From the NCBI GenBank assembly GCA_019638835.1, contig JAHBTC010000010.1, positions 1-45,207 on the forward strand: a stretch of DNA of 45,207 nucleotides. Reading direction: 5' to 3'. A program made the position numbers and the translations under genes. The notes under the pieces were generated by a model. That model was given only the letters and a program-made list of their open reading frames with translations, ran no database searches and was not told where the DNA came from. The stretch is from Fimbriimonadaceae bacterium (GTDB taxonomy: Bacteria > Armatimonadota > Fimbriimonadia > Fimbriimonadales > Fimbriimonadaceae). Shown here in pieces: positions 1 through 45,207 of the stretch (positions are counted from its first letter, which is position 1; each line of letters begins with the position of its first letter).

Positions 1-467
1 TCCAAGGCGGCCAGCAGATTCGCCGATGCTTCCGTCTCCATCTTTGACATCACCATGGCAAGTTCGGGATCCTTGTATTCTTTGGTGATCGCGAGCAGTT
101 GAGAGGTTTCCAAAGCGTTCCAGAGTTTCGCGAGTTTTTTTGCGCCAGCTTCGGGGTCAGTGGGGACTTCAACCGGTGCCTCTGGTTCCGAGGGCTTCAC
201 GACGACTGGCGGAGGAGTCGGCTCTACATTCACTTCCAACTCTGGGCTCTCTAGATAGAGCGATTCGGCCTCTCCGTAAAGACCTGCGGCTTCGCCATAC
301 AGATTAGAGGCAAGTTTTGATTTGGGCGTGATTCCCGGGATCTTGACAATTCCCGCAAACGCGAGCCCACCGAACACGCCACCCCCTATGAGAGGAAGTC
401 CGATAATCACCCCTAACAAAAAGCCTTTCTTACCTTTCGGTTTCTTGTTCTTGTCTTTCTCAGGCAT
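1..467 (-). CDS. MotE/MgtE_N-like membrane protein of the flagellar operon (3' part outside the window)
   Basis: The open frame begins at the ATG ending at 467 and runs off the left edge, so 155 residues are visible. A lysine-rich start (MPEKDKNKKPKGKKG) is followed by one hydrophobic Gly-rich membrane segment at about residues 15-40, a Pro/Glu/Val-rich linker at about 75-105, and then a helical stretch (KLAKLWNALETSQLLAITKEY) that resembles the MgtE N-terminal/FliG-like fold of MotE proteins. It begins 3 bases after the stop codon of the transglycosylase gene and is the last visible gene of the flagellar operon. MotE-like proteins commonly follow fliJ in such operons and are thought to help stators or basal-body assembly. 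The family call rests on architecture and position, not on a diagnostic motif. Confidence 0.6.
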   Translation of the reverse strand, partial: MPEKDKNKKPKGKKGFLLGVIIGLPLIGGGVFGGLAFAGIVKIPGITPKSKLASNLYGEAAGLYGEAESLYLESPELEVNVEPTPPPVVVKPSEPEAPVEVPTDPEAGAKKLAKLWNALETSQLLAITKEYKDPELAMVMSKMETEASANLLAAL

Positions 468-470
468 CGT

Positions 471-1130
471 TTAGTCTTCTCCAATACGGTCCATGATTCG
501 AGTCACGTAGTTCTGAGTCTCACGATAAGGTGGTATGCCGCCGTGTCGTCGAACCGCCCCTGGCCCCGCGTTGTATGCCGCAAGCGCGAGACGGGTGTCG
601 CCAAATTGGTTCAGCATTTGCGACAAATATCGGGCACCGCCATCCAAGTTCTCGCGCGGGTCGAACGGGTTGTTGACTCCAAGAGATCGAGCCGTCGCAG
701 GCATCAACTGTGTCAATCCCATTGCCCCTGCCGAGGATCTTGCGTTAGGGTTGAAACTACTTTCTTGCTCAACGAGCGCCCGAAGTAAGTTGGGGTCGAG
801 ATTGTGGCGGGTCGCCGTTTCGTGGATTAGCGACTGAATGTCGCCGCCACCGGATGATGGGCTTCCGCCACCGATGATTCCCGAAAGTGTTGCGCCATCC
901 GAAAACGGACTGAGTGGTGCCAGAGAAGAATTGAGAACGCTTGGGAGTCGGCCGGCGAGGGAAGAGGGGCGTCCCACTCCACCTGAGGTGCGAGAGAGAT
1001 TCGCGGGCGGTGTCGGGGACGGAAACTCAGGTGTCGGTTCAGGTGTGATCTCCGCAATACGATTGCGTATTTCGGCAATGCGTTGCTGGATACCGTCAGC
1101 GCCCTTCGGAGTAAGAGGATTGGTGTTCAA
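471..1130 (-). CDS. Lytic transglycosylase (SLT domain) coupled to fliJ
   Basis: Cleaves peptidoglycan glycan strands. The start is a TTG at 1130: a perfect AAAGGAGG (1136-1143) lies 5 bases upstream and the TTGA overlaps the fliJ stop by 4 bases. An ATG 24 bases further upstream has no such support. The 219-residue protein has an N-terminal helix with isoleucine and arginine repeats, a long Pro/Ser/Gly-rich linker (about residues 30-97) and an SLT domain from about residue 98. The domain shows the catalytic Glu in [13 protein letters not shown] (about residue 123), then [12 protein letters not shown] and the [10 protein letters not shown] motif. I see no signal peptide, so it may be exported by the flagellar export apparatus that the same operon encodes (inference). 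A role in opening the wall for the rod, like the FlgJ muramidase domain, fits the position. Confidence 0.85.
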
Positions 1131-1546
1131 GCGGCCCTCCTTTGAACAGCCCATTCATCTAGAGCCTGTTGCTCGGCTCGATCTTCTGCCAGTTGCCATT
1201 CCGCGTGTCGACCCTCACGCAATTTTCGAAGTGCTTCTGCTGATTGTTTTGCTTCCACGTATCTTCGAAGGGCTGCCTCTTCCTCCTGTTGCAGAAGGTC
1301 GGCGATGGTTACAGAGGCGTGTTCATCATCGTCTATCCGTTCAAGCAATCCCGGCAACGCGATGCGGGCCGCCAGTGACGCGGGCACACCTACCAAGACA
1401 CTCCGGCGTTTCTCACGAATCAAATCAATCGTGCTTTCGGCCTCAATCCTTCGAGCCGTTGCGGCACGGTAAGCGTTCTTCGCGAGTTCTTCTTCTCGTT
1501 CTCTGAGCCGTAAGACGACATCGAGGCGAAATCGGAATTTAGCCAA
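1127..1546 (-). CDS. fliJ: Flagellar export chaperone/stalk protein FliJ
   Basis: Small coiled-coil protein of the flagellar type III export ATPase complex; in other bacteria it sits in the centre of the FliI hexamer and contacts FlhA. The sequence begins [16 protein letters not shown], the usual FliJ opening, and then is almost entirely charged helix rich in Glu, Arg and Ala. The start is a TTG at 1546: AAGGAG lies 7 bases upstream, whereas another TTG two codons earlier sits almost on top of that site. The TTG overlaps the fliI stop by 8 bases (TTGGCTAA), the same arrangement as fliG/fliH in this operon. The product is 139 residues, normal for the family. Confidence 0.88.
1136..1143 (-). 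promoter_or_regulatory. Ribosome binding site deciding the transglycosylase start
   Basis: Read on the minus strand this is AAAGGAGG, ending 5 bases before the TTG at 1130. It selects the TTG over the upstream ATG at 1154, which it would otherwise follow. Confidence 0.8.
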
Positions 1547-2849
1547 GGGCAATCTCCTTCATCACGCGAACCGTATCATCCATGAGTGAGGCGCAGCTTT
1601 TTTCTTGCTGTAAGAAAGCGTTGATGCGTGCGTGTTTCTCAACCGCTTCATCGGATTCCGCATTGGATCCAGACTTGTAAGCGCCCACACTGATCAGGTC
1701 TTCAACATCGTCGTATGCGGCGAGGAGATGACGCAGTTTCTGGGATGATCGCACGTGTTCGTTGTTGACCACCATCGGCATCACACGGCTAAGACTTTGG
1801 AGCACGTTGATAGGCGGATAGTGGCCCCGGCTAGTCAGTTTTCGATCGAGAACGATGTGACCATCGAGAATGGATCGTGCGGCATCGGCAATCGGTTCGT
1901 TGGTATCGTCGCCATCGACGAGTACTGTGTAGATTGCGGTGATTGCCCCCCTCGCACCGCATCCTGCCCGCTCCATCAATCGTGGCAGGATGGCGAAAAC
2001 ACTCGGTGTGTATCCCTTCGTGCTCGGTGGTTCACCGACGGCCAAGCCAACTTCTCTTTGGGCCATCGCAAAGCGAGTTACGGAGTCCATCATGAGCATC
2101 ACGTTGAGCCCCTGATCCCGGAACGACTCTGCGATAGCGGTCGCGGTATATGCCGCCTTGATGCGAAGCAGGGCAGGCTCGTCTGAAGTGGCGCATACGA
2201 CTACGCTCCGTTTCATTCCTTCTTCGCCGAGGTCGTTTTCCATAAACTCGCGAACTTCTCGTCCGCGTTCGCCCACTAAGGCGATGACATTGACGTCTGC
2301 GTCCCCGTTCCTGGCGATCATCCCAAGCAATGTGCTTTTTCCGACACCAGAGCCAGCAAAGATTCCCATGCGTTGGCCAATGCCCATCGTCAGCATCGAA
2401 TCAATCGCGCGAACGCCCGTAGCCATCGGGGCTTCAATCATCGCGCGCTCCATTGCGTTCGGTGGTGCTGCGAGAGAAGGATAGGATTCGCCTTTCGGAA
2501 TCTGAAGGCCGCCGTCAATGGGTTGCCCCAATGCGTTTACTACCCGGCCCAAGAGCCGTTCACCGACAGGAACGCGCAGGCAGTGGCCCGTCGATCGAAC
2601 CGAACATCCGGGGCCAATCCCATGGAGTTCTCCAAGGGGCATGAGTAAGACTCGCTCATCTCGAAATCCCACGACTTCACAGGGAATCCCCTCGTGGGTG
2701 TCATTCGCTTCGACGTAGCAAAGATCCCCTACCCGAACATGGGGGCCGACAGACTCGATCACGAGGCCGACGACTTGGGCTACTTGCCCGAGTTGCTCGG
2801 TGCGCGGAATCTGGACCAGAGCCATTCGGAGATCATTCAGAGTCCTCAC
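1539..2849 (-). CDS. fliI: Flagellum-specific ATPase FliI
   Basis: Hexameric ATPase that energises unloading of export substrates at the flagellar gate. The 436-residue protein has the F1-beta-like layout: N-terminal barrel, Walker A (GSGVGKST, about 166-173), the VGERGREVREF segment, Walker B (MLMMDSVTRFAMAQRE, Asp near 255), and the GEPPSTKGYTPSVFA signature of type III secretion ATPases. The start is the GTG at 2849, with AGGAG about 9 bases upstream and a GTGA overlap with the fliH stop. An internal ATG at codon 9 is possible but less well placed. It lies between its regulator fliH and fliJ. Confidence 0.96.
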   Translation of the reverse strand: MRTLNDLRMALVQIPRTEQLGQVAQVVGLVIESVGPHVRVGDLCYVEANDTHEGIPCEVVGFRDERVLLMPLGELHGIGPGCSVRSTGHCLRVPVGERLLGRVVNALGQPIDGGLQIPKGESYPSLAAPPNAMERAMIEAPMATGVRAIDSMLTMGIGQRMGIFAGSGVGKSTLLGMIARNGDADVNVIALVGERGREVREFMENDLGEEGMKRSVVVCATSDEPALLRIKAAYTATAIAESFRDQGLNVMLMMDSVTRFAMAQREVGLAVGEPPSTKGYTPSVFAILPRLMERAGCGARGAITAIYTVLVDGDDTNEPIADAARSILDGHIVLDRKLTSRGHYPPINVLQSLSRVMPMVVNNEHVRSSQKLRHLLAAYDDVEDLISVGAYKSGSNAESDEAVEKHARINAFLQQEKSCASLMDDTVRVMKEIALG

Positions 2850-3541
2850 GCGGCGTCTCCTAGAGAATCCTCGATTCGATCAAGATAGGAGTCGATTGTG
2901 GAATCGACGACGCCTGCGTCCATGATCAAACGGCACCCGGACTCCACGGTTGGGTCAGAAACAATTTCTAGATGTCGATGCCGCCCCGCTGCATCTTGTA
3001 ACTCTTTGATGCGAGCGTCCAGCAATCCAGTATCTACGGGATTCACTCGAATCTGAACCGTCCCCGAGCCAATCACGGACTGCAAGGCTTCACGAGTGAT
3101 CTCCATCACACTTTCACGTGTCACATGAAGCTCATCGGCAATCGCGCGCTTCGCGATTGCAATTGCTAAATCCGCTAACTGATTCTCGTGAGATTCCCTC
3201 CACTGGTCGAACGCGGCTTGCGCCTGTTCCACTAATGCCTGCAACTGGATCGTAGTCTCCTCAATCAAAACCGCATTCTGTTCGTCGTACTGCAAGCGTG
3301 CCTCACGCTTGCCACGGGCAAACCCAGACTCGAAGCCTTCCGTCTGACCTGCCGCAAACCCTTCGCTAAACCCCTCACTTTGGCCCTCTTCCGCCGCTTT
3401 CTCTCGAATTTCCTGTAACTGAGTTTTGACTTTGCCGGAGACGTGTTGGGCCAACCCTGCTTTGAGCAGAGGATCAATCGGAGCCAGTCCTTGCATGAAC
3501 CCCGATTGAACTGCGACCCCGCGCACCACGGCCTTAGACAA
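2846..3541 (-). CDS. fliH: Flagellar export ATPase regulator FliH
   Basis: Peripheral stator-like partner that binds FliI and anchors it to the C ring. Of 231 residues, the middle carries a Gly-containing amphipathic run (EGQSEGFSEGFAAGQTEGF) with repeated G-F/E spacing like the GxxxG repeats of FliH. This is followed by a long helix and a C-terminal domain (DLAIAIAKRAIADEL) homologous to V/F-type ATPase stalk subunits. The start is a TTG at 3541 with AGGAGG at 3549-3554, 7 bases upstream, and an 8-base overlap with the fliG stop (TTGTCTAA). The stop overlaps the fliI GTG by 4 bases, so translation of the trio is probably coupled. Confidence 0.88.
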   Translation of the reverse strand: MSKAVVRGVAVQSGFMQGLAPIDPLLKAGLAQHVSGKVKTQLQEIREKAAEEGQSEGFSEGFAAGQTEGFESGFARGKREARLQYDEQNAVLIEETTIQLQALVEQAQAAFDQWRESHENQLADLAIAIAKRAIADELHVTRESVMEITREALQSVIGSGTVQIRVNPVDTGLLDARIKELQDAAGRHRHLEIVSDPTVESGCRLIMDAGVVDSTIDSYLDRIEDSLGDAA

Positions 3542-4553
3542 GGATGTCCTCCTCGCCTCGCCCGAGTTGAATGTCGCCGTTTTCTTCTAGCCTTCGAATC
3601 GCCGAGACAATCTTCTTCTGCGACTCCTCTACCATCTTCACCTTCACGGGGCCCATGAACTCCATCTCTTCCTTCAACTGGTTCACGGCTCGTTCTGACA
3701 TGTTTCGGAAAATCTTGTCGCGAACATCCGGGCCAACTCCCTTGAGAGCGGTGGCCAAATCCTTGCCATCGACTTCACGAAGCAATGTTTGCACTGCCCG
3801 ATCATCGAGTTGGACGACGTCTTCAAACGTGAACATCATGTTTTTGACTTCGTCGGCCAGTTCGGGATGCGTCTCAGAGAGTTGCTCGATGATCAGCCTC
3901 TCCGTAGTGCGGTCAACTCGGCCTAGAAGGTCGACGAGAGCCTTCGGCCCGCCTGCCTTGCTCAATTCCGTGTTGATGACATTCGAAACTTTCTTTTCCA
4001 GAACCTTCTCAACTTTTCGAATGACTTCCGGCGGGGTCTGATCCATCATCGCGATCCGGGCCGCGACTTCAGATCGTAAGTCGGGTTGAAGACGGCCGAG
4101 GATGCTTGCGCTTTGCGTGATTGGCATGAACGCCAAGATAAGCGCGATGGTTTGTGGGTGCTCGTCCTGGATGAAGCCTAAGAGTTGTTGCGGATCAGCC
4201 CGCTTCAAGAAGTCGAAGGGAACAACTTGCATTGCATCGACGACTCGCACCATCATCTCGTTCGCGGCTTCCTCTCCAAACGCTTCTACAAGTGCCTTTC
4301 GGGCGTTATCCACGCCACCTTCGGCAATGAAGTCTTGGGCTTGGGCCAACTCGTGGAACTCGTCAATGATCCTCTGTCGAGTCTCGGGTCCCACTTTTTC
4401 GAGCCGAGCCATTTCATACGTGATCATTTCGACTTGATCAGGGTTCAAGTGCTTGAGGACTTCGCCCGAAATCTTCGGGCCGAGGACTGCGACGATGATG
4501 GCGGCTTTCCGCTTGCTGGTGATTTCCGGGCTGAGTTTGCGTGCGGCACTCAT
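3534..4553 (-). CDS. fliG: Flagellar motor switch protein FliG
   Basis: Rotor protein that binds FliF through its N-domain and takes torque from the stator through its C-domain. At 339 residues it has the usual length. Visible landmarks are the N-terminal KRKAAIIVAVLGPKISGEVLKHL, the EHPQTIALIL motif of the middle domain (EHPQ for FliM binding), and the charged torque helix region FEDVVQLDDRAVQTLLREVDGKDLA. It starts with ATG, 6 bases after the fliF stop, with a modest AGAG upstream, and its end overlaps fliH by 8 bases. Confidence 0.96.
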   Translation of the reverse strand: MSAARKLSPEITSKRKAAIIVAVLGPKISGEVLKHLNPDQVEMITYEMARLEKVGPETRQRIIDEFHELAQAQDFIAEGGVDNARKALVEAFGEEAANEMMVRVVDAMQVVPFDFLKRADPQQLLGFIQDEHPQTIALILAFMPITQSASILGRLQPDLRSEVAARIAMMDQTPPEVIRKVEKVLEKKVSNVINTELSKAGGPKALVDLLGRVDRTTERLIIEQLSETHPELADEVKNMMFTFEDVVQLDDRAVQTLLREVDGKDLATALKGVGPDVRDKIFRNMSERAVNQLKEEMEFMGPVKVKMVEESQKKIVSAIRRLEENGDIQLGRGEEDILV

Positions 4554-4559
4554 GGTCTC

Positions 4560-6344
4560 TTACTTGTCCTCCACGAGCCAACTCTTGAGCAGCATGGCTA
4601 CGGTTTCGGGGCGTTGTCGCGCCATCTTCTTGATCTGTTCGAGAGGCAAGTCGAGTTTGCGAGCGATGCCTTCTATATCGCCGATATCCCCTTCCGGATC
4701 AATCCCTAGCGCAGCCATGACTTCTTCGAGGTTCTTGGCGTTGTCAATCATCTCGGCTTGCTCCGGCGTTGCTTGTTGCTTTAGCAGTTCGCGATCGGCG
4801 GCACTGATTGCCGAGCCAGACTGACCTGACTTGACCAGTTCAAGGATCTTTGGATTCGGAGCGTTCGACGCCCCTCCTCCGTGCTCCAGCGCAAGCGCTG
4901 CATTGTGTTCGCTACGAATCTGAGCTTCTCGGGCGACGCCCATCGTCAGCAATCCTTCGGCTGGCATGGTCGAAGCGATTGCCCTTGGCGCGGATTTGCC
5001 AATCGCCTTGGTAAGCATGAATCCGACCGCGAGAAGAGCAGCGATTGGAAGGAACGAAACGATCTGTTGGATCCTTGCTGACCCACCGGCGGCAGCGGCC
5101 GCTTTCGTTTGTGCGTCTGCCGCTGTGGTGTCGAACTCCGTTTCGGTTACGGTTGCTTTGACATCCGCCGAGTTGACGATCCCGCCTTGTGCGGCATCAT
5201 AGTCAAGTTTCGCGAAGCCCGCGACGGCTTGCCGTACGGCTTCAACGTCTTTGATCTTCTCTTTGTTGACAAGAACCGTGACCGCCATTCCCGATACTTC
5301 GCCAGGGGCAAACTTGGTGGTTCGATTCGTTTGCGTCGTCGGCACTTCGGTTCGCGTCGTCTTCGACTCGTAGTTCCCCGAATTGGAACCTCCGGTGTTC
5401 GTCGCGCCGCTTATGTTGGATTCAATTCCTGAGACACCTCCCGCACTTGCGGCGGCGCCCGAGAGCTTTTCGGTCATCGATTCAGTGACAACACCCTCGT
5501 CTACTTTGTTGATGAGCGTGGACTCCGTGACGTCATCCATCTCCAACTCCACGCTCACACGAGCGATCGTATTGCCCGGCCCAAACGGAACGTCCAGGAG
5601 TCGTTGAAGTTCGATCTCGCGACGTTTGCTCTCGTTGATCTCGGCAGTAAGTTTCTGGTTAGCCCCGGAAGATCCTCGACCGACTTCGCGGCCATCAAAA
5701 AGAAAGGCACCGGTGTTATCAGTGACAGAGATGTTCTCCTCCTTGAGGTTAGGTACGGAGTTCTGAACAAGGCGTGCCATCGCCCGCCCTGCCTCTTCAT
5801 CAATTTCTCCGCTGGATGATTGGGTGACAATCACGGCGGCGGAACTTGGTGTTGCGAGACTTGCCACCCGTGAGTCGGTCCCGACGGTCAGGTGGACGAT
5901 GGACGACGCTACGCCCGTCATCGTGTTGATGCTTCGGGCAAGTTCACCCTCAAGTGCCTCCTTCATCTTCTCCTTCTCCACAAGTGGCGTGGTCAGGGAA
6001 GTGATGCCTTCAAGCCACTCGTTGCCCTTCGGGCCACTGGCCGGCATCTTGTTGGACTGCGCCAACTTCATGCGGGCCTCAGCCACGCGGTCGGCGGGGA
6101 CAGTGACATCGCCGCGGGCGCTGAACTCGACAGGAATTCCGGCTTGCGTGAGTTCTTGGACGATCATCCCTTGGTCGGCAGGAGTGAGCCCCGAGAAAAT
6201 CGGTTGCATGTTCGGTCGCCGCGCGAAGAAGATGCTCATCGCGAGCAGAACGAGGAGGAACCCGCTACCGAAGAGGGTTACCAACTTTTGTGTCCGGTCA
6301 GCGGTGATCCACCAACCCTTGATCTTATTGATGATTGCTGTCAT
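4560..6344 (-). CDS. fliF: Flagellar MS-ring protein FliF
   Basis: Forms the membrane ring on which the rotor and export gate are built. The 594-residue protein has an N-terminal membrane helix (about residues 24-42), periplasmic ring-building modules (PIFSGLTPADQGMIVQEL is typical), a Ser/Gly/Thr-rich insertion around residues 295-335, and a second membrane helix near residues 432-452. It ends in a short cytoplasmic tail with PETVAMLLKSWLVED, which matches the FliG-binding peptide of FliF. It starts at the ATG at 6344 with only a weak upstream purine run. It is followed by fliG after 6 bases. Confidence 0.96.
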   Translation of the reverse strand: MTAIINKIKGWWITADRTQKLVTLFGSGFLLVLLAMSIFFARRPNMQPIFSGLTPADQGMIVQELTQAGIPVEFSARGDVTVPADRVAEARMKLAQSNKMPASGPKGNEWLEGITSLTTPLVEKEKMKEALEGELARSINTMTGVASSIVHLTVGTDSRVASLATPSSAAVIVTQSSSGEIDEEAGRAMARLVQNSVPNLKEENISVTDNTGAFLFDGREVGRGSSGANQKLTAEINESKRREIELQRLLDVPFGPGNTIARVSVELEMDDVTESTLINKVDEGVVTESMTEKLSGAAASAGGVSGIESNISGATNTGGSNSGNYESKTTRTEVPTTQTNRTTKFAPGEVSGMAVTVLVNKEKIKDVEAVRQAVAGFAKLDYDAAQGGIVNSADVKATVTETEFDTTAADAQTKAAAAAGGSARIQQIVSFLPIAALLAVGFMLTKAIGKSAPRAIASTMPAEGLLTMGVAREAQIRSEHNAALALEHGGGASNAPNPKILELVKSGQSGSAISAADRELLKQQATPEQAEMIDNAKNLEEVMAALGIDPEGDIGDIEGIARKLDLPLEQIKKMARQRPETVAMLLKSWLVEDK

Positions 6345-6374
6345 GGCCGCCCATGAAATGGGTCAGCCGGTTTC

Positions 6375-6680
6375 TTACACCTGCATACGGCTGATCTCTT
6401 GGTAAGCCTCCAGCAGCTTGTTTCGGATTTGCATCGTCAACGCCATGCTGGTTCCCGCTTTTTCCATTGCGATCATCACGTCGTGGAGTTCCACCGGTCG
6501 ACCCGCCATCATTGCGTTCTGCAACTCGCGGGCTTCTGCCTGCGAGCCGTTCACTTCATGAATGGCGTCCATCAACATCGAACCGAAGTCAGAGCCACCT
6601 TGTTGGGGGGCAACGCTAGGGTTCGTCGGGGTTTGCGTGATCGCGGAAGCGATTTGGGAGTTGGCAACATCAATGCGCAT
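6375..6680 (-). CDS. fliE: Flagellar hook-basal body protein FliE
   Basis: Export-apparatus/rod adaptor that joins the MS ring and export gate to the rod. At 101 residues it has the family size. The C-terminal half shows the conserved FliE block (HDVMIAMEKAGTSMALTMQ then IRNKLLEAYQEISRMQV). The N-terminus is a Gln/Pro/Ser-rich disordered stretch. It follows flgC after 11 bases and precedes fliF by 30 bases. Confidence 0.93.
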   Translation of the reverse strand: MRIDVANSQIASAITQTPTNPSVAPQQGGSDFGSMLMDAIHEVNGSQAEARELQNAMMAGRPVELHDVMIAMEKAGTSMALTMQIRNKLLEAYQEISRMQV

Positions 6681-6691
6681 GAGTCAGTCCG

Positions 6692-7081
6692 TTACCGTTG
6701 TCCGATCGTGAGAGCCGCGCGGGACATCCCACGGGCAGAGTTGAAAGCAGCGATGTTTGCCTCGTATGCGCGAGTTGCGCTCATCATATCGACCATCTCT
6801 TTGACCGGTTCGACATTGCTGTATTCCACGAAGCCTTGGGCGTCTGCTGCGGGGTTGCCAGGCTCGTAAATCGACTTCAAAGGCGAGTTGTCCGGTGTTA
6901 CCCGTTGAATCTGGACACCGTTGTCAGTCTGCTCTAAGAAAACGACTTGGCGACGATAGGCTTCGCGACCGTTCGCCGTCATGCTGTTGGCATTCGCGAT
7001 GTTTGCACTGATCACATCCATGCGAAAACGCTCGGCGTGTAAGCCTGTTGCGCTAATGGACATCGCTCGACCGAGAGTCAT
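6692..7081 (-). CDS. flgC: Proximal rod protein FlgC
   Basis: Component of the flagellar rod, exported through the flagellar type III system. The N-terminus (MSISATGLHAERFRMDVISANIANANS, read in two parts) is the rod/hook family signature and the C-terminus (YSNVEPVKEMVDMMSATRAYEANIAAFNSAR) is the second conserved coiled-coil end. 129 residues, slightly shorter than in E. coli. ATG start 4 bases after the flgB stop, with GGGAGGG about a dozen bases upstream. Confidence 0.95.
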   Translation of the reverse strand: MTLGRAMSISATGLHAERFRMDVISANIANANSMTANGREAYRRQVVFLEQTDNGVQIQRVTPDNSPLKSIYEPGNPAADAQGFVEYSNVEPVKEMVDMMSATRAYEANIAAFNSARGMSRAALTIGQR

Positions 7082-7085
7082 CTAA

Positions 7086-7454
7086 CTATCGACCCTCCCG
7101 AATCACGTCGCGGAGACCACTAAAGTATCGGCGGGTCATATCAGCGAGGGCTTCATATCGGAGTTCCGTTTCCGCCATCGCCGCGACTTCTTGCTCCATA
7201 TTGACGCTATTGCCGTCTACTCGAACGTCGCCGTTATACTGTTGCACGCCACCTCGGAGCCGGTTCCGGGCGATCGTCAAGTTTGGGCCAGATTCAATCT
7301 CCGTGAGAATGATGCCGAAGTCAACATCGCGCCGCTTATAGTTCGGAGTGTTGACGTTAGCCAGATTGAGCGCGAGCAACGATTGACGTTGCGTCGTGCG
7401 ATCCAACGAGCGTTCGAGGTTCGTGGCATGGGTTCCAAAGAGTCGTTCCAGCAT
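7086..7454 (-). CDS. flgB: Proximal rod protein FlgB
   Basis: First rod protein laid down on the MS ring/FliE, and first gene of this flagellar run. It has the N-terminal rod motif SLLALNLANVNTPNYKRRDVDF, and its C-terminal part (EQEVAAMAETELRYEAL) matches FlgB. 122 residues. The ATG at 7454 is preceded by AGGAGG (7466-7471) at an unusually long spacing of 11 bases; an in-frame TGA between them rules out a longer protein. The 114 bases to the upstream ogt gene contain a small GCCTT/AAGGC stem (about 7491-7504) and no convincing -35/-10 pair. The operon may therefore have its own weak promoter there or be read through from ogt. Confidence 0.95.
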   Translation of the reverse strand: MLERLFGTHATNLERSLDRTTQRQSLLALNLANVNTPNYKRRDVDFGIILTEIESGPNLTIARNRLRGGVQQYNGDVRVDGNSVNMEQEVAAMAETELRYEALADMTRRYFSGLRDVIREGR

Positions 7455-7568
7455 GGTCGGTCATTCCTCCTGATAGAATTGCGGGGCTGCCTTTCGCAAG
7501 GCGAGAGGGTGCCCATCAGTTCTTTCGGAGGATTCCCAGCAAATCTTCAGGGGGGCTGTGAGGTTTTC

Positions 7569-8039
7569 TCAGTCAAAAAGTGAAGGCCGTTCGATCTCCA
7601 GCAACTTCGCTTTGCGGGCGAGCCCTCCTCCGAATCCGGTGAGATGTCCGCTGGCACCGATCACCCGATGGCAGGGGATGATGATGCTGATCTTGTTCTT
7701 GCCATTGGCTAACCCTACTGCGCGTGAGCCTTTCGGATTCCCAATTCGTTTCGCCAATTCACCGTAGCTTATTGTCTCGCCGTAAGGTATCTGCTGGAGT
7801 TCCTTCCAAACTTGAAGCTGAAACTCGGTTCCGGCGGGCCGCAGCGGCAAACTGAACTGACGCAAATCGCCCCGGAAGTAAGCGTCTAGCTGTTTTTTTG
7901 CTTCCCTCAGAACCGAAAGCTCCTTGGACCCCGCTTCGATGGCCGGCGGGGTACCCATCCAAAGTCCGGTGATCGCTTCGCCATCACTGACCAAAGTGAG
8001 GTCGTCAATCGGGCTAGGCATTACGAGTATGTAGTTCAT
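7569..8039 (-). CDS. ogt: Methylated-DNA-[protein]-cysteine S-methyltransferase (Ogt/MGMT)
   Basis: Suicide repair protein that takes the methyl group from O6-methylguanine or O4-methylthymine onto a cysteine. The 156-residue protein has the active site IPCHRVIGASG with Cys123, followed by LTGFGGGLARKAKLLEIE. The N-terminal ribonuclease-like domain and the helix-turn-helix (YGETISYGELAKRIGNP) are visible. The start is taken as the ATG at 8039, which overlaps the stop of the Ada-AlkA gene by 4 bases (ATGA); a longer frame upstream would overlap that gene extensively. Co-translation with Ada-AlkA makes an alkylation-damage unit. Confidence 0.93.
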   Translation of the reverse strand: MNYILVMPSPIDDLTLVSDGEAITGLWMGTPPAIEAGSKELSVLREAKKQLDAYFRGDLRQFSLPLRPAGTEFQLQVWKELQQIPYGETISYGELAKRIGNPKGSRAVGLANGKNKISIIIPCHRVIGASGHLTGFGGGLARKAKLLEIERPSLFD

Positions 8040-9430
8040 GAGAGTGAGTTCCAGAGGTGCATGGTGGCGTAAGAGCGCCACGGTCGCCATCGTTCGGCAT
8101 AGGCAACCATTGACTTTGGATGCGAGATACTGAGTGCGGATTTCAGTCCAGCGTCGCCCGCCGGAAAGGCGTCGGGATATCCGAGGGCTCTCATGGCAAT
8201 GTACTGCGCCGTCCAATCGCCAATTCCGGGAATAGCTTTGAGTTGTTCGATCACGGGTTCAGGGTCGGCGTACGGCTCTAAACGCAATTCTGCTTGGGCA
8301 AGCACGACAATGGTTCGGCCCCGAGCGCGCGGCATCCCCAGAGCGCTGATCTCCTCTGCTTCGGCACTGGCGACATCTCCCCGGGAGGGGAAGATGTGCG
8401 TGAGACCTTCAACCGGACACGTGATGGGTTTACCAAAGCCCGCGGCAAACTTGCCTGCGAGCCGCGCCGCGCCTGCAACCGTGATTTGCTGACCAAGAAT
8501 TGCCCGGACCGCCATCTCAAATCCGTCAAAAGCTCCTGGTACACGCAGGCCAGGATTCCGCACAATTTCTCCAAGAGCCGAATGGATCGGCGCGGGGTCA
8601 CAGTACAAGTCGAACAATCGCTTCACCCGAGTTACAACTTTGGGGAATACCTTCGCGAGAGACGGCGAGATGCGAAGCGTTAGGGAATCTGAGTTTGGTG
8701 AAACTTCAATCCACCCTTGCTGCCCCTTCAAACTTACGGTCCGGCAATATGTGGTGTCTTGAATCGCTTCAACTCCCGCGATGAGCCGTCCTTGAAGGAA
8801 GCCGAGCAAAGCATCGAAGTCATACGGCTTCCGGAACGGTAAATCAACAACGAGCCAATCCGGTGGGGTTTGTCTTGACTTTCGCACTTCCAAAGGAGTC
8901 ATGCGGTAACGCTCTTTAAACAATGTGTGAAAACGTCGCTCGCTTTGGAATCCGCTCGCTACCGCTACTTCTATAGAGCTGAGGCTTGTATCCCGTAGCA
9001 ATCTCTTTGCCAGCAGAAGGCGCTGGGTTTGGGCGAGTTCAATGGGCGAGACGCCGAACTCTAGTTCAATCACTCTTCGCAGGTGTCGATCCGTGACCCC
9101 GAACTGCGAGGCGAGTTCGGGAAGCCTCATTTCCGAAAGGGCACCGTCTTCGATTCGGCTGTACGCAAGGGCAGCCAGTCTGCCGACGGCATCCATCGGA
9201 GCGCGCCCAGGGGCAAGTTCGGGACGACATCGTAGGCAAGGACGATATCCGGCCTTTTCTGCGGCGGCCGCGCTCGGGAAAAAGGTTCGATGTTGGCGTT
9301 TTGTCTGCCGAACCGGGCAAACCGGGCGGCAATAGATTTGGGTACTGGATATGCCGACAAAAAAGACGCCGTCAAACCGGCGATCTTTTGCCTCCAATGC
9401 CGCGTGGCATACCTCTGGCTCAAGCGTCAT
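8036..9430 (-). CDS. alkA: Ada-AlkA fusion: methylphosphotriester sensor/regulator plus 3-methyladenine DNA glycosylase II
   Basis: Combines the adaptive-response regulator with base-excision repair. Residues 20-72 form the Ada zinc domain with all four cysteines (YCRPVC at 34/38 and PCLRC at 65/68); in Ada the first accepts methyl from DNA phosphotriesters. Residues 85-185 are an AraC-type DNA-binding domain with two helix-turn-helices (PELASQFGVTDRHLRRV, IEVAVASGFQSERRFHTLF). Residues 192-300 are AlkA_N-like. Residues 300-464 are the HhH-GPD glycosylase with hairpin AIPGIGDWTAQYIAMRAL and catalytic Asp426 in PAGDAGL. The ATG at 9430 was chosen because it gives the usual start before the zinc domain and leaves a 53-base gap to trmFO. 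The fusion next to ogt matches the mycobacterial adaA-alkA/ogt arrangement. Confidence 0.92.
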   Translation of the reverse strand: MTLEPEVCHAALEAKDRRFDGVFFVGISSTQIYCRPVCPVRQTKRQHRTFFPSAAAAEKAGYRPCLRCRPELAPGRAPMDAVGRLAALAYSRIEDGALSEMRLPELASQFGVTDRHLRRVIELEFGVSPIELAQTQRLLLAKRLLRDTSLSSIEVAVASGFQSERRFHTLFKERYRMTPLEVRKSRQTPPDWLVVDLPFRKPYDFDALLGFLQGRLIAGVEAIQDTTYCRTVSLKGQQGWIEVSPNSDSLTLRISPSLAKVFPKVVTRVKRLFDLYCDPAPIHSALGEIVRNPGLRVPGAFDGFEMAVRAILGQQITVAGAARLAGKFAAGFGKPITCPVEGLTHIFPSRGDVASAEAEEISALGMPRARGRTIVVLAQAELRLEPYADPEPVIEQLKAIPGIGDWTAQYIAMRALGYPDAFPAGDAGLKSALSISHPKSMVAYAERWRPWRSYATMHLWNSLS

Positions 9431-9483
9431 GCGCTCAGTATTGCGCGAGAGATTGAGTTGAGTACCGCCATTTTCGGACGTTG

Positions 9484-10830
9484 CTACATTTCTGCTGCGG
9501 TGGTGCTCCACGCGGAAAACTCGCTTCGCGCCGCCGCGAGTTTCGCCAGCCTTCTCTCCGACTTCGGGATCTTGCCCGGCCCCAGATCTACCTCGGGAAA
9601 CAAACCCCAGTTGATGTTCATTGGCGCAAATTCGCGCTCGGTCTCATCCTGCAGATGACTGATCAGCGAGCCAAATGCGGATGCCCGAGGCGGAGGAACG
9701 ACTTCCGCGCCCGCGATCCGGCGTGAGATTGAATGGGCCGCCCAGATTCCCATCGCGGCACTCTCGACATAGCCTTCAACTCCCGTGAGTTGACCAGCGA
9801 CATACACCCCGGGACGATTTCGCAATTGTAGGGTCGGATCCAGTGCCTTCGGGGCCTCAATATAGGTGTTGCGGTGAATCACGCCGAGCCGCACGAACTC
9901 CGCATCGGTTAGACCAGGGACCATGCGCAAAACCTGCTGCTGAACTCCCCACTTCATTCGCGTTTGGCAGGCTACCAACGAGTAAAGCGTCTTCTCCTTG
10001 TTCTCAGGTCGTAACTGCAAAGCGGCATAGGGCCATCTTCCTGTGCGAGGGTCGGTCAAGCCAACGGGTTTGAAGTTTCCGAAACGAAGGCTATCTCGCC
10101 CTTTGGCGGCTATCTCCTCGATCGGCTTGCAACCTTCAAAGTACTTCGGTTCCTCAAACTCTTTGAATGGCACCTTGTCGGCGGCGAGGAGAGCATCAAT
10201 GAACGCGTAATACTCCTCCTTGTTGAACGGGCAGTTGAGGTAATCGTCTCCTCCCCCTTTGCCGTATCGGCTTTCTGCAAACACGATCTCTCGATTGACG
10301 GAATCTGCTTCCACGGTAGGGCTGACCGCATCAAAGAAGTAAAGGTGTTCCTGTCCGGTTTGCCCGGCGAGCCATGTCGCCAGATCTTCCGTGGTGAGCG
10401 GGCCCGTTGCGATGACAAGGGAGTGGGCTGGATCGCCTGCTTGTTGAGCCAACTCCTCCACTTCTTGCGGGCCGATCGCTCGTCGCTCAACCGAAATCAA
10501 AGGATGCTCATTGAGTGCCTGGGTGATGCTTGCCGCATACTTTTCCCTGTCTACGGCGAGGGCAGTGCCCCCCGGCACTCGGTGAGCCTCACCCGTTGGG
10601 ATCACGATGCTGCCTAAGGCGACCATCTCGGCCTTGAGTTGACCCGGCGGCGAATCTGCTTCTCGGCTCTTGAACGAGTTCGAGCAAACTAACTCGCTGA
10701 AGTCTCCGGTCTGGTGGGCCGGCGTCATCCGGTGCGGGCGCATCTCGACCAGCCGAACCGGAGTGCCGCGCTGGGCAAGCCCCCACGCCGCCTCGCTTCC
10801 GGCGAAACCTGCGCCAACCACTGTCACCAT
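9484..10830 (-). CDS. trmFO: Methylenetetrahydrofolate-tRNA-(uracil-5-)-methyltransferase TrmFO
   Basis: Folate- and FAD-dependent enzyme that makes m5U54 in the tRNA T-loop, found mostly in bacteria lacking SAM-dependent TrmA. The 448-residue protein opens with the FAD-binding VTVVGAGFAGSEAAWGLAQRG and continues with family-typical blocks: VEMRPHRMTPAHQTGDF, ELVCSNSFKS, AVDREKYA, YFDAVSPTVE, and GQLTGVEGYVESAAMG near the C-terminus. The ATG at 10830 puts the Rossmann motif right at the start as in known TrmFO; a 14-residue upstream extension is unlikely. It lies 28 bases downstream of the oxidoreductase on the same strand and may share its transcript. Confidence 0.95.
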   Translation of the reverse strand: MVTVVGAGFAGSEAAWGLAQRGTPVRLVEMRPHRMTPAHQTGDFSELVCSNSFKSREADSPPGQLKAEMVALGSIVIPTGEAHRVPGGTALAVDREKYAASITQALNEHPLISVERRAIGPQEVEELAQQAGDPAHSLVIATGPLTTEDLATWLAGQTGQEHLYFFDAVSPTVEADSVNREIVFAESRYGKGGGDDYLNCPFNKEEYYAFIDALLAADKVPFKEFEEPKYFEGCKPIEEIAAKGRDSLRFGNFKPVGLTDPRTGRWPYAALQLRPENKEKTLYSLVACQTRMKWGVQQQVLRMVPGLTDAEFVRLGVIHRNTYIEAPKALDPTLQLRNRPGVYVAGQLTGVEGYVESAAMGIWAAHSISRRIAGAEVVPPPRASAFGSLISHLQDETEREFAPMNINWGLFPEVDLGPGKIPKSERRLAKLAAARSEFSAWSTTAAEM

Positions 10831-10858
10831 AGACTGATGATTGAACCTTCTCTGGCGA

Positions 10859-12001
10859 TTAGTCGAGCCCAATCTCGCGCCGAATGTCCCCTACGAAAAC
10901 CGATTCGCACGAGAGAACGCTGCGGCGAATCGCTTCCATGAGCGCAAAGGTTTCGAGACCACTGATGAGGTCGGGATCGTTTGATTCGTCATAGATCAGA
11001 GCGCGTGCGAAGTGATCGGTATACGCCGCAAATTCTCCGTAATGCATGCCGTGCACTTCGTTGTTGAAGAAGGGGCCTCGACCTACGTAGAGTCGGTCCA
11101 CCGTCATCTCGGCTCCGTCCGCGAGCGTCTGCCGGTATCGCATGTCGTGATACTGCGCCTGGCTTGTGCCCCGATCACCGAAAAGAACGCATTCGATGGC
11201 GTTGCGAGCACTCGGCAACTCAACCAAACCGTAATGCCCGAGTGCACGACCCACCACGCCTGACTCAAAAGTGACGTTGACACAGTAAATATCGTTCGAA
11301 CTCGTTCCGTGCGTTTTTGCAAGGGCGCTTCGCGTCGCTATGGCTGAGACCGATTCCGCCGCCCCGCCATACCAAGTCAGGAGATCCAGTGGATGGCTCA
11401 TCCCGAGAAACACCCAGTCGGTTGTATCCTTCGCCCACGGCGACTTCTCATAGAACCAGTCCATCCGGTGGATGTAGTGCGTGTCGATCAAGTCTAGCGA
11501 GCCGAGTTCATTTCGTAAGAACGCGGCGCGTTGTTCCACGAACGGGGGAAAGAACCTCGTGCTTTGTCCGACTTGAAGGCGCATTCCCGATTCGTCTGAC
11601 GCCTTCTTGATTCTCTTAGCACCCTCAATCGTAACGACGAGAGGTTTGGTGCAAATGACATGCTTCCCGGCACGCATCGCCTGCTCAATCAGTTCGGCAT
11701 GGGTTGCATCCGGAGTATAGATCGCGATGATTTGGATGTCGTCGCGCTCAAGAAGGACGCCGAAATCAGTCGTCGTCGGCAATCCAGGCAAGAGTTCAGA
11801 CACGCGATCGCACTTCTTTTGGTCCAGATCGCAGCCGGCGACGGCATAAGCAAACTGACAGCGAGTTTGCTCATCATTCACCGCGATCCGCGAAGTGCTG
11901 AGCGCATCCGGAACCGTGTGAGTTAACGCCTTGAGAAGAGTGAGGCCCTCGTGTAGCCCGACAACGCCTACCCCAAGCCGAGATTCAGAACTACGAAGCA
12001 C
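10859..12001 (-). CDS. Gfo/Idh/MocA family oxidoreductase
   Basis: NAD(P)-dependent dehydrogenase of unknown substrate, probably a sugar or cyclitol. 380 residues. The N-terminal Rossmann fold begins GVGVVGLHEGLTLLKAL (a slightly altered glycine motif) and has the family hallmark AGKHVICTKPLVVTIEGAKRI, where the EKP motif is replaced by TKP and still keeps the Lys-Pro. The C-terminal beta-sheet domain includes HYIHRMDWFYEKSPWAKD and FLGMSHPLDLLTWYGG with the conserved His. The start is a GTG at 12001 that has TAGAAT six bases upstream and no Shine-Dalgarno, suggesting a leaderless message. It is divergent from the enoyl-CoA hydratase gene, 35 bases away. Confidence 0.85.
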   Translation of the reverse strand: MLRSSESRLGVGVVGLHEGLTLLKALTHTVPDALSTSRIAVNDEQTRCQFAYAVAGCDLDQKKCDRVSELLPGLPTTTDFGVLLERDDIQIIAIYTPDATHAELIEQAMRAGKHVICTKPLVVTIEGAKRIKKASDESGMRLQVGQSTRFFPPFVEQRAAFLRNELGSLDLIDTHYIHRMDWFYEKSPWAKDTTDWVFLGMSHPLDLLTWYGGAAESVSAIATRSALAKTHGTSSNDIYCVNVTFESGVVGRALGHYGLVELPSARNAIECVLFGDRGTSQAQYHDMRYRQTLADGAEMTVDRLYVGRGPFFNNEVHGMHYGEFAAYTDHFARALIYDESNDPDLISGLETFALMEAIRRSVLSCESVFVGDIRREIGLD

Positions 12002-12007
12002 GGCCTT

Positions 12008-12013
12008 ATTCTA
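12008..12013 (-). promoter_or_regulatory. Putative -10 of a leaderless promoter for the oxidoreductase
   Basis: Minus-strand TAGAAT, six bases before the GTG at 12001. Transcription would begin at or next to the start codon. No clear -35. Confidence 0.5.
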
Positions 12014-12024
12014 GGCGGAGCGGC

Positions 12025-12030
12025 TAGACT
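12025..12030 (+). promoter_or_regulatory. Putative -10 of a leaderless promoter for the enoyl-CoA hydratase
   Basis: TAGACT, six bases before the ATG at 12037. It lies only 11 bases from the opposing TAGAAT, so the two promoters overlap back to back. Confidence 0.5.
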
Positions 12031-12036
12031 GACACT

Positions 12037-12801
12037 ATGCTTTTGACCGCTCGCCAAGGCGACGTTCTCACCGTGACGCTGGCACGTCCCGAAGTGCGCA
12101 ACGCGTTCAACGATGAACTCATCGCCAAACTCACCGAAACCTTCCGATCGGTTGAGAAGGACGTTCGGGCGGTCGTTGTTCGAGGAGAAGGGAAGGCGTT
12201 TTGTGCTGGCGGCGATTTAGAGTGGATGCGCAAGGCCGCCGACTACACCGAAGAGCAGAATGCCAACGATGCTGAAAAATTGGCGGCGCTTTTCGACGCT
12301 GTCTCTCAGTGTCATGCTCCCGTGATTGCGCGGGTGCATGGAGCGGCATTCGGTGGCGGATTGGGATTGATCGCGGCCGCTGATATTGCGGTGGCGGAAA
12401 CCGCGTGCAAGTTTTCGTTTTCCGAAGTCCGACTGGGCTTGATTCCAGCCACCATTGCGCGACACGTTATGCCAAAAATCGGGGTTGGAAACGCGCGATG
12501 GCTTTTCACGACAGGTACGGTTTTCGACGCAGAGACGGCACAGCGAATCGGGTTGGTGCATGGACTCGCCGAACATGAAATGAACCTAAACGACCTTGTG
12601 AATTCGATTCTCACCGACCTGCACCGCAACGGACCCGAAGCCGTTGCGGCAGCGAAACGTCTTGCATTCGACAGCCCACTTTCCGATCGTGAAGCTGCCG
12701 AGCGGCTAGCAAAACACCGAGCGGGTAAAGAAGGGAAGGAAGGCGTCGCCGCATTCCTCGAAAAGCGGGCGGCCCGATTTGTCACGGAGTGGCCCCAGTG
12801 A
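12037..12801 (+). CDS. Enoyl-CoA hydratase/isomerase family protein, possibly methylglutaconyl-CoA hydratase
   Basis: Crotonase-fold enzyme of 254 residues. The oxyanion-hole segments are present (GKAFCAGGDLEWMRKA and GAAFGGGLGLIAAADIAVA), and the active-site region reads FSEVRLGLIPATIARHVMPKIG, with the Glu of SEVRLGL typical of hydratases. The E-W-M-R following the oxyanion loop, and the adjacent biotin carboxylase, recall LiuC next to LiuD in leucine degradation; the exact substrate cannot be read from sequence. The GTGA of the next gene overlaps its stop by 4 bases, so the two are co-translated. Confidence 0.88.
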   Translation: MLLTARQGDVLTVTLARPEVRNAFNDELIAKLTETFRSVEKDVRAVVVRGEGKAFCAGGDLEWMRKAADYTEEQNANDAEKLAALFDAVSQCHAPVIARVHGAAFGGGLGLIAAADIAVAETACKFSFSEVRLGLIPATIARHVMPKIGVGNARWLFTTGTVFDAETAQRIGLVHGLAEHEMNLNDLVNSILTDLHRNGPEAVAAAKRLAFDSPLSDREAAERLAKHRAGKEGKEGVAAFLEKRAARFVTEWPQ

Positions 12802-14297
12802 TCAAGTCGATCCTCATCGCGAATCGAGGAGAGATCGCCGTTCGAGTGATCCGCGCGGCCCGAGAGATGGGAATCCGCACCGTCGCCGTTTATAGCGAGG
12901 CCGACTCCCACGCGATGCACACCCAACTTGCGGATCAATCGGTGTTCATCGGCGCGAGCGAACCAACCGAGAGCTACCTCCGCGCCGATGCAATTCTGGA
13001 TGCAGCGAGAGAGACTCAAGCCGGGGCCATCCATCCTGGATACGGGTTTCTGAGCGAACGAGCAGATTTTGCGGAAGCCTGTGCGGACGCAGGAGTGATC
13101 TTCATTGGACCGCCGGCATCGGCGATGCGCAAACTCGGCGCAAAAATAGACGCAAAGAAACTGGCGGTGGAGAACGATGTACCGATTGCGCCAGGATTCT
13201 TCGAACCGGGGGCATCGGATGAAGCCGTGCTGAAGGCCGCGCGGGCGATGGGCTATCCGCTGATGCTCAAAGCGAGCGCAGGGGGCGGAGGTCGTGGGAT
13301 GCGTGTCGTTCGGGAAGATGATCAATTGGAAACCGAACTAAGGCTCGCACGTGAGGAATCCCGGAAGGCGTTTGGGGACGACGACATGATGGTTGAACGA
13401 CTCATCGAGCAGCCTCGCCACATCGAGGTACAGGTGCTCGCTGATCAGCACGGCAATGCGGCGGCCCTGTTCGAGCGTGAATGCAGTCTCCAGCGACGTC
13501 ATCAGAAGTTGATCGAAGAAGCCCCGTCGCCCGTGATGACAGATACGATTTGGGAACGGCTACGGGATGCGTCTTTGCGCCTCGTCCGGGCTGCAGGTTA
13601 TGTAGGTGCGGGAACGGTGGAGTTCATGCTCGAACCCGCGACGGGCGAGATCTACTTCTTGGAGGTCAACGCTCGATTGCAGGTTGAGCATCCGGTTACC
13701 GAAGCGATTACGGGCGTGGACTTGGTGCAATGGCAGATTCGGATTGCATCAGGAGAAACGCTTGCTTTGCCCGAGGCGCTCATGAGAGGAGATCGCACCG
13801 CAATTCGGGGACATGCGATTGAGTCGCGGATTGTGGCCGAGGATCCGGCGCACGGATTCATGCCTTCGGTGGGCAAGGTGCTTGGTTGGGCGGAGCCGTC
13901 GGGACCGGGAATTCGATTTGATACCGGGTTCGGTGCTGGGGCCGAGGTAACGCGGTTCTATGACTCTTTGGTGGCGAAGTTGATCGTCCATGGGACGACG
14001 CGAGAGGACGCCATCCGACGGCTGTCCATGGCGTTGCGAGACACCCATATCTTAGGAGTCCGAACAAATGTCACTTACGTTTTGGACTTGCTCTCCGCGC
14101 CCTGGTTTGTTTCGGCAGACTTTGACACCGGGACGCTGGGGCGGGAGATGGGTGAGTGGCTTGAGCCTTCTTCGGTTCCGGAAGAGTTGGGGTCGTTGGT
14201 GGGGCTAGCTACGGCATCGGCTTCTTCTGGTGGCGTTTCTGCGGTCGCGGAAACGAGTCCTGCGTGGGCGATTGCGGATGGGTTCCGGGCACTGTGA
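12798..14297 (+). CDS. Biotin carboxylase (acyl-CoA carboxylase alpha subunit lacking BT/BCCP)
   Basis: ATP-dependent carboxylation of biotin for an acyl-CoA carboxylase. The 499-residue protein starts V-IKSILIANRGEIAVRVI, and has the ATP-grasp loop KASAGGGGRGMRVV, the ERDCSxQRR-like block FERECSLQRRHQKLIEEAP, and the catalytic EVNARLQVEHPVTE. The GTG at 12798 is preferred to one 9 bases upstream: GGAG (12785-12788) is 9 bases before it, it gives the standard N-terminus, and it makes a GTGA overlap with the hydratase stop. After the carboxylase core the protein ends SPAWAIADGFRAL, which resembles the start of the BT domain of methylcrotonyl-CoA carboxylase alpha. The BT and BCCP (MKM) parts are missing and are not found in other frames downstream. 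Confidence 0.9.
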   Translation: MIKSILIANRGEIAVRVIRAAREMGIRTVAVYSEADSHAMHTQLADQSVFIGASEPTESYLRADAILDAARETQAGAIHPGYGFLSERADFAEACADAGVIFIGPPASAMRKLGAKIDAKKLAVENDVPIAPGFFEPGASDEAVLKAARAMGYPLMLKASAGGGGRGMRVVREDDQLETELRLAREESRKAFGDDDMMVERLIEQPRHIEVQVLADQHGNAAALFERECSLQRRHQKLIEEAPSPVMTDTIWERLRDASLRLVRAAGYVGAGTVEFMLEPATGEIYFLEVNARLQVEHPVTEAITGVDLVQWQIRIASGETLALPEALMRGDRTAIRGHAIESRIVAEDPAHGFMPSVGKVLGWAEPSGPGIRFDTGFGAGAEVTRFYDSLVAKLIVHGTTREDAIRRLSMALRDTHILGVRTNVTYVLDLLSAPWFVSADFDTGTLGREMGEWLEPSSVPEELGSLVGLATASASSGGVSAVAETSPAWAIADGFRAL

Positions 14298-14349
14298 TCG
14301 TGGCCCGGTTTTGCAACGGAAGTGGACTTGACTCGTAATCACTCTCATT

Positions 14350-14577
14350 GTGCTTGACTTCTTCGACGTCGTGAGCATCGTCGAATTTTTCGGTGATGCG
14401 GCGCGGAGCGTCGTCGCGACGATTCTCTGTGTGCTTGGGCTAGCGGGGGTGATCGGCGGGGTGATTTGGATGCAACGAACGGACGTTCAGATCTACGACG
14501 TTTTGGCGATCGGCCTGATCGTGATCGGCGGGATATTCTTGCTTCTCGGGATACTCAAGTATTTCTTCGATCGATAA
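14350..14577 (+). CDS. Small membrane protein, two predicted membrane segments
   Basis: 75 residues from a GTG. Residues about 20-41 (SVVATILCVLGLAGVIGGVIW) and 50-70 (VLAIGLIVIGGIFLLLGILKYF) are hydrophobic and would form a helical hairpin. I do not recognise a family. There is no Shine-Dalgarno sequence and no close TANNNT, so the start is uncertain. The gene is 52 bases after the biotin carboxylase, on the same strand, and could be its distal operon member. It converges with the coiled-coil membrane protein at 14598, 20 bases away. Confidence 0.45.
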   Translation: MLDFFDVVSIVEFFGDAARSVVATILCVLGLAGVIGGVIWMQRTDVQIYDVLAIGLIVIGGIFLLLGILKYFFDR

Positions 14578-14597
14578 CAAAGTCACTGCATACCGCT

Positions 14598-15407
14598 CTA
14601 TCTCGAGTTATCCGCGAGTGTGACTTCGACTTCGCGTTCTTCGCGTAGACGAGTGGCCAAGCGAGTTTCCAAAGACTTCAGGAGATCGGAAGCGGATGTT
14701 GAGGAATCCGTCAAATCTATTCGCCGGTTGGACAGCGAATCAAGACTCGAACTCACTTCGGCTGTGATGCGGCGGGCCTCGCTCAGGACTTCATCGTTCG
14801 ATTTGCCAAGGGTCGGCGCAAATGTGAACTCAACAAACGCTTGAGTCCAAACCGATAGCTCCTCAAGTTGCTCGCGATCCTGCCGGACAGCTTCCAGTTG
14901 GTGTTTGAAATAGTGTGCACGCCGAGTTAACTCAGGTTCTAAGTCGCTCCGACTACTTTGCGGCCCGTGTTCGATGCGGAGACGTGCCTGGGCAAGTCGA
15001 AACTCCATGGACTTAAGGCGTTGTTCCTCTTCTTCTAGATCACGAGTCAGGCGAGCAACGCGATTAAGTTGTTGAACTCTATACTCATTTCGAATGAATT
15101 GAGTTATGGATGGTGAACTGATGTATTGTCCAGATGCAATAGAAGCGATGATGTATACGATGCTAACTATCAAGAAGCCAAGGCAAACATCGTTGTCTTT
15201 GGACTGGGTCCAAGCAGAGTAACCAACGACCCAAATGAAAAGGGTGCTTGTAACTACAACCGCAGTTGGGAGAGGTAGGTAATAGAACTTGGGGTTCGGT
15301 ACTGGTTCACTTTCGGCACGAAGACGCCGGATTCCCGCCCGCAACAACCGCTTCGCTTCCGGCAAGTCGCAGAGATAGACCAGCCGCTCTTCCGATCTCT
15401 CGCCCGC
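14598..15407 (-). CDS. Unknown membrane protein with long C-terminal coiled coil
   Basis: Function not recognised. With a GTG start at 15407 it has 269 residues; a TTG at 15482 would add 25 residues and neither has a visible ribosome site. About 45 hydrophilic residues are followed by two membrane segments (about 48-68, PTAVVVTSTLFIWVVGYSAW, and 77-95, CLGFLIVSIVYIIASIASG). Then a long charged helical region follows (RVARLTRDLEEEEQRLKSME and on), rich in Glu, Arg, Leu and Gln, that should form a coiled coil to the C-terminus. The protein at 25248-26051 has the same overall plan. It is divergent from the amidase gene. Confidence 0.65.
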   Translation of the reverse strand, partial: AGERSEERLVYLCDLPEAKRLLRAGIRRLRAESEPVPNPKFYYLPLPTAVVVTSTLFIWVVGYSAWTQSKDNDVCLGFLIVSIVYIIASIASGQYISSPSITQFIRNEYRVQQLNRVARLTRDLEEEEQRLKSMEFRLAQARLRIEHGPQSSRSDLEPELTRRAHYFKHQLEAVRQDREQLEELSVWTQAFVEFTFAPTLGKSNDEVLSEARRITAEVSSSLDSLSNRRIDLTDSSTSASDLLKSLETRLATRLREEREVEVTLADNSR

Positions 15408-15472
15408 CACGCATCTATTTTGGCGGAGTATCTGTGTGTCGTAGAATCCCTCTAGTGCGAGCGAAGGACATT

Positions 15473-16057
15473 GTGCGGGCAAGGGTTTTCATCGCAGTCA
15501 TCGCCTTCGCCGCCACCTCCACCAGCGGCTCCAGACTCCCGCGTCTCTTCATCCCCGTCGCCATCACTTCGTACCCCGCGATCCATCTAAGCCCGAGACC
15601 AAACAACACGACAGTGGACACCATCGTTCTGCATCACACCGCGAACGACAGCGTCTGGGCGACGACGAAATGGTTTCAGAACCCAACCAGCCGGGTCAGC
15701 GCGCACTTCACCGTTGGCAAAGACGGCTCCATCGCCCAGCACGTCAGCACCGAAATGACCGCTTGGCACGCCGGAGTCTCGCAGGACGGGAAGGGTAGGC
15801 GTGCCGTCAACCGCTACTCCATCGGAATCGAATTAGTGAACCGGGGTGACGGTAGTGACCCGTGGACGCCGGCTCAACTCAAAGCAACAATTCTTCTCAT
15901 CGGAGCCTTACTCCGCGATTTCCCGATCCGACAGATTGTCAGCCACGAGTTTGTTGCCCGGCCAGTGGGCCGCAAGAACGACCCAATCAACTTCCCGTGG
16001 AATACGCTTACGCACTTCGGCGTCCCCCTCCACTTTGGCGAGCCAAAGCCTAACTAG
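15473..16057 (+). CDS. N-acetylmuramoyl-L-alanine amidase (AmpD/PGRP-like, Amidase_2)
   Basis: Zinc amidase that cuts the bond between N-acetylmuramic acid and the peptide. From the GTG at 15473 (AAGGA 4 bases upstream) the 194-residue protein begins with a short basic-hydrophobic signal-like segment (RARVFIAVIAFAATSTSG), so it is probably exported. The catalytic domain shows DTIVLHHTAN with the first zinc histidine, RVSAHFTVGKDGSIAQHV, AWHAGVS, YSIGIELVN, and the C-terminal VSHEF...GRKNDPINFPW with the second His and the Asp ligands. The gene converges on the trans-sulfuration gene and the two stop codons share CTAG. Confidence 0.88.
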   Translation: MRARVFIAVIAFAATSTSGSRLPRLFIPVAITSYPAIHLSPRPNNTTVDTIVLHHTANDSVWATTKWFQNPTSRVSAHFTVGKDGSIAQHVSTEMTAWHAGVSQDGKGRRAVNRYSIGIELVNRGDGSDPWTPAQLKATILLIGALLRDFPIRQIVSHEFVARPVGRKNDPINFPWNTLTHFGVPLHFGEPKPN

Positions 16058-17214
16058 GCGAGTGCCATAAGGGCGTTCCACGCGTCCTCGACCAAATCCT
16101 CGGTGGTTTCCAGACCGCAGTAGAACCGAATGCAGTGTCTGGGTTCCGCCCAGTCCATCGGGTGCGGCGACATCGGCACAGCGAGCGACTCATGACCGCC
16201 CCAACTAACACCGAGTTTGAACAGGCGAAGCCGCTGGAAAACGTCGCCCAGACGGGCGCGTTCTTGCACCTTTGGAACGACGGTCAACAATCCTGCCGTG
16301 CCGGACATCTGCCTTCGGAAAAGGTCGTGTTGGGGATGTGACGGCAACCCCGGATAGATCACCTCATCCACCGCAGGGTGATCCGTGAGTCGGCCAGCAA
16401 GGGCCTGAACCGAACGCTCCGATTGCGCTAGCCGAAGCGGCAACGTCCGTAATCCACGGAGAACGAGCCACGAGGTAAACGGGCCAATGGTTGCGCCAAG
16501 CAACTGATTCTCGTCGGCCCTGAGCTGCTCCATCCGGGCCTTGGAACAACAGGCTGCCCCCGCAACGACATCACTATGTCCCCCAAAGTATTTGCTCACC
16601 GTGTGGAGCGAATAATCCACTCCCATCGCGAGCGGTTTCTGGTGGATTCCTGCTGCGTACGTATTGTCAATGGCGGTGGCGATTCCTCGTTCCCGGGCGA
16701 AGGAGGCGATGGCCCCGATGTCTTGCATTCGAAAGAGTCCGCTGGTTGGCGATTCAAGATAGATAAGCGACGTCTCAGGTCGGCACGCCGAAAGCACTGC
16801 ATCGGCATCGCGCCCATCTACCCACGTTGTGTTTACGCCGAAACGTCGAAGGTATTCAAGGAAGTTATAGGTTGGGCCGTAAGCATTTTCCACGGCCACG
16901 ACATGGGCGCCCGCCCTCGTGTTTGCCATGATCACCGCGCTAATCGCCCCCATTCCGCTGGCGGTGAGGAGGCAAGATTCGGCGCCTTCAATTGCGGCGA
17001 TTTTGCGCTGGGCGAGTTGTGTCGTTGGGTTTGAAACTCGGGTGTAAGCCGGAAGGCGACTGTCAAGGTCCACCATGCCTTGATCAAACTGTACTAGAGA
17101 CTCAAAGACGAACGTACTAGTCTGCACCAACGGCGGCGCGGCGGGCCCCCATGCTCCCTTTTCTTCGCCCAAGTGTTGGAGGAGCGATTCCAAGCCCAAC
17201 GCGTCTTCGTCCAT
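16054..17214 (-). CDS. PLP-dependent trans-sulfuration enzyme (cystathionine gamma-synthase/beta-lyase family)
   Basis: Sulfur amino acid metabolism enzyme of the Cys/Met PLP family. 386 residues from the ATG at 17214. Diagnostic pieces: YTRVSNPTTQLAQRKIAAIEGAE, ASGMGAISAV, ENAYGPTYNFLEY with the Tyr that stacks on PLP, the AIDNTYAAGI block with the PLP-nitrogen Asp, and the Schiff-base Lys208 in LHTVSKYFGGHSDVVAG. The C-terminal SWGGHESLAVPM is typical of beta-lyases and gamma-synthases. Sequence alone does not separate gamma-synthase from beta-lyase; the WGG-ES-region leans to beta-lyase (metC-like). It is divergent from rpoZ. Confidence 0.87.
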   Translation of the reverse strand: MDEDALGLESLLQHLGEEKGAWGPAAPPLVQTSTFVFESLVQFDQGMVDLDSRLPAYTRVSNPTTQLAQRKIAAIEGAESCLLTASGMGAISAVIMANTRAGAHVVAVENAYGPTYNFLEYLRRFGVNTTWVDGRDADAVLSACRPETSLIYLESPTSGLFRMQDIGAIASFARERGIATAIDNTYAAGIHQKPLAMGVDYSLHTVSKYFGGHSDVVAGAACCSKARMEQLRADENQLLGATIGPFTSWLVLRGLRTLPLRLAQSERSVQALAGRLTDHPAVDEVIYPGLPSHPQHDLFRRQMSGTAGLLTVVPKVQERARLGDVFQRLRLFKLGVSWGGHESLAVPMSPHPMDWAEPRHCIRFYCGLETTEDLVEDAWNALMALA

Positions 17215-17262
17215 GGGTAGCGATTGTGAACGGATTCTCGTACCTATCGCTAGGCTAAGCAG

Positions 17263-17296
17263 AAGTCCCGAAATCGAGCAATTCTTTCGGGAACTT
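17263..17296. promoter_or_regulatory. Inverted repeat in the rpoZ/trans-sulfuration divergent region
   Basis: AAGTCCCGAAA (17263-17273) pairs with TTTCGGGAACTT (17285-17296), perfect except for one bulged base, with an 11-base loop. It lies between the two divergent starts and could be an operator or a 5' hairpin. There is no T-tract. Confidence 0.35.
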
Positions 17297-17309
17297 TTGA
17301 GCGGAATGT

Positions 17310-17315
17310 CATAAT
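17310..17315 (+). promoter_or_regulatory. Putative -10 for the rpoZ operon
   Basis: CATAAT lies 12 bases before the ATG of rpoZ and gives a leader of only about five bases. No ribosome binding site is visible and no good -35 is seen. Confidence 0.35.
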
Positions 17316-17327
17316 GAACTTTCGCCC

Positions 17328-17876
17328 ATGTCGACTCCAAAGAACTTAATCTTGCCCGACCCTAATGTTTTGAACAAGGTCGATTACGGAAAGTTTGTTC
17401 TGGCGAACCTCGCCGCCAAGCGCGCCAAGCAGATCAAGGAGGGTGCGCCGCCGCTTGTTCGCATCGATTCCAATCACCCCCTGAGCATCGCGTTGGCGGA
17501 GATTGCGGCCGGGAAGATCAAGCCGGTCCTTGATCCGAATGCGGTTGCTGCTATGGAAGAAGGGTTCGACGTGCCCACGCTTGACCTTGACGACGACGAC
17601 TTCCTGTTGCCTGGTCTCGACGATGAGGATGACGACGACAACGACAACGAAGGCGACACCCTCACCCTCGACGACCTCGATGATGAAGAGGAAGACGACT
17701 CCGACGATGACGACGACGATGACGCGAAGCGTGTTGCCGGATCCGGGGGAGACTCGGACGTGGATGACGACGACGTAGATGTCGTGACGGATGACTCGGA
17801 TGATGACGGCCCGACGATTTCGCTGGATGACCTGAAAGAAGAGGAAGACAGCGAAGACAGCGAGCCCGAAGACTAA
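17328..17876 (+). CDS. rpoZ: RNA polymerase omega subunit with a long acidic C-terminal tail
   Basis: Omega helps fold and hold the beta-prime subunit. Residues about 18-66 carry the omega fold (YGKFVLANLAAKRAKQIKEG and HPLSIALAEIAAGKI, matching the conserved AAxRARQ and ALxEIxxGKI). Most omegas end soon after this point. Here 116 more residues follow; residues 81-182 contain 55 Asp/Glu and only three Lys/Arg, in runs such as DDSDDDDDDD. Three short hydrophobic motifs of the form TxxLDD (84-89, 111-116, 163-168) interrupt the acid. The tail resembles in composition the acidic tail of the Firmicutes delta subunit (RpoE), which displaces nucleic acid from RNA polymerase. It leads an operon with dnaJ, prmA and rsmE. 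Confidence 0.85.
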   Translation: MSTPKNLILPDPNVLNKVDYGKFVLANLAAKRAKQIKEGAPPLVRIDSNHPLSIALAEIAAGKIKPVLDPNAVAAMEEGFDVPTLDLDDDDFLLPGLDDEDDDDNDNEGDTLTLDDLDDEEEDDSDDDDDDDAKRVAGSGGDSDVDDDDVDVVTDDSDDDGPTISLDDLKEEEDSEDSEPED

Positions 17877-17881
17877 GAGTG

Positions 17882-19021
17882 ATGGTGACTGACCCCTATG
17901 CCACCCTGGGTGTAGGTCGCGAGGCTACGCCCGACGAAATCAAGTCGGCGTACCGCAAACTCGCGAGACGTTATCACCCCGATGTCAACCCGGACAATCC
18001 TGAAGCCGAAGAGAAGTTCAAGGAGATTGGGCAGGCGTACTCCATCCTCGGTGACGAGGAGAAGAAGGCGAGGTACGACCAGTACGGCGTCACCGACGAC
18101 CAACCCGGTGCGGGCGGTCCGGGAGGCGAGTATTTCGGGGCAGGCACGAACATCAATGACTTGTTCGAGCAGTTCTTTGGCGGATTTGGGGGCACAGGTT
18201 TCGGAGGGGGGCGAGGAACAGGACGGGACGGGGACGATGTTCGCGCCGACACCACGGTCACGCTTCACGAAGTTCTGACGGGGACCCAGCGGACGATCAA
18301 GTACCGACGGATGGCCGTTTGCGATCACTGTCAAGGGGAAGGTGCGGAACCCGGAACTCCGGTGGAAACGTGCGGAACCTGTAACGGACGCGGAGCCGTG
18401 ATGCGGGTGGCGAACACGATCTTGGGGCAAGTCCAAACTCAGACCACTTGTCCAACCTGTCGTGGAGTGGGGAAGACCATTCAAACCCCTTGCAAGGAGT
18501 GTTCGGGGCGAAAGGTCAAGGTGCAAGATGCGGAAGTGGACATCACCGTTCCACCCGGAGTGGATGACGGCATCACCCTTCGCGTTGCGGGTCGAGGGAA
18601 TGACGGTGTAGACGGCGGCACACCCGGAGACCTCTATGTCGTCATCAGCGTTCAGGAGACGCCCGGCACTTGGCGCGATAACCTTGACCTGCACCGTGTC
18701 GTAGAGATTTCTTATATTCAAGCGGTTCTCGGAGACAAGATTTCGGTAGATGCCTTGGACGGAAAGATTGAACTGAAACTTGACGCGGGAACGCAGCCCG
18801 AGGCGACCTCGCGAGTCCGTGGTCGAGGGTTGCCTCGTTTGCGTGGAACAGGTCGAGGCGATTTTGTGGTGCATTGGCGGCTCGTTGTGCCGAAGAAAGT
18901 GAATGAAGAACAAGTGGCCGCGCTCAAGGCGTTCGCGGAAGCCAGCGGAGAGAAGATGCCGGAGGCGGAAGATGGTGGACTTCTTGGCGGATTGTTTGGC
19001 AAGAAGAAGCGGAAGAAATGA
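17882..19021 (+). CDS. dnaJ: Chaperone protein DnaJ
   Basis: Co-chaperone that stimulates DnaK ATPase and binds unfolded protein. 379 residues with all parts in order: J domain with HPD (LARRYHPDVNPDNPEAEEKF, about residues 5-70), Gly/Phe-rich linker (FFGGFGGTGFGGGRGTGRDG), zinc region with four CxxCxGxG-type repeats (CDHCQGEG, CGTCNGRG, CPTCRGVG and CKECSGRK, the last lacking the final Gly), and the C-terminal substrate-binding domains. The ATG at 17882 is chosen; a GTG one codon earlier is possible. It ends in a Lys/Arg-rich LFGKKKRKK. The stop overlaps prmA by ATGA. Confidence 0.96.
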   Translation: MVTDPYATLGVGREATPDEIKSAYRKLARRYHPDVNPDNPEAEEKFKEIGQAYSILGDEEKKARYDQYGVTDDQPGAGGPGGEYFGAGTNINDLFEQFFGGFGGTGFGGGRGTGRDGDDVRADTTVTLHEVLTGTQRTIKYRRMAVCDHCQGEGAEPGTPVETCGTCNGRGAVMRVANTILGQVQTQTTCPTCRGVGKTIQTPCKECSGRKVKVQDAEVDITVPPGVDDGITLRVAGRGNDGVDGGTPGDLYVVISVQETPGTWRDNLDLHRVVEISYIQAVLGDKISVDALDGKIELKLDAGTQPEATSRVRGRGLPRLRGTGRGDFVVHWRLVVPKKVNEEQVAALKAFAEASGEKMPEAEDGGLLGGLFGKKKRKK

Positions 19022-19869
19022 GCGAACCCGCATCTAGTTGGATCGAAGTCAAAGCGTGGCTTCCCGAAAAGCCCGCCGATGCATCGGTTTGGCACGAAAT
19101 CTTTGAAGCCCACGGAATCCCCGGAACCGTCGAAGGCGACGAGCCACCGACGTTGAGCGGTTACCTCGCTCCCGGCGACGAAGCCCAACTTGAGCCTTTG
19201 ATGACCGCGCTCATCGAAGCCGGGGCAACGAGAGTTGAGCATCTAGATGTGCCTGACACCGATTGGGCCGAGATGTGGAAAGAGTTCTTCCGCCCTTGGC
19301 GAATCGGGAAAAGATTTGTGGTTTGCCCAACCTGGGAGACCTACGATGCCTCGCCAGAAGATATCGTGTTGACTCTTGACCCAGGGCAAGCCTTCGGCAC
19401 GGGCGACCACGCGACGACGCGCCTCTGCCTTGGGTACATCGAAGACTTCCCGCCGGAGGGTGCCGAAGTTGCGGACATCGGATGCGGAACCGCAATCTTG
19501 GCGATTGCCGCCGGAAAACTCGGCGCAAGCCGGATTGATGCCGTGGACAGTGAATCCCCGGCGGTTGAGTCTGCGCTGCATAACGCCGAGCGGAACGATG
19601 TGCCGATGACCGTTGAGCGCGGCCTCGGGTTCGACCCTTTGCCACAGAATCGAACTTACGACCTCGTTCTAAGTAACATTTTGAGTGCGGCTCTTATCTC
19701 GCTTGCGCCGGAAGCGGCACGCCGAGTTCGACTGGGGGGAGCGTGGGTTGTGAGTGGCGTAATTCAGTCAAACTGGCCCGATGTGCGGGTGGCGGCGGAG
19801 CGCGAGGGATTCACCTATGAAAGCCACCGGGAGGAAGGTGATTGGGTAGCGGCTCGGTTCCTCCGCTAA
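19018..19869 (+). CDS. prmA: Ribosomal protein L11 methyltransferase
   Basis: SAM-dependent methyltransferase that modifies L11. 283 residues. The N-terminal substrate-binding domain is followed by the PrmA signature TLDPGQAFGTGDHATTRLCL, the SAM motif VADIGCGTAILAIAAGKLGA, the acidic residue in DAVDSESP, and the NILSAALISLAPE block equivalent to the NPPY-like NI(L/V) motif of PrmA. The start overlaps the dnaJ stop (ATGA). The dnaJ-prmA-rsmE order is common in bacteria. Confidence 0.95.
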   Translation: MSEPASSWIEVKAWLPEKPADASVWHEIFEAHGIPGTVEGDEPPTLSGYLAPGDEAQLEPLMTALIEAGATRVEHLDVPDTDWAEMWKEFFRPWRIGKRFVVCPTWETYDASPEDIVLTLDPGQAFGTGDHATTRLCLGYIEDFPPEGAEVADIGCGTAILAIAAGKLGASRIDAVDSESPAVESALHNAERNDVPMTVERGLGFDPLPQNRTYDLVLSNILSAALISLAPEAARRVRLGGAWVVSGVIQSNWPDVRVAAEREGFTYESHREEGDWVAARFLR

Positions 19870-19874
19870 GGTCA

Positions 19875-20558
19875 TTGCCTCGGGCATTCTTTGCCTTTCC
19901 GCTGGATTGGGATGAAGAGTCGCCAATTCCGCTTCCTCAAGAAGAGGCACATAAGTTCCACAACGTTTTGCGGCTTACTAAAGGCGATCAGGTTGCGCTT
20001 TTGCCGGGCGATGGGCGGGTTCTCCGCGCCGAGTATCAGGGACGCGAAGCCGCTCCCATTTCGTGGGAGGAGGTTCACACCGAGTCAGAACGCCGAGTGC
20101 GACTTTGCCTCGCCCTCGCGAAGCCAGACGCCTTAGAAGATAGTATCCGTATGGCGACCGAGATGGGAGTCGCCGAGTTTGTGCTTTTCCCTAGCGACCG
20201 GAGTGTGGTGCGGTGGGAGGCGGAGAAGTGGAAGAAGCGTGAGGAGCGTTTGCAACGCATCGTTCGGGAGTCGGCGGAGGTGGCTTTCCGCACCGTCTTG
20301 CCGCCGCTTCTCGTACGCCGTAACCTGGCGGAGATTCTGGGTGAGGGGCCGGATGCGCAGGTGCTGAGTGAGTTTGAGTCAATTTCGGTACCGATTGAGG
20401 TCATTGAGCAGATGACCTTAGTGGTCGGACCCGAAGGGGGTTGGGCACCCAGAGAGGTCGCGGCGATCGGCGACCGGGCGCGGACGTTGGGGCCCCGGGT
20501 GATGCGGGTGGCGACGGCAGTCGCGGCGACCTGCGCAAGAGCGCTTTGCAGCGGTTAA
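19875..20558 (+). CDS. rsmE: 16S rRNA (uracil-1498-N3)-methyltransferase RsmE
   Basis: SPOUT methyltransferase acting on the small-subunit rRNA. The start is taken as a TTG at 19875, giving LPRAFFAFPLDW in line with the usual M-x-R-F-F opening, and AAGG sits 4 bases upstream; a TTG 33 bases earlier inside prmA is the alternative. The PUA-like N-domain contains EEAHKFHNVLRLTKGDQV. The SPOUT domain has EMGVAEFVLFPSDRSVV and the knot GPEGGWAPREVAA with LGPRVMRVATA. The last helix reads CARALCSG and the protein ends early compared with many homologues. Its stop shares TTAA with the convergent lipoprotein gene. Confidence 0.92.
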   Translation: MPRAFFAFPLDWDEESPIPLPQEEAHKFHNVLRLTKGDQVALLPGDGRVLRAEYQGREAAPISWEEVHTESERRVRLCLALAKPDALEDSIRMATEMGVAEFVLFPSDRSVVRWEAEKWKKREERLQRIVRESAEVAFRTVLPPLLVRRNLAEILGEGPDAQVLSEFESISVPIEVIEQMTLVVGPEGGWAPREVAAIGDRARTLGPRVMRVATAVAATCARALCSG

Positions 20559-20953
20559 GTCTTCGGCACCCGAATCCAGAAGGTCGGCACGGAGCGCTTC
20601 GGCTCTACCTGCTCATACTCGTCCGCCGATTTCTTGCGCAACACGTACTTCTCGCCCTTGCCATCTTTCGGGGTGAGGGTGATCTCTTCTCCCTCTTCCT
20701 TCCAACTTCCCTCGGTGGCGGGAAAGCCGTTCATCTTGTAGGTTCCGCCGCCGTCCAAGCTGAGTTCAATCCCCCCAACAATGCTCGGCTTGGTGCCTTC
20801 CGGTGCCCCCGCGGCTAGCGTTGCCTGCTGGAAACGACCCGCAGAACCTTTCTGGCACCCCACAACCATCATGGCGAGGAGGAGAACACCCACCAAGCCA
20901 ATGCCGTTAGAAACCTTGTGAAGACCAATCTGCATGTTCTCGTACTGCCGCAT
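20555..20953 (-). CDS. Small putative lipoprotein of unknown function
   Basis: 132 residues. A hydrophobic segment (GIGLVGVLLLAMMVVGC) ends in a lipobox with Cys33, so the protein should be lipid-anchored. The mature part is small and hydrophilic, with a beta-rich look (GGIELSLDGGGTYKMNGF, EGSWKEEGEEITLTPKD). Such a pattern of glycine turns and 'GxW...' strands is seen in small lipocalin-like or META-like domains, but I cannot assign a family. The ATG at 20953 has GGAGGAAG five bases upstream; an ATG six codons later is the alternative. It overlaps the end of the PH-domain gene by 47 bases, so it is probably expressed with it. Confidence 0.75.
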   Translation of the reverse strand: MRQYENMQIGLHKVSNGIGLVGVLLLAMMVVGCQKGSAGRFQQATLAAGAPEGTKPSIVGGIELSLDGGGTYKMNGFPATEGSWKEEGEEITLTPKDGKGEKYVLRKKSADEYEQVEPKRSVPTFWIRVPKT

Positions 20954-22409
20954 GAACTTCCTCCATGATACGTTCTGCCTCCGCTTGATCCAGGTCCGCC
21001 ATGGTCAGGAACTTGCCCGAGGGCGATGGGGCCGCCGTCACAAAGTTTAGTGTCGCCAAACGGAACCGCCGCTGTCGTGGGGTCTGGCTCCAGAGCACGC
21101 TTTGGACCTTTTGCAAGGGCAAGTATTCTTCCACCACGGTGAATACCCCAACCCGAGAAGCGAGGTGGTGGCCCGTCCACGCTACCCGCGCTTTGCGAAC
21201 CGCAAGATACGTTTCCATTGCGATCAATGAGAATAGGCCCGCTAAGGTGCCGATCAATCCGAGAGGCGTCAGCCAGTTCGGGAACGGAATGGCTCCGCGC
21301 AAGAACCAAGCCGTGAGAATCAACGCCGGAAAGAAGAGGAGCGAGAACAGCATTCGCGAAACTACGGCTCGCTGCGGTATCGGCTGCCAGGGTAAGTCAT
21401 TGACTTCCAATGAAGGCATGACAAGATGGGTGAGGCGTGGAGCCTCGCTGCGAAGGGCAATTGGTGTGAATACCGAGCGGCCCGCGTGCTCCTTCAGTTC
21501 GAAGGATCCGGCAGTCTCAACGTAGAGTTTTCCGTAGCCGAGCCACCGTTGCACGAACGACTGGGATTGCCGCATGATTTGCACTCGGCCCGGAGGCAAG
21601 ACATTTTCGATCTGGTTGAACATCCCAAACGAGCGCTTGAGCTTTCCTTTCTCGCGGATGACTTCGAAGTCCCAATACTGAACGAGGGTCATCACGATGG
21701 AGACAATCCACCCTAGCATGAGGAGGCCGAGCCCAAGCAAAGCCCAAACGTGCCAAGGCAGATGGGTAAGTTCTGGCGAGTCCATTGCCTTCTTCACAAA
21801 GTCTACGATGATCTCGTCATCTAGCCCGCCAAACTGGGTGAGGGCAAAGATGCCTCCGACGATGGTGAATACTCGGTTCTCGGTTGCCCCCGCGATCATC
21901 AATTCCTTGAAAGATGCTTGGTAGGCCACATCCGGCCGCTCACGCGCGAAGACCTCACTGCGGGCCGCAACTCCGGTCAATTCCTCCTTTAGTCGTTCGG
22001 CATCCTCCTCTTTGAGTGCGCTTATCTTCGCTTCAACCCCAGCGCCGCTTGCCGTTTCCACTTGGACCTCGACAAGTCCGAGAAGCCGGTGGAGAAACGG
22101 GCGAGAAATGTTCACGTTCTGAACACGGTCAATCGGAATCGTGCGTAGGTTTCGCGAAAGGATCCCTGACCGAATTTCAAGCGTACGGTTGCGAACGACG
22201 TAACCATACGAGAAGTACTGAATGACCGCAATGACGACGGCAATGCCGCCCATGCCCGCGAAAAGGAGTTCCGTGAAGTCTCCGCGACCCCGGTTCTGCA
22301 CCATCTGGATCACCGCGACAAGGAGCACCCAGATCATCTGCCGGATCACGGCGACGGCCGAGAGCAAGATCGTGTTGGGGTGGACGCGGTTATAGCCGGG
22401 TTCGATCAT
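20907..22409 (-). CDS. PH-domain (bPH2) membrane protein, YdbT-like
   Basis: 500 residues with three pairs of hydrophobic segments (roughly 12-34 and 49-70; 185-202 and 223-245; 355-373 and 378-400). After each pair comes a bPH2 domain: TLEIRSGILSRNLRTIPIDRVQNVNI, then LKRSFGMFNQIENVLPPGRVQIM, and HHLASRVGVFTVVEEYLPLQKVQSVLW. This triple repeat is the layout of YdbT of Bacillus. The family is poorly characterised; YdbS/YdbT are implicated in resistance to antimicrobial peptides made by neighbours in B. subtilis. The ATG overlaps the stop of the YdbS-like gene by 4 bases. Confidence 0.85.
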   Translation of the reverse strand: MIEPGYNRVHPNTILLSAVAVIRQMIWVLLVAVIQMVQNRGRGDFTELLFAGMGGIAVVIAVIQYFSYGYVVRNRTLEIRSGILSRNLRTIPIDRVQNVNISRPFLHRLLGLVEVQVETASGAGVEAKISALKEEDAERLKEELTGVAARSEVFARERPDVAYQASFKELMIAGATENRVFTIVGGIFALTQFGGLDDEIIVDFVKKAMDSPELTHLPWHVWALLGLGLLMLGWIVSIVMTLVQYWDFEVIREKGKLKRSFGMFNQIENVLPPGRVQIMRQSQSFVQRWLGYGKLYVETAGSFELKEHAGRSVFTPIALRSEAPRLTHLVMPSLEVNDLPWQPIPQRAVVSRMLFSLLFFPALILTAWFLRGAIPFPNWLTPLGLIGTLAGLFSLIAMETYLAVRKARVAWTGHHLASRVGVFTVVEEYLPLQKVQSVLWSQTPRQRRFRLATLNFVTAAPSPSGKFLTMADLDQAEAERIMEEVHAAVREHADWSSQGF

Positions 22410-22921
22410 GACGAAGTGAGCGTCGGGGGCGCGTCAAGTGGTGCAATGGCGCGCAACAAGTGTTGACGGATGTTCTCGGCTTCCAGTTCGGCGAGTCCAG
22501 GAATCGTCATCGCGGTTCCTCCAGCAACGTAGACGTGGATTTCAGCGAGGCCGATGCTTCTTGCGAACGGTCCGGCATGGATGTCAACGTGCTGGATTCG
22601 GTGGCGCGGAACGTACCGTTTGGATCGCCACAAGATTCCCGATCGAACTGCCACGTCATCGTCCGTGATGCGCATGCTATAGGACGCGTATCTCGCATTG
22701 ATGAGGAGAAGGGTTGTGACGATGATGAGGAGCGCAACGCCTACCGCAATGAGGATGGACCAACTTGGAATCCGTCCTCTGGATGTCAAGACTCCAAGTG
22801 GGATCAGGGCGAAGATTAGGAACGGAACCGGGGCGAGGAGAGAGTTCCCGGCCCACAGTTTCTTGACTCGCGGGTCAAGTGATCTCCACGCAGGAGATAC
22901 GACCGATCCGGGATGCGACAC
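22406..22921 (-). CDS. PH-domain (bPH2) membrane protein, YdbS-like
   Basis: 171 residues with two membrane segments (about 28-48 and 55-75) followed by one bPH2 domain (MRITDDDVAVRSGILWRSKRYVP and RHRIQHVDIHAGPFARSIGLAEIHV). A one-domain YdbS-like protein upstream of a three-domain YdbT-like partner is the usual operon, and the two probably work as a complex. The start is a GTG at 22921 with TAGACT six bases upstream; AGGAG lies directly against the GTG, too close to serve as a normal ribosome site, so the message may be leaderless. Confidence 0.85.
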   Translation of the reverse strand: MSHPGSVVSPAWRSLDPRVKKLWAGNSLLAPVPFLIFALIPLGVLTSRGRIPSWSILIAVGVALLIIVTTLLLINARYASYSMRITDDDVAVRSGILWRSKRYVPRHRIQHVDIHAGPFARSIGLAEIHVYVAGGTAMTIPGLAELEAENIRQHLLRAIAPLDAPPTLTSS

Positions 22922-22927
22922 GCTCCT

Positions 22928-22933
22928 AGTCTA
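22928..22933 (-). promoter_or_regulatory. Putative -10 of a leaderless promoter for the YdbS-like gene
   Basis: Minus-strand TAGACT, six bases before the GTG at 22921. Confidence 0.5.
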
Positions 22934-22984
22934 TCCGTTCGCCGGGTGATCTGTCGGTGGTCCCCGATTTCCGGGAATCCGCGC

Positions 22985-22990
22985 TAAGAT
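22985..22990 (+). promoter_or_regulatory. Putative -10 of a leaderless promoter for the TIM-barrel gene
   Basis: TAAGAT, eight bases before the ATG at 22999; no Shine-Dalgarno sequence lies between. Confidence 0.45.
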
Positions 22991-22998
22991 GAACGACG

Positions 22999-23748
22999 AT
23001 GTCGATTCCGTTTGCCCTCCAACTCTATTCCGTGCGCGATAACGGTCAGAACAATCTGATGGAAACTCTGAGCCGAGTCGCCGAGTTTGGTTACAAAGGA
23101 GTTGAGTTTGCAGGGCTTTACGGGAACGACCCCGAAGCGGTCCGGGCGCGTATGGATCAGGTCGGTTTGAAGTGCGTCGGCACGCACACGAGCCTCGACC
23201 AGTTTGCCGCGGATAAGATCGCGGAAACGGTTGAGACTCATCGGGTACTTGGGACAAACATCGCCCTCGTGCCGTGGATCCCGAAAGAGAAGCGCGACAC
23301 GTTCGAGCATACGATGGAGACGGCGCGCGAACTCACCGACTTGGTGGCAACCCTGACGACGCACGGATTACAGACTGGCTTCCATGTCCATGAAGATGAC
23401 CTTCACGCATTGCCGGGAAGTACGCAAACCGCGTGGGAAATCATTCGCACCAACACGCCTGAAGACTTCATTCTTCAGTGGGACACGTGTAATGGTCAAT
23501 CGGCCGGGGTCGGACCGCTGGACGAGTTACGGAATGCAGGTGCCCGCGCCAAGACAATTCACTTGAAGGAATATCCCGCCGATGGGCGAGTCGTGGGCGA
23601 AGGTCAGATTCCTTGGTTCGACGTGTTCCAACTGGCGAAAGAGGTGGGGGTGCAAAACTACGTGGTCGAGATCGAACAGTACGGGCACCGCACTCCGCTG
23701 GACGCGGTGCGCGACTGTCTGTACGCATTTCAGCAGATGGGTTACTAA
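22999..23748 (+). CDS. Sugar phosphate isomerase/epimerase family protein (xylose isomerase-like TIM barrel)
   Basis: 249 residues. The opening FALQLYSVRDNGQNNLMETL and the repeating strands fit the AP endonuclease 2/xylose isomerase-like barrel. Likely metal ligands are visible: Glu in GYKGVEFAGLYG, His in GFHVHEDD, Asp in FILQWDTCNGQSAG, His in AKTIHLKEYP, and Glu in NYVVEIEQYG. The substrate is unknown; relatives act on inosose, ketoses or hydroxypyruvate. It is followed after 6 bases by the convergent lyase gene; a short GGGTTA-C-TAACCC repeat (23739-23751) spans its stop codon. Confidence 0.82.
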   Translation: MSIPFALQLYSVRDNGQNNLMETLSRVAEFGYKGVEFAGLYGNDPEAVRARMDQVGLKCVGTHTSLDQFAADKIAETVETHRVLGTNIALVPWIPKEKRDTFEHTMETARELTDLVATLTTHGLQTGFHVHEDDLHALPGSTQTAWEIIRTNTPEDFILQWDTCNGQSAGVGPLDELRNAGARAKTIHLKEYPADGRVVGEGQIPWFDVFQLAKEVGVQNYVVEIEQYGHRTPLDAVRDCLYAFQQMGY

Positions 23749-23754
23749 CCCAGC

Positions 23755-25155
23755 CTAACTCTTTCCGGGAATCCCAGGCTCCGTGAGCAGGGCCGGATCG
23801 AGGGCCTTCGCCAGCGTTTCTTCGTCAAGGAGGTTCTGTTCACGAACGACTTGCGGAATCGTCTTGCCTTCTGCAAGGGCCGTCTTCACCACGGCCGCTG
23901 CCGTTTTGTAACCTACGTAGACATTGAGGGCGGTCGCAAGTGACGGTGATATCTCCGCGTAGTGGCGGCACCGTTCGGCGTTTGCCGTGATCCCGACGAT
24001 GCAGTTATCAACGAAGGTCTCCAACGTGTTCGTCAAGATCTTCAATGCGAACTGCGCGCTAAATGCCATGCTGGGCATCATCACGTTCAGTTCCAGTTGC
24101 CCGGCTTGAACGCACTGATCAATCGCATGGCACTGTCCCTGCACTTGGAACAAGACCAAGTTCATATTCTCCGCCATGCTGGGATTGACCTTGCCCGGCA
24201 TGATACTGCTCCCCGGCTGAACGGGCGGCAGCACAATCTCGGCTAATCCCGTCAGCGGACCCGAGCAAAGGATACGAAGGTCGTTGGTGATACGGGTCAA
24301 TTCCATACAGAACATTCGTAGGGACGCAGAAAGGCTTGCCATGCAGAACTGGCTCTGCATCGCCTCGCAGAGATTATCTGTGGTGCGGAAGTTGATCCCC
24401 GTCTCTTCGGCGAGGAGGGAAACCAGCCGCGAGCGATATTCGGGATGCGTGTTGAGGCCGGTGCCGGCGGCACTTCCACCGATCCCCAGTTCCTCCAATT
24501 CGTGCGCCGCGTTTTCGAGCCAGTTACGCGACCTGCGAATCGCTGCGCCATAGGCAGTGAACTCTTGTCCCAGACGGATCGGCACTGCATCTTGGAGGTG
24601 AGTGCGGGCCGACTTCAGGATTCCGTCAAACTCACGGCCCTTGGCTTCTAGAGCATCGGCGAGCCGATCCACCTGAACGAACAGCGGGTCCATCATCGTG
24701 CGGGCCATGATGCGCATAGCCGTTGGGAATGTGTCGTTTGTGCTCTGGCCGTAGTTGACGTGATCGTTCGGGTTGACGAGGACGTATTCGCCTTTCTTAC
24801 CCCCTAAAATTTCCTCTGCTCGGTTCGCGAGGACTTCGTTGACATTCATGTTGAACGACGTGCCCGCGCCCATGTGAAATACGTCAACCGGGAACTGATC
24901 CCGCAGGGATCCCTGCAAGATCTCATCGGCGGCGCGCACAATCGCCTCACCTTGCTGCTTATCAAGTAGACCGAGATCGGTATTCGCCTGCGCCGCACAC
25001 TTTTTCAGCCGGACATAGGCATCAATCATCGCCGGATGCTCGGTGAGGCCGCTAATCTGGAAGAGTTGGCGACTACGCTCGGCCTGGCTCCCCCAGTAAG
25101 CGTCGGCGGGAACATGGACTTCGCCCATGCTGTCTTTCTCGATTCGGGTGGACAT
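23755..25155 (-). CDS. aspA: Class II fumarase/aspartase family lyase, probably aspartate ammonia-lyase
   Basis: 466 residues from the ATG at 25155 (GAGGG 5 bases upstream). The superfamily signature GSSIMPGKVNPSMAEN with the catalytic Ser loop is present, as is NPNDHVNYGQSTNDTFPTAM. The segment GAGTSFNMNVNEVLANRAEE has GAGTS, which is characteristic of aspartases where fumarase C has GSGTQ. The GSAAGTGLNTHPEY region is shared by both enzymes. Aspartase (L-aspartate to fumarate and ammonia) is therefore favoured, but fumarase C activity cannot be excluded; the opening RIEKDSMGEVHVPADAYWG is close to both. Confidence 0.82.
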   Translation of the reverse strand: MSTRIEKDSMGEVHVPADAYWGSQAERSRQLFQISGLTEHPAMIDAYVRLKKCAAQANTDLGLLDKQQGEAIVRAADEILQGSLRDQFPVDVFHMGAGTSFNMNVNEVLANRAEEILGGKKGEYVLVNPNDHVNYGQSTNDTFPTAMRIMARTMMDPLFVQVDRLADALEAKGREFDGILKSARTHLQDAVPIRLGQEFTAYGAAIRRSRNWLENAAHELEELGIGGSAAGTGLNTHPEYRSRLVSLLAEETGINFRTTDNLCEAMQSQFCMASLSASLRMFCMELTRITNDLRILCSGPLTGLAEIVLPPVQPGSSIMPGKVNPSMAENMNLVLFQVQGQCHAIDQCVQAGQLELNVMMPSMAFSAQFALKILTNTLETFVDNCIVGITANAERCRHYAEISPSLATALNVYVGYKTAAAVVKTALAEGKTIPQVVREQNLLDEETLAKALDPALLTEPGIPGKS

Positions 25156-25247
25156 ACTTACCCTCAGTTTGGCGCGGATTCTGGTTGCGCGGTCGGGTCT
25201 GTCGTCGATCGGGAACCAATCACACTTCCGCAAACATCAATAAGAGA

Positions 25248-26051
25248 ATGGAGCAAACGGTTCGTGCCCCAGTGAACCGCGATGACCGAGCGAGCGCACC
25301 GAGTCTGCGGGCGATCGTTCCATTCAGTGACGTCGAAATCCGCAACTTCTATGACGACGCTTCCATGCGTCGCTCGGTGAACAATGGGCCAAGGCTCCCG
25401 ACTCTGGAATCGGAAAAAGGCACCCTTGACCGAGTTACGATGATCGGGGGCAGCATGATGGGCATTGGCTTAGGTTTGACCTTAGTCGCCCCGGCTTTCT
25501 TTGTTATTGCTGCGGTTGGCGCAATCGCGATATGGATGGAGCGACGGTCAGGAGTAGCGCTGGATTCTCCGTATGCCTTGTCCCGCGTCGTGGAAGAATA
25601 CGCCCACCAAACCAGGCGTCGCATTCGTCTTCTTGAAGTCTCCTTGGACAATGATGTCGAGAGGATTGATCGACAACTCGGTGCTCCCATTCCAACATCA
25701 GATAGGCCACCAATTCCGGTCGGCCCACTACTTGAAGTGCGGGATAGCCTCATGGCGCAGCGAGAGGAATTGCGGGCCACTAAGGAGGATTTTGAAAACT
25801 CCGTCACCCGCATGCGAATGGGGATTGAAATGGCCTCCTTGGGAGAGACTTTGGAGAAAGCGGCCCATGCGGAAGCGACGGCGCGACTGCTCTTGGACTC
25901 GCAAGACTCAATTCGCGGTGAGTTGATGCAGAACGCGAAAGCGGCCGCCGACGGAATCGCGCAGATAGAGGCGCGCTATCATTCATCGAACGCAGATCTT
26001 AGGGTTGCCGAGTCTCAGCTTCGCGATATCCAAGAGAATCCGCGAGGCTGA
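25248..26051 (+). CDS. Unknown membrane protein with long coiled coil
   Basis: Function not recognised. From the ATG at 25248 it has 267 residues. A hydrophilic N-terminus (about 60 residues, including VEIRNFYDDASMRRSV) is followed by a pair of membrane segments at about residues 65-100 (a Gly/Met-rich GGSMMGIGLGLTLVAP and FFVIAAVGAIAIW). A long charged helical region with several predicted coiled-coil stretches follows (LMAQREELRATKEDFENSV, VAESQLRDIQENPRG). The plan matches the protein at 14598-15407, though no clear sequence identity is seen by eye. It is divergent from the aspartase gene and converges with the lipoprotein gene, 10 bases away. Confidence 0.65.
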   Translation: MEQTVRAPVNRDDRASAPSLRAIVPFSDVEIRNFYDDASMRRSVNNGPRLPTLESEKGTLDRVTMIGGSMMGIGLGLTLVAPAFFVIAAVGAIAIWMERRSGVALDSPYALSRVVEEYAHQTRRRIRLLEVSLDNDVERIDRQLGAPIPTSDRPPIPVGPLLEVRDSLMAQREELRATKEDFENSVTRMRMGIEMASLGETLEKAAHAEATARLLLDSQDSIRGELMQNAKAAADGIAQIEARYHSSNADLRVAESQLRDIQENPRG

Positions 26052-26061
26052 GACGCTTTTC

Positions 26062-27078
26062 TTACTGCTTCACCAGAGAGCCAGTGTAAGTCAACCCTGA
26101 ACCGCTATCAATCACGGTGACAGTGGCGGCATTACCTGTGACTGAGTCCACCGTGACTCGCAGGTCGCCGTCTGCAAACGGATAGTCACGGCTTTCCATG
26201 AATTGCACCATCCCGCCCGTGCTCGGGGCGTAATCAACGGTTACGACCACGTCGCTGTCCCACCAGGATTGGTACGAATTTGATTCCACACGATCGAAAT
26301 CTAATGAAAGATTCGCTGTGCCGCCGCCTGGTTCATTAACCGTGCCCGTCCAGGTAAATCCCATGAGTTCTGGTGCATGGGGATGCGCGAGCATCCAGTA
26401 TGTGGCACGGAAGAAGTCGTTTTGGCCCGACCAAGAGCAGTTCACAAATCGGCCTTGCGCGGCCATTTCCATTGTGAAGTTGAATCCAGTTTCCCCCGGC
26501 ATCAACTCAATCACGTCATCGGGCGTAACTGTCATTCCCTCGCCGGTCGCGGTCCAGTAAGTGGTAAGGGCGAAGGGATCGCGGAGAATGAGTTGGGCGC
26601 CCGTAGACTCACCCAACAACAGGTCAGATTCAACCGGAACGGCGCGAACCGCAAACGGATTCGATGAGTTTGTGACCGTAAGCACTCGTGTCGATCGAGT
26701 TCCTGCTTCCGGCGTCAGATTTGAGTCTAAGAAGACGGACGTCACATCGTAGTCGCCGGGGGCGGTTGTTCCATTGACGGTTCTCGTGAACTCGATAGGG
26801 TTCTCGGGATTTGCGATTCTGGTGGGCGCCCCAAGCACGTTCGACTCACTTGAGATTTCGATGTATAGAGGCTTTTCCCCGGAGTACTCAAAGCGAACAG
26901 TGACAGTTTCTCCGGGAGCAACAAAACTAGGTGTTAGTTGAAAAACGCGCGTCCCAGATGCAGTTTCGCTGCCTTCTCCCAAGATGCAGCCACATAGCGC
27001 AAGAACCAACAGAAATCGCCAAGCAAATTCTCTGATAGGTTGCCGTGGCTTGAACTGTGAAGAGGACTGTCCTAACAT
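26062..27078 (-). CDS. Putative lipoprotein of unknown function
   Basis: 338 residues. After 20 basic-polar residues a hydrophobic stretch ends in the lipobox LALCGC (FLLVLALCGCILG), so the mature protein is probably lipid-anchored. The exported part is rich in Thr, Ser, Gly and Val, with beta-sandwich character: PSFVAPGETVTVRFEYSGEK resembles Ig-like or CARDB-type repeats, and the C-terminus (GNAATVTVIDSGSGLTYTG) repeats the style. No catalytic motif is seen. The ATG at 27078 has TAGTGT six bases upstream and no ribosome site. Confidence 0.75.
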   Translation of the reverse strand: MLGQSSSQFKPRQPIREFAWRFLLVLALCGCILGEGSETASGTRVFQLTPSFVAPGETVTVRFEYSGEKPLYIEISSESNVLGAPTRIANPENPIEFTRTVNGTTAPGDYDVTSVFLDSNLTPEAGTRSTRVLTVTNSSNPFAVRAVPVESDLLLGESTGAQLILRDPFALTTYWTATGEGMTVTPDDVIELMPGETGFNFTMEMAAQGRFVNCSWSGQNDFFRATYWMLAHPHAPELMGFTWTGTVNEPGGGTANLSLDFDRVESNSYQSWWDSDVVVTVDYAPSTGGMVQFMESRDYPFADGDLRVTVDSVTGNAATVTVIDSGSGLTYTGSLVKQ

Positions 27079-27089
27079 TACAGGACACT
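27066..27089. repeat. Inverted repeat enclosing the lipoprotein start codon
   Basis: ACTGTCCT (27066-27073) and AGGACACT (27082-27089) are complementary at seven of eight positions, with an 8-base loop that contains the ATG of the gene at 27078. It could hide the start codon in RNA or be an operator, but it overlaps the putative -10 and may be chance. Confidence 0.3.
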
Positions 27090-27090
27090 A
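27085..27090 (-). promoter_or_regulatory. Putative -10 of a leaderless promoter for the lipoprotein gene at 27078
   Basis: Minus-strand TAGTGT, six bases before the ATG. Confidence 0.45.
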
Positions 27091-27132
27091 CCTAAGCAAC
27101 ATGAAACTTATCAACGTTGCAGTTGCAACTTT

Positions 27133-28467
27133 TCACATGACTTGAAAGATGACCGGCCGACCGCTCGGGCCATGCTGTAACTCTGACTCACGTACTGCCC
27201 AGCCACCTTGTACAAAGGTGTGAATGACTCGACCCATCAAAGTCCGTCCGGCGTACGGGGTCCATCCGCATTTGCTTGCCATCGCCTCGTCGGTGACCAT
27301 CCATTCAGCATCGGCGTCAACCAGAACTAAGTCAGCGTCGAATCCCGGCAGAAGTTGACCCTTTGCATGGCAACCGAAAAGTTCTGCTGGCCGCGTACTG
27401 GTCATGCGCACGATTTGCTCGATGCTAATCCGTCCCGATGCCGCATGGTCCAGCATGACCGGTAGCAAGGTCTGCACCCCCGGCATGCCACTTGGGCTTT
27501 TTGGATAAGGTGCTGATTTTTCTTCCAACGTATGCGGCGCGTGGTCACTTCCGATCACATCAAACAACCCATCGAGGACAGCCGCCCAAAGTGCATCTCG
27601 ATGCCTCGATTCTCGGATCGGCGTGTTCATTTGAATGCGAGAACCCAGTTCTTCATAGTCATCGTCGGTGAACGTCAGGTGTTGGGGGGTCACTTCGCAA
27701 GACGTGCCGATCTGCGACTTACCTTCCGCGAGAAGCGGAAGTTCCTCTGCCGTGCTGACGTGCAAAACGTGAATTGGGTGTCCCGTTTCTTCGCTAAGAG
27801 CGAGTACGCGCCGCGTAGCCAAGACACTACTTTCCACGTCTCGCCACACGGGGTGGTTTCGGGCATGAGCGACCGAGTCACGAATTTCAACTCGCGAAAG
27901 CAGTCGTGGCTCGTCCTCTGCATGGATGGAAACTCGGCGAGAAGCATTGCGCAAAACCTTACGGAGACTGTCGTCATCCGCAACAAGGAGGGGCCCGGTT
28001 GAGGAACCCATAAACACCTCGCCGATGCCTGGGGAGCCAGGGAGGGGGTCGAGGATAGATATCTCGTCCAAGTTATCCATCGATGCCCCTACCCAGAAAG
28101 CGTAGTGACACCACATCCTACCGGCGGCCGAATCTAATTTCGCGTTTAGTGCTTCTCTTGTTGTCGTGGTGGGATTTGTGTTTGGTTCTTCAAACACGCT
28201 GGTCACGCCGCCAAGAACTGCGGCCTTGGAACCGGTCTCTAAGTCTTCCTTATGGGTCAAGCCAGGTTCACGGAAATGCACCTGAGTGTCAATCACACCG
28301 GGCAAAAGGAGGAGGCCGGAAGCGTCCAATCGTTCGGCGGCGTCGCAAAGAGTGAGATTGCCCCGGGCCGCGATCCGACCATCGGTTATGCCGAGATCGG
28401 ACCGGTCACGGCCGTGGGGCTCTACAATCGTTGCCCCCGAGATGATCAAGTCGAACTGCTCCGCCAC
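27133..28467 (-). CDS. pyrC: Dihydroorotase-family amidohydrolase
   Basis: Cyclises carbamoyl-aspartate to dihydroorotate in pyrimidine synthesis if it is a true dihydroorotase. 444 residues from the GTG at 28467. Class I landmarks: LLLPGVIDTQVHFREPGLTH, GGVTSVFEEPNTNP, SIHAEDEPRL, HVLHVSTAEELPLL, CEVTPQHL, and the catalytic DVIGSDHAPHTLEEK. The usual first metal-ligand pair D-x-H-x-H reads D-T-Q-V-H here, so His is replaced by Gln62; other ligands are intact. Hydantoinase-like or related cyclic-amide activity is an alternative. The start has TAAACT 7 bases upstream and is divergent from the glycosyltransferase. Confidence 0.82.
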   Translation of the reverse strand: MAEQFDLIISGATIVEPHGRDRSDLGITDGRIAARGNLTLCDAAERLDASGLLLLPGVIDTQVHFREPGLTHKEDLETGSKAAVLGGVTSVFEEPNTNPTTTTREALNAKLDSAAGRMWCHYAFWVGASMDNLDEISILDPLPGSPGIGEVFMGSSTGPLLVADDDSLRKVLRNASRRVSIHAEDEPRLLSRVEIRDSVAHARNHPVWRDVESSVLATRRVLALSEETGHPIHVLHVSTAEELPLLAEGKSQIGTSCEVTPQHLTFTDDDYEELGSRIQMNTPIRESRHRDALWAAVLDGLFDVIGSDHAPHTLEEKSAPYPKSPSGMPGVQTLLPVMLDHAASGRISIEQIVRMTSTRPAELFGCHAKGQLLPGFDADLVLVDADAEWMVTDEAMASKCGWTPYAGRTLMGRVIHTFVQGGWAVRESELQHGPSGRPVIFQVM

Positions 28468-28474
28468 GACCCCC

Positions 28475-28480
28475 AGTTTA
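28475..28480 (-). promoter_or_regulatory. Putative -10 of a leaderless promoter for the dihydroorotase
   Basis: Minus-strand TAAACT, seven bases before the GTG at 28467. Confidence 0.45.
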
Positions 28481-28513
28481 CGACCCTCGGTGGGTGTATC
28501 CTCGGGCGCGGCG

Positions 28514-29218
28514 ATGAGCACGACAACTGGCCCCGATGTCACCCTCATCGTGCCTGCCTTGAATGAGGAAGCGACGATCGCCGAAGTAGTTGGAAGGCTG
28601 CTGGATCTACCCTTTACGAAGGAAGTGATCGTGGTGAACGACGGCAGCGACGACCGCACTGGAGAAATCCTTGCCTCGTTTGGAGAGCAGATTACGGTCC
28701 TCACTAATCTGACACGCAGTGGCAAGGGCAACGCGATACGACAAGCGCTAACCGTTGCGACCGGGCGAGTGATCGTCATTCAAGACGCCGATTTGGAATA
28801 TGCCCCCGAGCAGATTCCTTCGTTGGTTGAGCCAATTCTGTCGGGGAAGGAATCAGTGGTCTTCGGTTCAAGGTTTACGAATGGGCTGCATCCCGCTATG
28901 GCTTTGCCCAACAAGATTGTAAATCTCCTCCTGCGTTGGTCGGTGGCGGTGCTGTTTGGTCGAACGCTAACCGACGAGGCAACTTGCTACAAAGCAGTTC
29001 GGCGCGACGTGATGGTTGAGATGAACTTGACTTGCGAAAGATTCGAGTTCTGTCCCGAGGTGACCGCAAAAGCCATCCGCCTTGGCCACCGTATCCATGA
29101 AGTCCCAATCATGTATGAGCCGCGAGGGAAAGAAGCCGGGAAGAAGATTCGCTGGACGGATGCACCCGAAGCTTTTTGGACGCTTCTTAAGTGGCGGTAT
29201 AAGAATTTTCGTAAGTAG
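28514..29218 (+). CDS. Family 2 glycosyltransferase (dolichyl-phosphate mannose synthase-like)
   Basis: GT-A fold transferase of 234 residues from the ATG at 28514. It opens DVTLIVPALNEEATIAEVV, has VIVVNDGSDDRTGEIL (nucleotide-binding Asp residues) and VIVIQDADLEYAPEQIPSL with the DxD-like metal motif DAD. TDEATCYKAVRRDVM and FEFCPEVTAKAIRLGHRIHEVPI are typical of undecaprenyl/dolichyl phosphate sugar transferases. No membrane helix is obvious, so it is probably a peripheral enzyme. TATCCT lies 11 bases before the ATG. Upstream in-frame sequence lies inside the dihydroorotase gene and is not used. Confidence 0.87.
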   Translation: MSTTTGPDVTLIVPALNEEATIAEVVGRLLDLPFTKEVIVVNDGSDDRTGEILASFGEQITVLTNLTRSGKGNAIRQALTVATGRVIVIQDADLEYAPEQIPSLVEPILSGKESVVFGSRFTNGLHPAMALPNKIVNLLLRWSVAVLFGRTLTDEATCYKAVRRDVMVEMNLTCERFEFCPEVTAKAIRLGHRIHEVPIMYEPRGKEAGKKIRWTDAPEAFWTLLKWRYKNFRK

Positions 29219-29230
29219 CTTTGTCAGGCT

Positions 29231-29271
29231 TTAGGGAGTCCGGCAAAACCGCCCGAACTCGGTCTCCCTAA
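29231..29271. terminator. Hairpin after the glycosyltransferase gene
   Basis: TTAGGGAG (29231-29238) is the exact complement of CTCCCTAA (29264-29271). Inside, after one mismatch, CCGG pairs with TCGG (one G-U). It starts 12 bases after the stop codon. There is no T-run, so Rho-independent termination is not assured. Confidence 0.4.
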
Positions 29272-29306
29272 TACAATTTCTGGGGAATGAGTGTAGCAGT
29301 CGCGGA

Positions 29307-30062
29307 ATGGTCTTCCGTGAAATGAAACGGTTTTTCCTCCCGCTAGCGGTTGTCGCACTTGGTGCATCCTCATTTGCCGCGGGCCTTGCAATCGGGCCAA
29401 TTGATGGCGGTGACGACGATAACAGTGTTGTCGTGTTCAATGACCAACTCGTGACGATGACCTCCAACGTATTGAATGGCGCGGACATGGTCACATTCGA
29501 AGTTCTTGATTCGAACAATGCGGTTGCTTACTCCGGAGCAAGTCCGGTAGACGAGTTTGGACAGTCTTCCTTTACGTGGATTCCGCTGTTTGACGGCACT
29601 TTCACCGTTAACGCGACGAGTTACTTCGACGGTCAACTGCTTGGCACAGAGTCTGTTTCTTTCGGTCAGGTGGTCCGGCCCGATGCAAGTGGATTTATCA
29701 CCGGTGGAGGCTGGTTCAATCAAGGTCCGGAACGCGATAACTTCGGCTTTGTGGCCCAAGTCTTGGGGAATGGCACGGTCCGTGGCAGCATGGAATTCCA
29801 AGACCGTAACAATGGACTCAACATCAAGTCAACCAGCGTTGACTGGGTGTACAGCCCAGATGTCCGCAACGGCTACTTCACCGGTTGGGCTCGCATGAAC
29901 AATGCCGGCAACTACCGCTTCATGGTTCATGTCATCGACAACGGTGAACCGGGTAGTGAGGACTGGCTCGAAATGTGGGTTTACAATCCCGACAGCGGCG
30001 CGTTGATGTTCCAATACAGCGGCGTTCTTGACGGCGGGAACGTCCAAGTCAAGAAGAAGTAA
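29307..30062 (+). CDS. Secreted protein, probably with a post-COAP-1 type domain
   Basis: 251 residues with a signal peptide: KRFF then LPLAVVALGASSFAAG, cleavage likely after about residue 25. The N-terminal half looks like an Ig-like fold (DNSVVVFNDQLVTMTSNVL, FTWIPLFDGTFTVNATSYF). The C-terminal half begins GFITGGGWFNQGPERDNFGF and continues VLGNGTVRGSMEFQDRNNG, which resembles the post-COAP-1 domain of secreted bacterial proteins of unknown role. It may use the ATG at 29307 or the one at 29322; neither has a good ribosome site. It ends before a strong hairpin at 30083. Confidence 0.72.
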   Translation: MVFREMKRFFLPLAVVALGASSFAAGLAIGPIDGGDDDNSVVVFNDQLVTMTSNVLNGADMVTFEVLDSNNAVAYSGASPVDEFGQSSFTWIPLFDGTFTVNATSYFDGQLLGTESVSFGQVVRPDASGFITGGGWFNQGPERDNFGFVAQVLGNGTVRGSMEFQDRNNGLNIKSTSVDWVYSPDVRNGYFTGWARMNNAGNYRFMVHVIDNGEPGSEDWLEMWVYNPDSGALMFQYSGVLDGGNVQVKKK

Positions 30063-30082
30063 GCCGGATCGGAACCGATGGG

Positions 30083-30114
30083 AAGGTCTGGGAGAGTTCA
30101 TTCTCCCAGACCTT
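30083..30114. terminator. Strong hairpin serving two convergent genes
   Basis: AAGGTCTGGGAGA (30083-30095) and TCTCCCAGACCTT (30102-30114) are a perfect 13-base inverted repeat with a 6-base loop. It lies 20 bases after the secreted-protein stop and 7 bases beyond the stop of the small minus-strand lipoprotein. No T-tract follows on either strand, so it may act with Rho or as an mRNA 3' stabiliser. Confidence 0.6.
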
Positions 30115-30121
30115 GATTGCG

Positions 30122-30268
30122 TTAGGCAATGCTGGTGGCATAACCAACGGAAGTACGCGCCTCTTCTTGGCTATCCGTTCGGCCCGCGCATCCAACGAGG
30201 CTTGATACCGCGACGGCAATGAGCGTCGCGATCAGGATGAGTTTCAAGTTATGTCTTTGTCTTGACAT
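30122..30268 (-). CDS. Small lipoprotein of 48 residues
   Basis: Short frame from the ATG at 30268: a basic N-terminus (MSRQRHN), a hydrophobic core (LKLILIATLIAVAVSSLVGC) ending in the lipobox LVGC with Cys26, then 22 mostly polar residues. This is the full layout of a bacterial lipoprotein signal plus a short tail, as in small lysis or stress lipoproteins; the function is unknown. TAGAGT lies six bases before the ATG, the same leaderless pattern as in other leading genes here, and a TTTACA box lies 18 bases further upstream. The strong hairpin follows the stop. The stretch 30063-30378 otherwise holds only the hairpin and the promoters. Confidence 0.6.
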   Translation of the reverse strand: MSRQRHNLKLILIATLIAVAVSSLVGCAGRTDSQEEARTSVGYATSIA

Positions 30269-30274
30269 TGCCCG

Positions 30275-30280
30275 ACTCTA
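30275..30280 (-). promoter_or_regulatory. Putative -10 of the small lipoprotein gene
   Basis: Minus-strand TAGAGT, six bases before the ATG at 30268; TTTACA lies 18 bases upstream of it as a possible -35. Confidence 0.5.
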
Positions 30281-30364
30281 CCAACCCAACTCAACGATTG
30301 TAAAGGCAACCAATACCGGAGAGTGTTGATGAGGAGCGTCCACGTGCTCAAGCGTGAGTTCGGA

Positions 30365-30370
30365 TAATCT
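30365..30370 (+). promoter_or_regulatory. Putative -10 for exonuclease III gene
   Basis: TAATCT, eight bases before the ATG at 30379. GATAAT overlaps it two bases earlier and could be used instead. Confidence 0.4.
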
Positions 30371-30378
30371 AGCTGGAA

Positions 30379-31149
30379 ATGAAGGTCGCGACATTCAATG
30401 TCAACTCGCTGCGAGCGCGATTGCCGGTCGTAAGGCAATGGTTGGAATTGGTGCAACCGGATGTGGTTGGACTGCAAGAACTCAAGTGTGAGGATGACAA
30501 GTTTCCGTACAAGGATTTGGAAGACCTCGGATACCACATGACGGTCTACGGGCAAAAGAGCTACAACGGAGTCGCGTTCCTCTCTCGAATGGAGCCGACG
30601 GACGTGGAGCGAGGTTTTCACAATCCAGAAATGCCGTCAGATGCCCGTTTGATTGCCGCAACTTTCGACAGCGTAAGGATCATCAACAGCTACTGCCCGA
30701 ACGGCACAGCATTGGGAAGCGAGAAGTTCGCTTACAAGTTGCGGTGGTTTGAAGAGTTCCGGAAAGAAGCGGCAAATCTCACCGACGGCGGGCCCTGCCT
30801 TTGGATGGGGGACATCAACATTGCTCCGACAGACCTCGACGTTTTTGAACCCGAAAAGAAAGCGAATGCCGTTGGCTTTCAACCGGAAGAGAAATCGGCG
30901 TTGATGGCCATCACGGACCTCGGGTGGACCGATCTTTTCAGACAGCAACATCCCGAAGAGGACGGACTCTACACATTTTGGGAGTACGTAATCCCAAACG
31001 GATTCAAGCGAAATCTGGGGTGGCGGATTGACCACATATATGCCAATCCGGCGGCTCTCCCGGGGGCAGGGAAGTGTTGGATTGATAAAGAACCCCGCAC
31101 CTGGGAGCGCCCCAGCGACCATACACCCCTACTTTTAGAATGGTCGTAA
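30379..31149 (+). CDS. xthA: Exodeoxyribonuclease III (AP endonuclease)
   Basis: Cuts DNA at abasic sites and degrades 3' ends in base excision repair. 256 residues with the endonuclease/exonuclease/phosphatase fold: MKVATFNVNSLRARLPVV, DVVGLQELKCEDDKFP (metal Glu), YNGVAFLSR, the INSYCPNG block with catalytic Tyr, LWMGDINIAPTDLDVF (Asp/Asn) and the C-terminal WRIDHIYA and RPSDHTPLLLEW (Asp-His). The length is typical. It complements the alkylation repair genes at 7.5-9.4 kb, which produce abasic sites. Its end overlaps the next gene by 10 bases. Confidence 0.95.
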   Translation: MKVATFNVNSLRARLPVVRQWLELVQPDVVGLQELKCEDDKFPYKDLEDLGYHMTVYGQKSYNGVAFLSRMEPTDVERGFHNPEMPSDARLIAATFDSVRIINSYCPNGTALGSEKFAYKLRWFEEFRKEAANLTDGGPCLWMGDINIAPTDLDVFEPEKKANAVGFQPEEKSALMAITDLGWTDLFRQQHPEEDGLYTFWEYVIPNGFKRNLGWRIDHIYANPAALPGAGKCWIDKEPRTWERPSDHTPLLLEWS

Positions 31150-31817
31150 GAGTCGAGTTTGATGGCCGCACACTAAGCGTTCCTGTCCGATGGGTACGTG
31201 GGAGGAGCATCTCGGTCGTGATGACGGCAAGCGGCCCTGAGTTGCGTACGCCCCGGCGAGTCTCGACCTCGAGACTTGAGGACATTGTGCGTGCAACCGC
31301 ACCCAAGTTGATCACCCAGATCGAATCGTGGTCAGCCGTCAGTACCGACTTCTATTGGCGCGGCGAGTTGCACGGTCTCATTCTTCGACCTGACCTATCG
31401 ACTCCGCGTTGGCACGAAGCACACTTACTTTCCCCAAATGTTGAGGCGGCATTGCGATTTCTAAGACGTAGCGCATCGGAGCGACTCATCAGTCTTACGT
31501 GGCATTGGGCGGATATCATGGGCGAAGCGCATCCTTGGGTTGGAACGGGAGACTTCCGATCACGGTGGGGAAGTTGTACATCGCGGACGCGACGGATAAG
31601 GCTGAATTGGAGGCTCGGCATGACACCTGATGCGGTGGCCGATGCGATTATCATCCACGAGTTAGCTCACTTGAAACATGCGAACCATAGCGCGAGATTC
31701 TGGGAACATGTTCGTTCGTTTGATCCGGATCCAGAAAAAAGTAATCGCTGGCTGCGCGAATTCGGCCCGGCGGTAATGGGGTGGCCACGCCCAGCGGCAT
31801 CCGCATTTCTGGCTTAG
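31140..31817 (+). CDS. YgjP-like zinc metalloprotease (M48/DUF45 family)
   Basis: 225 residues. The zinc motif is clear: IIIHELAHLKHANHSARFWEHV, with HExxH and a downstream His/Glu region typical of YgjP. The GSCTSRTRRIRLNWRLGMTP block, preceding the zinc helix, is the family's second hallmark. The function in vivo is unclear; relatives are sometimes next to restriction or repair genes. The ATG at 31140 overlaps the xthA stop, so it is probably co-translated. It converges with glnB with TTAG shared by the two stops. Confidence 0.88.
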   Translation: MVVRVEFDGRTLSVPVRWVRGRSISVVMTASGPELRTPRRVSTSRLEDIVRATAPKLITQIESWSAVSTDFYWRGELHGLILRPDLSTPRWHEAHLLSPNVEAALRFLRRSASERLISLTWHWADIMGEAHPWVGTGDFRSRWGSCTSRTRRIRLNWRLGMTPDAVADAIIIHELAHLKHANHSARFWEHVRSFDPDPEKSNRWLREFGPAVMGWPRPAASAFLA

Positions 31818-32152
31818 AGTGAGTCGTCTCCTCGTTCACCCGTGCGAATGCGCACTGCGTCCATCACGTCGCTAACAAAGATCTTCCCGTCGCCCAATTC
31901 GCCGGTTTGAGCCGACTCGATAATCGCCTGCACCGCGCCTTGCAAGTCGTCATCGCGCACAACGATCTCAAGGCAAGTCTTGGGAACCAGATTCATCGCA
32001 TATGAGGAACCCGTGAACGACTCGGTCTGTCCCATCTGCCTTCCGTAACCTCGTGTGCTTTCAACGCTCACGCCCAGAATTCCTTCGTTTTCTAGAGCTT
32101 CCAGAACATCTTCAAGTCGGTTGGTCCGGATGTATGCCTGGATCCGCTTCAT
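31814..32152 (-). CDS. glnB: PII-type nitrogen regulatory protein
   Basis: Trimeric signal protein that senses ATP/ADP and 2-oxoglutarate. 112 residues. Conserved pieces: MKRIQAYIR, the RGYGRQMGQTESF start of the T-loop, LVPKTCLEIVV (Lys of the ATP site), GELGDGKIFVSDV and VRIRTGERGDD (the phosphate-binding RxR). The T-loop Tyr51 equivalent is present in GSSYAMNL, but the neighbouring residues differ from E. coli GlnB (E50 to Ser, K40 to Met, R47 to Thr). No amtB, glnA or other nitrogen gene is adjacent in the window. TAACCT is seven bases before the ATG, shared with the kinase promoter. Confidence 0.93.
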   Translation of the reverse strand: MKRIQAYIRTNRLEDVLEALENEGILGVSVESTRGYGRQMGQTESFTGSSYAMNLVPKTCLEIVVRDDDLQGAVQAIIESAQTGELGDGKIFVSDVMDAVRIRTGERGDDSL

Positions 32153-32158
32153 GCCGGG

Positions 32159-32165
32159 TAGGTTA
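32159..32165. promoter_or_regulatory. Symmetric bidirectional -10 between glnB and the histidine kinase
   Basis: TAGGTTA reads TAGGTT on the plus strand (8 bases before the kinase GTG at 32173) and TAACCT on the minus strand (7 bases before the glnB ATG at 32152). A single nearly palindromic element could serve both directions in a 20-base gap. Confidence 0.5.
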
Positions 32166-32172
32166 CCGTTCG

Positions 32173-33435
32173 GTGGGCAACATTCGCGAACCTGAAATTC
32201 CTCGTCGCCGGGAACCGAAGTGGCTCATCCTTGCACTTAGTCTCTTCTCAGTTGCGGCGATTGCAGGTTTAGCGTGGCCGGAGCTATCTACTTGGGTTTT
32301 GTTCTTAGCCGCAATTCTCGCTCCGGTTGCCGCCGTCGTATTGAGCAGAGTTCTTCGCGCGAGGGCAAACCTCCAGGCTCTTTCGCGGGAAGAGTTACGT
32401 CAGAGGGCGATTACGAGTCAAGAGCAGTTCGACGTTCTCGCTAGCGGCTTAGAAAGCGGAATCATCGAGTCCGCTCCGGATGGGACGATCGTCTTTACGA
32501 ATCAGCGTGCGGAACGATTAGTAGGAGAGGTTGGCCTCATCGGCTCCGCACTGCAATCTCCTCTTTTAGAGTGCTTGCAACAATCTTTGGCGAACGAAGA
32601 GACGGCCGTGATGAACGAAGTCTTTCTCGGCCCGCAAAAAGATCGCATGGTTCTGGTGCGCTCATGGGCAGTCGGTGACGGAGATTCTGTTCGAGTTTTC
32701 TTGAGTTTACAAGACGTGACCGAGTTACGACACTTGGAAACCGTTAGGCGAGACTTTGTGGCAAACGTTTCTCATGAACTTCGCACTCCGATGACGACTA
32801 TCCGGGCCATGTCCGAAACTTTGTTGGAAGACGAAACCAATGACGCAGAACTGAAGGATCGCTATTTGGGCCGGGTTATATCGGAGATTGATCGTTTGAC
32901 CAGGATCACCGAGGACCTGCTAGTTCTGAGCGTTGCGGAGAGCCAAACCAAACCACACTCCGTGTTCGATCTCAGCGAACTCGTGCAATCGGTGATGCGC
33001 CAGTTGCAGGGAAAAGCGGAGCAGAAGTCGCTCTTGCTCGTGGAAGAACTTGACAGTGGATGCTTCGTCGCTGGCAATGAATCGCAACTCGTACAAGTCG
33101 TTGTCAACTTGATTGACAACGCGATCAACTATACGAGTGAGGGGGAAGTAAGAGTAACATTAATGCCCACCGATAAAGAGTGCATCCTTACCGTGGCGGA
33201 TTCAGGGATTGGCATTCCTGCCGAGCACCTGGGGCGTATCTTTGAGCGGTTCTACCGAGTGGATAAGGGGCGAAGCCGCAGCACAGGAGGCACCGGACTG
33301 GGTCTCTCCATTGTGCGCAATATCGTCGAATCTCATCGCGGTCGCGTGAGTGTTTCGAGCGTGATGGGCGAAGGTTCAACATTCGCGGTCACTTTGCCCC
33401 GCGTGGAAGAGCCCTTAGATCTCAACGTACCGTAA
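32173..33435 (+). CDS. PhoR-like sensor histidine kinase
   Basis: Membrane sensor kinase. From a GTG at 32173 it has 420 residues: two membrane helices close together (about 17-36 and 40-60) with almost no periplasmic loop, a PAS-like domain (about 85-185: EQFDVLASGLESGIIES, FLSLQDVTELR), a HisKA domain with phospho-acceptor His201 in FVANVSHELRTPMTT, and an HATPase domain (NLIDNAINYTSEG, VADSGIGIPAEH, GGTGLGLSIVRNIVES). Its lack of an extracellular domain fits the PhoR group, which works with PhoU/Pst. No response regulator gene is beside it. A longer start would run through glnB on the other strand. Its 3' end overlaps the glycosidase gene by 14 bases. Confidence 0.87.
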   Translation: MGNIREPEIPRRREPKWLILALSLFSVAAIAGLAWPELSTWVLFLAAILAPVAAVVLSRVLRARANLQALSREELRQRAITSQEQFDVLASGLESGIIESAPDGTIVFTNQRAERLVGEVGLIGSALQSPLLECLQQSLANEETAVMNEVFLGPQKDRMVLVRSWAVGDGDSVRVFLSLQDVTELRHLETVRRDFVANVSHELRTPMTTIRAMSETLLEDETNDAELKDRYLGRVISEIDRLTRITEDLLVLSVAESQTKPHSVFDLSELVQSVMRQLQGKAEQKSLLLVEELDSGCFVAGNESQLVQVVVNLIDNAINYTSEGEVRVTLMPTDKECILTVADSGIGIPAEHLGRIFERFYRVDKGRSRSTGGTGLGLSIVRNIVESHRGRVSVSSVMGEGSTFAVTLPRVEEPLDLNVP

Positions 33436-34873
33436 TCGTTGCCGCCGGGCCGACATTTCCACTGCGATCACGTACCGCAAACTTATATGTTCCGGCAGTC
33501 GGTGCGGTCCACTTGTTTTCGTTCGTTTGCCGGATGACTCGATCCTTACCATTGACCGTTTGCATGATTACAAAGAAACGAAAATCCGGTTGGCTATAGG
33601 ATAAGTCGACATCACGCCCGACAAATCCCACTCCGGGTGCATCTGGTGCAACATTATCGAGCCAAGGACAACTAGGAACGACCGCTCCTTCGGCATACAT
33701 TTGATCTCGCATCGGTGTACGGATTCCGTTCCAATCGTTGACAATCGCTTTCATGCTGAAGTGGACCTCGCCTTTCGCATGGGGGGCACGTCGTATCAGG
33801 TCAACCTGGCGCTTGAGTTGATCAGGTTTCCAGTTTCCATCGTTCGGGTTGAGCCGGCTGGTGTAGAGTCCAGGCCAAAGGTGACGTTGCTTGTCGTTCT
33901 GCTGCGTCCACCAGTTCAACAGCACAGGAAAGCTCTGGGGTGTTTGCTCAATGGGCCAGTAAAGCTGTGGAGAATAGTAATCACACCATCCCTCCTTAAA
34001 CCACAGTAGAGCATCGGCCGAGAGATCTTCGTACTGGTCTATTCCGGCGGCGATGCCAGATGGTACTCCTGGGCGGTAAATCCCGAACGGACTAATGCCG
34101 AACTTCACCCACTTCTTTTCCTTTTTGATGCCGTCGTAAAGGTTCTTAATGAAACTATTGACCGCGTCTCGACGAAAATCGCTCAGCGAAAGGGTTCCAC
34201 CCGCATTGCGATATGCCTGGTAAGTTGCTTGATCAGGAAAAGGTACTCGGCGTCCATTCTGGGTAACGGGGTACGGATAGAAATAATCGTCAATGTGGAC
34301 ACCATCAATATCGTAGCGCTTGACGACATCAAGCATGACCGCTAGACTATGATCCTGAACCCGCTTCTGCGCGGGGTCCATCCATTCAAAAGTTCCGTAT
34401 GTATAGGTGGTGCCGGGGTTGCGGCGGCTGAAGTGAGTGGCCGCCATCGGTCCGCGCTGGGCAGAGTGGTTCGCGCGATAGGGATTGAACCAAACATGAA
34501 CCTCAATTCCTGCTTTATGGGCGATCTGGATGAGATAGTGAAGCGGGTCGTATTTGGGTTTTGGGGCTTTGCCTTGGGTGCCTGTCAAGTAGTAGGACCA
34601 AGGCTCGAGTTGGCTCTCGTAGAGTGCATCTCCGTGCGGTCGACCCTGAAAAACTAGGGCGTTGAGGCGCATTTTTACGGCAACGTCTACGATGCGTTGC
34701 ATTTCCGCTTGTTGATCAGCAGTGGATAGACCTGGCTTAGTGGGCCAATCAATGTTTGCGACTGTCGCCACCCACGCGGCACGAAACTCCCGTGGAGGGT
34801 CAACCGCTACGGATTGATTTCGCATGGACGGTTGCCCCATCATCGCAACGCAAAGTGCTCCCCACATCAGCAT
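33422..34873 (-). CDS. DUF187/GHL10 family glycoside hydrolase-like protein
   Basis: 483 residues from an ATG at 34873, with a short hydrophobic leader (LMWGALCVAMMG) that may be a signal peptide. The GHL10 hallmarks are REFRAAWVATVANIDWP at the start of the barrel, LNALVFQGRPHGDALY, GIEVHVWFNPYRANH, YDIDGVHIDDYFYPYP with acidic residues in HIDDY, and GISPFGIYRPG. The C-terminal part (GTYKFAVRDRSGN) looks like a small beta-sandwich. The family acts on polysaccharides of the cell envelope, but the substrate is unproven. TACGTT lies five bases before the ATG. Confidence 0.85.
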   Translation of the reverse strand: MLMWGALCVAMMGQPSMRNQSVAVDPPREFRAAWVATVANIDWPTKPGLSTADQQAEMQRIVDVAVKMRLNALVFQGRPHGDALYESQLEPWSYYLTGTQGKAPKPKYDPLHYLIQIAHKAGIEVHVWFNPYRANHSAQRGPMAATHFSRRNPGTTYTYGTFEWMDPAQKRVQDHSLAVMLDVVKRYDIDGVHIDDYFYPYPVTQNGRRVPFPDQATYQAYRNAGGTLSLSDFRRDAVNSFIKNLYDGIKKEKKWVKFGISPFGIYRPGVPSGIAAGIDQYEDLSADALLWFKEGWCDYYSPQLYWPIEQTPQSFPVLLNWWTQQNDKQRHLWPGLYTSRLNPNDGNWKPDQLKRQVDLIRRAPHAKGEVHFSMKAIVNDWNGIRTPMRDQMYAEGAVVPSCPWLDNVAPDAPGVGFVGRDVDLSYSQPDFRFFVIMQTVNGKDRVIRQTNENKWTAPTAGTYKFAVRDRSGNVGPAATITVR

Positions 34874-34883
34874 AATCAAACGT

Positions 34884-34898
34884 ACCCCCGTTTGGGGT
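34884..34898. promoter_or_regulatory. Small palindrome between the glycosidase and DUF2993-like genes
   Basis: ACCCC and GGGGT arms flank CGTTT in the 38-base divergent gap. It could be an operator; no function can be shown from sequence. Confidence 0.25.
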
Positions 34899-34911
34899 CG
34901 TTACACTCATT

Positions 34912-35427
34912 ATGAGCGAACCCATTTCACTCCAGAGGTTTCATGCGGTTGCGGAGCAACTCAAGTTGCCAATGGGGTTAGTGGTTGATGAATTGACGAT
35001 CGATACGGGGTCGGCGAATGCCGAAACTGATCCGTTCTCACTCAAGTTGGAGTCCCCAGGGGCAGTTGTTGTCCGAATCGGGGAGACAAATGTTCGCAAC
35101 TACTTGGAGACGCTCAAGCCCGGTGGTCTGCGCGACTTCAGCGTTTCTTGCCGCGAAGGCATGATTTTCGTGAAAGCAACGGCGCGAATTTTGCTGGATG
35201 TACCTGTGACTGCCCAATGCAAGCTGGTGATAGACGATGGGGAACGACTCAATGTTGAATTGGTTGAGGCTCAGGTTGTTGGCGGGGATGCCAAGCGTCT
35301 CGTCGAAGGGCAAATCAACCGGGTCAACCCGATTTTCAATGTTGCGGACATGCCGATCGCGTTGATCTTGGATTCCGTGGCGGTTAACGATGGATTTGTC
35401 ATCCTTCACGGCCGGGCCACCCTTTAG
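34912..35427 (+). CDS. DUF2993/LmeA-like protein, possible phospholipid-binding protein
   Basis: 171 residues. The repeating beta-strand pattern (DPFSLKLESPGAVVVRIGETN, LRDFSVSCREGMIFVKATAR, VPVTAQCKLVIDDGERLNVELVEA) and the closing DMPIALILDSVAVNDGFVILHG match the DUF2993 group, of which LmeA of mycobacteria is a lipid-binding example. I see no signal peptide, so it may be cytoplasmic or unconventionally located. It is divergent from the glycosidase (38-base gap; TACACT four bases before the ATG) and converges with galE through a shared TTAG. Confidence 0.65.
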   Translation: MSEPISLQRFHAVAEQLKLPMGLVVDELTIDTGSANAETDPFSLKLESPGAVVVRIGETNVRNYLETLKPGGLRDFSVSCREGMIFVKATARILLDVPVTAQCKLVIDDGERLNVELVEAQVVGGDAKRLVEGQINRVNPIFNVADMPIALILDSVAVNDGFVILHGRATL

Positions 35428-36401
35428 TCGCGATATCCGACGGGGTGATCGCGATGCCATCGCACGGCATCCTCAACGATCTGTTCGAGACGTGAGTGTT
35501 TTGCGGCCCATCCCCACGCGCGGTTGATCGCGCTCGGGTCCGCAATCAGAGTAGATGGGTCACCTGGACGACGATCAGAATCTGTGGCGGGCACTTCAGC
35601 TCCGATCACTTGATCGACACACTGAATGACTTGTCGAACGCTGTAACCGACCCCGGTTCCCAGATTGAATGTCTGGCTCAATCCGCCTTTCTCAAGATGT
35701 TGCACGGCCAACTCATGAGCAGACGCAAGGTCTTCAACGTGAACGTAGTCGCGTACACAAGTGCCGTCTGCGGTTGGATAATCAGTTCCAAACACTTTGA
35801 TCTCCGGCCGCCGACCTAGTGCGGCCTGAATTACGAGGGGGATCAAATGGGATTCCGGCGTGTGGTCTTCTCCATGATCGCCGTTCGCGTCCGCCCCGGC
35901 GGCATTGAAGTAACGAAGGCGTACACTTCGTATGCCGTGCGCCCGGTCACAGTCCTCAAGCATCTTTTCGACGGCGAGTTTGGTTCGCCCATAAACGCTG
36001 GTGGGCATAGTGCGATGAGTTTCTGAAAGCGAGTTGGACTCCGGTTCACCGTAGACGGCAGCGGTTGAAGAAAAGACGATCTGCGAGACTCCCCGGTCGC
36101 GCATTGCCCGGACCAAATGGAAGGTGCCAACGACATTGTTCTCATAAAAGGCGAGAGGAGATCGCTCCCCTTCTCCGACTTCGCTGTAGGCGGCGAAATG
36201 CACAACGGTGCGAATTCCTTCGAGCGCCGGGAGAATCGCGTCTGGCTGCCGTAGATCTCCGATGACGATTTCTGCAGAGTCAATGGCCGCCCGGTGGCCC
36301 TTTTCGAGGTTGTCAAAGACGCGGACGGATTGACCTGAACGCACGAGGTGGCGGACGAAATGCGATCCGATGTAACCGGCACCCCCAACGACTAAGACCA
36401 C
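35424..36401 (-). CDS. galE: UDP-glucose 4-epimerase
   Basis: Short-chain dehydrogenase-type epimerase of 325 residues that interconverts UDP-glucose and UDP-galactose. The NAD motif is VLVVGGAGYIGSHFVRHLV, catalytic Ser/Tyr/Lys are in FSSTAAVYGEP and TSVYGRTKLAVEKM (YxxxK), with the classic RYFNAAGAD, IPLVIQAALGRRPEIKVFG and CVRDYVHVEDLASAH. A relative using another nucleotide sugar is possible. The start is a GTG at 36401 with TACGCT seven bases upstream. Confidence 0.93.
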   Translation of the reverse strand: MVLVVGGAGYIGSHFVRHLVRSGQSVRVFDNLEKGHRAAIDSAEIVIGDLRQPDAILPALEGIRTVVHFAAYSEVGEGERSPLAFYENNVVGTFHLVRAMRDRGVSQIVFSSTAAVYGEPESNSLSETHRTMPTSVYGRTKLAVEKMLEDCDRAHGIRSVRLRYFNAAGADANGDHGEDHTPESHLIPLVIQAALGRRPEIKVFGTDYPTADGTCVRDYVHVEDLASAHELAVQHLEKGGLSQTFNLGTGVGYSVRQVIQCVDQVIGAEVPATDSDRRPGDPSTLIADPSAINRAWGWAAKHSRLEQIVEDAVRWHRDHPVGYRD

Positions 36402-36408
36402 GAAGTTG

Positions 36409-36414
36409 AGCGTA
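36409..36414 (-). promoter_or_regulatory. Putative -10 of a leaderless promoter for galE
   Basis: Minus-strand TACGCT, seven bases before the GTG at 36401. Confidence 0.45.
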
Positions 36415-36445
36415 CCCAGCGGCGAGTATCATTGAACCTGCGACT

Positions 36446-36531
36446 GGGCAAGTGGCGAAATTGGTAGACGTGCTGGATTTAGGTTCCAGTGTCCAAAAGA
36501 CGTGGGGGTTCGAGTCCCCCCTTGCCCACCA
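36446..36531 (+). tRNA. tRNA-Leu (anticodon UAG)
   Basis: 86 bases with encoded CCA. The acceptor stem GGGCAAG pairs with CTTGCCC. The anticodon stem CTGGA/TCCAG encloses TTTAGGT, with TAG at 36480-36482, reading CUA and the CUN family. There is a long variable arm (GTCCAAAAGAC) typical of class II tRNA and a T-arm GGGGG-TTCGAGT-CCCCC. It is transcribed away from galE. The 3' end faces a gene fragment and a restriction-modification pair, as expected for an integration site. Confidence 0.97.
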
Positions 36532-36545
36532 AGCAAATCTGCGTA

Positions 36546-36731
36546 CTTCAGGCTTGCCATATCGATTACAAAGCGATAGCGAACATCGCTCCGTATCATC
36601 CGTTCATACGCCTCGTTGATTTCCGACATCTGAATCACTTCAATATCGCAGACAATGCCTTGCTCCGCGCAAAAGTCCGGCATCTCCTGTGTCTCGCGGA
36701 TGCACTTCTTTTACGATCCTTGGCCGGCAAT
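36546..36731 (-). pseudogene. C-terminal remnant of a zinc-type alcohol dehydrogenase
   Basis: The minus strand can be read as IAG, then a degraded stretch with an in-frame TAA (36711-36713), then [34 protein letters not shown] and [15 protein letters not shown]. This is the end of a cinnamyl/NAD(P)-dependent alcohol dehydrogenase (YjgB/YahK group), in which IRETQEMLDFCA and [10 protein letters not shown] are strongly conserved. The rest of the gene is absent: res begins 40 bases away. The normal stop after the last Lys is lost and the frame runs into the tRNA. It is best explained as debris left when the neighbouring DNA was replaced. Confidence 0.75.
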
Positions 36732-36771
36732 GAGTCGATTTCCCCAATGCGCTTCATGACGTACTTGATTT

Positions 36772-39399
36772 CTAGGAGTCGGAATCGTCATTCAAAAGCT
36801 TACTGATTTCTTCCTGCCACGTCGACTCGACCACCACAGCCGCCTCATAGGAGGCTACCTTTTCAAATAGAGTCAACTGACCGATTTTAACGCCTGCTTG
36901 TCTTTCCGATGTTTTGGCAAGTGTGCCCAGCAATTCGCCTTTATAAGTAGTGTCAAGGTTGCCAGCCAACTGGTCCCCCTTTGTCTCGATTACGAGCCAT
37001 TGATCGACTTGGTCATTGCGTTCCTTCGCGATGATGAAGTCAGGATAAACGCGTTTGCGTCTCCAACCCTGAAGCCCGTAAGCGGAGCCTCGAACCGCAT
37101 TGCGATACCACCAGGTCACCGCCTCTTGTTCATCAAGAAAGACTGCGACCGGAGTTTCGAGGTTGTTGAACTCTTTCTGGAAGAGCGGGACCATCAATGA
37201 ATGCTTCAAATCTTCGTCCAGATTATTGCGGAGCTTACGCGCACCTGGCGAAATTGAAATTAGTTCTTTATGGGGCAGCGGCCAACCACTGACAGGCGAG
37301 AGGCGGAATACAATTCGATTAGAATCTAGTCCATCTTCAAAAATCTTCTTGGCGGCTTTATCAATTGCTTTGCGTATCCGGCTCGTCAAACAATTCAAAA
37401 CGTACGCCTGCTGTCCTCCTAACTGATCCTCCGTCCACCCATCATCTCGCAAGAACTGTAAGTACTTTGTCAGCACGTCATAAGCCACCCAGGCATTTGG
37501 TATTTCATCCAATAAATTTCGAATTGCGAACTCAACGTCGAACTCACGGACTACTTTACCGGCCTCAACTGTGTCAACCCGAGACCATGGCAAATCATCC
37601 ACTGTTTTCTTGAAGACTAGCCCGTACGTTTCAGCCTTAGCAGTCGTAACATCTCCTTTGTAAAGTTCGATCTGCAGATTCTCCCAATCGAGGAGCCCAA
37701 GAATGTCAGCCTCCCAGTCGAGATGCCTCAGTTTGTCACCATCCTCGTGAACCATCACTTCCGGTAAGTAGTAGTTTCGATGCTCAAATTCTGCGCGTCG
37801 CAGACGGTCAACGGTGGTCGTTTCGCGCGTGTTGCCGTCCGAAATGTGTGCGATCAGATCGCCCATTCCAGCTTCCTCAAGACCCTCCTGAACCGCATCC
37901 GTTACGATCTTGGTTTCGACTCGATTCGTGTAAACATAACATTGGTCAAGCGACTGAACACCGGTACGTGTGACGTACGGTTGTCGCAGAATGCGTCCGA
38001 TCAACTGCGTCAGCGCGGATGCATTACGATTGGCCGCTAAGGCGCACAGGACATACGCAAACGGGCAATCCCAACCTTCCTGCAGTGCCGATTTCGTGAT
38101 GATCACGCGAGTCGGATTGTCAGGTTTCATGAGGTCACCTGGTGGATACTCGGCAAGATCATTTTGCTGGCTGGTTTTGATCTTGATTGCCGACTCATGC
38201 ACCCCGCGATTCAGGAACCACTGCTTCACGTGCTCCGCATGAACCGCATCACCTCCAATGAAATCTGCACTAACGCGTTCTACTTGCACTAGCAGAATTG
38301 GGCGGATGTAAGGACCCCCATTTGCCAGATAAGTCTCGGCATCGAGTTGGAGATCCTCGATCTTTTGCCATGCCTCGCCAAGTGCGGAATAGGGTTCGGA
38401 ATCTGCACTCACTTTGCCGACCAAAGGCTGCTTGATCATTTCTTCGTCGCTCAGTTGCGTGCCACTTATGTTAACCAAGATATTCGCGGTTCGGCGAGTG
38501 CCGTCTGCGCCAGGACGGTCCTCATCTTTCGGCGTTGCAGTCAGTTCAACCACGATGCATGGGTTAAGGCCATAAATAGTTTGGTGCGAGAGCGCCTTGA
38601 AACCCTTATGCCCTTCATCGAGCACGACCACCGGACGAACTAGCCGCAGGGCATTACCAAGACTTGCTCGTACGAGACCCACTTGCTTTTCGCTCTGAGC
38701 TTCTCCCGCGAATACTGAGTCAATGTCTACGGTATGAAGGTTCGGAGTCGCAGACTTCAAAGCCTCGTGAGCGGGGCGGTCATCTTCATCTGGTAGAAAG
38801 CCATTGACATTCCCCCGATCCTGAAACATCTTAAGCTTGTTCACCGCGTCTTGTCGATTCGCGGACGGAAGCATGAGCAGGAGCACAGTTAGGTTTGCCT
38901 TCAAGTCGGCGCGATTGATAGGAGAATCCTTTTCCAGAATCTGCACCCGGTTGCCGCTCGCTGCGTCCAATAGCTTCCGCAATGCGCTTTCTCGGTTCAT
39001 CAGTGCACCCTTCGTTTGGGCGTAGATGGCTTCGCTCGGCACAATCCAAAGCACCAACTTCTCGCCCTTGGGGTCGAGGTAGCGGTCGAGAATTCGCTCA
39101 ATGGTACGGACGCCCAGATACGTTTTCCCGCCTCCAGTGGGTACTTTCAAGGTGAAGTTCGGCACGGGATCGCCGTTGGTGGTTTTGCGCGGGCTAAAGG
39201 GCCGGTTGCTACTGATTGTCCCGTCTTCAAGCAGTCGCCTCCATGTAGTTTCGGTGAAGTCCGGTGCCTTGATTTCGAGATCTGGGTGCTGCTTGGCAAC
39301 TTCCTGCGCCGAAATCCACTTGGTCAATTCTTCACGCAATACGCCGAGGTATTTGTCCACCGTCTCAATGGCGTCTTTCTGAAACTCCTTTGCTTGCAT
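36772..39399 (-). CDS. res: Type III restriction endonuclease, Res subunit
   Basis: ATP-dependent helicase-nuclease partner of Mod. 875 residues. Superfamily 2 helicase motifs: Walker A VPTGGGKTYLG (86-93), DEGHKGFKALSH (DExH box), VVELTATPKDEDRPG (motif III), NPTRVIITKSALQEGWDCP and LTQLIGRILRQPY (motif VI). The C-terminal nuclease is a PD-(D/E)xK: YPDFIIAKERND followed by WLVIETKGDQL. The complete set suggests an active enzyme. It follows mod after 3 bases. The region is visibly richer in A+T than its neighbours. Confidence 0.94.
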   Translation of the reverse strand: MQAKEFQKDAIETVDKYLGVLREELTKWISAQEVAKQHPDLEIKAPDFTETTWRRLLEDGTISSNRPFSPRKTTNGDPVPNFTLKVPTGGGKTYLGVRTIERILDRYLDPKGEKLVLWIVPSEAIYAQTKGALMNRESALRKLLDAASGNRVQILEKDSPINRADLKANLTVLLLMLPSANRQDAVNKLKMFQDRGNVNGFLPDEDDRPAHEALKSATPNLHTVDIDSVFAGEAQSEKQVGLVRASLGNALRLVRPVVVLDEGHKGFKALSHQTIYGLNPCIVVELTATPKDEDRPGADGTRRTANILVNISGTQLSDEEMIKQPLVGKVSADSEPYSALGEAWQKIEDLQLDAETYLANGGPYIRPILLVQVERVSADFIGGDAVHAEHVKQWFLNRGVHESAIKIKTSQQNDLAEYPPGDLMKPDNPTRVIITKSALQEGWDCPFAYVLCALAANRNASALTQLIGRILRQPYVTRTGVQSLDQCYVYTNRVETKIVTDAVQEGLEEAGMGDLIAHISDGNTRETTTVDRLRRAEFEHRNYYLPEVMVHEDGDKLRHLDWEADILGLLDWENLQIELYKGDVTTAKAETYGLVFKKTVDDLPWSRVDTVEAGKVVREFDVEFAIRNLLDEIPNAWVAYDVLTKYLQFLRDDGWTEDQLGGQQAYVLNCLTSRIRKAIDKAAKKIFEDGLDSNRIVFRLSPVSGWPLPHKELISISPGARKLRNNLDEDLKHSLMVPLFQKEFNNLETPVAVFLDEQEAVTWWYRNAVRGSAYGLQGWRRKRVYPDFIIAKERNDQVDQWLVIETKGDQLAGNLDTTYKGELLGTLAKTSERQAGVKIGQLTLFEKVASYEAAVVVESTWQEEISKLLNDDSDS

Positions 39400-39402
39400 G
39401 GC

Positions 39403-41208
39403 TCAATCGGTGTGCCCACGGAACAGAGCGAGAGGGAGCGGGACGTGTTCAATCTCGATCTTCTCGTCTCTTAACTGTTTGGTTCCCACATACTTAGCCG
39501 GACTAAAAACTCGGTGCCGTCCTTGCTTGTCGGAGGCGTGAATCGCACGCGCGGTCTGCAGGGTCAGGGCTGAGTCAGTGCTTGACAAGTACTTACGATC
39601 AGGACGGTACAGGAGCCAGATGTGCATCCCGTCTGCCGTGCCTAGGTAAAAATCTCTCACATCCTCGGGCATGGCTCTTTGCTCCAGCTTGTTCTGATCT
39701 AGCCCTGACAAGTAGATGAGGTAGTCGGCCACCGCGTTACGGGCGGGCAACGCCCCACCTGAGAGGAGTTTCTCGAGTTCGACGGCGTCGCCCAGCTCGC
39801 AATAAGTAAATGTGCCCCCGAGGCCGGGCGCATGGTCCTTCACATTCCGCACGCCGATGACCTTGAGCACTCCGTCCTTCACAGTGACTTCGATTTCGTC
39901 GTAGTCTGCCTCATGCACCGCCTTGGCGTCGAGGGCTTCTTGCTTGAGGGCATCGCCCTTTCGGACTTCGGTCCAAGTCAACCTCTTTTCAAAAAGGGTC
40001 TTGCGCTGGGTACCTTGATAGGGGTACCCCTTGATGACTCGTCGCACTCGTTCTGCTGTGACCGTGTCAGCCTCTTCTTCCATCTCGACAAGGATAAACT
40101 TTGCGTGGCGACCGAACTTCTCAATGACCGCGTGTGCCGTAGTACCGCTACCCGCGAAAGAGTCTAGAATTATTGAGTGTGGACCCGTTGTCATGTCCAA
40201 TGCTCGACGCACGAGAGATACCGGCTTGGGAGTTGCAAAGGGTTCCTGTCCATTAAAGATTTCTAGTATCTCACGCTTCGCATCCTGATTGCTGCCTGCG
40301 AATTGATGAGTCCACCATGTGTCAGGAACAACACCCCCTTGCACCTCGCTCAGATATATCTTTTCTCGGGGTGTGCGATCACCATCAGGACCGAACCATA
40401 GTCGGTTGTCTGACCTGAGAGTCTCGTAACGCTCCTTCTTGCCGTTCCAATGACGACCGGCAGGGGGCTGTACTCTTTCTCCATTCGGAAGTGTGATGGA
40501 ATAGCGGTAGTCTGCCCGTTTTTCTGCATCCTCCGTTGTGACCGAGAATGAAACGTCCTGCCAGTCGCCTTTTGGGTCGTTGTCTGGGTTGGAAAATGAC
40601 GCTAACTGCTCTTCATCTCGAGGCAGCAAATTTCGAACCCACTGGGTCTTATCCTTGCAGAACAGTAATACATGATCATGACTCACGCTAACTTGTGCCT
40701 TGTTTTTGCGCGCAAAAACTTTTTGCCACTCCACCATTGCGACAAACTGCCGAATCCCGAAGATCTCATCAAACATCAACCGAGCTCTGTGAATCTCATT
40801 GTCATCGAGGGTCATCCAGATGCTTCCCGTTTCCGCTAACAAGTCCCGTAGCAACTTCAGCCGCGGCCACATCATGCAGCACCACTTGTCGTGCCGAAGG
40901 GCGTCGTCCACGCCCACTGGGTTTTCGGTGAACCACGCTTTGATGACCGGGCTATTGACGTTGTCATTGTAACTCCAGCCCTCGTTGCCTGTGTTATATG
41001 GCGGGTCGATAAATATGCAATCCACCTTGCCCGCATACATGGGCAACAATGCTTTCAGCGCCTCGAGGTTGTCCCCATGGATGATCAGGTTGCCGGTGAG
41101 GTCCGGTTCTCCAATCCCTTTCTCGGGCACAGGCACCAGAGGCCGGTAGGGGACTGTAAGGTGGTGGTTGCGGACGAACTCCTTTCCCTTGAAATCTAGC
41201 TCCGGCAT
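39403..41208 (-). CDS. mod: Type III DNA methyltransferase, Mod subunit
   Basis: Adenine N6-methyltransferase that gives site recognition to the type III system. 601 residues in the beta-class order: catalytic motif IV first (FIDPPYNTGNEGWSY, Asp68-Tyr71), then a variable target-recognition region (about 160-300), then the SAM-binding motif I (LDSFAGSGTTAHAVIEKFG, about 349-367). The N-terminal LIIHGDNLEALKALLP is typical. No simple-sequence repeat that would suggest phase variation was found. The ATG at 41208 has neither a good ribosome site nor the TANNNT signature of local genes, consistent with foreign origin. Confidence 0.95.
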   Translation of the reverse strand: MPELDFKGKEFVRNHHLTVPYRPLVPVPEKGIGEPDLTGNLIIHGDNLEALKALLPMYAGKVDCIFIDPPYNTGNEGWSYNDNVNSPVIKAWFTENPVGVDDALRHDKWCCMMWPRLKLLRDLLAETGSIWMTLDDNEIHRARLMFDEIFGIRQFVAMVEWQKVFARKNKAQVSVSHDHVLLFCKDKTQWVRNLLPRDEEQLASFSNPDNDPKGDWQDVSFSVTTEDAEKRADYRYSITLPNGERVQPPAGRHWNGKKERYETLRSDNRLWFGPDGDRTPREKIYLSEVQGGVVPDTWWTHQFAGSNQDAKREILEIFNGQEPFATPKPVSLVRRALDMTTGPHSIILDSFAGSGTTAHAVIEKFGRHAKFILVEMEEEADTVTAERVRRVIKGYPYQGTQRKTLFEKRLTWTEVRKGDALKQEALDAKAVHEADYDEIEVTVKDGVLKVIGVRNVKDHAPGLGGTFTYCELGDAVELEKLLSGGALPARNAVADYLIYLSGLDQNKLEQRAMPEDVRDFYLGTADGMHIWLLYRPDRKYLSSTDSALTLQTARAIHASDKQGRHRVFSPAKYVGTKQLRDEKIEIEHVPLPLALFRGHTD

Positions 41209-41352
41209 AGCTTGCTACTTTTACCGGATTCGACTCGGCGGGTAGGCGCAAATTCGGCTTTACTCTCGCGGGGAAGCACAGTCTGAGCTTTAAGGCGTTC
41301 AAGTACCCCTAAATTTGTTGGCCCGCCGAACCAAGAATGAGACTGACCTACC

Positions 41353-41661
41353 ATGGCCAGCACCGTCGTCTGCCCATTTGTTGAACTGGACAACGAGTTT
41401 CCTTCCGTCTTGTTCGTGTTGCACCACGCCCCCTCCGGGCGATATGGGTGTTATTGCCACGACGGAGTCAACGGTTTGGCGGTTTTTAGCCACGAAGGGG
41501 GAGCGCTGCGGTTCGCAGAGTGGATTGACCTAACGGGAATGGTGATCCACGAGGTCACGTTTGACGAAGCCCGCGACATCGCCAAAGGAAGGCCACTTCC
41601 AATCGTGTGTATGATGCTCCTTGATAACCTCGAGTCGCCGGCGATTCACTACATTCGCTAG
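41353..41661 (+). CDS. Conserved-looking small protein of unknown function
   Basis: 102 residues, no membrane segment or signal. A beta-rich N-terminal half (MASTVVCPFVELDNEFPSV, GVNGLAVFSHEGGAL) is followed by IDLTGMVIHEVTFDEARDIA and a hydrophobic C-terminus (LPIVCMMLLDNLESPAIHYI). Codon use looks genuine, and the frame fills the gap exactly to the shared stop with upp (CTAG). I know of no function. It is plausibly related to DUFs of the CDS-helper type, but no motif supports that. Confidence 0.55.
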   Translation: MASTVVCPFVELDNEFPSVLFVLHHAPSGRYGCYCHDGVNGLAVFSHEGGALRFAEWIDLTGMVIHEVTFDEARDIAKGRPLPIVCMMLLDNLESPAIHYIR

Positions 41662-42305
41662 TCGATGTGCAATCCCGCCGGCGTATCGGCGGTGCCGTAG
41701 AGCCGATCTCCAAAGTCCCCGAGCCCAGGCACGATGTACTTTTGATCATTCAGAGATTCATCCACCGATGCAGTGATGATCTCGACTTCCGGATGTTCGC
41801 TTTGTAACTTTGCGACCCCCTCTGGAGCCGCGAGAACACACACCATTTTGATAGTTGCGGCTTTGTGCGCCTTCAAAAGATGGATCGCCTGTGATGCCGA
41901 ACCACCAGTGGCCAGCATGGGATCGAGGCAGATCACAAACCGGGTGTCAAGGATTGGCAACTTCGCGTAGTAGCGTCTCGCTTGAGCGGTGTTCTCGTCA
42001 CGCTCCAAACCGATGTAGCCGACCGCCACATCGGGAAAAAGATTGAGGAATGCATCCAGCATTCCCAGCCCGGCGCGAAGCACGGGCACGACAGCGAGCC
42101 CCTGATCAAGTTGACCGGCGAGCGTTCGTGTCAGAGGAGTCTCGACCGTAAACCGTGCGACCGGGAGTTCTCGGGTGGCATCCAACGCCAAGATCATGGA
42201 AAGGGCGTGGGCGTAACTTCGATACTGGTCGGGTGGAGTGGTCTTATCGCGAAGGCGGCCTAAGAGGTGCTGGGCCAATGGATGGTCGCAGACGCGCACG
42301 GGCAT
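41658..42305 (-). CDS. upp: Uracil phosphoribosyltransferase
   Basis: Makes UMP from uracil and PRPP (pyrimidine salvage). 215 residues. PRPP motif: FVICLDPMLATGGSASQAI; further family blocks are VPVLRAGLGMLDAFLNLFPD, VGYIGLERDE, and the uracil-binding C-terminus YIVPGLGDFGDRLYGT. The ATG at 42305 has TACGAT six bases upstream. It is divergent from glmU by 49 bases, with PRPP supplied by prs nearby. Confidence 0.96.
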   Translation of the reverse strand: MPVRVCDHPLAQHLLGRLRDKTTPPDQYRSYAHALSMILALDATRELPVARFTVETPLTRTLAGQLDQGLAVVPVLRAGLGMLDAFLNLFPDVAVGYIGLERDENTAQARRYYAKLPILDTRFVICLDPMLATGGSASQAIHLLKAHKAATIKMVCVLAAPEGVAKLQSEHPEVEIITASVDESLNDQKYIVPGLGDFGDRLYGTADTPAGLHID

Positions 42306-42311
42306 GGTTCC

Positions 42312-42317
42312 ATCGTA
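42312..42317 (-). promoter_or_regulatory. Putative -10 of a leaderless promoter for upp
   Basis: Minus-strand TACGAT, six bases before the ATG at 42305. Confidence 0.5.
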
Positions 42318-42339
42318 TCACGTCCGGACCCTCGCAAGG

Positions 42340-42345
42340 TATTGT
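42340..42345 (+). promoter_or_regulatory. Putative -10 of the glmU-prs operon
   Basis: TATTGT, nine bases before the ATG at 42355, giving a leader of only a few bases. Confidence 0.4.
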
Positions 42346-42354
42346 CACGGGGCC

Positions 42355-43752
42355 ATGGGAGTGGATGCAATCGTTCTTGCGGCGGGCAAAGGGACCCGCA
42401 TGAAGAGCACCCTTCCGAAAGTACTTCACGAAGTCAGTGGAGTGCCAATGGTGGAACATGTGCGGCGCGCCGCTGTTACGGCCGGTGCCGATCGTGTGAT
42501 TGTGGTGGTCAGCCCCGAAACCGAAACCGCAATCCGAGAATTGCTTGAGCCGCTTGGCGTTCTGTTTGCTGTCCAAAGCCCTCCGCTTGGTACCGGGCAC
42601 GCGGTTCTTCAGGCTCTGCCCCTTCTGCAATCCGAAGATGTTCTCGTCTTGTGCGGTGACACTCCGCTACTCACCGGAGAGATGCTCCGAAGGACCGTCG
42701 GATTGCGTCGGAGCGCGAGTGCGGATGCCGTGGTGGCAACCTTCGAGCCAACGGACGCCAGTGGCTACGGACGCATCGCCCGCGAAGGCGATGCAGTTTC
42801 AGCAATCATCGAAGACGCTGACTGCTCCGAGGAGCAACGACAATCCTTGACTGAAGTTAACTCGGGCGTCTTTTGTTTCCGAAGAGAATCACTAGCGAGT
42901 CTCCTTCCTGAGATCGCCCCGAACCCGAAGAAAGGCGAGATCTATCTGACCGATATGGTCTCCGCGATTCATCGGAATAAGGGAAGTGTTCGTGCCCTGA
43001 GCGGACTACGAGAAGAGGAGTTCCTCGGGGTCAATGATCGGTGGATGCTCGCCGAAGCCTCCCGATTCATGCGAATATCTATTCTTCGCAAACTTGCGGA
43101 GAGTGGAGTCACCATTGTGGATCCAGCCAGCACTTACGTCGGTGCCGACGTTTGCTGTGAGCCCGATGTGACGATCTTGCCGATGTGCACGATTGACGGT
43201 TCAACAACCATCGGATCGGGTTCGGAGATTGGCCCGAATTGCTGGATCAAGGACGCGACCATTGGGCGGAATGTCCGCATTTTCATGTCTCACATGGACC
43301 AAGCGATCATCGGTGCAAATTCTCGGTGCGGCCCATTCAGCAATCTCCGGCCGGGCGCAGTTCTTGAGGCTGGCGTGAAGATCGGCAACTTTGTCGAGAT
43401 CAAGAATGCGATCCTCGGCGAAAAGACCTCCGTGTCACATCTCACCTATCTGGGGGATGCGAGCGTGGGTGCCCGAAGCAATATCGGGGCGGGAACCATC
43501 ACCTGCAATTACGATGGTTATCAAAAATCCCGAACGACCATAGGCGAGGGGGCCTTTGTTGGGTCAAACTCTACATTGGTGGCACCGATCCAAATCGGCG
43601 ACGGCGCATTTGTCGCTGCGGGGAGCGTGATTACACAAGATGTGCCGGACGAGGCCCTGGCGGTAGGGCGCGGTCGGCAAGAAAACAAAGAAGGGTGGAT
43701 GACGAAATGGCGATTGCGGAAACAAGCCGAATCGGAAGAGGCGGGGACCTAG
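42355..43752 (+). CDS. glmU: Bifunctional UDP-N-acetylglucosamine pyrophosphorylase/glucosamine-1-phosphate acetyltransferase
   Basis: Two steps to UDP-GlcNAc for peptidoglycan. 465 residues from the ATG at 42355. N-terminal uridyltransferase: AIVLAAGKGTRMKSTLPKVLHEV, LGTGHAVLQAL, VLCGDTPLL, GEIYLTDMV. C-terminal left-handed beta-helix acetyltransferase with hexapeptide repeats: GPFSNLRPGAVLEAGVKIGN, FVEIKNAILGEKTSVSHLTYLG, the GAGTITCNYDGY loop, and VGSNSTLVAPIQIGDGAFV. Upstream in-frame sequence is part of the upp region and was excluded. It leads an operon with prs, 5 bases after its stop. Confidence 0.96.
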   Translation: MGVDAIVLAAGKGTRMKSTLPKVLHEVSGVPMVEHVRRAAVTAGADRVIVVVSPETETAIRELLEPLGVLFAVQSPPLGTGHAVLQALPLLQSEDVLVLCGDTPLLTGEMLRRTVGLRRSASADAVVATFEPTDASGYGRIAREGDAVSAIIEDADCSEEQRQSLTEVNSGVFCFRRESLASLLPEIAPNPKKGEIYLTDMVSAIHRNKGSVRALSGLREEEFLGVNDRWMLAEASRFMRISILRKLAESGVTIVDPASTYVGADVCCEPDVTILPMCTIDGSTTIGSGSEIGPNCWIKDATIGRNVRIFMSHMDQAIIGANSRCGPFSNLRPGAVLEAGVKIGNFVEIKNAILGEKTSVSHLTYLGDASVGARSNIGAGTITCNYDGYQKSRTTIGEGAFVGSNSTLVAPIQIGDGAFVAAGSVITQDVPDEALAVGRGRQENKEGWMTKWRLRKQAESEEAGT

Positions 43753-43757
43753 ACAAC

Positions 43758-44702
43758 ATGAAGTTGTTCTCTGGTAACGCGCATCACGAACTAGGGAAGC
43801 GCGTCGCCGACTATCTGGGTCTCGAACTTGGTGCCCTGACAAGCACCCGGTTCTCGGACGGCGAGATTCGTCTCATGGTCGAAGAAAGCGCGCGTGGAGA
43901 CGACGTCTTTATCATTCAGCCGACTTGTCAGCCAGTCAACGACACTTTGATGGAGTTGCTGATCATGCTTGACGCGTTTCGGCGGGCAAGTGCAAGCCGC
44001 ATTACCGTTGTATGCCCCTACTACGGATATGCCCGGCAAGATAAGAAGATCAAGCCCCGTGAGCCCGTGACCGCCCGCCTCGTGGCTGACTTGGTGGAAC
44101 GGGCTGGCGCTCATCGTATGGTATGCGTTGACTTGCACGCCGAACAGATCCAAGGTTTCTTTGATATCCCCGTTGATCACCTTTATGCCGGGCCAATTCT
44201 CGGCAACTTCTATTTGGAAGCCGGTTACGGTGAAGCAGATGACATCGTGATTGTTTCACCCGACGTGGCGGGAGTCGGACGTGCAAGGAGCCTCGCGGAA
44301 ATGCTTCGCGCGCCAATTGCCATCATCGCCAAGCGCCGCCCAGAACCCAATAAGGTGGATATCGTTGAAATCATCGGTGACGTGAGCGGACGGCGCTGCA
44401 TCATGATCGATGACATGTGCGATACGGGTGGAACGATGATCATGGGGGCCGAAGCACTGTTGAAGCGTGGAGCGGTTGACGTGCAAGTCGCGTGTACGCA
44501 CGCTGTCTTAAGCGGCAATGCGAGCCAAAGATTACAGGACAGCGTGATCAGTCAAGTCATCGTGCTCGACACGGTCCCAATCCCGAGCGTCAAGACGTTC
44601 CCGAAGTTGCAGGTGCTTCCGTCGGCCCCACTTCTGGGCGAAGCGATTCGACGAATTCACTTGAACGAGTCGGTCAGTACACTTTTCCGCGACTGGCGCT
44701 AA
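43758..44702 (+). CDS. prs: Ribose-phosphate pyrophosphokinase
   Basis: Makes PRPP from ribose-5-phosphate and ATP. The ATG at 43758 gives MKLFSGNAHHELGKRVADYL, the standard start and 314 residues, close to the 315 of E. coli. Motifs: RFSDGEIRLMVEESARGDDV, YYGYARQDKK, VDLHAEQIQGFFDIPVDHL (the flexible catalytic loop), and the PRPP site MIDDMCDTGGTMIMGAEAL. Its product feeds upp and nucleotide and histidine synthesis. It is co-transcribed with glmU. Confidence 0.96.
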   Translation: MKLFSGNAHHELGKRVADYLGLELGALTSTRFSDGEIRLMVEESARGDDVFIIQPTCQPVNDTLMELLIMLDAFRRASASRITVVCPYYGYARQDKKIKPREPVTARLVADLVERAGAHRMVCVDLHAEQIQGFFDIPVDHLYAGPILGNFYLEAGYGEADDIVIVSPDVAGVGRARSLAEMLRAPIAIIAKRRPEPNKVDIVEIIGDVSGRRCIMIDDMCDTGGTMIMGAEALLKRGAVDVQVACTHAVLSGNASQRLQDSVISQVIVLDTVPIPSVKTFPKLQVLPSAPLLGEAIRRIHLNESVSTLFRDWR

Positions 44703-44707
44703 AAATC

Positions 44708-45207
44708 GTGCCGAAACCCGAAAACCAGCCGAATGAAGCGCTGGAATGGTCAGTCAATCTTGGCGATGTACGTCCAGAGCGACGCTATGTCGTCATCTTT
44801 TTTGCGCTGTTTATGTTGCTCGCCGGAGTCTATTTGTTTCGCAGCATCGTGCTTGGCTTGATTGGCTTCGTGGTGGTTTTTGCGGCAACCCTTGAGATGT
44901 TCGTACCCGTTCGCTATCGGATTGACGAATCTGGGGTGCAGTCTCGAAATGGAATCTCAACGACTCGCATTGAATGGGGAGATGTCAAGCGCACCTGGGA
45001 GGATGGTTCAGGCGTCTATCTTTCACCACTGGCTCAACCTTCGCGATTAGATCAGTTTCGTGGAGTTCACTTGCGATTCGCAAGCAACCGAGAGGCGGTA
45101 TTGGTCAAAATAAGCGACCATCTAGAGAACGATGTTGAATCAGTGGTTGGAGGAGTTGACTCCGGAAGAACGGAACGATCTGGTGGAGAAGGTCGCGACG
45201 ATGATTG
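44708..45207 (+). CDS. Membrane protein with PH-like domain, 3' end outside the window
   Basis: Frame from the GTG at 44708, 5 bases after prs, open to the right edge (166 residues seen). A hydrophilic start is followed by two membrane segments (about 27-44 and 48-64: YVVIFFALFMLLAGVYLF, VLGLIGFVVVFAATLEMFV). A PH-like beta-rich part follows (YRIDESGVQSRNGISTTRIE and WEDGSGVYLSPLA), similar in style to the bPH2 proteins at 20907-22921. The final 30 residues (ESVVGGVDSGRTERSGGEGRDDD) look unconserved, so the reading may be near its end or a second frame takes over there. Confidence 0.6.
   Translation, partial: MPKPENQPNEALEWSVNLGDVRPERRYVVIFFALFMLLAGVYLFRSIVLGLIGFVVVFAATLEMFVPVRYRIDESGVQSRNGISTTRIEWGDVKRTWEDGSGVYLSPLAQPSRLDQFRGVHLRFASNREAVLVKISDHLENDVESVVGGVDSGRTERSGGEGRDDD
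45132..45207 (+). CDS. Start of a further small protein (5' end only)
   Basis: From the ATG at 45132 the next frame reads MLNQWLEELTPEERNDLVEK then VATMI to the window edge. The amphipathic, charged helix with LTPEER is typical of a real protein start, and resembles the opening of small proteins that begin with a 'LTPEER...LVE..A..I' helix. It overlaps the PH-like frame by at least 76 bases, which is unusual, so one of the two readings probably ends or starts elsewhere. Confidence 0.4.
   Translation, partial: MLNQWLEELTPEERNDLVEKVATMI

Follow-up and report, generated by a model that had tools for sequence, protein, structure and literature searches.

The omega subunit of bacterial RNA polymerase (RpoZ) is usually viewed as a small subunit with a structural or ppGpp-related role. 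In most free-living bacteria this protein is 78 to 107 amino acids long, and the omegas of Chlamydiae and Rickettsiales, which are 97 to 138 amino acids long, have disordered C-terminal parts of 15 to 63 amino acids (PMC9973325). Escherichia coli omega has been described as a chaperone of beta-prime, and heat sensitivity is known for an rpoZ mutant of a cyanobacterium (PMC4227741). The eukaryotic homologue of omega, RPB6, carries an acidic disordered tail that docks onto the PH domain of TFIIH p62 by means of Phe13 and Val16 (PMC8754651). Acidic segments are also found on other components of the bacterial enzyme. The delta subunit (RpoE) of Bacillota is attached to RNA polymerase and ends in a disordered region that, in Bacillus subtilis, spans residues 91 to 173 and has a net charge of -47 (PMC7749165). 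Likewise, region 1.1 of sigma-70 (PF03979) is an acidic holoenzyme element that forms a folded domain on sigma.

Here we describe an omega subunit that combines the usual fold with a long acidic tail. The window (the complete stretch of 45,207 nucleotides that was analyzed, contig JAHBTC010000010.1 of a Fimbriimonadaceae bacterium, assembly GCA_019638835.1) includes an rpoZ open reading frame at positions 17328..17876 on the forward strand, which runs from ATG to TAA without internal stops and encodes 182 amino acids. Residues 22-66 match RNA_pol_Rpb6 (PF01192) with E=4.1e-14 and 52.8 bits against a cut-off of 26, and the rpoZ model TIGR00690 is matched with 34 bits against a cut-off of 23.6. 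The score for the narrower model NF001579 lies under its cut-off (37.8 versus 58). This gene gives the sole omega match in the 2.74-Mb source genome. Judging from these matches, the product is a genuine omega subunit that shares its fold, its single-copy status, and its scores above the PF01192 and TIGR00690 curated cut-offs with bacterial omegas at large. The fold (residues 22-66; 17391..17525, forward strand) is modeled by AlphaFold as a single chain with helices at residues 22-37 and 51-60, and the block means of pLDDT for residues 21-70 are 89 to 98.

The remainder of the protein is an acidic C-terminal tail (residues 67-182; 17526..17873, forward strand) in which 58 of the 116 residues are acidic and three are basic, giving a net charge of -55. 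The last 102 residues include 44 Asp and 11 Glu (55 acidic residues) and only two Lys and one Arg (three basic residues), which exactly matches the original prediction of an omega fold followed by a tail of this composition. The pLDDT values are low in this part of the model (about 46 to 56 for residues 81-160), and the tail is predicted to be disordered except for one short motif (M3, see below). Among the 46 long open reading frames of the window, the most acidic 100-residue stretch of omega has a net charge of -50, whereas the runner-up reaches just -14. Therefore, the proteins encoded in the window are not generally acidic. A generally acidic or salt-adapted proteome is thus ruled out for this stretch of DNA, and the salt adaptation that had been put forward as one option is unlikely.

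These features set the protein apart from each of the described systems. Its 182 amino acids exceed the common size range of omega by an added acidic tail of about 115 amino acids with conserved motifs. The omegas of Chlamydiae and Rickettsiales likewise have a predicted disordered extension past the fold, but the words “acidic” and “tail” are absent from the report on them (PMC9973325), whereas the extension described here is an acidic tail with motifs. The tail of RPB6 is also acidic and disordered, is located on an omega homologue, and has embedded hydrophobic residues, as does the omega tail. However, the RPB6 tail is N-terminal to the fold, is about 40 amino acids long, and uses Phe13 and Val16, whereas the tail described here is C-terminal and has Leu-based motifs. 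This likeness is not homology of the two tails, and the protein is not a member of the RPB6 type. Delta resembles omega here in the length and net charge of a long, disordered, acidic C-terminal region, but it has a HARE-HTH fold (PF05066) and a basic start of its tail that are both absent from this omega. RNA_pol_Rpb6 is the only domain that Pfam finds in the omega protein, and membership in the delta type is therefore excluded by the missing N-terminal HARE-HTH domain.

We sampled relatives from Armatimonadota, and the host family in this sample (f1) is very probably Fimbriimonadaceae. All 47 omegas extracted from this family carry the tail, which ranges from 97 to 129 amino acids with net charges of -30 to -61 and a mean of 1.2 basic residues. 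These representatives come from complete genomes among others and also from one genome of only 1.5 Mb (G030, L019), which retains the tail with both of its principal motifs. As a separate observation, sigma region 1.2 was not matched in this small genome. The tail is intact here and present in every f1 omega found, single-contig genomes included, which rules out a frameshift or an assembly artefact, the grounds that had been named for dismissing it.

Aligning the tails revealed short conserved motifs that had gone unnoticed in the original prediction, although its account of the acidity holds. Motif M1 (residues 90-100, DDFLLPGLDDE; 17595..17627, forward strand) has the family consensus ELGxLLPALDE, in which the LLP columns are nearly invariant, and its position is always 25 to 32 amino acids past the fold. 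The pattern LLP[ASG][LI] occurs in 45 of the 47 f1 omegas (L014 and L060 are without it), compared to a mean of 0.26 when the same tails are shuffled. Motif M3 (residues 162-174, PTISLDDLKEEED; 17811..17849, forward strand), for which the family sequence is TLSLSDIAEQEE, always lies 12 to 17 amino acids from the C-terminus and includes an invariant Ser-Leu. Its pattern [LI]SLxD[LI] is found in all 47 tails (shuffle mean, 1.07). Because the definitions and boundaries of the motifs were taken from the same alignment, these shuffle numbers overstate the significance. Between M1 and M3 lies a looser and weakly constrained stretch, M2, with the family form SLSDL. The corresponding stretch of the window (residues 110-122, DTLTLDDLDDEEE; 17655..17693, forward strand) resembles M2, but homology is not certain.

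Sequence constraint follows the same division. Uncorrected pN/pS values from 14 pairs were 0.09 for the fold, 0.10 for M1, 0.21 for M3, 0.40 for M2, and 0.48 for the linkers, with the reservation that the pairs are related rather than independent and that synonymous sites are partly saturated. Gaps in these pairs are confined to the linkers. Over all pairs, the mean identity is 0.76 for the fold, 0.59 for M1, 0.59 for M3, and 0.24 for the linkers. Despite this 24% identity, the linkers remain 32 to 53% acidic, which shows that the charge itself is also under selection. The tail is more than a polyanion, in that it carries two conserved short motifs.

The predicted structures are consistent with a special status for M3. 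In the window omega, M3 forms a helix at residues 166-174 with Ser165 at its start and a pLDDT of about 65. A second omega (L136, presumed to be from Fimbriimonas ginsengisoli, whose chromosome is 5.23 Mb; PMC4072686) has M3 as a helix at residues 144-153 with a block mean pLDDT of 77, in a model whose fold is less confident (block means of 67 to 85). Segments that fold upon binding typically show up in this way, as a local rise in pLDDT in an otherwise disordered tail, and M3 may be one of them. No regular structure is modeled for M1. Searches of PDB sequences with the M1 and M3 patterns gave no matches, and the DNA pattern of M1 was found in other proteins of the genus hardly more often than its reversed control.

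The survey of omegas in Armatimonadota, which the original prediction had proposed, showed that long acidic tails, universal among the f1 omegas recovered, recur in a looser form in many other families. Those of f21, for example, are about 130 amino acids with a net charge of -51. In the sister family f2, the tail is for the most part short (median of 56 amino acids, net charge of -9), and families f6, f13, f22, f35, and f37 nearly lack it. The long acidic omega tail is therefore no oddity of a single genome but a common trait of the phylum that has been lost or gained in some families. M1 was found only in f1, and M3 in f1 and part of a sister family. The more general pattern h.[DEQT]LL.h occurs in 7 of 25 families (shuffle mean, 1.4; maximum, 5), and a single motif across the whole phylum is only weakly supported, M1 being family specific. 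One repeated motif was seen as well. The f38 tails (L069:1471-1950 and L080:1471-2001) have two or three copies of PSVxELLKVE, and single copies resembling it are present in omega tails of f10, f36, and f39. No omega match was obtained for five of the 151 phylum genomes (G107, G134, G140, G142, and G157), all of them at least 90% complete, and three of these belong to f21, whose other members rank among those with the longest tails. Omega in these five was lost, was missed, or is very divergent.

The gene neighborhood of rpoZ is conserved on a different scale. Directly downstream in the window is dnaJ (17879..19021, forward strand; possible starts are GTG at 17879 and ATG at 17882), which matches TIGR02349 (DnaJ_bact) with 383 bits, above the cut-off. 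It overlaps by four bases a prmA-like gene for ribosomal protein L11 methyltransferase (19018..19869, forward strand) that matches TIGR00406 with E=7e-53 and 179.9 bits, slightly below the cut-off of 183.15. The window yielded no CIRCE element. In 141 of the 146 rpoZ loci counted from the L001-L150 set for Armatimonadota, rpoZ lies next to a co-directional chaperone gene, with dnaJ downstream in 118, dnaK downstream in 20, and groEL upstream in 3. This adjacency fits the role as a beta-prime chaperone that has been reported for omega and the heat sensitivity of an rpoZ mutant. It also raises the idea that the tail is an assembly or chaperone arm, which would help to fold or hold beta-prime or would be handled by DnaJ or DnaK. 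However, the linkage also holds in the five families whose omegas have almost no tail, and thus is a separate trait of the phylum and not a property of the tail. Moreover, DnaK disfavors acidic segments. We therefore consider this explanation of the tail unlikely, the shared operon and the reported chaperone role of omega notwithstanding.

The preferred reading, to which we assign a probability of about 0.55, is that the omega tail is a flexible docking arm that would work like the acidic tail of RPB6, rather than a pure displacer of nucleic acid like delta. The main rival is the latter idea, namely that the tail is a polyanion similar to delta or to sigma region 1.1 that would extend to the main channel and, as a mimic of nucleic acid, displace DNA or RNA and either accelerate polymerase recycling or gate the melting of promoters, with the motifs serving only as anchors. 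It retains this rank because the acidity is maintained and because neither delta, nor HelD above its curated cut-off, nor region 1.1 is present in the genome. The length and charge of the tail are close to those of delta (net -47 over 83 amino acids; PMC7749165). As the original prediction anticipated, HARE-HTH was not found in the source genome, and control genomes were positive, which rules out a delta encoded elsewhere in that genome. Within the phylum, HARE-HTH occurs in 22 of 151 genomes, mostly within long open reading frames, and the one short example that was read (L154, 163 amino acids) is without an acidic tail. Similarly, no match to HelD above the curated cut-off or to region 1.1 was found in the source genome, and region 1.1 was matched in none of 37 f1 genomes and in 14 of 15 f2 genomes. 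On the other hand, the polyanion explanation leaves unexplained why motifs would be constrained like the fold. Omega is located away from the main channel of RNA polymerase, and it has neither the folded anchor of delta nor the basic start of its tail. Furthermore, long acidic omega tails coexist with region 1.1 in f8 and f21, and the presumed primary sigma of f1 already has an acidic N-terminal run of its own. In f2 to f5, the matches to region 1.1 sit on a second sigma and not on the presumed primary one. This location and the coexistence in other families rule out that the omega tail simply replaces region 1.1. Thus the suggestion that omega took over the role of delta stands in part: the similarity in charge and length and the absence of delta agree with it, but a takeover of the role is disfavored by the motifs and by the coexistence with region 1.1. 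Overall, we regard the polyanion explanation as rather improbable, if still a serious competitor.

Two further explanations were weighed. Low-constraint acidic drift or expansion of codon repeats could in principle yield a functionless tail, and the window copy of rpoZ does have GAN-rich imperfect triplet repeats, as well as linkers that vary in length and sequence across the family. This reading is largely refuted by the conservation of the motifs, by their constraint, and by the retained acidity throughout f1, even in the 1.5-Mb genome, since random mutation with one hit per site would lower the acidic fraction from 0.50 to 0.16. We consider it extremely unlikely. The tail might instead be a holoenzyme contact with the primary sigma, whose disordered N-terminus it would bind. 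In f1, the presumed primary sigma is without a detectable region 1.1; ahead of its region 1.2 it has a conserved basic sequence, RRGKAITVRT or a near variant, and then an acidic run (f1 sigma loci: L192 [G000:C155:2200-5400], L195-L201, L209-L211, L222-L231, and L243-L245). This basic stretch is present in all 27 readable f1 sigma N-termini, is absent in this form from the sigma N-termini read in f2 to f5, and has the same clade distribution as M1. In addition, one f2 sigma arm (L215) holds an M1-like sequence, ELGALLPKVDDD, with a score comparable to that of a weak M1 (shuffle P of 0.0005, with 51 arms tested). However, each trait was perhaps gained once on the same branch, which makes their co-occurrence weak evidence. 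The same f2 sigma bears a looser basic stretch, RKRSAIVRS. We consider a contact of this kind quite improbable. Two side observations concern these sigma factors. Both L215 (from G037) and another f2 sigma, L234 (from G051, with ELSALMPDLEDE), have acidic N-terminal arms with sequences that resemble omega M1. The primary sigma gene of the single-contig genome G001 (L194, G001:C1:2307200-2310200) is out of frame before region 2, which is probably a sequencing error.

The docking arm that we favor would operate as follows. The first 66 residues fold and should hold on to beta-prime in the way usual for omega, and the remaining residues, about 115 in number, would form a disordered polyanionic arm that bears short docking motifs. 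Specific docking is suggested by a motif constraint near that of the fold, which a pure polyanion would not need. The most likely docking site of M1 (LLP[ASG][LI][DE]) is on or near RNA polymerase in the vicinity of omega, because the motif has a nearly fixed distance of 25 to 32 residues to the fold and a constraint that equals that of the fold. M3 (an N-capped amphipathic [LI]SLxD[LI]AEQE) lies past a linker that varies in both length and sequence and would act as the mobile end, folding into a short helix to capture a partner. Acidic linkers are not required by docking alone, which counts against a view that includes nothing else. The linkers would keep the arm extended and away from both DNA and RNA; they may also direct it toward a basic partner surface. 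We infer from the conserved positions and constraint that the motifs bind a protein, and both the partners considered here and any effect on transcription are to be read in the same conditional sense.

A search of the open literature found no paper on omega in Armatimonadota or on an omega with an acidic tail. A long acidic omega tail with conserved candidate docking motifs thus appears to be new, on a subunit that is itself known. An acidic tail by itself should not be labeled delta-like. The motif-bearing acidic arm of omega is conserved throughout the family, with looser acidic tails across the phylum, and at least one family member, Fimbriimonas ginsengisoli, has been cultured and has a complete genome. 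More tentatively, and as a possibility that we hold with considerable doubt, omega of Fimbriimonadaceae may be a recruitment platform of the polymerase. This bacterial counterpart of the RPB6 tail would use its two separate docking motifs to bring to RNA polymerase either a factor specific to the lineage or the primary sigma by its basic N-terminus, and in sister families related motifs would move between the tails of omega and the arms of sigma. If this is true, bacteria would have a recruitment tail of the RPB6 kind on their core polymerase.
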